From a virus: a DNA stretch of 35,190 bases. Location of the stretch: IMG/VR virus record IMGVR_UViG_3300030329_001477, positions 1 to 35,190 of that record; one strand, given 5' to 3'. Every line of letters begins with the position of its first letter. Position 1 is the first letter of the stretch. This document shows, one piece after another, positions 1 through 35,190 of the stretch. Under the pieces are notes generated by a model that was given only the letters and a program-made list of their open reading frames with translations, did no database searches and was not told the origin of the DNA. Made by a program: the position numbers and the translations under genes.

Positions 1-28
1 GCTGCGGCACTCCCTCCATATAAGAGAG

Positions 29-454
29 CTACTGTGCAAATACTGAGACAGTTTCTGTAGTACTTTCTATATTTGTTGTGCGGTTTATCGTTGTCATGTT
101 TGATAAACCAGGACCACGATAGGTTTCTGTGTATTGAAATGGCTGGCCTCCATTTGTAATGGTGACGTTTGGTTTGGTGGTGAGATCTAAACCTGTCCAT
201 GTTTGTGATGATCCATCAACTGTTCCTGTTACAGAGGTGCTATTTGGGGAAATTGTTGATCCATTAATAGTTAAATTGCTACCAGTCAATGTATATTGAG
301 AACCCGTATTATAATCTTTTGATACTATAGATTCTACGACTGTTGAAACAGTACGAGTGGTGGACTGCATACTGCCCTGAGAGAAATTAGGCACTACAGG
401 AACACTATAAGCCGGAGAACTTATAAGTAATAACAGTGGCAAAAGCCGCTTCAT
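29..454 (-). CDS. Small secreted Ser/Thr/Asn-rich protein, function unknown
   Basis: This 141-residue protein begins with a classic Sec signal peptide: Met-Lys-Arg, a Leu-rich core and an SPAYS site, with predicted cleavage near residue 17. The mature part is rich in Ser, Thr, Asn and Gly and should be mostly beta structure, with a GSMQSTT stretch near residues 27-33. It has no cysteine or recognisable catalytic motif. Its start codon overlaps the stop of the upstream secreted-protein gene by one base, so the two are co-transcribed behind the holin-like gene. From memory, marine T4-like cyanophages carry secreted proteins with a similar QGSMQST region; I could not check this. The protein probably acts in the periplasm or envelope late in infection. 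A virion decoration role is the alternative. Confidence 0.7.
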   Translation of the reverse strand: MKRLLPLLLLISSPAYSVPVVPNFSQGSMQSTTRTVSTVVESIVSKDYNTGSQYTLTGSNLTINGSTISPNSTSVTGTVDGSSQTWTGLDLTTKPNVTITNGGQPFQYTETYRGPGLSNMTTINRTTNIESTTETVSVFAQ

Positions 455-936
455 TACTTAACAGTTAATGCACTCTCCATACTGCCAATCGCAGAAGTAC
501 CAGCACCACCAGCGGTAAGAGTAACAACACCAGCAGATGTAATTGTTCCTGCTAATGAACCAGCAACTCCAGCAGCAGTAGAAGTTACATCACTAAAGTT
601 ACCTACTGCTCCTACCGATGGAGCTGAAGTAGGTACAGCATCTGCTTGCGTATATGATTGCGAAAACGAGAATGCGGCTCCTGCTGTATCTTGTGTTGCA
701 GCAATCGTTCCAGGCGAATAAACGCCACTCGTAATTGTCCCCGCTGAGACGGTTCCCGCAGTCGTGCCATCTGTGGTGTCAATGTTACTTCCAGATACAG
801 AGAAACTAGAACCAATCCTTTCAGCAGCAGTCGCAGCGGCATTTACTGTGAGCTGAGTGCTTGTAGTAATGGAATGAGTTATATCTGCTTTAGCTGGTGA
901 ACCAAGCAGTAACAATAAAACTAAAAGCTTTTTCAT
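454..936 (-). CDS. Small secreted Gly/Ala/Thr-rich protein, function unknown
   Basis: This 160-residue protein starts with a strong signal peptide: Met-Lys-Lys, seven consecutive Leu/Val residues, then SPAKA before Asp18. The mature region is low in charge and rich in Gly, Ala, Ser and Thr. It contains DGTTAGTVSAGTITSG near residues 56-71 and a second Gly-rich stretch (GVAGSLAGTITSAG) near 122-135, which suggests a beta-solenoid or adhesin-like fold. The start codon overlaps the stop of the holin-like gene as ATGA on the minus strand, and the stop overlaps the start of the next secreted protein, so the three genes form a tight operon. I recall similar ADITHSI-type secreted proteins in marine cyanomyoviruses (from memory, unchecked). 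The function is unknown; envelope modification during lysis or superinfection interference are guesses. Confidence 0.7.
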   Translation of the reverse strand: MKKLLVLLLLLGSPAKADITHSITTSTQLTVNAAATAAERIGSSFSVSGSNIDTTDGTTAGTVSAGTITSGVYSPGTIAATQDTAGAAFSFSQSYTQADAVPTSAPSVGAVGNFSDVTSTAAGVAGSLAGTITSAGVVTLTAGGAGTSAIGSMESALTVK

Positions 937-1376
937 ACTTCCTCTTTAGGTGGAGTAGGTGGAGTTTCAACTGCTTGAACTACTTCAACTCCATTAATAG
1001 TTAGTGGAGTCTGAACTCGAATAACTTGTTCACTAGCAGACTTACTATTCTTAGCCATCATTGCTTCCATATCTTCTTTACTTACTCCATTACTCTTTTT
1101 GTCTTTAGCTGTAGCCAAGCCAAAAGTGCTGAGGGCTCCCGTAAACACGCTGGCAATGAAGGTCGGATCGAAGGTTTGCTTAGGGATACCAGGTAAATCC
1201 ACATACGCAAGAGTCAATATAAAGCCACTCCAAACAACAATTCCCAAACGCACTGCTACACCTACGATTGCAATCTGTTCATCCTTATCAGGAGTGATCT
1301 CCTGAAGTTTATTCATTACACCTTTTTTCTTTTCTTCCTTCTTGTCTGAAGGAGGAGCGGTCTGTTGGTCTGTCAT
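933..1376 (-). CDS. Holin-like membrane protein
   Basis: This 147-residue protein has a charged N-terminus (residues 1-35, Lys/Glu-rich), then two hydrophobic segments, about residues 36-58 (IAIVGVAVRLGIVVWSGFIL region) and 72-90 (FIASVFTGALSTFGLATA). A soluble tail with a Pro-rich acidic end (PPTPPKEEV) follows. Two membrane segments in a small protein beside the packaging genes fit a holin or holin-like inner-membrane protein. The DKDEQIAIVGVAVRLGIV region resembles a family I remember from marine phages, unverified. It heads the leftward operon with the two signal-peptide proteins. No endolysin is next to it in the window. A different inner-membrane role is possible, because the long C-terminal tail is unusual for a simple holin. 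Confidence 0.6.
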   Translation of the reverse strand: MTDQQTAPPSDKKEEKKKGVMNKLQEITPDKDEQIAIVGVAVRLGIVVWSGFILTLAYVDLPGIPKQTFDPTFIASVFTGALSTFGLATAKDKKSNGVSKEDMEAMMAKNSKSASEQVIRVQTPLTINGVEVVQAVETPPTPPKEEV

Positions 1377-1437
1377 AAATAAAAAGAAACACAGGACAAC
1401 ATTAGCGATAAACTAAGACAAATACAAAATAGAGTCT

Positions 1438-1623
1438 ATGTGTACTGGAAAAGATGGCGAAGGGTTTAACCTTTTGAACCCTCTTGCAATTGGTAAGACA
1501 AGCGAAGCAATTGATTCTGTAAAAAGCGGAGATCCAACAAAAAGCTTTAGCGGAAGCCCAATAGCAGATCTTTTTGAAAACCGCAGAAAGCTAAATGAAA
1601 TAATTAACAATATGGATCGATGA
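1438..1623 (+). CDS. Small hypothetical protein (61 aa)
   Basis: This short protein begins MCTGKDGEGFNLLNPLAIG and ends with a charged helical stretch (ENRRKLNEIINNMDR). It has no signal peptide or transmembrane segment. The gene runs rightward inside an otherwise leftward block. It starts 61 bases from the divergent holin-like gene, and its stop overlaps the next gene's start as ATGA, which supports real translation. No Shine-Dalgarno sequence is evident. The Met-Cys-X-Gly opening resembles small virion-associated proteins of T7-like phages, such as the one upstream of the portal here, but that is only a compositional likeness. The function is unknown. A minus-strand reading frame over the same bases is less convincing. 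Confidence 0.5.
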   Translation: MCTGKDGEGFNLLNPLAIGKTSEAIDSVKSGDPTKSFSGSPIADLFENRRKLNEIINNMDR

Positions 1624-1787
1624 GTGAAATCTGGGCAGCCCTAATCGGAGTAGCAGCGACAACAGTTGTAGTTGCTATTAGTAACAATAGCTCAAGAAAA
1701 GAGCGAGATATTCGTGAATTATTCCATCGAGTAGTGACACTTGAAAAACAAGTAGCAGCATTGAAGCCAAGGAATTGGCGTAGCTAA
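1620..1787 (+). CDS. Small membrane-anchored coiled-coil protein (55 aa), possible lysis accessory
   Basis: The reading frame starts MSEIWAALIGVAATTVVVAI, a single N-terminal membrane segment (about residues 4-20). A basic-acidic helical region (SRKERDIRELFHRVVTLEKQ) follows, with heptad-like spacing of Leu and Val. The start overlaps the previous stop as ATGA, and the TAA stop at 1785-1787 directly abuts the stop of the opposing minus-strand gene at 1788. The N-in membrane anchor plus short coiled coil is the layout of small i-spanin-like or pinholin-like proteins. At 55 residues it is too short for a complete Rz protein. A membrane location is well supported; a lysis role is inferred only from the neighbouring holin-like gene. 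Confidence 0.5.
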   Translation: MSEIWAALIGVAATTVVVAISNNSSRKERDIRELFHRVVTLEKQVAALKPRNWRS

Positions 1788-2075
1788 CTACCTCAGTAAA
1801 GGATCTTTCGGAAAAACGCAAATACCTTCCACGTCAAATTTTAAAGTTTCCCAAGTATCCGTGTCGCAAGCAACGCTCCAAGCCGACTCTGCGCTTTCAG
1901 CTACAACTACAGTCTGAAATCCTCCTCCCCCATCCACGACAGAATAACCAACAAACTCACCAGGAATTCGAACAACCCAAGCACGTGGTCTTTTAATGCC
2001 CTGGGATATGCATCCATCCTTTTCCTGTATTTTTCTTGGGAAGATCTTGGAGAGGAATCCCCAAAACCTTGGCAT
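1788..2075 (-). CDS. Hypothetical protein overlapping the terminase 3' end (95 aa)
   Basis: The likely product starts MPRFWGFLSKIFPRKI and continues into a compact domain (RAWVVRIPGEFVGYSVV, then DGGGGFQTVVVAESAESAW, ending in FPKDPLLR). Alternating hydrophobic residues suggest a small alpha/beta fold. The first 83 bases overlap the large-terminase gene in another frame. A longer frame reaches a Met codon at 2165, but only the part from about residue 31 looks protein-like, so I place the start at 2075. Ser/Ala-rich helices and a VEGICVFPKD end are visible, with no known motif. Its position right after the large terminase suggests co-expression with packaging. The function is unknown. Confidence 0.5.
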   Translation of the reverse strand: MPRFWGFLSKIFPRKIQEKDGCISQGIKRPRAWVVRIPGEFVGYSVVDGGGGFQTVVVAESAESAWSVACDTDTWETLKFDVEGICVFPKDPLLR

Positions 2076-3723
2076 CGAGCGCCCCTTCAATGTCTCCCAT
2101 GTGCGCTGCCAGTTCAAGATCCCAGAGTTCACTCTGGCGTTCACGCATGGCACGCTCTTCATCAATAGCTAACGACTCATTCCAGTATTGAACAGCTCCT
2201 GCCAATGCGTCCAATCTGTCATCATGTTGTAAGCAATTTTTATCTTGTGTTAAGTGAGTTAATTGATGAAATAACTGATAACTAAGAGCTGTTTCTACGG
2301 AATCCGCATCTCTTTGCTTGGCATCATTCTCAACGACAGAACGATTAATAATTAAGCGATGTTGGTTTAATACAGGCTCTAAAGCACTGATGATCCTTCT
2401 TTCTTTTTGCATGTTGCTTCTTGTCGGCTCAACAGTGCATGGATAGATCTTGCGTAAAAACGGCTGCAAAAGACTCTGTAGCATCCCCTGACCGAACTGA
2501 TCCTCCAAAAGGATGAGTTTTACCTTTTGTCTCTTAGCTGCTTGTGCAAGACCTTCTAGGACTTTCTCCGTATAACCTTCCCTAAAAGAACCGACCTCTA
2601 ATACAAATAGATTTCCATTGAGATGAGCGACAATGGCATAAGCCGTTTCATCAAGACCTTTACCTGATGGGTCAATGTGCATGACACACCCTTGAAATTC
2701 CAACCAGTCACCATGTAAAAATGCTGGTCGATGGTAATAATCTCCACTAAATCCAACAGCAGGTAAGTCACTGATTCGATATTCAGCTCCTGACGACCAA
2801 ATAATTTTTTCAGGTGCATGGTCTTTTATTTCCATTACGACCAAATCCGATAGTCTTAAAGGAAATCTCAGGAGATCAGAAAGTGTTGTATCTAGCTGAA
2901 ACTGAAGAGTGAACTGTGAACGACCATAACTTGCTTCTCTTTCTAACAAATCAAGATCTGAGAAACGATCGGGATCTGTCGGAGATCCTTTTGATGACAT
3001 ACATCTCTTTTGAATCACTGGCGCAAGCGCTTCTCCATACTTCTCTGGCTTCTCTGGATACCTAGAAGGCCAAATACGACATTCATAATTCCTCAATCGA
3101 AGCTTGTTATAAATACTTTCTTCTGTTTGGGGCGTTCCTAAGAACATAATCTCCCCACCAGGCTTCAAAATTGCATTGAATTCACCGACTGATAATAGTA
3201 ATTTCTCTCTCATGCCCACTGTCCAAGCAGTATTTGGAACTTCTACGTCATCAGCAAGGATCAAATCTGCCCTAGATCCAGTCAATTGCCCAAAAATACC
3301 CACTGATTTCACGGAAGGACTCTGATCTGGGATAGCTGGCCTTACGTCAAACCTATTACTTGCACTTCTTTGCTCATCTCGATCAGGATCTAAGCACTGC
3401 ATTAGACCCATTTCTCTAATTAGTCGCAAACAGAACTGTGCAAAGTCATCAGCTCTTGTTTTACTAGCCGACACCACCATAATTTTCTTCTGTGGGTCGT
3501 TTCTTAGCAGCCAAAGTACATAAGCTGCTGCCATCCAACTCTTTCCTACTCCCCTAAATGCTTCAATAATTCTTCTCTTTGGTCCACCTTGCATATATTC
3601 CGCTATATCCAACTGCACTGGTGTCGGATCTGGTAATTGAAGATGCCTCCACACCAACACAAGGAAATATCGGAAGTCCTCGCTATACGGTTCAGGTAAC
3701 TTCTGCCATTTTTTTACACCCAT
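1993..3723 (-). CDS. Terminase large subunit (DNA-packaging ATPase/nuclease, T7 gp19-like)
   Basis: This 576-residue protein is the packaging motor that pumps DNA into the prohead and cuts the concatemer; T7 gp19 has 586 residues. The ATPase domain shows Walker A in FRGVGKSW (Lys61) and Walker B in RADLILADDVE (about residues 151-161). The RNase H-like nuclease domain shows its acidic residues: Asp351 in HIDPSGKG, Glu407 in LLEDQFGQ, and Asp501/Asp502/Asp505 in HDDRLDALAG. All expected motifs are present, so it should be active. It lies on the minus strand, downstream of the 22-residue peptide gene and the small terminase, and points away from the virion genes. That is opposite to the T7 arrangement, where it is co-directional. 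Its last 83 bases overlap the next gene. Confidence 0.95.
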   Translation of the reverse strand: MGVKKWQKLPEPYSEDFRYFLVLVWRHLQLPDPTPVQLDIAEYMQGGPKRRIIEAFRGVGKSWMAAAYVLWLLRNDPQKKIMVVSASKTRADDFAQFCLRLIREMGLMQCLDPDRDEQRSASNRFDVRPAIPDQSPSVKSVGIFGQLTGSRADLILADDVEVPNTAWTVGMREKLLLSVGEFNAILKPGGEIMFLGTPQTEESIYNKLRLRNYECRIWPSRYPEKPEKYGEALAPVIQKRCMSSKGSPTDPDRFSDLDLLEREASYGRSQFTLQFQLDTTLSDLLRFPLRLSDLVVMEIKDHAPEKIIWSSGAEYRISDLPAVGFSGDYYHRPAFLHGDWLEFQGCVMHIDPSGKGLDETAYAIVAHLNGNLFVLEVGSFREGYTEKVLEGLAQAAKRQKVKLILLEDQFGQGMLQSLLQPFLRKIYPCTVEPTRSNMQKERRIISALEPVLNQHRLIINRSVVENDAKQRDADSVETALSYQLFHQLTHLTQDKNCLQHDDRLDALAGAVQYWNESLAIDEERAMRERQSELWDLELAAHMGDIEGALDAKVLGIPLQDLPKKNTGKGWMHIPGH

Positions 3724-3792
3724 TTATTTTTTTGTTCCTTTTTTAGGAGGTCTTCCTTTCTTTGTTCCGTAAGTTCCTTTTCCTTGTGGCAT
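3724..3792 (-). CDS. Tiny basic peptide (22 aa) between the terminase subunits
   Basis: The reading frame encodes MPQGKGTYGTKKGRPPKKG followed by TKK. Its TAA stop (3724-3726) is immediately adjacent to the large-terminase start codon, and its start lies 2 bases after the small-terminase stop, so it fits the operon with no wasted bases. A GGAGG-like Shine-Dalgarno sequence for the terminase lies inside it (reverse complement of CCTCC near 3747). I recall very similar short peptides with a KGTYG and GRPPKK pattern annotated in marine phages, from memory only. The composition suggests a nucleic-acid-binding peptide. The GRPPKK part resembles an AT-hook core (GRP with flanking basic residues), which is inference. 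Confidence 0.6.
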   Translation of the reverse strand: MPQGKGTYGTKKGRPPKKGTKK

Positions 3793-3794
3793 GA

Positions 3795-4031
3795 TTAAGC
3801 TCTTCTCTTCTTTAAGTTTATTACATTCTCTATATCTGGCAAAGACTTAGCTAATTCTCCGAATTCACTTCCTTCCGATGGCTGTGCTGAAATCTGATTA
3901 TCCTTCAGAAACTGTCTAAGAATATTTAACTCCGCAGTCCCTAGCGTTCCTTCTTTCAACCTCTCCATGAAAAGATGAGCTAATCCTGCGTGAAGTTCAC
4001 TTAAAACTTCTGTCGTTGAATCTTTTTTCAT
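3795..4031 (-). CDS. Putative terminase small subunit (T7 gp18-like)
   Basis: The product from Met at 4031 has 78 residues, starting MKKDSTTEVLSELHAGLAHL. It is helical through residues 8-50 and ends in a basic tail (LKKRRA). T7 gp18 has 89 residues and the same position just upstream of the large subunit. The small subunit recognises phage DNA and hands it to the large subunit. I chose the Met at 4031 over an upstream Met at 4049, because the upstream extension (MFIMLF) looks like translated leader. The sequence itself has no diagnostic motif, so the call depends on size, helical content and operon position. The gene is first in the leftward block, with a TATAAT-like box only 8 bases upstream. 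Confidence 0.6.
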   Translation of the reverse strand: MKKDSTTEVLSELHAGLAHLFMERLKEGTLGTAELNILRQFLKDNQISAQPSEGSEFGELAKSLPDIENVINLKKRRA

Positions 4032-4469
4032 AAATAGCATTATAAACAAAAAGAGGCCTACCCACCACAGGAGACCTCCTCTTGCTTGACCAGTAGATCT
4101 CAGGCTAGGGGATTCTTTTGTTAGCCATGGTCAATACACTAAATTATCACCTAATAGTCCACTGTCCACAATAGAAGAAACATTAACTCTCTATCTTAGA
4201 TCGATCCCTGACTCTTTCTTCTCTGACTTTCCACTTTTTTACCGCAAAAATGTGAAGGGGTAGACGCAATACTGGTTAGCTAGAATTCCCCCATAGGCCA
4301 CTCGCTCCGATTTTTCAAAGAGGGTGGGAGGGGCCATTCCTTGATGATCCTCATGCGCATCCTTGTCCATCGCTGGAATATTTCTTTTATCTATGGTCTG
4401 GGAAAATGGAGTGAATGGTCTTAGGTGGATTAATCTGTTTGATTGATTCACCGCCCAATCAGTACAGAG

Positions 4470-4497
4470 TTGACAAACGATGTATACTGAATGTATT
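4470..4497 (+). promoter_or_regulatory. Host sigma70-type early promoter
   Basis: A perfect -35 box TTGACA (4470-4475) is followed after 16 bases by TGTATT (4492-4497, four of six matches to TATAAT). An alternative -10 TATACT (4483-4488) is closer to consensus but only 7 bases from the -35. Transcription would start near 4504, about 36 bases before the first early gene. T7-like phages use host polymerase for their early genes, so a strong host-type promoter is expected here. Confidence 0.55.
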
Positions 4498-4512
4498 CGG
4501 AATCGCTTCCGA
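4497..4512 (+). promoter_or_regulatory. Hairpin in the early leader
   Basis: TCGGAA (4497-4502), loop TCGC, TTCCGA (4507-4512) form a perfect 6-bp stem, followed by TCTTTT. It lies between the early promoter and the first early gene. It could be a 5' stabilising hairpin or a weak attenuator, since the T run after it is short. The CCCACCACA box that recurs before early genes follows at 4531-4539. Confidence 0.4.
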
Positions 4513-4539
4513 TCTTTTGCACCTTGACAACCCACCACA

Positions 4540-4752
4540 ATGGAATCAATCACAGAAGGATTGAGTAAGATCGAGTTCGCTCTTGATGATGCAGAGAAGG
4601 TAGTCCGAGCGCTCCAAGAACTTCGCAAGGAGACAACCGAGGAGGACTGGCAAAAGATGGAGGATGTTCATAAGGGGTTCTTAATGGAACTCTTAGATGC
4701 AGCCTCTGACCTTGAAGCATCAATGGAGATGACCGACTTAGATGAAGAGTAA
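4540..4752 (+). CDS. Early acidic helical protein (70 aa), function unknown
   Basis: This is the first early gene after the promoter. The 70-residue product (MESITEGLSKIEFALDDAEK start) is strongly acidic and predicted all-helical, with heptad-like Leu/Ile/Val spacing and a DLDEE end. Small acidic early proteins of T7-like phages often bind and inhibit host enzymes or mimic DNA; this is a family-level expectation, not shown here. There is no Shine-Dalgarno sequence: a CCCACCACA box abuts the ATG directly. The final codons (GAT GAA GAG TAA) form the 5' strand of a tRNA-like stem in the following RNA element, so the gene's 3' end is under double constraint. Confidence 0.6.
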   Translation: MESITEGLSKIEFALDDAEKVVRALQELRKETTEEDWQKMEDVHKGFLMELLDAASDLEASMEMTDLDEE

Positions 4753-4832
4753 AGGCTCTTTGGGATGGTTCGACTCCATCCCTCATCATTCCCTCAATTA
4801 AGAGGGATTAAACCCACCACAAGGAGGACATT
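4741..4832 (+). promoter_or_regulatory. Structured leader A: tRNA-like minihelix, CCCTC/GAGGG hairpin and CCCACC box
   Basis: Three parts are visible. First, a 47-nt tRNA-like fold (4741-4787) has a 7-nt 5' strand GATGAAG pairing with CCTCATC (4781-4787, six of seven pairs). It then has a 16-nt middle containing AAAG-GCT-CTTT, and a T-arm GATGG-TTCGACT-CCATC whose loop fits the tRNA T-loop consensus exactly. The T-arm can instead extend to a 7-bp GGGATGG/CCATCCC stem. Second, CCCTC (4791-4795) pairs with GAGGG (4802-4806). Third comes AAACCCACCACAA (4810-4822), then Shine-Dalgarno GGAGG (4823-4827) and the ATG at 4833. The stop codon of the upstream gene (4750-4752) lies inside the fold. The same layout recurs as leader B. 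An RNA-processing or translation-control role is inferred. Confidence 0.6.
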
Positions 4833-5141
4833 ATGTCACGTTTATTCGATGCTTTAGATGAAAGGTTTGATGACCTTGATGAGTGCCGAGACGTTGCCCA
4901 GTATGGCTGCGAAATGGGGGTAAGTGGTTTCATTTATTACCATGAAACAAGGAAGTTTTTCTTTGAGCATGAAGATGAAATAGAAGCTTATCTTGACGGC
5001 ATTTATGGGGATTCAATACTTGAAGACTTAAGCAAAGAGAATAAATCAATTAACCAACTAATCAATGCGATGGTTTGGATAGTTGTTCGGGATCATTGCA
5101 GCTGTATAGCTGGTAAAGCTGAAGAACTGCAAGCGGTCTAG
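4833..5141 (+). CDS. Early protein (102 aa), function unknown
   Basis: The 102-residue product begins MSRLFDALDERFDDLDECRD. It is acidic, with many Asp and Glu in the first half (FFEHEDEIEAYLDG near residues 48-61), and contains six Cys and several Tyr. It has no signal peptide, membrane segment or recognised motif. Of the early starts it has the best Shine-Dalgarno sequence, GGAGG at 4823-4827, five bases before the ATG. It is flanked on both sides by structured leaders A and B, and its TAG stop lies at the edge of the outer stem of leader B. High acidity and early position suggest a host-takeover factor. A DNA-mimic anti-defence protein is one possibility, without direct evidence. Confidence 0.65.
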   Translation: MSRLFDALDERFDDLDECRDVAQYGCEMGVSGFIYYHETRKFFFEHEDEIEAYLDGIYGDSILEDLSKENKSINQLINAMVWIVVRDHCSCIAGKAEELQAV

Positions 5142-5242
5142 CTAATCCGTAAAAGCGGGAGGTCAGGTGCAAACCCTGACCTAGCTATTCCCTCTTAACT
5201 GAGGGAAGGGACTCAATCCCTTAAACCCACCGCAAAAACACT
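5140..5242 (+). promoter_or_regulatory. Structured leader B: second copy of the tRNA-like minihelix and hairpin architecture
   Basis: This copy has the same order and lengths as leader A but different bases. The 47-nt fold (5140-5186) has 5' strand AGCTAAT pairing with CCTAGCT (5180-5186, five of seven pairs) and a 16-nt middle with CCG...CGG. Its T-arm is TCAGG-TGCAAAC-CCTGA, a heptaloop one base off the T-loop consensus. The stem can extend to AGGTCAGG/CCTGACCT (5160-5182), closed by TAGCT/AGCTA (5139-5187). CCCTC (5190-5194) pairs with GAGGG (5201-5205). An extra hairpin AAGGG/CCCTT (5206-5222) follows, then AAACCCACCGCAA (5223-5235) and the ATG at 5243. Part of the upstream stop codon (TAG 5139-5141) is inside the stem. 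Conserved shape with changed pairs supports a selected RNA structure. Confidence 0.6.
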
Positions 5243-5413
5243 ATGAATTACATAGTTGAATCGTCTTACTATGACAATCGCTGGCAACAGGTTGAAAGCT
5301 TTATTTCTAAGCGAACAGCTATAAGGCTAGCCATTGAATGGAGCAAGACTTGGCCTGAATATAAATTCAGAGTCAAGAAAGAAGTAACCCTCCCAAATAT
5401 TGGAGGAAAGTAA
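5243..5413 (+). CDS. Small early protein (56 aa), function unknown
   Basis: The frame reads MNYIVESSYYDNRWQQVESF and ends PNIGGK. It is a basic, aromatic-rich small protein with two Trp-containing stretches (NRWQQ and IEWSKTWPEYKF). A beta-alpha-beta pattern can be guessed: a strand at residues 3-9, a helix at 23-36 (KRTAIRLAIEWSKT) and a strand at 41-49. There is no Shine-Dalgarno sequence; the ATG follows leader B and its AAACCCACCGCAA box. The TAA stop is directly followed by the next gene's ATG, consistent with coupled translation. It has no recognised family. Confidence 0.5.
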   Translation: MNYIVESSYYDNRWQQVESFISKRTAIRLAIEWSKTWPEYKFRVKKEVTLPNIGGK

Positions 5414-5572
5414 ATGAATGTCACTGCCAAATCAAACAAAGATGATGTGATTACAGCAGCCTGCGAAATAGTCGACACACAAGAGAATGTAATTAAGGAT
5501 CTGAAAGACAGAGTTAAATCCCTTGGTTATCTTCTTGCTGTCACTTTCTCTTTGCTTGTACTTACATCATGA
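5414..5572 (+). CDS. Small C-tail-anchored membrane protein (52 aa)
   Basis: The frame starts MNVTAKSNKDDVITAACEIV, continues through a charged helix (ENVIKDLKDRVKSL) and ends in one hydrophobic segment (YLLAVTFSLLVLTS, residues 39-52). This is the layout of a tail-anchored membrane protein with a cytoplasmic coiled-coil head. A GGAGG sequence inside the end of the previous gene (about 5402-5406) gives a Shine-Dalgarno sequence 7 bases upstream. The stop overlaps the next start as ATGA. An early membrane protein could take part in superinfection exclusion or host envelope control; this is inference from location and topology only. Confidence 0.5.
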   Translation: MNVTAKSNKDDVITAACEIVDTQENVIKDLKDRVKSLGYLLAVTFSLLVLTS

Positions 5573-5715
5573 CCTTACGTTTGATTATTTATCCAACGCT
5601 TGCCTTGTTAATAGGCTTAACTGTTTTCAATTCTTGTAAAAAAGAAATTGAATCCTCGCCTCTAGGCACAAGGCTTGAACGCCGCAGTTCAACAATTGAA
5701 GAGTTACTTAAATGA
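5569..5715 (+). CDS. Small signal-anchor or lipoprotein-like protein (48 aa)
   Basis: The frame reads MTLRLIIYPTLALLIGLTVF then NSCKKEIESS, ending EELLK. A hydrophobic N-terminal segment (residues 4-20) is followed by Asn-Ser-Cys23. This resembles a lipoprotein signal, but the -3 residue is Phe rather than Leu or Val, so a simple signal anchor is equally likely. The gene is coupled to the upstream tail-anchored protein by an ATGA overlap, and the two may be partners in the inner membrane. Its TGA stop directly precedes a strong terminator. Small early membrane lipoproteins of phages often block superinfection; that role is only suggested here. Confidence 0.5.
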   Translation: MTLRLIIYPTLALLIGLTVFNSCKKEIESSPLGTRLERRSSTIEELLK

Positions 5716-5739
5716 GGGAGCTTCGGCTCCCTTTTTTTT
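5716..5739 (+). terminator. Rho-independent terminator with UUCG loop
   Basis: GGGAGC (5716-5721), loop TTCG (5722-5725) and GCTCCC (5726-5731) form a perfect 6-bp stem capped by the very stable UUCG tetraloop, followed by eight T bases (5732-5739). It starts one base after the stop codon of the upstream membrane-protein gene. It should end much of the host-polymerase transcription of the first early gene cluster, making genes beyond it depend on read-through, another promoter or the phage polymerase. Confidence 0.92.
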
Positions 5740-5761
5740 ATGTAAAGAATCTATATACAAT

Positions 5762-5801
5762 CAGACGCAATCATGCGATGATTGTCTGGCTATCCCACCA
5801 C
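5762..5801 (+). promoter_or_regulatory. Long leader hairpin plus CCCACCAC box
   Basis: CAATCAT (5768-5774), loop GCG and ATGATTG (5778-5784) form a perfect 7-bp stem, extended by CAGA (5762-5765) with TCTG (5785-5788) across a 2-nt bulge. A CCCACCAC box (5794-5801) follows, two bases before the ATG at 5804. The hairpin-then-box order matches leaders A and B, but there is no T-loop here. Confidence 0.5.
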
Positions 5802-5803
5802 GC

Positions 5804-5977
5804 ATGAATCCAAAGGATTATATTCCGAGTCGATACCAACAAGACAAAGAAATGTTCAATGCTTTTTGGCGTTGGCATAGGGATAGGTATGGCACCGAAC
5901 CAACCACTCAATTATCTATTGTGTGCTGCGACTTTGCCTTACACCTACAAAGAAACCCACCCAGCTTATCTAAATGA
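5804..5977 (+). CDS. Small early protein (57 aa), function unknown
   Basis: The product starts MNPKDYIPSRYQQDKEMFNA and continues FWRWHRDRYGTEPTTQ, ending NPPSLSK. It is rich in aromatic and basic residues, with two adjacent Cys (IVCCDFAL). The open frame extends upstream to a TTG at 5675, but that part would be translated through the terminator at 5716-5739. The first ATG after it (5804), preceded by the CCCACCAC box, is therefore preferred. There is no Shine-Dalgarno sequence. The stop overlaps the next start as ATGA. It has no recognised family. Its position after the terminator suggests lower or later expression than the first cluster. Confidence 0.5.
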   Translation: MNPKDYIPSRYQQDKEMFNAFWRWHRDRYGTEPTTQLSIVCCDFALHLQRNPPSLSK

Positions 5978-6168
5978 GCCAAGGAATCGAATGGGTAAAG
6001 CGTAATCAATGGAGAGTACGCCGCATGGCTTGTCTTTATTACATTGATAAACGCTTTATAAAATCACATCCACAACACTCACTTTATACAGGACTAAATG
6101 ACATCAACCCCTTTCAAGTGGCACAACCTAAAAACAGAACCACCAAAGATTGGGCAAGCCAACGATGA
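5974..6168 (+). CDS. Small basic protein (64 aa), function unknown
   Basis: The 64-residue product (MSQGIEWVKRNQWRVRRMAC start) is strongly basic, with Trp and Arg clusters in the first 20 residues (VKRNQWRVRRM), suggesting nucleic-acid contact. The start is coupled to the previous gene by an ATGA overlap, and a CCCACCC variant of the leader box lies 18 bases upstream inside the previous gene. The last 71 bases overlap the next gene in another frame, an unusually long overlap. Either its last 24 residues or the first 24 of the next product are constrained by the other frame. The gene is probably real because of the ATGA coupling; its function is unknown. Confidence 0.45.
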   Translation: MSQGIEWVKRNQWRVRRMACLYYIDKRFIKSHPQHSLYTGLNDINPFQVAQPKNRTTKDWASQR

Positions 6169-6424
6169 CGGGAAAGTTATCTACTGGAGCAGATCAATGG
6201 GTCTGTACTTTGGTAACTTTCAACGCCCTACATTTGAGGACACAACCCAATGGACTTATGCACCGCAACCCTGCGGTGACAAGGCTAGTCGAGAGGAATT
6301 ACTTGAGGCTGGCTTTGCTAAAGCAGAATCAGAAGAAGACTGGGGTAAAGACGGTAAGTTGGAACCCTGGCAACGTATTCTGATGAAGATAGCATTCATT
6401 AAGGGTGCTAATTCCAATCTCTAA
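6098..6424 (+). CDS. DUF551-like small protein (108 aa)
   Basis: The first 60 residues (MTSTPFKWHNLKTEPPKIGQ, then DDGKVIYWSRSMGLYFG and TTQWTYAPQPC) follow the pattern of phage DUF551-like domains: a Trp, a Pro-Pro turn, a beta strand with a small Gly turn, and a final Trp followed by a Pro-rich end. The C-terminal part (ASREELLEAGFAKAESEED) is helical and acidic. The biochemical role of DUF551 proteins is unknown, so only a fold guess is possible. The start at 6098 overlaps the preceding gene by 71 bases. A later Met (6197) would cut off the conserved first Trp and Pro-Pro, so the long form is preferred. Confidence 0.5.
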   Translation: MTSTPFKWHNLKTEPPKIGQANDDGKVIYWSRSMGLYFGNFQRPTFEDTTQWTYAPQPCGDKASREELLEAGFAKAESEEDWGKDGKLEPWQRILMKIAFIKGANSNL

Positions 6425-6433
6425 TTAACAATC

Positions 6434-6628
6434 ATGGCTGAAGAATCAACCACTCCTATCAAGGAAAAGCTGCAAGTATCAGTGCCGCCTGCATTGATGA
6501 AAAGACTGTCTCTTATTTCACAAGCAGAAGGATTAGCACTCTCTGAAGTAGCTCAACGTGGTCTTAGTGACTGGGTCGAGCGTAATTACTGCGAGAAGAT
6601 TGCCTTCTGGTCTACGGAACTATCATGA
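6434..6628 (+). CDS. Ribbon-helix-helix (CopG/Arc-type) regulator
   Basis: The 64-residue product has a short disordered N-terminus, then a beta strand KEKLQVSVP (about residues 10-18), helix ALMKRLSLISQAEG and helix SEVAQRGLSDWVER. This is the ribbon-helix-helix order of CopG/Arc/MetJ DNA-binding proteins, in which the strand of a dimer sits in the DNA major groove. Alternating Lys, Gln and Ser on the strand could contact bases. It lies two genes before the phage RNA polymerase and may repress early genes or shut off a host operon; the target is unknown. The stop overlaps the next start as ATGA. An antitoxin is the main alternative, but no toxin gene adjoins it. Confidence 0.7.
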   Translation: MAEESTTPIKEKLQVSVPPALMKRLSLISQAEGLALSEVAQRGLSDWVERNYCEKIAFWSTELS

Positions 6629-6771
6629 ATCCCGATGATGCATGGAAGTCTGACCCAAAGATTACTCGGATGATGAAGGTAATCTTTCCTGTTAGAAAAA
6701 TCCCTCTGTCCAGAGAAGAAGAGATGAGGCAATTGTTCGAAAGAATCTGGCATGAAAAGGACAGCAGTTGA
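6625..6771 (+). CDS. Small protein (48 aa) overlapping the RNA polymerase start
   Basis: The frame reads MNPDDAWKSDPKITRMMKVI and continues through a charged helix (SREEEMRQLFERIW) to HEKDSS. It is coupled to the ribbon-helix-helix gene by an ATGA overlap, and its last 20 bases overlap the RNA polymerase start, so it may serve partly as a translational coupler for the polymerase. The helical second half looks like a protein-protein interaction segment. It has no recognised family. A function with the neighbouring regulator or the polymerase is a guess from position. Confidence 0.5.
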   Translation: MNPDDAWKSDPKITRMMKVIFPVRKIPLSREEEMRQLFERIWHEKDSS

Positions 6772-9124
6772 CCAAGACGAGCTTGAAAGAGAAATGCTGA
6801 CACTTGGTCGTGACCGAGTACGGCTGATCTCTAACAGGCAGCGTCAGAACAAGATGGAATCGCTCGGTAAATGGGGTGAAGTACTTACTGCATATGGAGT
6901 AGACACAGTCATTACCCATCTAAGATCGATCAGAAGAAAAATTGAGAAGGGCAGAGCAGGTAAGTCATTTGCTTTGCTTACTCCTATTACTTACCTACCT
7001 CCTCAACAGGTAGCTGCCGCTTCAGTTCGGACTATCATTGACAGCCTTAGTTCTAATCCGACACTACACTCTGTTGCTATTGACGTAGCAGAGAAGCTAT
7101 GGATTGAGACCATGCTTGATTGGGCTAGTAAGGAGGAGCTAGTCAGATTTAATCGAGGCCGTAGCCGCAAGGCTCACAAGATGGCAGCAATCAGGCGCAT
7201 GAGACGCACTGAGAACTGGGAGGCAAGAGAACGCATGGCGTCAGGTGCATTCATGGTCGAATTAATCGCACGTGAAACAGGCTTGATTGAGATTGTTATT
7301 GACAAGACTTACAAACCTCAGCGCCGAGTAGTTCGAGCAACCGAACAATGTATGGCATGGATTAATGATGTCAAGACTCAACAAGAGTTGATGACTCCTA
7401 ACTATCTGCCTATGTATGTCAAGCCAAGACCTTGGACTACTCCCTTAAGCGGTGGATATCAGAACAAGAAGCTACCTCTTTCATTACTGAAGAGCAATAG
7501 CAAGCTTGTCGCAAAGAACTGTGATGGAACTGAGCCATTCATTACTGCTGCCAACCTTCACCAAGGAGTGGCACGCATAGTCCATACATGGATGCTTGAA
7601 CAAATTGAACACGCCTATGACTTGAACCTAGAAATAGGCTGCCTATTGCCTAGGGATGGATGGCCTGTCCCTCCTTACCCCAAACACTTAGATGAAGACG
7701 ACCCTGGCGTATACCAGTGGCGTATTAAAGCTAAGACCATTCACGAAAAGAATGAGAAGACAAGGGGTGCTCGCATTGGTATAGCTAAAACGCTATGGGT
7801 TGCTCGCCGCTTCAAGGGAGAGGAAGAACTGTACTTCCCAGTATCGCTAGATTTCCGAGGAAGAATTTATTATCGACCTCCGTATCTAAATCCTCAATCC
7901 AACGATGTGTCGAGAAGCTTGCTTCTGTTTGCCAATAAAACTCCGATCACAAACGAGAAGGAGTTGAACTGGTTGCGAGTTCATGGGGCTAATCTTTATG
8001 GGTTAGGTAAGTCCGATTGGCAGACTCGCATTGACTGGACTCATGAACATGACCAGTTGATTACAGGGGCAGGTAATGACCCGTGGCTAAACGCTGAGTT
8101 CTGGATGAGAGCAGATAAACCCTGGTCTTTTCTTGCTTTTTGTAGAGAGTACTACCTCTTTAGGAAGCATGGCTGGGGTTATGAGTGTGGATTAGGGGTA
8201 ATGCTTGATTGCACTTGCTCTGGAATCCAACACTATGCTGCTTTGCTCAAGTCAGAGGAGATGGGAGAACTGGTCAACCTTAAACACAGTGACAAACCTC
8301 AAGATATATACAGCAGTGTTATGTCGAGAGCTAATAAAGTCCTGCGTTTAAGTGACGATCCAAGGGCAGCTAAATGGCTGAGCCTTCAGCCAGATAGAAG
8401 CTTGGCGAAGGGACCAGTAATGACCACTCCATACAGTGCAACTGAATTGAGTTTCTATTACTCCTGCTACGACTGGGCTAGAAAGAGAGCTAAGAAAATG
8501 TTTGGCAATTCCTCTTGGACTACAAGGAAGGGAGCGATGTCAACCGTTCATTACATGGCTCAAATCTTGCACAAGGAAGCAAGTGTTTTAATTGGACCAG
8601 CCGTTAAGGCAATGGAATGGTTCAAGTTGATAGGCAGGAGAGCAGGCAAGCGTGGTACTCCACTTCAATGGGAATCACCCTCTGGTCTGCTTGTTCACCA
8701 GGAGTATGCCAATACCAGAGAGACAAGGATCAGGCTGAAGTATTTATCTGACGTACACATGGACATCAGGACAAGAATAAATCAGACTGGTCTTGACTCC
8801 AAGAGGATGGCTAACGCACTCAGTGCAAACATTATTCACAGTCTGGACGGATCGGCGATGTCATTTGCCACGATTCACGCCATGATGAATGGTATTCAAA
8901 ACATAGGAGGTGTACACGACTGCTTCAGTACCACCCCAGCAGAGATGAGCCAACTGCGGGACTCGGTAAGACAATCATTCTCTGATATGTATTCAGAGGA
9001 CTGGTTACATCACATAAAACAAAGGCTCCTATCACAACTACCCGAAGAGGATCTACCTCCTGGTCCCGAACCTGGAGAACTAGACATCTCTCTCGTAAAA
9101 ACAAGCAACTACTTCATCACATGA
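6752..9124 (+). CDS. Single-subunit DNA-directed RNA polymerase (T7 gp1-like)
   Basis: This 790-residue enzyme transcribes the middle and late phage genes; T7 RNA polymerase has 883 residues, and the difference is mainly N-terminal. Motif A contains Asp486 in MLDCTCSGIQH (T7 Asp537 in DGSCSGIQH). Motif B has Arg549, Lys553 and Tyr561 in RSLAKGPVMTTPY, with the same spacing as T7 Arg627, Lys631 and Tyr639. Motif C has His722-Asp723 in VHDCF (T7 Asp812 in HDSFG; Cys replaces Ser here). The LDFRGRIYY stretch near residue 366 matches the conserved DFRGR region. All catalytic residues are present. There is no Shine-Dalgarno sequence, and the start lies inside the previous gene. The stop overlaps the next start as ATGA. 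The promoter specificity cannot be read from this window. Confidence 0.97.
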   Translation: MKRTAVDQDELEREMLTLGRDRVRLISNRQRQNKMESLGKWGEVLTAYGVDTVITHLRSIRRKIEKGRAGKSFALLTPITYLPPQQVAAASVRTIIDSLSSNPTLHSVAIDVAEKLWIETMLDWASKEELVRFNRGRSRKAHKMAAIRRMRRTENWEARERMASGAFMVELIARETGLIEIVIDKTYKPQRRVVRATEQCMAWINDVKTQQELMTPNYLPMYVKPRPWTTPLSGGYQNKKLPLSLLKSNSKLVAKNCDGTEPFITAANLHQGVARIVHTWMLEQIEHAYDLNLEIGCLLPRDGWPVPPYPKHLDEDDPGVYQWRIKAKTIHEKNEKTRGARIGIAKTLWVARRFKGEEELYFPVSLDFRGRIYYRPPYLNPQSNDVSRSLLLFANKTPITNEKELNWLRVHGANLYGLGKSDWQTRIDWTHEHDQLITGAGNDPWLNAEFWMRADKPWSFLAFCREYYLFRKHGWGYECGLGVMLDCTCSGIQHYAALLKSEEMGELVNLKHSDKPQDIYSSVMSRANKVLRLSDDPRAAKWLSLQPDRSLAKGPVMTTPYSATELSFYYSCYDWARKRAKKMFGNSSWTTRKGAMSTVHYMAQILHKEASVLIGPAVKAMEWFKLIGRRAGKRGTPLQWESPSGLLVHQEYANTRETRIRLKYLSDVHMDIRTRINQTGLDSKRMANALSANIIHSLDGSAMSFATIHAMMNGIQNIGGVHDCFSTTPAEMSQLRDSVRQSFSDMYSEDWLHHIKQRLLSQLPEEDLPPGPEPGELDISLVKTSNYFIT

Positions 9125-9753
9125 GACACAAATCAGAGGTCTTGACTCTCAAGACACCCACCGCACGCCTTCTTTATGCATGGCTCGTAGAACCAGACAC
9201 TAAATACGAACCAATGTGGAAGGTTACATTTGCTATTGATGCTGACAAGGCAGCCGATACAGAGCAACAGTTAGATGAATTCCTAAAGCGTTGGAAGCAG
9301 CAACTCAAACTAGCTGAACCCAACAAGCAATGGAAGATGAACGAGAAAGGCGGTACGCCTTGGGGCTACGAAGAGATTGAAGACGGTGACGAAAAGATCA
9401 GCGCTTTTGTTATCAAAGCCAAGATGAAAGTTGGCGGCATTAACGAGAAGGGCGAGGCATGGAAGAGTAATCCTCCAGCCTTGTACGACTCCAACGCCAG
9501 GCCATTTAAAGAGGCAGACAGGATGACGGTCAACAAGTGTGGACCTGGAACGTTAGGAGTTGGAAGCCTTCGAGTATCTGGCTATGAAGGTGGCTTTGGA
9601 GTTGGAGTAAAAGTTCAACCTGAAGCTGTTCAAATAATTAAACACGTTCCATATACGAGAGCAGCGACTGGCTATGGCTTCGAAGCGCAAGAAGGCGGTT
9701 TCTCCTCAGAGGAAACCACATCTCAGAGTAGTTCGAGCGAAGCCGACTTCTAA
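9121..9753 (+). CDS. Single-stranded DNA-binding protein (T7 gp2.5-like)
   Basis: The 210-residue product fits the gp2.5 family in position and size (T7 gp2.5 has 232 residues). It has an OB-fold-like beta-rich body and a flexible Ser/Glu-rich tail ending SSSSEADF. In T7 the acidic tail with a terminal Phe contacts the phage DNA polymerase and the gp4 primase-helicase; the terminal Phe is kept here. In a phage without its own DNA polymerase in this window, the tail would have to work on the primase-helicase or on host replication proteins, which is inference. Lysines cluster in the body (KWKVTF and KRWKQQLKLAE regions). The start overlaps the polymerase stop as ATGA, and the last 80 bases overlap the endonuclease gene. 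Confidence 0.85.
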   Translation: MRHKSEVLTLKTPTARLLYAWLVEPDTKYEPMWKVTFAIDADKAADTEQQLDEFLKRWKQQLKLAEPNKQWKMNEKGGTPWGYEEIEDGDEKISAFVIKAKMKVGGINEKGEAWKSNPPALYDSNARPFKEADRMTVNKCGPGTLGVGSLRVSGYEGGFGVGVKVQPEAVQIIKHVPYTRAATGYGFEAQEGGFSSEETTSQSSSSEADF

Positions 9754-10105
9754 ATATCGAAGCAAGTTTGAGGCTGGTGTTGCGGCCAGTCTCAACCAGC
9801 GCAAGGTTCCTTTTCAATACGAAACTCTCTGCCTTGATTACATAATCGAAGCAAAGTACACACCCGATTTCATCTTGCCAAATGGGGTAATCGTAGAGAC
9901 CAAAGGACACCTACGAAAAGAAGATAGGCGCAAGATGATTGCTGTCAAGAAGGCGCATCCTGATTTAGATATCAGGCTGTGCTTTCAAAACGGCAATGAC
10001 AAGATTAGTCGTGCCAAAAAATCTCTGACTTATGGTCAATGGGCTACAAGGCATGGATTTGTATGGAGTAGCGGCTTCATCCCTAACTCTTGGTACTCAA
10101 CATGA
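9674..10105 (+). CDS. Endodeoxyribonuclease I / Holliday-junction resolvase (T7 gp3-like)
   Basis: This 143-residue nuclease cuts branched DNA and degrades host DNA; T7 gp3 has 149 residues. The catalytic set of T7 (Glu20, Asp55, Glu65, Lys67) maps to Glu33 in SKFEAG, Asp65 in YTPDFILPNG, and Glu75 and Lys77 in VETKG. The Asp-to-Glu-to-Lys spacing of 10 and 2 is identical. It has a basic N-terminal extension (MASKRKKAVSPQRKPHLRVV) about 13 residues longer than T7's. The first 80 bases overlap the end of the single-stranded DNA-binding protein gene, whose acidic tail is encoded in the other frame. No other Met is available, so the start at 9674 is the most likely. It should be active. Confidence 0.92.
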   Translation: MASKRKKAVSPQRKPHLRVVRAKPTSKYRSKFEAGVAASLNQRKVPFQYETLCLDYIIEAKYTPDFILPNGVIVETKGHLRKEDRRKMIAVKKAHPDLDIRLCFQNGNDKISRAKKSLTYGQWATRHGFVWSSGFIPNSWYST

Positions 10106-10149
10106 TTACTGGAATGAAACACATCTCTATTAGAGGAGGTGAGCAAACT

Positions 10150-10353
10150 ATGACTGAAGACTACGCACTGATTAAGAAGAAAGATCGAGCTGGGTTTGAT
10201 GGTAAGAACATCATGTGTCCTAACTGTGAACACACGACAAGGATCTATAACCTTGCTTGGTCTTCACTGAATTGCCCTAGTTGTAAGGCTGATGTGCCTA
10301 AGTACAACGGGTGGTTGATTGACCAGCTAGATACTTGGCAAACACCACGATGA
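10150..10353 (+). CDS. Small zinc-ribbon protein (67 aa)
   Basis: The product from ATG 10150 has two CxxC knuckles, Cys23/Cys26 (CPNC) and Cys42/Cys45 (CPSC), with 15 residues between them. This is a zinc ribbon that could bind DNA, RNA or a polymerase. The start is fixed by a strong Shine-Dalgarno sequence (AGGAGGT at 10134-10140), nine bases before the ATG. The open frame extends upstream to 10090, but that part overlaps the endonuclease end and lacks a ribosome site. The stop overlaps the next start as ATGA. It sits between the endonuclease and primase-helicase genes, so a replication or transcription accessory role is likely, for example in recruiting a host enzyme. No family can be named with confidence. 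Confidence 0.7.
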   Translation: MTEDYALIKKKDRAGFDGKNIMCPNCEHTTRIYNLAWSSLNCPSCKADVPKYNGWLIDQLDTWQTPR

Positions 10354-10649
10354 ACGCTACTAATTTCAACAACTACGGATCAGGCCTAGCCAAAACTCCA
10401 AGCGGGTATGACAAGTTAATTAAAAAAGAAAGAAAGCATCTTGCTTTTTACAAGAAGAATGGCCCTTCTCAAAATGTTGAAACAACTAAAAAATTAATTT
10501 CTCATCTCGAAGAACAGAAACAAAAACTTTCTTCTCCTATGACAGAGAAAATTAATTTCGCAAAAAAAAGAATCAGTGAATTAAAACTCCTAATCCACCA
10601 CTGGGAAAAAACCAATGAACAGAAGGAACTTCAGGAAAGGACTAAGTGA
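10350..10649 (+). CDS. Lys-rich coiled-coil protein (99 aa)
   Basis: The product starts MNATNFNNYGSGLAKTPSGY, followed by a long helical stretch (about residues 22-97) rich in Lys, Glu and Leu with heptad-like spacing: LIKKERKHLAFYKK, KKLISHLEEQKQKL and KKRISELKLLIHHWEK. It should form an antiparallel or oligomeric coiled coil. The frame also has a TTG at 10335, but the ATG at 10350 overlaps the previous stop as ATGA, so it is preferred. It is more A-rich than its neighbours, which may mark a later insertion. Its 3' end overlaps another small gene. The function is unknown; it is basic enough to bind nucleic acid. Confidence 0.6.
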   Translation: MNATNFNNYGSGLAKTPSGYDKLIKKERKHLAFYKKNGPSQNVETTKKLISHLEEQKQKLSSPMTEKINFAKKRISELKLLIHHWEKTNEQKELQERTK

Positions 10650-10773
10650 GACAGACCGTGAACAAGTTCAAACGATTTTGCACCATGCCACGCTTACTGA
10701 ACTAACAGCACTAAGCAAAGTATGCACAGGTCTAGTTAATGAGGATTGGCTAGATGACAAAGAGCAAAAGTAA
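10615..10773 (+). CDS. Small helical protein (52 aa) bridging to the primase-helicase gene
   Basis: The frame reads MNRRNFRKGLSETDREQVQT, then a helix with a LTELTALSKVCTGLVNE stretch, ending DDKEQK. It overlaps the end of the coiled-coil gene by 35 bases and the start of the primase-helicase by 20 bases, filling a gap of about 100 bases that would otherwise be uncoded. This near-continuous coding and the balanced composition support a real gene. No Shine-Dalgarno sequence is clear. The helical, charged product could be a small replication cofactor; nothing more specific can be said. Confidence 0.45.
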   Translation: MNRRNFRKGLSETDREQVQTILHHATLTELTALSKVCTGLVNEDWLDDKEQK

Positions 10774-12376
10774 GTTCGTTAAGCACGGGCCATGCCCTGA
10801 ATGCGGAAGCAAGGACAACCTCGCTTGGTTCGATGACGGACATGCAACGTGCTTCGGCTGCGACTATCAGTATCAACCCACCAAAATGAAAAAGCCCGAA
10901 CCGCTACCGCTACCGCTACCGCAAAAGCAAAAGGTAAAGCTGATTAAGTTCCTTGACTGCCGTGAACTTACAAAGCGTGGAATCACAAAAGAAACAGCAG
11001 AACTATATGGCTATGGATATGGGGAATACCATGGTCAGCCTGTTCAAGTTTCAACCTATCAAGACCAACTTGGTAGAGACTGCGCTCAACATATTCGCTT
11101 TGCCGACAAGAAGTTTTTATGGATTGGCGACACTAGTTCAATCCAATTATGGGGCCAGAAAATATGGAGGCAGAACCATGGCTCCTCGTCAAACGTATTC
11201 GCTGTATTAACCGAGGGCGAGGTCGATGCTCTCAGCGTGAGCCAGTGCCAAGGCAACAAATTCCCTGTAGTTTCTTTGCCAAACGGAGCGCAATCAGCTA
11301 ACAAATATATATCTGCAAATATCAAATGGTTATCTCAATTCAATCGAATTGTTCTATGCCTGGATTCGGATGAACCCGGTATGGCCGCCGCAGAGAAAGC
11401 TCTCGAAGTCCTCCCTCCTGGCAAGGCAGCTATCTGCCGACTACCAAGAAAAGATGCTAATGAGATGCTCGTCGCAGGAGAAGGCGAGGAGTTACGCAGT
11501 CTGCTCTGGAAAGCAGTGCCCGCCAGGCCTGATGGCATCCGTAATGCGTGCGATCTTTGGGAAGAACTAATCAAGCCAGGTGCTGCATCTATATGCAAGT
11601 ACCCTTGGCCTCAGCTTGATAGATGCCTGCGTTCTTACCGTAAGGGTGAGATGATTACAATTACAGCAGGCAGTGGGACAGGCAAGAGTTCCTTGTGTCG
11701 AGAGCTAGCCCATCACTTCTTAATCAATGGACTGAAGGTTGGATACATCGCACTCGAAGAAAGTATTCAACGCACATTGCAAGGCATAGTCGGGATAGAA
11801 CTAGGGAAGCCTATACATCTTGACCCTTCACTTGCCGACGAAGAGACAACCCGATCAGCCTTTGATCGTCTTTGTGCAACGGAGCGTCTCTTCCTTTATG
11901 ACCATTTCGGGTCGATGGATCCCGATCGCCTTGTTGAACAGATCCAATACCTTGCGAATGTAGAGGGTGTAGATGTTGTCTTTCTTGACCACCTCACCAT
12001 AGTTGTGTCTGGGCTCACGGACTGTGACGAGAGGCGTGCGCTCGATGTTACTTGCACCAAGCTCAGGCAAGTCGTCGAAAGTACAGGCGTGGGCCTCTTT
12101 CTCGTCTCCCATCTCAAACGCCCAGAAGGGCGAGGCCATGAAGAGGGAGGAAAGGTTTCTCTTGGGCATTTGCGTGGCTCGCATTCAATCTGCCAATTAT
12201 CAGACGCCGTCATCTCCTGCGAGAGAAATCAACAGGGAGATGCAGCAGAACGTAGTGAACTACAGCTACGTGTATTGAAGAACCGCTTCTGTGGAACCAC
12301 GGGAGAGGTTGACAAACTCCTATACGACCAGGACTCAGGTCGGTTAATCATTCCTATGTCTTCTTTTTTCTCATGA
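10754..12376 (+). CDS. Bifunctional DNA primase-helicase (T7 gp4-like)
   Basis: The 540-residue protein unwinds the fork and makes RNA primers. The zinc-binding domain has Cys14, Cys17, Cys33 and Cys36 (T7 Cys17, 20, 36, 39). The TOPRIM primase core has Glu154 in LTEGEVD and Asp204/Asp206 in CLDSDEPG (T7 Glu157, Asp207, Asp209). The RecA-like helicase domain has Walker A AGSGTGKSS with Lys311 (T7 Lys318) and a DVVFLDHLTIV strand that serves as Walker B. The linker after the zinc domain carries a Pro-Leu repeat encoded by a 6-bp tandem repeat. All key residues are present, so both activities are expected. Its stop overlaps the exonuclease start by 4 bases. In T7 the DNA polymerase gene follows gene 4; here it is missing from this slot. 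Confidence 0.95.
   Translation: MTKSKSKFVKHGPCPECGSKDNLAWFDDGHATCFGCDYQYQPTKMKKPEPLPLPLPQKQKVKLIKFLDCRELTKRGITKETAELYGYGYGEYHGQPVQVSTYQDQLGRDCAQHIRFADKKFLWIGDTSSIQLWGQKIWRQNHGSSSNVFAVLTEGEVDALSVSQCQGNKFPVVSLPNGAQSANKYISANIKWLSQFNRIVLCLDSDEPGMAAAEKALEVLPPGKAAICRLPRKDANEMLVAGEGEELRSLLWKAVPARPDGIRNACDLWEELIKPGAASICKYPWPQLDRCLRSYRKGEMITITAGSGTGKSSLCRELAHHFLINGLKVGYIALEESIQRTLQGIVGIELGKPIHLDPSLADEETTRSAFDRLCATERLFLYDHFGSMDPDRLVEQIQYLANVEGVDVVFLDHLTIVVSGLTDCDERRALDVTCTKLRQVVESTGVGLFLVSHLKRPEGRGHEEGGKVSLGHLRGSHSICQLSDAVISCERNQQGDAAERSELQLRVLKNRFCGTTGEVDKLLYDQDSGRLIIPMSSFFS
10901..10922 (+). repeat. 6-bp tandem repeat in the primase linker
   Basis: CCGCTA is repeated three times and followed by CCGC. 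It encodes a Pro-Leu repeat in the linker between the zinc-binding and primase core domains. Slippage would change the linker length in steps of two residues without breaking the frame. Confidence 0.85.
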
Positions 12377-13113
12377 CTTTATTAATTGATAGTGATTGGC
12401 TGTGTTATTCGTCATGCTGTGCGTGCGAACACGATCTCAGATGGGAGGACGGTGACAGGCATTACCTTTGGTCTAGCGAGGCAGATGTTATGTCGCTAAT
12501 AGAATCAAGAATCACCCAGTACCAAGGGTTAACGGATGACAAGGGCGAGGTAATCATGTGCTTCTCTGACTATCCCACTTTCCGACATACACTTCATCAG
12601 GAATACAAGGCCAACAGACTAGGGAGGCGCAAGCCTCTTGCTCTTTCAGATATAAGAAAAAAAGTAGCAGAAAATTATAAAGCGATTAGCTTTGATGGAC
12701 TGGAAGGTGATGACGTTATGTCTCTCCTTGTAACTGGAGAGCGATATGAAGATCCGATCATTGTTTCTCCTGACAAGGACATGAGGGGAGTGCCTTGCAG
12801 ATTGCTAGCCAAAGATGAAGTGGAATTAATAACAAGGAAGAAAGCTGATCGACATTGGATGATTCAAACTTTGACTGGAGATTCAACCGATAATGTAAAA
12901 GGATTAACAGGAGTAGGACCAGTAACGGCAGAAAAAATACTTGGAAAAGCAGAACACTTTGAAGACTTATGGTTGAAGGTTCATGAGGCTTACGTTAAGA
13001 AGAAACAAAGTTATGCTGATGCTGTTATGACCGCACGTTTAACTCGCATACTTAGAGACGGTGAATATAATCATGTAACAGGAGAAGTAAAACTTTGGGA
13101 GCCAGCACAATGA
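12373..13113 (+). CDS. 5'-3' exonuclease, FEN-like (T7 gp6-like)
   Basis: The 246-residue nuclease removes RNA primers and degrades host DNA; T7 gp6 has 300 residues. The metal-binding residues are visible: Asp6 and Asp8 in LIDSDW, Glu111, Asp113 and Asp114 in EGDD, Asp134 and Asp136 in SPDKD, and Asp170/Asp173 in TGDSTDN. A helix-three-turn-helix DNA-binding motif follows in LTGVGPVTAEKIL (about residues 178-190). The start overlaps the primase-helicase stop as ATGA, leaving no room for a polymerase gene between them. The stop overlaps the next start as ATGA. In a phage without its own polymerase, primer removal would have to be linked with the host polymerase; that is inference. Confidence 0.93.
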   Translation: MTLLIDSDWLCYSSCCACEHDLRWEDGDRHYLWSSEADVMSLIESRITQYQGLTDDKGEVIMCFSDYPTFRHTLHQEYKANRLGRRKPLALSDIRKKVAENYKAISFDGLEGDDVMSLLVTGERYEDPIIVSPDKDMRGVPCRLLAKDEVELITRKKADRHWMIQTLTGDSTDNVKGLTGVGPVTAEKILGKAEHFEDLWLKVHEAYVKKKQSYADAVMTARLTRILRDGEYNHVTGEVKLWEPAQ

Positions 13114-13295
13114 ATGATGAAGACCTATGGCCGCCCGTAGACGAGGCAATTCTTCGCAAGTTAGATGAAATTTATCCCGAACAATGTGCTTCTATTGATA
13201 TGAAAGATCGTGAGATCTGGCATTATGTAGGAGCAAGGTCGGTGGTACGAATGCTTCATTCCGTTTATGCTGACCAAAACAACTTAGAGTCTTAA
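13110..13295 (+). CDS. Small acidic protein (61 aa), function unknown
   Basis: The product starts MNDEDLWPPVDEAILRKLDE and ends HSVYADQNNLES. Its middle (DMKDREIWHYVGARSVVRML) is helical. The ATG at 13110 overlaps the exonuclease stop as ATGA and is preferred over a TTG 15 bases upstream in the same frame. It is the last gene of the replication block, directly before the virion block. Similar short acidic proteins at this position occur in T7-like marine phages as I remember, with no assigned role. It has no signal peptide or membrane segment. Confidence 0.6.
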   Translation: MNDEDLWPPVDEAILRKLDEIYPEQCASIDMKDREIWHYVGARSVVRMLHSVYADQNNLES

Positions 13296-13297
13296 TT

Positions 13298-13618
13298 ATG
13301 TGCGGAGGCGGAGGAGGCGGCAGCCGACCTGACAATAGTGAGTCGCTAAGACTCCAGCGTGAGCAAATGGCTCAACAACAAAAGCAGTTTGAAATACAAC
13401 GTGCTGACCAGCAGAAAAGGTATGAAGAACAAAAGAAACAACAGAACGCACCACCACCACCAGCTCCTAGCCCTACGGCTGACGTAGCAGCTGCTGCTTT
13501 AGAGATAACGCCAACAGCCGAAGCCCCATCCAGAGCTAAAAAGGGCTATGGAAGAAGACGCTTGCGTTCTGACTTGGGAATAGGTGGCAGCGGTGGAACT
13601 GGTATTAACGTCCCTTAA
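13298..13618 (+). CDS. Gly- and Gln-rich protein upstream of the portal (106 aa), probable virion protein
   Basis: The product opens MCGGGGGGSRPDNS and continues with a Gln/Lys/Glu-rich helix (QREQMAQQQKQFEIQR and DQQKRYEEQKKQQ) that should be a coiled coil. A Pro/Ala-rich linker and a basic, Gly-rich end (KKGYGRRRLRSDLGIGG) follow. A short protein with this composition sits directly before the portal in several T7-like marine phages as I recall. It is probably a minor head or connector component, or an assembly factor. The Met-Cys start could allow lipid attachment only if a signal peptide were present, and none is. The stop is 4 bases before the portal start. Confidence 0.65.
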   Translation: MCGGGGGGSRPDNSESLRLQREQMAQQQKQFEIQRADQQKRYEEQKKQQNAPPPPAPSPTADVAAAALEITPTAEAPSRAKKGYGRRRLRSDLGIGGSGGTGINVP

Positions 13619-13622
13619 CTAA

Positions 13623-15359
13623 ATGGAACTCAATCTAACAACAAGTCTTGATAGTCAAGGTCAAGCTTACGGTGGAAAAGATAAGGGAACTGTCGCCTCC
13701 CGTTATCAACAACTGGTTACTGCAAGAGATCCCTTCCTTCAAAGAGCAAGAGATTGCAGCAAGATTACACTTCCTACTGTTGTGCCTGACTCCAACATGG
13801 GAGATCATGGCAGGCTTAAAACTCCCTATCAAGGGGTTGGCAGTCGTGGCGTAAATCACCTGACAAACAAACTCTTAATAACACTCTTCCCTCCTAACTC
13901 TCCCTTCTTCAAGCTAGAGATAGATTCCCTTGCCTTGCGTGTAGCTGAAGCAGGACCAGAGATTAAGACAGAGTTAGACACTGCGCTTGTCAAGGTCGAA
14001 CATGCTGTAATGCAATTGCTGGAAACTGCAAATGGCAGAGCCTCAATGCATGAGGCCTTCAAGCATTTACTTATAGCTGGAAATGTATTGCTCTATGTAG
14101 GACAAGAAGGGATAAGAGTTATACACCTGAACAGATATACGGTAGTCAGAGATCCGATGGGAACTGTTACCGAGATCGTAGTCGAAGAAGAATGTTATCC
14201 AGAAGCATTACCCGAAGGATTCTTGCCAGACGAGGACAAGGTTAATGCTGACAAGAAAGGTCCGACAAAGAAAACAGTGAAGATCTATACCTGCGTTAAA
14301 TTTGAAGACGAGAAATGTTATTGGTATCAAGAAGCAAAAGGGAAAGAGATCCCTGGTACTTACGGGATGTGTCCAAAAGATTGCACACCCTGGATTCCAT
14401 TAAGATTCCAAAGAGTTGACAATGAAGAATACGGAAGAAGCTATGTCGAACAGTATTATTCCGACCTCACCTCTCTCGAATCTCTTTACCAATCAGTACT
14501 GGAAGCAAGCGCAGCAGCAGCAAAAATTTTATTCCTTGTAAATCCGAACGGCACAACACGCCCACGAACACTGAGTTCTGCCGAGAATGGAGCAATCATT
14601 CAAGGTAATGCAGCAGATGTCACGGTCATTCAGGCTCAAAAAGGACAGGATCTACAAATAGCAAACAACATTATTGATCGAATTGAATCTCGATTGCAGT
14701 TTGCTTTCCTTCTTAACAGCGCAATCCAAAGACCTGGCGAAAGAGTTACTGCGGAAGAAATCCGCTATATGAGCCAGGAACTCGAAGCATCTATCGGAGG
14801 CTTGTACTCCATCCTTACCCAGGAACTACAGCTACCCTTGGTAAGAAGGTTGATGTATATCTTACAGAAGCAACGCAAGTTGCCTGACTTCCCTAAGAGA
14901 GAAGAAGATGGAGAGCCAATGGTTATTCCTAAGCCTGTTACAGGATTAGAAGCTATTGGCCGTGGCGATGACAGGAACAAGTTGCTTGACTTTGTTACTA
15001 CAGCACAGCAAGCACTTGGCCCTGAAGTGATGGCTCAATTCTTAAACATGGATGAGCTGTTACGCCGTCTTGCTGCTAGCGGTTCTATTGACACAACTAA
15101 TCTAGTTAAGTCAGAAGAACAGTTACAGCAAGAAGCTGAAGAAGCTGCTCAAGCACAGCAGCAGGCACAGCAACAACAGATGATGTCTGAACTGATGACA
15201 TCACCAGCCGCTGCTCAAGTGGCTAAAAACTACACAGAAACAGGAGCACCTTATGGCCCCCAATTCCCAGAAGGAAGCGGACACCAAGACCCCGTCCCCA
15301 ACACTATCCCCAGAGCAATCGGAAACCCAGGAGAACCCACAGGCCCAGTCCCTGAGTGA
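13623..15359 (+). CDS. Portal protein / head-tail connector (T7 gp8-like)
   Basis: This 578-residue protein should form the dodecameric ring at the head vertex through which DNA is packaged and to which the tail attaches; T7 gp8 has 536 residues. The N-terminal part (DKGTVASRYQQLVTARDPFL, near residues 20-39) and SRGVNHLTNKLLITLFPPN (near 74-92) match the start of the T7-type connector family, and LNRYTVVRDPMGTVTEIVVEE (near 168) is a conserved stem or wing strand. A Gln-rich helix (about residues 500-522) and a Pro/Gly-rich flexible tail end the protein. The last 107 bases overlap another open frame that continues into the gap before the scaffold gene. Identity rests on gene order and these sequence patches. 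Confidence 0.93.
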   Translation: MELNLTTSLDSQGQAYGGKDKGTVASRYQQLVTARDPFLQRARDCSKITLPTVVPDSNMGDHGRLKTPYQGVGSRGVNHLTNKLLITLFPPNSPFFKLEIDSLALRVAEAGPEIKTELDTALVKVEHAVMQLLETANGRASMHEAFKHLLIAGNVLLYVGQEGIRVIHLNRYTVVRDPMGTVTEIVVEEECYPEALPEGFLPDEDKVNADKKGPTKKTVKIYTCVKFEDEKCYWYQEAKGKEIPGTYGMCPKDCTPWIPLRFQRVDNEEYGRSYVEQYYSDLTSLESLYQSVLEASAAAAKILFLVNPNGTTRPRTLSSAENGAIIQGNAADVTVIQAQKGQDLQIANNIIDRIESRLQFAFLLNSAIQRPGERVTAEEIRYMSQELEASIGGLYSILTQELQLPLVRRLMYILQKQRKLPDFPKREEDGEPMVIPKPVTGLEAIGRGDDRNKLLDFVTTAQQALGPEVMAQFLNMDELLRRLAASGSIDTTNLVKSEEQLQQEAEEAAQAQQQAQQQQMMSELMTSPAAAQVAKNYTETGAPYGPQFPEGSGHQDPVPNTIPRAIGNPGEPTGPVPE

Positions 15360-15504
15360 AGCGACTCCACCTAAAGAAGTTCCACCTCCTGAAGAGGGAG
15401 TAAAAGAATTGCCTGCTATTAAGTCAACAAAGCCTAAGAAGCCCAAGACTCCTAAGCAGCCACAGGTTATCAAGGATAGCCCTAATCACATCACCATCAA
15501 ATAA
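15253..15504 (+). CDS. Pro/Glu/Lys-rich protein overlapping the portal 3' end (83 aa)
   Basis: The frame begins MAPNSQKEADTKTPSPTLSP in another frame of the portal's last 107 bases and continues past the portal stop to fill the gap before the scaffold gene. It is low-complexity and disordered, with an acidic N-terminal half and a basic C-terminal half (STKPKKPKTPKQPQ), ending PNHITIK. The non-overlapping part (about 47 residues) argues for real coding, because the phage leaves almost no other unused space in this block. It might be a separate small protein started at 15253, or a +1-frame extension of the portal. No classic slippery sequence is clear at the portal stop. The function is unknown. 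Confidence 0.5.
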   Translation: MAPNSQKEADTKTPSPTLSPEQSETQENPQAQSLSEATPPKEVPPPEEGVKELPAIKSTKPKKPKTPKQPQVIKDSPNHITIK

Positions 15505-15519
15505 ACCAAACACAGACCC

Positions 15520-16326
15520 ATGCCAGAAGCACTCACTATCAAGGACGAACCCACTCCGGCTTTGTCCCCAGATAACCAAGCAACTCTAAATGAAACTGAC
15601 AACGTAGATACTGGTGAGCCGTCAAAGCTTGCAGGTAAATATGATTCAGTTGAAGCCTTAGAGAAAGCTCATCTTGAGCTACAGAAAAAACTTGGAGACT
15701 CAGAACCTGCCGAAGATTCTGGAATCACCGAGTCCGAGTCAGAACAAGAGGTTGAATCTGCTTCTGCTACTGAAATCTATGGCGATCTTGTTGGAGGGCG
15801 ATTAGACGAAGCGGGTATTGACTTCGGTGATATGAACACCCGTTGGCAACAAACAGGAGAATTGCAGGCTGAAGATTATTCAGAGCTTGAGAAGGCAGGC
15901 TTCACCCGTGACATGGTTGACGCTTATCTTCAAGGAGCGCAATTCAGAAAAGATCAGGATACGGAATTAAGTGCTAAGCAATCAGCTCAAATCATGAGCG
16001 ACTATGGAGGAGAGTCGGAGTATAAGAAGATGACAAGCTGGGCTGAGTCTAATTTTACCGAGGCAGAGCAATCTGCTTTTAACAAAGCAATTAGAAACCA
16101 AGATATTGAAGTTGTAAAGCTAGCTATTGCAGGGCTTTCAGCTCGTTACTCTGCCAACGCAGAGCGTGAGCCTAGGTTAATAGGAGGCAAGACAGCTAGA
16201 GAATCAACTGACAAATATGAATCAACAGCACAAATTGTTGCGGCGATGAATGACCCTCTGTATAAGACAGATCCCGCTTACAGGAAAAAAGTAGAAAATA
16301 AAATTGCTAGATCAAATGTGCTGTAA
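15520..16326 (+). CDS. Capsid assembly scaffolding protein (T7 gp9-like)
   Basis: The 268-residue protein is highly acidic and helical, typical of scaffolds that guide capsid assembly and then leave the prohead; T7 gp9 has 307 residues. The first 90 residues are disordered and Glu/Ser/Asp-rich. The region from about 90 to 200 (YGDLVGGRLDEAGIDFGDMN, then QTGELQAEDYSELEKAGF) matches the family's conserved middle. The C-terminus is basic and helical (YRKKVENKIARSNVL), as expected for the part that binds capsid protein. It lies between portal and capsid genes, exactly as in T7. A 111-base non-coding leader separates it from the capsid gene. Confidence 0.88.
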   Translation: MPEALTIKDEPTPALSPDNQATLNETDNVDTGEPSKLAGKYDSVEALEKAHLELQKKLGDSEPAEDSGITESESEQEVESASATEIYGDLVGGRLDEAGIDFGDMNTRWQQTGELQAEDYSELEKAGFTRDMVDAYLQGAQFRKDQDTELSAKQSAQIMSDYGGESEYKKMTSWAESNFTEAEQSAFNKAIRNQDIEVVKLAIAGLSARYSANAEREPRLIGGKTARESTDKYESTAQIVAAMNDPLYKTDPAYRKKVENKIARSNVL

Positions 16327-16437
16327 CAGTTATCATTTAACTACCTAGACCTATTCACTGAAACTCTGGCCCCTTGCGAGGGACACCCAAGTGGAAGGAA
16401 GCGAGGTCAGGAACTCTCTTTCTTCTAGGTTTTATTC
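16327..16437 (+). promoter_or_regulatory. Structured leader upstream of the capsid gene
   Basis: This is the longest gap in the virion block. ACCTAGA (16343-16349) can pair with TCTAGGT (16424-16430). The overlapping CCTAGACCT (16344-16352) can instead pair with AGGTCAGG (16404-16411) with one bulged base, so the two folds exclude each other. A small CCCT/AGGG hairpin lies inside (about 16371-16382). The T7 capsid gene is preceded by a strong phage promoter, so this region may also hold the phage-polymerase promoter; I cannot identify its sequence. The AGG at 16427-16429 is a weak ribosome site. Confidence 0.4.
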
Positions 16438-17403
16438 ATGGCCAACATGACCGTTTCCAGGCTCGGCCTGGTAAACGCAACTGGTACTTCTTATGATGCC
16501 TTGTTCCTCAAGGTTTTCAGTGGAGAGGTACTGTCTGCGTTCCGTAAAGCTACGGTGTTCGAGAGCTTACATACTGTAAGAACTATCTCATCAGGCAAAT
16601 CAGCACAATTTCCAATTATTGGACTTTCCAGTACTGGATACCATACGCCAGGCACCCAGCTGACAGGCAATGCCATCAAACATGCTGAGGCTACAGTCAA
16701 CATTGACGACAAACTTGTATCACAAGTATTCGTCGCAGATATTGACGAGGCCAAGAATCATTATGATGTAAGATCTCAGTATTCAACTGAGATGGGCAAC
16801 GCATTAGCTTATACTTTTGACAAGAATGTAGCTGCCACTATTGCACAAGCTGCACGTACATCTACCAACTTCAATACTGACCTCCCTGGAGGTACTCGTA
16901 TTAAGATTGTTGCTGCAAACAAAGCTGCTATTACAGGTGCAAACCTTGTAGCTGCTATGTGGTCAGCAGCTGAACAGATGGACATTAACAATGTTCCAGC
17001 TGAAGATCGTACTCTTGTCTTAGGTCCAACTGAGTATTACAAGTTAGCCCAAACCACTGACGTTCTCAATAGAGATTGGGGTGGTTCTGGAGCATACGCC
17101 GAGGGATCTGTCTTGAAGGTTGCTGGTATCAGCATCGTCAAGTCCAACCATCTACCAACTACAAACCGTTCAGCAGTAACGGGTGAGAACAACACTTATC
17201 ACGCTGACTACACTGACAGCGTTGGCCTTGTGTTCAACAAGCAAGCTGTTGGTACTGTGAAGTTGATGGATCTCAAGATGGAGCAAACCGGAGCTGATGT
17301 TCATGCCCTATGGCAGGGAACATTCATGGTTGGTTCCATGGCTCATGGTACAGGCGTTCTACGTCCTGACTGTGCAATCGAAATCTACTGGGCTACCAGT
17401 TAA
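16438..17403 (+). CDS. Major capsid protein (T7 gp10-like)
   Basis: The 321-residue protein should have the HK97 fold and build the icosahedral head; T7 gp10A has 345 residues. The N-terminal region (FLKVFSGEVLSAFRKATVFE, near residues 24-43) and IDDKLVSQVFVADIDEAKNHY (near residues 90-110) match conserved T7-type capsid patches. The C-terminal P-domain strands end in CAIEIYWATS. There is no readthrough or frameshift extension like T7 gp10B, because a terminator hairpin follows 10 bases after the stop. It is preceded by a structured leader and followed by a terminator, which suggests its expression is controlled separately from the tail genes. Confidence 0.94.
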   Translation: MANMTVSRLGLVNATGTSYDALFLKVFSGEVLSAFRKATVFESLHTVRTISSGKSAQFPIIGLSSTGYHTPGTQLTGNAIKHAEATVNIDDKLVSQVFVADIDEAKNHYDVRSQYSTEMGNALAYTFDKNVAATIAQAARTSTNFNTDLPGGTRIKIVAANKAAITGANLVAAMWSAAEQMDINNVPAEDRTLVLGPTEYYKLAQTTDVLNRDWGGSGAYAEGSVLKVAGISIVKSNHLPTTNRSAVTGENNTYHADYTDSVGLVFNKQAVGTVKLMDLKMEQTGADVHALWQGTFMVGSMAHGTGVLRPDCAIEIYWATS

Positions 17404-17413
17404 TTTCTGTTCT

Positions 17414-17443
17414 GGGGGTCTGAGCATGGCCCCCTCTTTTCTT
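17414..17443 (+). terminator. Rho-independent terminator after the capsid gene (T7 T-phi position)
   Basis: GGGGGTC (17414-17420), loop TGAGCAT and GGCCCCC (17428-17434) form a 7-bp stem with one G-T wobble pair, followed by TCTTTTCTT. It lies between the capsid gene and the first tail gene, the same place as the T-phi terminator of T7. It would lower tail-gene expression relative to the capsid gene. Confidence 0.85.
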
Positions 17444-17450
17444 ATTCGTT

Positions 17451-18056
17451 ATGGCATTAGCACGTACCACAGAACTAGAAGCAATCAACAAGGTCTTGCA
17501 AATGATGGGCGAAGCGCCAGTCAATAGTTTGCAAGGGCAGTTCGGTTTAGCTAAGCAAGCTCAAGACGCATTAAACGATGCAAGTAGGAGAGTGCAATCA
17601 GAAGGATGGTCGTTTAATACAGACTTCGAAGCGGCACTTGCTCGTAATGCAAGTAATGAAATTCAAGTTAATAACAGTGTGACCCGTGTAGTAGTAGACC
17701 CACAGTTGTACCCTGACTACGACATTACTCAAAGACAGGGAAAGTTATACGACAGAAAGAATCAAACCTATACTTTCACTCAAGATTTAAAAGGAGATAT
17801 AACCATGATGCTTGACTGGGATGACCTCCCTGAACATGCCCATCAATACATAATGATTAGAGCTGGTCGTGAACTGCAAGAAGCAATTATAGGCAGTGCT
17901 GATCTAACAAAGATTAATCTCACTCAAGAGATGGAGGCACGTTCTCAGTTCTTAGAAGAAGAAACAACGAAGAGTCAGCACAACATGCTACGTGGCAATC
18001 CAAATCATGCTGGAGTATTCCCAACCTACAGACCAAGTCGTGCCGTTGTTAGGTAA
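17451..18056 (+). CDS. Tail tubular protein A / gatekeeper (T7 gp11-like)
   Basis: The 201-residue protein should form the ring that joins the portal to the tail nozzle; T7 gp11 has 196 residues. The N-terminus (TTELEAINKVLQMMGEAPVN, residues 5-24) and the following SLQGQFGLAKQAQDALNDASRR region are the hallmark of the family, ahead of the QSEGWSFNT patch (near residues 49-57). The gene is just downstream of the capsid terminator and 2 bases upstream of the tail tubular protein B gene, as in T7. No signal peptide or unusual feature is visible. Size, start and order all agree, so the call is strong. Confidence 0.93.
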   Translation: MALARTTELEAINKVLQMMGEAPVNSLQGQFGLAKQAQDALNDASRRVQSEGWSFNTDFEAALARNASNEIQVNNSVTRVVVDPQLYPDYDITQRQGKLYDRKNQTYTFTQDLKGDITMMLDWDDLPEHAHQYIMIRAGRELQEAIIGSADLTKINLTQEMEARSQFLEEETTKSQHNMLRGNPNHAGVFPTYRPSRAVVR

Positions 18057-18058
18057 CC

Positions 18059-20497
18059 ATGCCTTTAATTAGCTCTTCAATTCCAAACCTTATTAATGGA
18101 ATCAGTCAGCAGCCTCCTGCTTTAAGACTTGCATCCCAAGCAGAGTCAGTAGTGAACTGCATGTCTAGTCCAGTTGAAGGTCTGAAGAAGCGACCACCAA
18201 TGAATCACGTGGCAAAGCTTTTCTCTGGTAGCGCAGGTACTAACCGACCTTTTATTCACATTGTCGATAGAGATGGAAGCGTTAGATATTTAGTAATCAT
18301 TCAAGACGGGGATCTAAAAGTATTCGACTTGGATGGAACAGAAAAAACAGTCAGCTTTCCTGACGGTAAAACATATTTAGATGTTGCAAACACGGCTGAT
18401 CCATCAAATCAATTCAGAGTTGCGTCTGTTGCTGACTATACATTTATTACAAATAGAGAAAAGACAGTGGCCATGGACTCTGCCACTTCTACAAACTGGG
18501 GAACAAAGTCAATGGTCTTTATTAAGGCCGCTAATTACGATACAACATACAGAGTTAAGTTAAACGGAACAGAGAAAACTTACACTTCTCCTGCTTCGGG
18601 CAGTGGTACTCCAGATACAATTACTATTGCGAACCAACTAGCATCTGCGCTTAATACAATCTCTGGCTTTACTGTTACAAATACTGATTATATAATACGA
18701 ATTACTAAAGATGATGGAGGTTCTTATACGTTAGAAAGTAGCGATACAAAGACAGGTACAGACACAAAAGCAATCAAAGGAACTATTGACGATATTACTG
18801 ACTTGCCTGTTATTGCCGAACATGGATTCAATGTCAAGATTCAGGGAACTCAAGCTACACAGTTAGATGATTACTATGTAAAGTTCGAGGCTAGTGCTGG
18901 AAGTGGATTTGGTGGCGGAGTTTGGAGAGAGTCAGTAGCCCCAGGTATTGCTTATTTATTTGATGCGACAACTATGCCGCATACCTTAATTAGAAATGCT
19001 AACGGTACATTTACATTTCAAAAGTTTGCTTGGTCTGGTCGTGTTGCGGGTGATGTTGTTACGGCGAGAGAACCTAGCTTCGTAGGAAGTACTATTCAAA
19101 ACCTAAACATATTCAGGAACAGGCTTGTCTTCCTTTCTGATGAAAGCGTTATCCTTTCCGCTGCCGACAGTTATGACAGGTTCTGGCCTGAGACAGTTCA
19201 GACTGTAATTGACAGCGACCCTATTGACTTAAGTACAGGTGGAACAGAGATTAACTTCCTAGTTTCCAGCTTGGCTTTTGCTAACACTTTGCTGCTGTTT
19301 AGCAGGCATGGTCAGTTCAGAATGGATACAGGTAATACCTCTATTGGATCAACGCTAACCCCTAAAACGGCGAACATCACCGCCATGACAACCTTCGACA
19401 TGGAAAGCAGTGTTGACCCTATAGCAGTTGGTCGGAACATTTACTTTCCAATTCCGAAAGGAAGTTTTACAGGACTAAGGGAATTCTTTCTTCCTGATGC
19501 AAGTGGTCCCGTGCCTCTGTCCGAAGAAGTAACTGCTGCTGTTCCTCGCTTCATTCCTACAAACTTAACTAACTTAATAACTTCAGTTTCAGAGGAGTCT
19601 TTGGTTGCTATCAGTAAAGATGAGCCTAAGAAACTTTACCTATACAAATTCTTTTTTGAAGATGATACTAAGCTTCAATCTTCATGGTCTTACTGGGAAG
19701 TTAATGGAACTAAAACAATACTTGGTGCTGGAATTATTGATAGTGATATGTATATTGTCACGGAATATAGCGATGGAGTTTATCTTGAACACGTTATACT
19801 TCGACCTGAAAATGTAGATACAGGAACTTCTCTTGAAATACTTTTAGACAGAAAGACGACAGAGGCTGGCTGCTCTCTTGCAACTGCAAACCCTGGAGGA
19901 ATAGGTGTTCAAACTACAGTGACACTTCCTTATCCGTTGGCTGCCAATTCAAGCATGGCAGTAGTTGGGAGATATGACACCAGCAACAGTAATGCAACCA
20001 ATACAATGAAGCATGGAGAGATGAAGATCCCAACTGCTACATCAGCAACAGGCGGAGCTGGAGGTAATGGAACTATTACTGTAAAAGGAGATTTAACTAA
20101 CTCTAAGTTTTATATAGGAGAACTATATGACATGACTTACGAGTTCAGCACTCCTCATATAAAAGAACAGCCAGCAGGTGGTGGTGTTGCTATAGCAGCA
20201 GGTCCAAGACTTCAACTTAGGAATTGGACTATTGTTTATGATGAAACTTCTTCCTTTGAATTAAAGATCACCCCAGCAGGCAGAGACGTAAACACCTATC
20301 CATTTAACGGAGTTACCGTTGGTCAAAGCCCTCCCTTGGTTGGTAACCCAAGCCTGGACACAGGAAGTTTTAGAGTTCCTGTTATGGCACGAAACATTGA
20401 TACTAAAGTAGAATTAATTAGCAGCAGTCCTTTACCTTGCAGAGTGCAGTCAGCCGAATGGGAAGGGTGGTATCACACCAGAGCGAAGAGACTGTAG
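18059..20497 (+). CDS. Tail tubular protein B / nozzle (T7 gp12-like)
   Basis: The 812-residue protein should form the hexameric nozzle of the short tail; T7 gp12 has 794 residues. The N-terminus (LISSSIPNLINGISQQPPAL) is the family signature, with QAESVVNCMSSPVEGLKKRP following. The body is beta-rich, consistent with the propeller of the nozzle, and a QNLNIFRNRLVFLSDESVIL patch near residue 349 is conserved in this family. The C-terminal region (SPLPCRVQSAEWEGWYH) matches the family's last strands. The last 40 bases overlap the next gene. It is complete and shows no disruption. Confidence 0.95.
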   Translation: MPLISSSIPNLINGISQQPPALRLASQAESVVNCMSSPVEGLKKRPPMNHVAKLFSGSAGTNRPFIHIVDRDGSVRYLVIIQDGDLKVFDLDGTEKTVSFPDGKTYLDVANTADPSNQFRVASVADYTFITNREKTVAMDSATSTNWGTKSMVFIKAANYDTTYRVKLNGTEKTYTSPASGSGTPDTITIANQLASALNTISGFTVTNTDYIIRITKDDGGSYTLESSDTKTGTDTKAIKGTIDDITDLPVIAEHGFNVKIQGTQATQLDDYYVKFEASAGSGFGGGVWRESVAPGIAYLFDATTMPHTLIRNANGTFTFQKFAWSGRVAGDVVTAREPSFVGSTIQNLNIFRNRLVFLSDESVILSAADSYDRFWPETVQTVIDSDPIDLSTGGTEINFLVSSLAFANTLLLFSRHGQFRMDTGNTSIGSTLTPKTANITAMTTFDMESSVDPIAVGRNIYFPIPKGSFTGLREFFLPDASGPVPLSEEVTAAVPRFIPTNLTNLITSVSEESLVAISKDEPKKLYLYKFFFEDDTKLQSSWSYWEVNGTKTILGAGIIDSDMYIVTEYSDGVYLEHVILRPENVDTGTSLEILLDRKTTEAGCSLATANPGGIGVQTTVTLPYPLAANSSMAVVGRYDTSNSNATNTMKHGEMKIPTATSATGGAGGNGTITVKGDLTNSKFYIGELYDMTYEFSTPHIKEQPAGGGVAIAAGPRLQLRNWTIVYDETSSFELKITPAGRDVNTYPFNGVTVGQSPPLVGNPSLDTGSFRVPVMARNIDTKVELISSSPLPCRVQSAEWEGWYHTRAKRL

Positions 20498-20961
20498 GTA
20501 AGTTTCATTGTCGTCCTTCAACAGTTGCTGACGTTCAAACTATTGCTGAAAATATGAGGACAGAAGATGTTGATGAGATAAAAGCACAGTCTGGAAATAC
20601 ACCAAGGGAAGGATTATTTTTTTGTTACTTTATGTCCAAGCCGTGCGTGACTATTGTTAGCCGCCATGGTAATCCTATTGGAATGTGGGGAGTCGTTCCG
20701 CTAGATAACACAGCGGGAAGAATATGGATGTTAGGTTGCGAAGCAATGCTCAAAGATGCAAGCGATAAATACAATTTTCTGAGAGAATCAAGAAAAGAGT
20801 TAGCTAAACTTCATGGTCAATACCCATTATTGACTAATGTAGTTGATGCACGAAACACCGTTCACGTTCGATGGATTCGATGGATGGGTTTCACTTTTAT
20901 CAAAAAGCATCCACAATGGGGACCAGAACACCGTATGTTTTATGAATTCGTGAGGATCTAA
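20458..20961 (+). CDS. Internal virion protein A-like / GNAT-like protein (T7 gp13-like)
   Basis: The product (167 residues from ATG 20458) shows FHCRPSTVADVQTIAENMR, then RHGNPIGMWGVVPLDNTAGRI and a C-terminal VDARNTVHVRWIRWMGFTFI stretch. This follows the acetyltransferase-like pattern of the T7 gp13 family: an N-terminal strand-helix, a core strand next to a GMWG turn, and a final helix-strand with a WIRWMGF motif. T7 gp13 (138 residues) is an internal virion or morphogenesis protein. Position between tail tubular B and the gp14-like gene supports this. The frame also has a TTG at 20437; the ATG at 20458 is preferred, though no good ribosome site is seen. Whether it binds acetyl-CoA is unclear. 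Confidence 0.75.
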   Translation: MGRVVSHQSEETVGKFHCRPSTVADVQTIAENMRTEDVDEIKAQSGNTPREGLFFCYFMSKPCVTIVSRHGNPIGMWGVVPLDNTAGRIWMLGCEAMLKDASDKYNFLRESRKELAKLHGQYPLLTNVVDARNTVHVRWIRWMGFTFIKKHPQWGPEHRMFYEFVRI

Positions 20962-20964
20962 TTT

Positions 20965-21681
20965 ATGTGCGATCCGACTGGAGGCTGGTTAATTGGTAGT
21001 GCAGTTCTGGGCATAGCTCAGGCCTACACAGGGTATCAGGCAGCGCAGGAGCAGACTCGTATTGCTAACGCAAACGCTCAGCAGCAATATGAATTTCAAG
21101 TATTACAAGCATCTTCACAAAGAAATTACGAATCAAATAGGCAACAACTGCAAGATGATTTTAGAGAACAAAATGAGTGGCTAGCTCGTAATGCTTTTGA
21201 AAGTCAAAATGCACAACTAAATCTACGCATACAACAAGAACAGTTGCTTGCGTCTCAACAGAAAAAAGAAGCAGCCAAGAAAGCATTGCAGCTTAAAGGT
21301 GAAGTTGTTGCTGCTGGTCGAGTAGGTAACACCATAGATAATTTGATTGCTGATGTATACCGACAACAAGCATCGTTTGACTTTGCGACTGGACAGAATT
21401 TAGCGTTTGCAAGTAGGCAGGCGCAAGAAGAGAAGAGAGGACTGCGATCGCAAATGGCAGGACGAATAGCATCAGCTCAGCCATACTTACAACGAACGAT
21501 TCTTGATCCTGTGAAACCAATAATGCGTAGCTCGCCTAGTGCGCTGCCGTTTGTCTTACAAGGTCTTGGCGCCGTGGCTCAAGCCGGTGCGGCTGGGGCA
21601 AGCTATGACCTACAGAAAGCTGCATTAAAGAGCAAGCAACCTTCAACATTGGATTTAGTATCACACTACTCAAAACCGTAA
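20965..21681 (+). CDS. Internal virion protein B (T7 gp14-like)
   Basis: The 238-residue protein starts MCDPTGGWLIGSAVLGIAQA, a short hydrophobic segment like the start of T7 gp14 (196 residues). A long Gln/Ala-rich helical region follows (about residues 25-150), and then a C-terminal Ala/Gly-rich hydrophobic stretch (ALPFVLQGLGAVAQAGAAGA). T7 gp14 is ejected from the head and forms the outer-membrane part of the ejection channel. The two hydrophobic regions flanking a coiled coil fit such a role. The gene is followed directly by the gp15-like gene with no spacer, as in the T7 order 14-15-16. Confidence 0.8.
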   Translation: MCDPTGGWLIGSAVLGIAQAYTGYQAAQEQTRIANANAQQQYEFQVLQASSQRNYESNRQQLQDDFREQNEWLARNAFESQNAQLNLRIQQEQLLASQQKKEAAKKALQLKGEVVAAGRVGNTIDNLIADVYRQQASFDFATGQNLAFASRQAQEEKRGLRSQMAGRIASAQPYLQRTILDPVKPIMRSSPSALPFVLQGLGAVAQAGAAGASYDLQKAALKSKQPSTLDLVSHYSKP

Positions 21682-24660
21682 ATGGCACGTCAACTCGGAT
21701 CTGGTAAAGCAACAGGCAAGATTGCAGGATCTCAAACCTCTGGCCGATTAATAGGTGGTGTTGCCTCAATGTCAACGGCTGGAGCCTTGGCAGGGAAGTC
21801 AATCACTCCTCCTTCCCTCCGTGTCTCAGCAAGAAATGTTGACACGTATTTCAACCCAGGAAAAATAAATGCGCCAACGCCAGCAGTGATGTTTGCGCCG
21901 CCTCCGATACCTGATACGTCTCAAGATTTGGTAAGACTAAGTAAGTCATTAGGAATGTTGAGCAGACCCCTTGAACAAATGGGGGCGAACGCAGTTCAGG
22001 CAGAGGTTCAAAGAGAAGAAGAGATTAAGGCTTCAGCCCAGGCAACGCAAAGACTAATAACACAGCAGTATCCAGGTCAAGACTTTGCTACCGCAAGAGA
22101 TGCAATAGAGAAGAAGGCTGCAGCTGGAGACAAGCAAGCTAAAGATTTATGGGTTCACATGCAAGCCCAAAGCCCTTTGCACATGGGCTATGTCAACAGA
22201 TATATAAGCATGAGCAATCTGCGCCAGGATCTTGATACGGCTGCGGATAGATGGGACAAGATGGATAATGTAGCTGGTACTCAGATAGATATAAATACAA
22301 ACAAACCAATCCTAGTTCCTATGGAGGAGCTGGAGCCAGGTGATCCACGGTTGATGTCAGCAATGACAGGCCTCTTGCGTATACCTGATGATCCAGTTGT
22401 TATTGCTCAATTTGAACCGTTAATTTATGGCAAGTATTCAGAACTAACAAAAAATCATGCAGCAAGACACGCTGAATACAAGAAACGTACATTTATAAGA
22501 AGCTTGAATTCAGTTCAGGTATCAGCATTGGCTAGCCCAAACTTAACGCCCACTCAATCAGCCAATGTTATTAGCGCTTTACTTACAGACGGAAGAAATG
22601 TACTTGGAGTTGAAGGATACAAAGAAGTATTGGAATCAATAGGTCCGCAGCTAACAGCTATAGCGACACAGCTAAGTACAGTACTTCACTTAGACGATGG
22701 TTCGACAATAGGCCTTGATGATCCTGTCCCTGAGGGGAGGCTTGTTAGAAAAACAGAAGTAATTCCAGAACTTCAACTACACTATCTACATAGAACTCTT
22801 TCAATTTTCGACCGAATAAAAGCTGGTCCTAATGGTGAATTGCTAAAAGACAGGCTAGGGGACAAAGGCAGTGCAGATGCAAGAATTAAGATCTATCAAG
22901 ACGTTTTAAAAACTACGAACAGCATAGCTTCTAGTGTTAACACAGCAGAGAAAAATCAAGGCAACAAACTAGGTGAACTATCTGCTTCTCAAGCTGGGCT
23001 AGATGATCCAGATGTTTATTTAAATCCAGATAAACTTGCAGCGGCAATGGCTAAAGCTGGAAATCTAATAGCAAACGATCCTGTTTACAAGAATAATCCA
23101 TTAGTTCAAAAGGCAGCCTTAAGTTATTTAGCTGAGTACGCAACCTCGAAACGAAGGGTTTATTCCGAGCCAGTGCAGGAGTTATACAAGAACGAAGCAG
23201 CGAAAATAGTGGACGACCCAATGCTTAATGCAGAACAAAAAAGAGTAAGACTAGACGGATTGGTTACTAGAGGATTAGCTCCTAAGAATGCTCGCCAATA
23301 TTACAAAGCCATAGGAGATATGCACCGAAGTGAAAATGATGGGCATGACAAGGCAATGCTAAAGGAGATTAAAGAGCAAAGAACACAACTGGAAAATATA
23401 CTCAAGAAGAAGGGAGTAGGAAAAGAAAATTTCAACTGGCTATCTGAGTACTATGAATTCTTTGAAGGTGCTAATGGACTAACCGCTAGAAGAGCGAAGA
23501 ATAGGCGGATTATGCTTAGCAAGCCAATGCCTAAAGCGTATGACGGATCTGAGGAGCAATGGGTAGTTGAGAGAGAATTACTATGGCGACAGTCGGACCT
23601 AAAGCTAGTAACTGACTCGGCTGACAGTATAAAAAAACTAGGAACTGAGGTTTTAGGTGTTCAGCAATCTGAGATCATTTCGCTTAACGAAGCTCAATTC
23701 AGAAGAACAGATATTAATAATTACAGAAGAGCTGTAGGTAGGAAAAATATTCTTTCAACCTCTGAATTTACTGCCGAGCTAAACACTCTTGTAAGCAGAA
23801 ATGAGCTGTCGCCAAAAATGATAAAGCTTTTAAGACATGTTCAATACACAGGAAGAAAAGACGGGCAAGGTGTTGGTGATTTCTTTATGACGCAATGGAA
23901 AATGCATTACCCTAACAAGCCTATTCCCCAGGAAGTAAAGAGGCGTTTGCTTGAAGCTAATGATGACAGTGCCAACAGAGGAATAAAGAGATTTAGTCGT
24001 GGTCGATCTATTTCGGACACAGAAGAAAAGAGAGATCAAGAAAGAGCAAGCATAAGAAGGCCATCACTGGCTGGATTGCTTGTAGCAAGCTTCCTTGGAG
24101 GTCCCGTCTCTGCACATGAAATGCCATACAAAACTCTTCCTGCTGTCGATGGAGATCACGGTGGATTATTTGCCTTAACAAGATCAGGGGAAACATTGCC
24201 AGGTACTAACCCGTATATAAACGCTTTCCCTAATACAACAATTCCAGGCTTGGATCAGCTATCTCTAAGACAGGTCTACAATCTTTCTAAGAAGAATAAC
24301 AATCAAGCGCTAGGAGCAGTTCAAATTCAAGCTGTAACCCTCAAAGATGTTATCGATCTAAACTGGGCTGAAGTTAATTGGGATGACACGTTCGACAGAA
24401 AAACTCAAGAAAAGATTTTCTGGGGATTAATTACAGCTAATAAGAAAGCAAAAGACTTCCTTCATGGCAGGACTCCATACAGCAATGAAGGGATTAATGC
24501 AGTAGCGGAAACAATGTATAAGACTTGGGCAGCTCTTCCTATGCCAAACGGAAAAAGCTATTACAAAAACAATACGGCCCATGTTTCAGTGACTGATTTT
24601 CGTGAAGCGATCATTAGAGCAAGAGAATCTATTACTGGAGAACACTTTCATCAACGCTAA
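21682..24660 (+). CDS. Internal virion protein C (gp15 position) with C-terminal muramidase-like domain
   Basis: The 992-residue protein is longer than T7 gp15 (747). Residues about 1-790 are helical, as in the gp15 ejection-tube protein. At 794-811 lies PSLAGLLVASFLGGPVSA, a hydrophobic run with a typical signal-peptidase site (VSA then His812), after a basic RR pair. The remaining ~180 residues look like a lysozyme-type domain: SGE with Glu837 as the likely catalytic residue, an ALGAVQIQAVTL stretch (near 876-887, like the GRYQ-type motif of muramidases), and DDTFDRKTQEKIFWGLI (near 901-917). In T7 the wall-cutting domain is at the N-terminus of gp16, not in gp15. The domain probably cuts peptidoglycan during DNA entry. 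The internal signal-like segment could mark membrane insertion or processing. Confidence 0.8.
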   Translation: MARQLGSGKATGKIAGSQTSGRLIGGVASMSTAGALAGKSITPPSLRVSARNVDTYFNPGKINAPTPAVMFAPPPIPDTSQDLVRLSKSLGMLSRPLEQMGANAVQAEVQREEEIKASAQATQRLITQQYPGQDFATARDAIEKKAAAGDKQAKDLWVHMQAQSPLHMGYVNRYISMSNLRQDLDTAADRWDKMDNVAGTQIDINTNKPILVPMEELEPGDPRLMSAMTGLLRIPDDPVVIAQFEPLIYGKYSELTKNHAARHAEYKKRTFIRSLNSVQVSALASPNLTPTQSANVISALLTDGRNVLGVEGYKEVLESIGPQLTAIATQLSTVLHLDDGSTIGLDDPVPEGRLVRKTEVIPELQLHYLHRTLSIFDRIKAGPNGELLKDRLGDKGSADARIKIYQDVLKTTNSIASSVNTAEKNQGNKLGELSASQAGLDDPDVYLNPDKLAAAMAKAGNLIANDPVYKNNPLVQKAALSYLAEYATSKRRVYSEPVQELYKNEAAKIVDDPMLNAEQKRVRLDGLVTRGLAPKNARQYYKAIGDMHRSENDGHDKAMLKEIKEQRTQLENILKKKGVGKENFNWLSEYYEFFEGANGLTARRAKNRRIMLSKPMPKAYDGSEEQWVVERELLWRQSDLKLVTDSADSIKKLGTEVLGVQQSEIISLNEAQFRRTDINNYRRAVGRKNILSTSEFTAELNTLVSRNELSPKMIKLLRHVQYTGRKDGQGVGDFFMTQWKMHYPNKPIPQEVKRRLLEANDDSANRGIKRFSRGRSISDTEEKRDQERASIRRPSLAGLLVASFLGGPVSAHEMPYKTLPAVDGDHGGLFALTRSGETLPGTNPYINAFPNTTIPGLDQLSLRQVYNLSKKNNNQALGAVQIQAVTLKDVIDLNWAEVNWDDTFDRKTQEKIFWGLITANKKAKDFLHGRTPYSNEGINAVAETMYKTWAALPMPNGKSYYKNNTAHVSVTDFREAIIRARESITGEHFHQR

Positions 24661-24685
24661 ACTATTCCCATAGCCCTAAGATCTA

Positions 24686-27600
24686 ATGTCAAGCAGTTAC
24701 AATCCTGGTCAAGATGAAGACGATGAGCAAAGCCTTGTCGAAGAGACTCCTGCTAAAAGTGCTGTTTCTGTAGAAGACTCAGAACCGACTCTTGAGACTC
24801 AAGAACCTTCAGGCGAAGGAGGTTTAAATGTTTCTGATGACGGTTCTGTTACATGGGAAGGAGACGTTTTCAAAGAAACCGAACACGCAAGAGAAGGCCG
24901 TGACCCAATATCCGAGCTTGCCGCTCAAATTCCTATCGTATCTAGCGCTCAATCAATTGGGGGAGGGATAGGCACAGGGCTTTCTGTCTTTATACAAGAA
25001 GCAGTTAAGGATGGTTTCAGCAAAGAAGATATAAGGACTGCTCTTCAAGAGACAAGTGAATATATAAGACACGATATTTCAGGAGGAGGGCTAGGAAGGT
25101 CTGTTAGTCGAGGAGTATTTGGTGGAGCTACTGATCTCATTCAAAATGTTGCAAATCTTACGCAACCAAATAGAAAAATCAAAGATGGAGATGTTGGGAT
25201 CTTTTTTGGCGACCCGCTAGAGAGAGTTGCGAAGCAAACTTGGGGAGAAGAATTAACAGGGCATGTATCTAATATTGCTGGTCTATTTCTTATAGGCAAA
25301 TATGTGCTTGTCCCAGGATTAAAGGCAGCGACTGCTGCCGCTACTACGATTGGGCCAGCATTTGTTACAAAAAGCATTGCCTCTAAAGCTGCTTCTCAGC
25401 AAGCATTAAGGGCATCCGTTCAAAAGATTTTACAAGGAGCTGCTAGTCAGCAAGGAAATCTGCAAGGTATTGGTTGGGGCAATAGGTTCTTATGGCAAAA
25501 ATATCTTTCTTGGGCAGGAGTTAAAGCAGTAGAAGGATCAATCTTTGGTTACGCCTATGACTATGCAGCCGTTAACCGCATACCTAACGGGTACTGGGAA
25601 CAGCTAGAGCAAGGAGGGCAACAATGGATATCAACCACGCCTTGGTACGCTCCCTCTCTTACAAGGATCTCCCCAGATGACACCGTAGGAGAAGCCGCCA
25701 GAGCGGAAGCTTTAAACGGCTTATTTATACATGGACCAGGAGGAAACATTCTAACTTCAGGTATTGGTAAAGGGTTTAAATATGCCAATAGTTACAGGAG
25801 AAATATTCACATTCCTCGCATAGAAGGAGAAACAACAGCAGCATTAAAAGATAACTTTGAGAAAGGTGGTCCTCCTATCAGGGAAACCTACGAAGCAAGC
25901 AAAGTCAGGGGATTCAATCAAGAAAAGATTCAAAACCTTAAAGAAAAAGGCAATGTCAGAAAACCTCTCTGGGAGAACGGTCTTGAACTCCAAAGAGTGA
26001 TGGAACTTGATGACATCGTAAGAAATAACCCTACAAAGGCAGACGAGATTATTGCTTCAACTCCTCCAGACGAAGTGGTAGACGCAGCCATGAAAGTTAC
26101 AGGAAGAGAATTGGAGAAGGTTGAGCTAGAAGCAAGAAGAATTATGGAAACATCGGACGATACGGGCATGAACGCTCAGCGTCCTGACTACACGCAGACA
26201 CCAACGGCTAGGCCAGGGTTTACTCAGACGAAGGTTGAGTCAGTAGAAAATATGGTCGTCAGGCCACAGGAAATGCAATACAAAATTGAAGGGGCTTCTT
26301 CCAAGAGAGGCGTTTCCGGGTCAGCCTTTAAAGCAAAAGAGTTTAGATCTGACTTGGCGGGTGTCGTAACAGTTTGGCGTGATCCAGCGAATGGAGAGCT
26401 TGTTGTTGTTAATGGACACAACAGGTTCGATCTAGCCAAAAGATCTGGCGCTAGCCAAATGAATGTCTTAGAAGTTGAAGCTCCAGATGCTCAAACAGCT
26501 CGCAGTATTGGCGCATTGCAAAACATTGCAGAAGGAATGGGAACCTCTTATGACGCTGCAAAATTTATACGTGACACAGGGATGTCGCCAGACGACTTAA
26601 AGAATCAGGGGCTTGATTTAGGTGGTTCAGTTGTTCGTGAAGCTATCCCTCTTTCTCGCTTACCAGATGATTTATTCGACAAGGTTCTGCAAGGAAAAAT
26701 AGACAAGACAAGAGGTATTGCTCTTGGCTCTGTTGAAGATCTTGATCCAGCAATAGTCAGAGATGTCGCAAAGAAAGCTCAAAAGTCTCGCTGGTCAGCA
26801 GCCAAGATTGACCAAGCAATGCAGGAGGCAAGATTTGCAAGCACAGAAGAAGGGCCAGCCGACTTGCTAACTCTTATAGGAGACAGGCGCTTTGACCCTA
26901 AAACCAGTGACTTCGGAAAACTAATTGATCTCAGAACCGAAGCCTATAGAAGATTAAAAGAAGAAATGATTGCATTAACCTCTGCCGCTAGAGGTGGAAC
27001 CAGGAAAGAAATACTTGAACAGGCTGGGAATGTTGTCGATGTTGCGGGAAGTAGGTCTGCTAAAGATAAAGCTTCTACAGCATTACAAGTTTTCAATGAA
27101 GTTACCGCCTATGTCGGTCCAGTCAGGAATATCTTGGATGAGATGGCTAAAGAGTTACAGCCTGGAACTACTGCCAAGAAAGTAGTTGATAGTAATCTTG
27201 ATCGCTTAAGAACTGCTATTCAGCAAGAAATTGAAGGTGGTTTTAATCGACCAGCTCCAACCCCAGCAAGGGCAATTAACCGTCAAGCTAAAAAGACTCC
27301 TGTTGAGTCGAAGGCAGAAGCTCCAGCTTTAGAAGTTGACCCACGAATTAAAGCGTTAGGAGAAGAACCAAAAGTACCAGAACCTCCAAGAGGTGGAGAA
27401 ACAGGGTTCAATGAAAGCGATGCCAAGGTTGTAATAGACGAAGGGGAGAGAGCTAGATACGAAAAAGAACTGAGAACTTATAACGAATATTGGAACAAAA
27501 GAGATGCAATAGAAGAAGAGCTTGGACTGCTTCGACCATGGGACGAGATTATCAAGGAAGCAGAAGAAGCTGGTATCGATACTCCAGGACTGCTTTCTTG

Positions 27601-30600
27601 GTATTTACCTAACGCAGGAAACGCTGGTGACGCTATTCCTCAAGGCCGTGCATTCTTCAATATTGTTGACCAGGCAGAGTCTGTTGCTAATGCCAACGTC
27701 CACTTAATTGACGAGATCTACAGGATTGCAGGACTAGAGACAGGTATTGAATTCCCTGACCAACTAAAAGGAAGAATGACACTTAGGCAGGCAATGGCCT
27801 ACGGACAAGCACCTGGAACTCCTTATTCAGCTTCCGGTCAATTCCTTGACTTCCAAAGCGCAGTGAAGGCTGGTTCTACCTCTCCTATGTGGGCTGGCTC
27901 AGATGCTCGGTACATCTCTTTTATTGAGAATCGGTCTGAGTTTGTTAAGGACACAGTGCTAGTTGCTGTCTTCAATGAAAGAGGTATGCCTCTGGACTTC
28001 AGAAGCAGGCTAAGTGCAGCACATCATGAAGCTTTCCATCGTCTTCAAATGAGATTCCTGACTCCTAAAGAGATGAGGATATTAGCCAATAGCGAGGGGG
28101 CTCTAAGGAAGCTAGCGGCAAGAGATGTCCGAGGAGATTTGAGAACACAAATTCTTGACGGAACTACTCCTATGGTTGAAGTGGAAGCAATCGCCTTTGG
28201 TAATTGGTGGAAATACATGGACGAATATATTGTTGATATAAATCATCCATGGGCAAAACCATTCCAAAGAATACGTCAGTTCCTAGAGCGTGTATCAAAT
28301 CTCATAAGAGGCGGTGGATTTAAAACTTGGTCAGATGTTTTTGACGAAGCATTTGAAGGAGATATCGCAAAACGAGGAATTAGAGATGACGCTTACGGCA
28401 ATCCATTCGCAGGAGAAGCAAGATACATGGGCGAATTTGAAGGAGGGCTGCTATCTGTTGATAACAATTCCAAACCACCCAACATTAGAGAAGGTGGAGG
28501 TGGAGGTGGTCCTGATGACGCAAATTTCGCAAGAGAATTTGCAAAGCTTTACGAGCAGAACAGAGAGCAAATCCTTACTGGTGAAATAGACGCAGGGGAT
28601 CTTTGGTCTCAAAACAATTTCACATCTGTACAAAGCGAAGCAGGTAAATATGTTTACAACTTCCAAAGCGAAGACTTGCTTGCAGGCATGGAAGGAATGA
28701 GCAGAGCTGATGGCAGAACAAGAGCAGAATTGACAGGGCGACCTATTTGGAACGGAATAGAAACGCAGAAGATTGCACATGAATGGTTTAAAAGAAACGC
28801 AGAAGATCCAAACATTGGAGCCAGTGTCCTAAGAGGTTTGTCATCAGTCAGCGAAGGCCTCTATCGACATGAAGTCGGAGCGCTGCATCGTGCGCTGGAC
28901 TTTGCAGACAAGTTACAAGCAAGAGCGCAAACAGAAGCATCGAAATGGATTAACGCTGCAAGCAATCCAAATATTGACCAAAGAGTTCAACTAGCTCGTC
29001 TTGTAGTGTCAGCCGACTCTGCAAGAAGAATGCATATAGCAATTGCAAATATCACAAGAAGATGGAGCCATCTTGGACTAGAAATGCAACTTCCCAGGGA
29101 CATCGATACATATCAAATCCCTGACAACTACAGGCTTCCTGACGTTTCAGATATTCCAGAAGCAAAAGGTCGTGGAGCTGGTCCTGGTCCTGGGGGAGGA
29201 GTTGTGGATTCTGCGTTGCGAGAAGAATTACAACCTCTTGCAGGAACTAATTCAGTTATGGATGAATTCACTTCTCCTTTCTCTGGCCTGAATGAGTCGC
29301 TCAGAACAGGCATAATTGATTTTGATGCTCAAGTAGCAGGTGACGCAATAGCCGACTCATTGCTAATCATGGGCGATGCTCCCAGCTCAAGGTCAAAATT
29401 CTGGACGAAATGGAACAGACAAGGCTATGGCAAAAACAAAGAAGACCTTGGTAAAGCTATTCAGATGGTTAAATCAAGCAACTTAATATCTTCAGGAATT
29501 ACTGCCTCGAAAGGCATTATGAACGGAGTATTTAATCTCAGTCAGCTCACCCTTTCTCAATCAATGGGTGGCCTGCTTGCGAAAGATACAGACAGGGCTT
29601 TGTTTGGTCTGCAAATGTTTGGTAACTACTGGAACAATCTCTATATGGGATTCCGCAATGCAGGGGTAGCGCTAAGAACAGGAAGGCCTGTCGGTAACGT
29701 AGCTCGAACTAGCCTTGATTTTCTTGACACCAAAGCAATGCAAGAAGCTCAAGGAGAATTGATACCTAGCGGAGAAAGAAGTGGCTACACAATTAACTAC
29801 CCAAACATCAGTCCTGAATTTGCGGAGACCTCAGCAGGCAAGTTATTTACTGCATTATGGAGAGGGCTTGCTACTCCAGGCGCTCGACTTGCCGTAGGAA
29901 TTGATTCGTTTAACAGTACCGTTGCAGGCTGGTCTTATGAATATTTCAGGCATGTACCAAGAGGTATGGAACTAGCGGTAGATTCTGGTCTTACAAAAAT
30001 GAGTCCAGAAGCTTTCGACTATGCATATAAATATGCTCAACGCAGAGTTGATGATGCCTTGACTGACGCAGTGATTGATGGGAAGACTTTCTCTGATGTC
30101 GCTTTAGAGAGTCCACATGCTCAGAAATTCATGGATGCAGTGAACTTCACAGATGAAGTAATGGCAGAGCTGGAGCCAAGAACAGTTAAAGATGGTTTTG
30201 AAAGAGGAAAGGCAAGAGGTCTTGAAGGAGAAGAGCTGACTAAATTTGCAAATGACTGGGTAGAAAAAGGTGACTGGACTCATCGAGTAGCAGAAACAGC
30301 AATGAATAGCTGGGTTCCTTTTGGGAGGTTTGGATCAGCTCCAGGTCTTCTCTTGACGGGTCTAGCTGAGATACCTGTTGTTGGACCTGTTGTCAAATTT
30401 GTTCAACCATTCATGAGAGTCCCAACCAATATCTTCAAAACCGCCTTAAGGTCTAGCCCTGCGGCTCCTTTTGTAGATACTTTCTGGAGAGATATTACAA
30501 GTTCAGATATTGGAACTCGTCAAAGAGCTATGGGTCAAGTCGTTATTGGCTCTAGTGCTTTAGGACTAATAACGATGGCAACAAACTTAGGCAGAGTCCG

Positions 30601-31789
30601 AATTAATGGAAGTGGACCCACTGACCCAAAAGCCTTTCAAAAATGGATCAAAGATAGGCAGATACAAAACAGCTTCCAATTCTGGAATGACGAAGAAGGT
30701 TATTGGGATGCTCCAGTTTCCTTGGCAGCGATGGAACCTTTTGCTACTTTGTTCCAAGCAATTGGAGACTATAACGATGTTCAGGCGATGCTTCCTCAAG
30801 CAGAGAAGAACAGACTAGGCGAAGCCCTAGTCCTTGATTTGATTCAATTAACGTTAGCTGGGCAATTAAGCAAAAGCTATTACCAAGGAATTCAAGAACT
30901 TGTGGAAGTATTTACCGATCCTCGTAAGATCTTTACTGGTCCAAACAGAATTGGCGCTCGAAACAGAGCGCTTCAAAGAGCAATCGCCACAATGCTTCCA
31001 CTGCATTCAATGTTGAAGCAGAGCAGAAAAGTTTACGATCCAGTACCAAGAGGAATCGAGCCAGCCTTAGACGCAGAGGGAAACCCAGAAGCATTTGCAT
31101 TCTGGAAGGAAACATGGGCAACCACCGTAAATCTTATCCCTGGATATTCAGAAGATAATCCTGCAATTATTGACTGGTCTGCTCCTGGCGGTCCTCCTGT
31201 TCATGCTCCTAGCCTTTTCTTCTCAAGAGAAATGGCGGAAAACTTCCCATGGATGGCATGGGGTCTTCAATTCGTACCTCCAATTGCTGCATTTGGCAGG
31301 GGAAGAATGATTACAGATCCTGTTCATCAAGAGATGGCAAACTTACATGGAACAGGGACATCGTTCCTCGGTCCACAAGCTATTGACTTTGGGAAAGAAG
31401 GAGAGGTCTATCTAACTCCAGGGGAGCTAAATGAATATCGCAAGATCTTTGCCACTGTTGTTGACGAAACGGGAAGAACCTGGCATCAGTCTGTATTGCT
31501 TTTACTGAAATCAAAAGCCTATGAACTTGCCAGACAAACTGATATAAAAGAAGAGGCAACAAGAAAGAAAGGTGAAGTTCCTCATCGAGCTGCCTTGATA
31601 CAAATGGAAATAACAAAATTCAAAGGCTTAGCTAAAGAAAAGTTTGAATTAACAGTGCCTAAAGGTATTCAAATCAGAGAAATACGAGAAGATAGAGAAA
31701 ATAGAAACAATGCATTGGAGGTAATTAAACAAAGCGGTGGTTACGATAGCTCTAACGCTAACTTTGATCTTCTTCAACTGAACGTCTAA
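24686..31789 (+). CDS. Giant internal virion protein (gp16 position) with ParB/Srx-like and zincin domains
   Basis: At 2367 residues this is nearly twice T7 gp16 (1318). No transglycosylase motif is evident at the N-terminus, which is acidic and disordered (1-70). A ParB/sulfiredoxin-like domain spans about 510-700, with VVNGHNRFDLAKR at 574-586. A zincin metallopeptidase domain spans about 1040-1260. It has the HExxH motif HEAFH (His1114, Glu1115, His1118), a candidate third ligand in VEVEAIAF (Glu1165 or Glu1167), and a helical tail containing DVFDEAFEGDIAKR. Gly-rich linkers lie near 1270 and 1500. Hydrophobic stretches near 1880-1910 and 1950-1970 could enter the membrane. This combination is typical of phage polyvalent proteins carried into the cell with DNA. 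The 3' end overlaps the fibre start by one base. Confidence 0.85.
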   Translation: MSSSYNPGQDEDDEQSLVEETPAKSAVSVEDSEPTLETQEPSGEGGLNVSDDGSVTWEGDVFKETEHAREGRDPISELAAQIPIVSSAQSIGGGIGTGLSVFIQEAVKDGFSKEDIRTALQETSEYIRHDISGGGLGRSVSRGVFGGATDLIQNVANLTQPNRKIKDGDVGIFFGDPLERVAKQTWGEELTGHVSNIAGLFLIGKYVLVPGLKAATAAATTIGPAFVTKSIASKAASQQALRASVQKILQGAASQQGNLQGIGWGNRFLWQKYLSWAGVKAVEGSIFGYAYDYAAVNRIPNGYWEQLEQGGQQWISTTPWYAPSLTRISPDDTVGEAARAEALNGLFIHGPGGNILTSGIGKGFKYANSYRRNIHIPRIEGETTAALKDNFEKGGPPIRETYEASKVRGFNQEKIQNLKEKGNVRKPLWENGLELQRVMELDDIVRNNPTKADEIIASTPPDEVVDAAMKVTGRELEKVELEARRIMETSDDTGMNAQRPDYTQTPTARPGFTQTKVESVENMVVRPQEMQYKIEGASSKRGVSGSAFKAKEFRSDLAGVVTVWRDPANGELVVVNGHNRFDLAKRSGASQMNVLEVEAPDAQTARSIGALQNIAEGMGTSYDAAKFIRDTGMSPDDLKNQGLDLGGSVVREAIPLSRLPDDLFDKVLQGKIDKTRGIALGSVEDLDPAIVRDVAKKAQKSRWSAAKIDQAMQEARFASTEEGPADLLTLIGDRRFDPKTSDFGKLIDLRTEAYRRLKEEMIALTSAARGGTRKEILEQAGNVVDVAGSRSAKDKASTALQVFNEVTAYVGPVRNILDEMAKELQPGTTAKKVVDSNLDRLRTAIQQEIEGGFNRPAPTPARAINRQAKKTPVESKAEAPALEVDPRIKALGEEPKVPEPPRGGETGFNESDAKVVIDEGERARYEKELRTYNEYWNKRDAIEEELGLLRPWDEIIKEAEEAGIDTPGLLSWYLPNAGNAGDAIPQGRAFFNIVDQAESVANANVHLIDEIYRIAGLETGIEFPDQLKGRMTLRQAMAYGQAPGTPYSASGQFLDFQSAVKAGSTSPMWAGSDARYISFIENRSEFVKDTVLVAVFNERGMPLDFRSRLSAAHHEAFHRLQMRFLTPKEMRILANSEGALRKLAARDVRGDLRTQILDGTTPMVEVEAIAFGNWWKYMDEYIVDINHPWAKPFQRIRQFLERVSNLIRGGGFKTWSDVFDEAFEGDIAKRGIRDDAYGNPFAGEARYMGEFEGGLLSVDNNSKPPNIREGGGGGGPDDANFAREFAKLYEQNREQILTGEIDAGDLWSQNNFTSVQSEAGKYVYNFQSEDLLAGMEGMSRADGRTRAELTGRPIWNGIETQKIAHEWFKRNAEDPNIGASVLRGLSSVSEGLYRHEVGALHRALDFADKLQARAQTEASKWINAASNPNIDQRVQLARLVVSADSARRMHIAIANITRRWSHLGLEMQLPRDIDTYQIPDNYRLPDVSDIPEAKGRGAGPGPGGGVVDSALREELQPLAGTNSVMDEFTSPFSGLNESLRTGIIDFDAQVAGDAIADSLLIMGDAPSSRSKFWTKWNRQGYGKNKEDLGKAIQMVKSSNLISSGITASKGIMNGVFNLSQLTLSQSMGGLLAKDTDRALFGLQMFGNYWNNLYMGFRNAGVALRTGRPVGNVARTSLDFLDTKAMQEAQGELIPSGERSGYTINYPNISPEFAETSAGKLFTALWRGLATPGARLAVGIDSFNSTVAGWSYEYFRHVPRGMELAVDSGLTKMSPEAFDYAYKYAQRRVDDALTDAVIDGKTFSDVALESPHAQKFMDAVNFTDEVMAELEPRTVKDGFERGKARGLEGEELTKFANDWVEKGDWTHRVAETAMNSWVPFGRFGSAPGLLLTGLAEIPVVGPVVKFVQPFMRVPTNIFKTALRSSPAAPFVDTFWRDITSSDIGTRQRAMGQVVIGSSALGLITMATNLGRVRINGSGPTDPKAFQKWIKDRQIQNSFQFWNDEEGYWDAPVSLAAMEPFATLFQAIGDYNDVQAMLPQAEKNRLGEALVLDLIQLTLAGQLSKSYYQGIQELVEVFTDPRKIFTGPNRIGARNRALQRAIATMLPLHSMLKQSRKVYDPVPRGIEPALDAEGNPEAFAFWKETWATTVNLIPGYSEDNPAIIDWSAPGGPPVHAPSLFFSREMAENFPWMAWGLQFVPPIAAFGRGRMITDPVHQEMANLHGTGTSFLGPQAIDFGKEGEVYLTPGELNEYRKIFATVVDETGRTWHQSVLLLLKSKAYELARQTDIKEEATRKKGEVPHRAALIQMEITKFKGLAKEKFELTVPKGIQIREIREDRENRNNALEVIKQSGGYDSSNANFDLLQLNV

Positions 31790-34467
31790 TGGCCTACGCC
31801 CTACACATTTACACCAGCACTACCGCTGGACAAGTAGATTTCCAGTTCACCTTTCCTTACATCAAGGAAGAACACGTAAAACTCTATGTTAATTACACAG
31901 AGATCACTTACTCCGTTGCGACTAGAGGTGCAGGTGTTGCTGGATTTCAGATCTATACCGCTGGTGGCAACACTTACGCTCGCCTAAACGACACTAATGG
32001 CCTTGCTTCTGCTAATACCCGTGTCGAAGTTAAAAGGATTTCTTCCCTAGCAGGTGTTCTTGTTGACTATGCAGATGGTTCAACTCTCGTTGCAAGCGAC
32101 TTAGATACCAGCAACCTTCAGCACTTATATATTTCACAAGAAGTCGATGACGCTCTAAAGCAGGGTGTATCTATTGACCCTACTACTGGTCTTCCAAGCC
32201 TAGGCAACCAAAAGTTAACAAAAGTTGCTGATCCAACAGCAGCACAGGATGCAGCGACAAAGAACTATGTAGATACAACAACTCAACCAGTAGATGCAGA
32301 GTTAACAGAACTCGCAACAATGAGTTCAGGAACAGCTTCTTCTCTTGCTGATCTAACTAATACAGAAGTCCAGATCCTAGATGGCGCAACAGTTACTACT
32401 GATGAATTAAATAAATTAGATGGAGTAACTGCTACGACAGCAGAGATTAACTATGTCGATGGTGTTACTTCTAATGTCCAGACTCAGCTAGATGCAAAGC
32501 AACCATTAGATGCAGAGCTAACAGAACTAGCAACTATGAGTTCTGATACAGCCGCTGCATTGGCTGATCTAACTCAAGCTGAAGTACAAATACTTGATGG
32601 TGCAACTCTTTCTACTGCTGAACTGAATTTTGTAGATGGAGTTACTTCTGCTCTGCAAACACAATTAGATGCCAAGCAACCATTAGATGCTGACTTAACT
32701 AATCTTTCTAGTTGTCAAACTGGAGCAGCAGCAAACATTGCATTACTGACATCAGGTGAAGTTGCAATCTTAGACGGAGCAACTCTTTCTACTGCTGAAC
32801 TGAATACCTTATCTGGAATCACTTCATCAACAGGAGAACTAAATAAATTAGATGGTGTTACTTCTACTACTGCAAACTTAAACGTAGTAAGTGGCATGAC
32901 TAAAGCCACATCTCTTACAAGTAATAGCGATACAGAATTACCAACATCAAAAGCGGTAGCAGATCATGTAACTGGTGTTGTTAATGCCCTTGGTGGATTT
33001 GTTGCAATTAATGGGCCTACTAACTTCCCTGCCACACAACCAGCTCAAGGTGTAGTTGTCAGTATTAAGGATGTTGGATCAGGATTTACAACTAGCTCTA
33101 ATGAAATAACTATTACTAATGGAGCTGGTACAAATAAGAATGTAAGAATTACAGGCTTTCCTTCTGAATATGCAGCAGCGACACTAACAGATGATACTGG
33201 CTTACAAGTTACATCTGATATAACAAATAGTACAAGTGGAACACCTGCTGTTCATAGATACGTTTATCACAAACAACTAGCAAAAGAAAGTGACGTTAAA
33301 GCACTGAGCGATGACATCAATAACTTTAATGAGAGATATAGAGTAGGTGGTTCTAATCCTTCTAGTGACAACCATGCTGGTGATTTATTTTATAACACTG
33401 GCACTGACAAGATGCTGGTTAGAAATGCAGCTAATAACGCATGGGAAGAAGTTCAATCTATTGGTGAGTTCTTTATAAATACAATCTCAAGTGCAGGCAG
33501 TGGAAGTGATTCTCCTCCTGGTGGTAGTGCAACATTTAATGGAACAGCTAGGAAGTTTACTCTTAGTAATCCACCAAGTTTTGCACAACAATTAATTGTA
33601 AGTATTAACGGTGTTATTCAAAAGCCAAATTCAGGTAGTAGCTTTCCATCAGAAGGCTTTAGTCTCAATGGATCTGTTATTCAATTAGCTGCTGCTCCAG
33701 CTACAAATGCTCCGTTCTTTATTATTACAATTGGATCATCAGTTAACATTGGAACACCATCAGCAGGGACAGTTAATTTAGCTAAGTTAAATACAAGTAA
33801 TACAGGAAGTACAGGCCAGTTCTTAAAGAAAGATGGATCGACTGAAGGTATTGGCTGGGCTGATGCTGGTGATGCAGATAAAATTACCGTAGGTGATACA
33901 ACTGCTGAAGTTACAGATACAGGTAGTAATGGAACATTTAAAATTACACTTGATGGTGCTGCAACCGAATCATTTAGCGTAACTGATACGGCCCTTAACC
34001 TAGGTAGAGCTGGAAGCAATACTGCTAACAGTGACCTAAACCTATCTGGAGCTATTAAATTTGGATTCACTAATGCAGGAACATATCCATATATAAGGAC
34101 AGATGGATCAGGCAATCTTGAAATTACAGGTGCTTATAACGCTGGTGGCTCAATAGGAACTGTCTGGACATTTGGTGGTTATCAAGGTACACACGTTTCT
34201 GGTGGAAATATCAATCCTTCAGCAGATAGTACTTATAGCTTAGGAACTAACTCTGTACGCTGGACAAATGTATATGCAGACAACCTTTACGGAGATGGAT
34301 CAAACCTAACAGGGGTAGCCGCTGCTTCTGCTGATGGAACAATGTATAAGAATACATTAGCGATCAGTAACGACACAACGATAGCTGCTACGGAAGGAGC
34401 ACATTCAGTTGGCCCAATTACAAATAATGCTACCGTTACTGTTAACGGAACCTGGGTTATCAGCTAG
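31789..34467 (+). CDS. Tail fibre protein (T7 gp17-like N-terminus)
   Basis: The 892-residue protein should bind the host surface. Residues 1-150 match the T7 gp17 tail-attachment domain (VDFQFTFPYIKEEHVKLYVN, and DLDTSNLQHLYISQEVDDAL near residues 104-123). Residues about 160-400 contain imperfect repeats with an LDAELTELATMSS and VTSxxQTQLDAKQP pattern, likely a triple-helical or beta shaft. The rest is Ser/Thr/Gly-rich beta structure ending in TVTVNGTWVIS, the kind of end seen in marine phage fibres. The host-recognition tip may be on this or the following fibre-like proteins. The start overlaps the end of the giant internal protein by one base. Confidence 0.9.
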   Translation: MAYALHIYTSTTAGQVDFQFTFPYIKEEHVKLYVNYTEITYSVATRGAGVAGFQIYTAGGNTYARLNDTNGLASANTRVEVKRISSLAGVLVDYADGSTLVASDLDTSNLQHLYISQEVDDALKQGVSIDPTTGLPSLGNQKLTKVADPTAAQDAATKNYVDTTTQPVDAELTELATMSSGTASSLADLTNTEVQILDGATVTTDELNKLDGVTATTAEINYVDGVTSNVQTQLDAKQPLDAELTELATMSSDTAAALADLTQAEVQILDGATLSTAELNFVDGVTSALQTQLDAKQPLDADLTNLSSCQTGAAANIALLTSGEVAILDGATLSTAELNTLSGITSSTGELNKLDGVTSTTANLNVVSGMTKATSLTSNSDTELPTSKAVADHVTGVVNALGGFVAINGPTNFPATQPAQGVVVSIKDVGSGFTTSSNEITITNGAGTNKNVRITGFPSEYAAATLTDDTGLQVTSDITNSTSGTPAVHRYVYHKQLAKESDVKALSDDINNFNERYRVGGSNPSSDNHAGDLFYNTGTDKMLVRNAANNAWEEVQSIGEFFINTISSAGSGSDSPPGGSATFNGTARKFTLSNPPSFAQQLIVSINGVIQKPNSGSSFPSEGFSLNGSVIQLAAAPATNAPFFIITIGSSVNIGTPSAGTVNLAKLNTSNTGSTGQFLKKDGSTEGIGWADAGDADKITVGDTTAEVTDTGSNGTFKITLDGAATESFSVTDTALNLGRAGSNTANSDLNLSGAIKFGFTNAGTYPYIRTDGSGNLEITGAYNAGGSIGTVWTFGGYQGTHVSGGNINPSADSTYSLGTNSVRWTNVYADNLYGDGSNLTGVAAASADGTMYKNTLAISNDTTIAATEGAHSVGPITNNATVTVNGTWVIS
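32293..32700 (+). repeat. Imperfect tandem repeat in the fibre shaft
   Basis: The stretch starting GATGCAGAG recurs at 32293 and 32509 (216 bp, 72 codons) and, more diverged, at 32686 (177 bp, 59 codons). The shorter unit lacks 13 codons corresponding to the ELNKLDGVTATTA segment of the first. Recombination between copies could change the fibre length in frame. Confidence 0.7.
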
Positions 34468-34476
34468 AATCTTATT

Positions 34477-35073
34477 ATGGCTTTAGTACTCAACGGATCA
34501 GCAAATACAATCTCTGGTTTAGCTGTAGGCGGCTTACCTGATGGAATAGTAGATAACGATATGCTTGCTAATAATGTTAATACAGTTACTCACTATGACT
34601 GCTGGAGACTTGCTACTAATTCTACTGATGAAGATGAAGATCCACTTGGATCAGCAACAGCTATAGAAAGAGCAATTGACGCTAATGGGAATAAGCCGGG
34701 GTTCGGTACATTTGGTGATCCTATGACCCATAGCGGAGGGATTTTTTCTTTTCCTGCTACGGGTTATTGGAAAGTAGAATTTCAGGTTGTAATGAACTGT
34801 CCTGATGCCTCTTATAATAATAATACGTCAATAAACGTTACAACTGATGGAGGTACTACTTGGAACGCTCTAAGCACCTCACAAGGAAGCGTTAATGATG
34901 ATAACGATCAGGTTTATAATACAAACTACTGTAGCTTGGTTATAGATGTGACTAATGTAAGCAATGTTAAAGTGAAATTTTCAGTCATGCAGCAGGATGC
35001 AGACGCTTCAATTCTTGGACAGTCTGAGTACAATAGAACCTGCATGATGTTTACACGCATAGGTAATACATAA
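34477..35073 (+). CDS. Fibre-associated protein with C1q-like C-terminus
   Basis: The 198-residue protein starts MALVLNGSANTISGLAVGGL followed by PDGIVDNDMLANN, a start I recall from many marine phage fibre proteins. The C-terminal ~130 residues have a C1q/TNF-like beta pattern: GGIFSFPATGYWKVEFQV, a disordered loop with several Asp and Asn, CSLVIDVTNVSNVKVKFSV, and a final MFTRIG strand. C1q-like trimeric domains are common tips of phage fibres that contact the host surface. It is 9 bases after the main fibre gene and 1 base before a further fibre-like gene, consistent with a receptor-binding cassette. It may be a second fibre or a fibre tip, or a trimerisation partner. Confidence 0.75.
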   Translation: MALVLNGSANTISGLAVGGLPDGIVDNDMLANNVNTVTHYDCWRLATNSTDEDEDPLGSATAIERAIDANGNKPGFGTFGDPMTHSGGIFSFPATGYWKVEFQVVMNCPDASYNNNTSINVTTDGGTTWNALSTSQGSVNDDNDQVYNTNYCSLVIDVTNVSNVKVKFSVMQQDADASILGQSEYNRTCMMFTRIGNT

Positions 35074-35074
35074 C

Positions 35075-35190
35075 ATGGGAAGTATTAAACTGCCACACGC
35101 ATCAGGAAATAGCATGAGCATCGCAGCTCCTGCAACTAATCCTGCATCTGATTTAGAACTTAAATTACCTGCAACTATTGGTACTGCTGG
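35075..35190 (+). CDS. Fibre-like protein, partial (runs off the right edge)
   Basis: Only the first 38 codons are present, starting MGSIKLPHASGNSMSIAAPA and continuing with an ELKLPATIGTAG stretch. The IKLPHASGNSMSI opening is one I remember from marine phage tail-fibre-related proteins. It begins 1 base after the upstream gene's stop. Nothing can be said about its C-terminal part or its length. Confidence 0.6.
   Translation, partial: MGSIKLPHASGNSMSIAAPATNPASDLELKLPATIGTA

Follow-up and report, generated by a model that had tools for sequence, protein, structure and literature searches.

A tRNA-like RNA element at gene junctions of T7-like cyanophages and its possible role in intercistronic processing

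The early region and its two tRNA-like elements

The window, by which we mean the whole 35,190-base viral record, derives from a T7-like phage with family matches to RNA polymerase, primase/helicase, portal, capsid and tail proteins. Its RNA polymerase shares 66-67% identity with that of the Prochlorococcus phages P-SCSP1. Two tRNA-like elements of 47 nt lie among its early genes, with the following features:

4540..4752, + strand: early gene, 70 aa, without a family match; its stop codon lies within copy 1
4741..4787, + strand: tRNA-like element, copy 1 (T-loop type TTC, insert loop GG); from the fold and model R1
4741..4745, + strand: outer ('acceptor') stem of copy 1, 5' strand GATGA, pairing with TCATC at 4783-4787; fold and helix covariation
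4746..4761, + strand: D-arm-like hairpin of copy 1, AGAG-UAAAGG-CUCU-UU; fold
4762..4782, + strand: T-arm of copy 1, GGGATGG-TTCGACT-CCATCCC; fold
4788..4790, + strand: discriminator-like A and UU, copy 1; position-specific composition, with a putative RNase Z cut after 4788
4790..4807, + strand: downstream hairpin of copy 1, TCCCTC-AATTAA-GAGGGA; fold; proposed 5' end of the downstream message
4810..4818, + strand: unpaired leader AAACCCACC after copy 1
4833..5141, + strand: early gene, 102 aa, PHROG 27501/2543, unknown function; an element on either side
5140..5186, + strand: tRNA-like element, copy 2 (T-loop type TGC, insert loop AG); fold, model R1 and orthologue alignment
5145..5160, + strand: D-arm-like hairpin of copy 2, A-UCCG-UAAAAG-CGGG-A; fold and orthologue alignment
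5161..5181, + strand: T-arm of copy 2, GGTCAGG-TGCAAAC-CCTGACC; fold and orthologue alignment
5187..5189, + strand: discriminator-like A and UU, copy 2; position-specific composition, with a putative RNase Z cut
5188..5207, + strand: downstream hairpin of copy 2, TTCCCTC-TTAACT-GAGGGAA; fold
5206..5222, + strand: extra hairpin AAGGGACTCAATCCCTT, after copy 2 only; fold
5224..5231, + strand: unpaired leader AACCCACC after copy 2

An earlier note on this DNA had described two 47-nt elements with matched spacing; both are present, at 4741-4787 and 5140-5186, and fold as it described. The internal partition has been redrawn. Instead of segments of 7, 16, 17 and 7 nt, each element opens with a 5-nt outer strand and a 16-nt insert; next comes a 7-bp stem capped by a 7-nt T-loop, and a 5-nt 3' strand completes the outer stem. 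The insert had been taken as a plain middle segment and is itself a hairpin (AGAG-UAAAGG-CUCU in copy 1; UCCG-UAAAAG-CGGG in copy 2). Both copies fold as three-way junctions of a 5-bp outer stem, this D-arm-like hairpin and a 7-bp stem carrying a tRNA T-loop. The outer and inner helices are unbroken on the 3' side and together measure 12 bp, or 13 in copy 2 when T5139-A5187, by which its outer stem can be extended, is counted. The z-scores of the folds against dinucleotide shuffles are -3.6 and -3.4.

The 5' parts of both elements overlap the ends of the upstream genes. UAA at 4750-4752, in the insert loop of copy 1, is the stop codon of the 4540-4752 ORF, and the TAG of the 4833-5141 ORF straddles the 5' end of copy 2. 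On the downstream side the proposed matched spacing holds in part. CCCTC-6-GAGGG follows both copies at equal distance, starting at 4791 and 5190. The spacing of AAACCCACC is unequal because the extra hairpin of copy 2, at about 5206-5222, intervenes. The 102-aa early protein is common among T7-like cyanophages and has weaker matches in Vibrio, Enterococcus and Brevibacillus phages.

An RNA family and its tRNA-like elbow

Searches were made with a descriptor specifying only a loose T-loop and two stems, and with covariance models. The descriptor finds 2 hits in the window against about 0.02 in shuffles. In the window and five cyanophage genomes its hits number 14, all of them on the coding strand and none opposite, against about 0.24 in shuffles. 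Only one of the 14, with a 32-nt insert, lies deep inside a gene (S-TIP37 32582-32644) and is taken as a chance match. A covariance model, R1, built from 12 relatives and no window sequence, recovers both window copies (copy 1, 42.4 bits, E 2e-11; copy 2, 29 bits, E 1.7e-6). R1 gives 66 matches in 784 kb and R2 gives 65 in 342 kb, every one on the coding strand; the two surveys amount to 1.1 Mb with partly shared source contigs. The related contigs are metagenomic and often fragments; the copies are akin to one another, and the counts are not independent.

Elements number four in P-SSP7, four in S-SBP1, three in S-TIP37, two in Syn5 and one in KBS-P-1A. Those of P-SSP7 are at 603-647, 1006-1044, 2563-2603 and 20632-20678, and one of those in S-TIP37, at 20513-20558, lies upstream of gene 10. 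They measure about 38-48 nt across the family, with several copies per genome. P60 has a weak match (E 0.33) just ahead of its capsid gene, apparently with an extra arm. The element is absent from the controls T7, pelagiphages HTVC019P and HTVC011P, P-SCSP1q, S-CBP4, Pf-WMP3 and the first 50 kb of P-SSM2, and also from contigs L009 and L011-L013. An Rfam scan at the gathering threshold reports no family in the window, and a relaxed search of 4400-5800 gives only chance-level hits there. The earlier note knew of no described element of this kind, and a search of open-licence papers likewise found no description. The elements apparently constitute an undescribed RNA family of T7-like cyanophages.

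The element has no anticodon arm, and ARAGORN finds no tRNA gene in the window or in the annotated cyanophage genomes that bear elements. A tRNA-Trp call over an element in contig L002 looks spurious; a normal three-arm copy lies there.

The helices are supported by compensatory change. An alignment of five gapless copy-2 orthologues (A4; four of them distinct) has 100% pairing, with double changes in 6 of 16 pairs. Among 89 distinct copies, double changes occur at all 15 model stem pairs. They score 0.79 for covariation, where shuffles score 0.17 and slid partners no more than 0.10. This larger alignment, based on equal-length copies with the remainder aligned by covariance model, was fitted to the structure, and the A4 alignment and the descriptor set are therefore the cleaner evidence. 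A lack of compensatory changes in related phages had been named in advance as grounds for abandoning the element; the changes are there, and the element survived.

A mutual-information scan recovers the helices first. The highest non-helical pair joins a position of the D-hairpin loop to the second position of the T-loop (z 10.6), with G-T in 32 copies and A-G in 24. By loop class, TTC occurs with GG in 48 copies and TGC with AG in 31, with no crossovers among these 79; some of the copies outside the 79 are unclassifiable or lack a T-loop. The window carries one copy of each elbow type. On the capsid-protein tree the T-loop type switches at least 11 times, and the partner loop matches at the tips. 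These switches possibly include exchange by recombination. The sequences of L036 and L038 are nearly the same and differ by such a switch. The reading of the element as a minimal acceptor plus T-stem had overlooked this D-arm-like hairpin and the covariation of its loop with the T-loop.

In tRNA numbering the covarying loop pair corresponds to the contact 18:55, beside a constant G19-C56, and the two would dock the D-loop on the T-loop as in a tRNA elbow. The T-loop consensus T54, C56, R57 and A58 is present in 86/87, 87/87, 87/87 and 86/87 distinct copies, figures that in part reflect the search criteria. Neither the downstream U nor the D-loop partner was among the criteria of the descriptor; the later model alignments do include the insert. 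The tRNA likeness is supported, at the level of sequence, down to a tertiary contact.

These data bear on whether the elements are functionless remnants of tRNA genes or attachment sites. Some T7-like cyanophages have attP sites identical to host tRNA-Leu (PMC8776855), and P60 bears the larger version with an extra arm. Against such an origin stand the strong compensatory evolution with conserved loops, the several unlike copies per genome, and the R2 matches in host genomes, which are weak and of which 8 of 9 checked are tRNA genes. The covariation largely refutes the remnant reading, which we reject as highly improbable.

Larger, nearly cloverleaf versions with an extra hairpin at the position of the anticodon arm occur in P60 (L111, about 17030-17090), L005 (5273-5331) and L007 (5653-5711). 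They may represent evolutionary steps linking tRNA and the mini element.

Gene junctions and candidate processing enzymes

The elements sit at gene junctions on the coding strand, as do the t-elements of polycistronic transcripts; the arrangement of the genes suggests that they are co-transcribed. One recurrent setting is the junctions around the 102-aa early gene family, for which the window gene at 4833..5141 served as anchor in finding homologous junctions. The other, seen in 45 of 72 metagenomic loci, is a position 112-232 nt ahead of the major capsid gene; the 45 leave out L082, an outlier at 421 nt (scripted count 46). A transcription terminator was considered and rejected, as the element has no U-tract and is placed within co-directional genes.

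The position upstream of gene starts, that of the capsid gene included, recalls the yjdF riboswitch leader, and a tRNA-like fold ahead of a start codon might draw ribosomes to the downstream gene. Translation rose 2-6.3 fold with tRNA-like leaders in the yjdF study (PMC9142559). However, most copies lie 33-170 nt from the next start codon, as a rule with a further structure in the interval, and an enhancer of translation predicts neither the overlap with the upstream stop codon nor the U signature on the 3' side. We regard this function as improbable.

That overlap is widespread. In 30 of the 37 copies with a nearby gene end, the upstream stop codon lies inside the element or straddles its 5' end. 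The earlier note had proposed RNase P cuts at 4741 and 5140. The elbow is a docking site for both RNase P and RNase Z (PMC4810234), and together with the 11-13 bp stack it resembles what RNase P measures (PMC4919913, PMC4810234). RNase P RNA is present in 3/3 host genomes, and there is precedent in the cutting of some mRNAs and phage RNAs by RNase P (PMC11143913). Host RNase P could accordingly read the elbow and stack and cut the 5' end of the element, alone or with RNase Z, freeing it as a small RNA. But because the stop codon lies in or straddles the element, such a cut would deprive the upstream message of it, for the two window copies and at those 30 of 37 junctions, and leave non-stop mRNAs; a cut on the 3' side would not. 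This argument concerns plausibility in vivo rather than binding. Cleavage by RNase P is in our judgment decidedly unlikely.

The marks of a processing site were found on the 3' side instead, and they are those of RNase Z. The discriminator-like base is A in 52 of 86 copies, UU occurs within the next four bases in 71 of 86, and a U lies no more than 2 nt after the discriminator in 85 of 86, against 48% at random positions. CCA is encoded in 0/86, which also speaks against RNase P. The B. subtilis enzyme accepts tRNAs that lack CCA, and a U so placed stimulates it about 200-fold (PMC10100781); the elements follow this rule, which comes from Bacillus and not from cyanobacteria. The stack departs from the 7-bp acceptor on a 5-bp T-stem of an RNase Z substrate; it is mostly split 5+6 or 5+7, with a total of 11-13 bp that is near 12 and is 11 in many copies. 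RNase Z is encoded in 6/6 host genomes. We consider RNase Z a better candidate than RNase P.

Homologous junctions differ among relatives in what they carry. The earlier note had argued for a processing role by analogy with the RNase III hairpins of T7, and the same junction does bear either the element or a long rod hairpin, depending on the relative. Among the homologous junctions without an element, many have a long rod with an internal loop and others have no clear structure. The element itself is a three-way junction and not the long double-stranded rod of a T7 RNase III site. In L005, a tRNA-Asp shares the early junction series with the mini element, and a hairpin closely follows the tRNA-Asp too. 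A stable hairpin usually lies 2-4 nt past the element at early junctions. Counting all copies, 56 of 88 have a simple strong hairpin downstream, as do 33% of random positions. Next to the capsid gene, the structure after the element has internal loops.

From the position of the stop codon, the 3' U pattern, the host RNase Z and the tRNA-Asp and rod junctions, we infer that RNase Z punctuates the mRNA in the manner known for tRNAs. Intercistronic processing by the host enzyme is the best explanation that we can offer, with a probability of roughly one half. Position and context lend support to a processing role. Computation has established the fold and its conservation, the covariation of the elbow, placement at junctions on the coding strand, the U signature on the 3' side, the replacement by rods in relatives and the presence of host RNase Z. 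Each element would be a cis-acting RNA within a polycistronic phage transcript. It would imitate the tRNA elbow, with D-loop docked on T-loop, on a stack of acceptor and T stems 11-13 bp long that lacks the anticodon arm, and so give the end of a gene the look of a pre-tRNA without CCA. The RNase Z of the host would dock on the elbow and cut just past the discriminator base, ahead of UU. The upstream message would keep its stop codon and gain a compact, tRNA-like, exonuclease-resistant 3' end to which CCA might be added. The downstream message would begin with a short 5' tail and a hairpin shielding its 5'-phosphate end. The phage would in this way punctuate its operon with tRNA mimics where relatives have RNase-III-like rods.

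Several observations weigh against RNase Z. In addition to the Bacillus origin of the U rule and the unusual division of the stack, the strong downstream hairpin is far from universal in the counts given above, and the related cyanophages P-SCSP1q and S-CBP4 manage without the element. Lying between two stable folds, the UU linker might just as well be a site for RNase E. The elbow fold might then block 3'-5' exonucleases and the hairpin guard the 5' end, with RNase E cutting the AUU linker and no tRNA enzyme taking part. The linker is A/U-rich, and host RNase E is raised by P-SSP7 during infection (PMC9692554). Such a barrier leaves unexplained, however, why the elbow contacts (18:55, G19-C56) are kept through repeated switches and why a real tRNA occurs in the same junction series, and we think it unlikely.

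A fuller version of the RNase Z proposal is tentative and somewhat less probable than an even chance. In it the phage punctuates both early and capsid operons with minimal tRNA mimics (acceptor, D-arm and T-arm) that recruit host RNase Z. The CCA-less 3' ends would be extendable by the host CCA-adding enzyme, the mimics would be exchangeable in evolution with real tRNAs and RNase III rods, and the elbow would undergo coupled switches between G18-U55 and A18-G55.

Related systems and neighbouring structures

Plant mitochondrial t-elements and mitochondrial 'tRNA punctuation' also place tRNAs or tRNA-like structures between or after genes and set mRNA ends through tRNA-processing enzymes. Those systems are organellar, whereas the phage element is carried by a bacterial virus, lacks the anticodon arm and has its D-arm hairpin fused directly to the T-arm; its cleavage is a prediction. 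The mascRNA/MALAT1-type elements likewise have a tRNA-like fold and make the 3' end of another RNA through tRNA enzymes. Unlike the phage element, they are eukaryotic, nuclear, cut by RNase P and cloverleaf-like. The tRNA-like domain of tmRNA and viral 3' tRNA-like structures (TYMV) share a D-loop/T-loop elbow without a normal anticodon arm, but these lie at RNA ends and are aminoacylated, while the phage element is internal to mRNA, CCA-less and multi-copy. The RNase III sites of the T7 early region are processing structures between T7-like early genes and are alike in position and presumed purpose; the fold differs and, if our reading is right, so does the enzyme. The yjdF riboswitch is also an mRNA leader with loops acting as D-loop and T-loop. 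It is a ligand-controlled translation switch beside the Shine-Dalgarno sequence, in contrast to the phage element at the end of the preceding gene.

The family appears new and occurs in the best-studied marine cyanophages (P-SSP7, Syn5, S-TIP37), and the covariation of the elbow is strong enough for sequences by themselves to indicate a tertiary contact. Should the mechanism prove true, mitochondrial-style tRNA punctuation would operate in a bacterial virus in place of RNase III sites, and the family would supply minimal RNase Z/RNase P substrates from nature. The G18-U55 / A18-G55 switch offers natural material for the study of the tRNA elbow. Direct testing is feasible, as the hosts are cultured and a deletion method is available for S-TIP37 and Syn5 (PMC8776855).

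Other structures were noted in these regions. A real tRNA-Asp (GTC) lies within the early operon of uncultured phages (L005 6323-6396; L120 3400-3473), in the junction series to which the mini element belongs. Rods of about 7 bp, an internal loop and 5-8 bp occur at early junctions of L018 (2890-2960), L015 (1700-1770), L014 (430-500), L130, L152 and others; judged by shape, they are candidate RNase III sites of cyanophages. Past the element, two more conserved structures lie in the leader of the capsid gene, at L023 20679-20780 and at the corresponding place in L036, L072, L084 and others. One is a hairpin that has internal loops and contains GGATACC; the other is GTCTAGACGGTGGGATAGAC.

In the window, an intrinsic-terminator-like hairpin GAGGGAGCTTCGGCTCCC followed by a T-run lies at 5712-5745, ahead of the RNA polymerase region; this region has a weak, sub-threshold match to the Rfam L20_leader. 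The sequence AACCCACC(A) is repeated ahead of early start codons in the window (4529-4536, 4811-4818, 5224-5231 and 5954-5961, and with one mismatch at 5792-5799) and in relatives. Matches with at most one mismatch number 32 against 17 in shuffles, and the repeat could be a leader or start-site motif.
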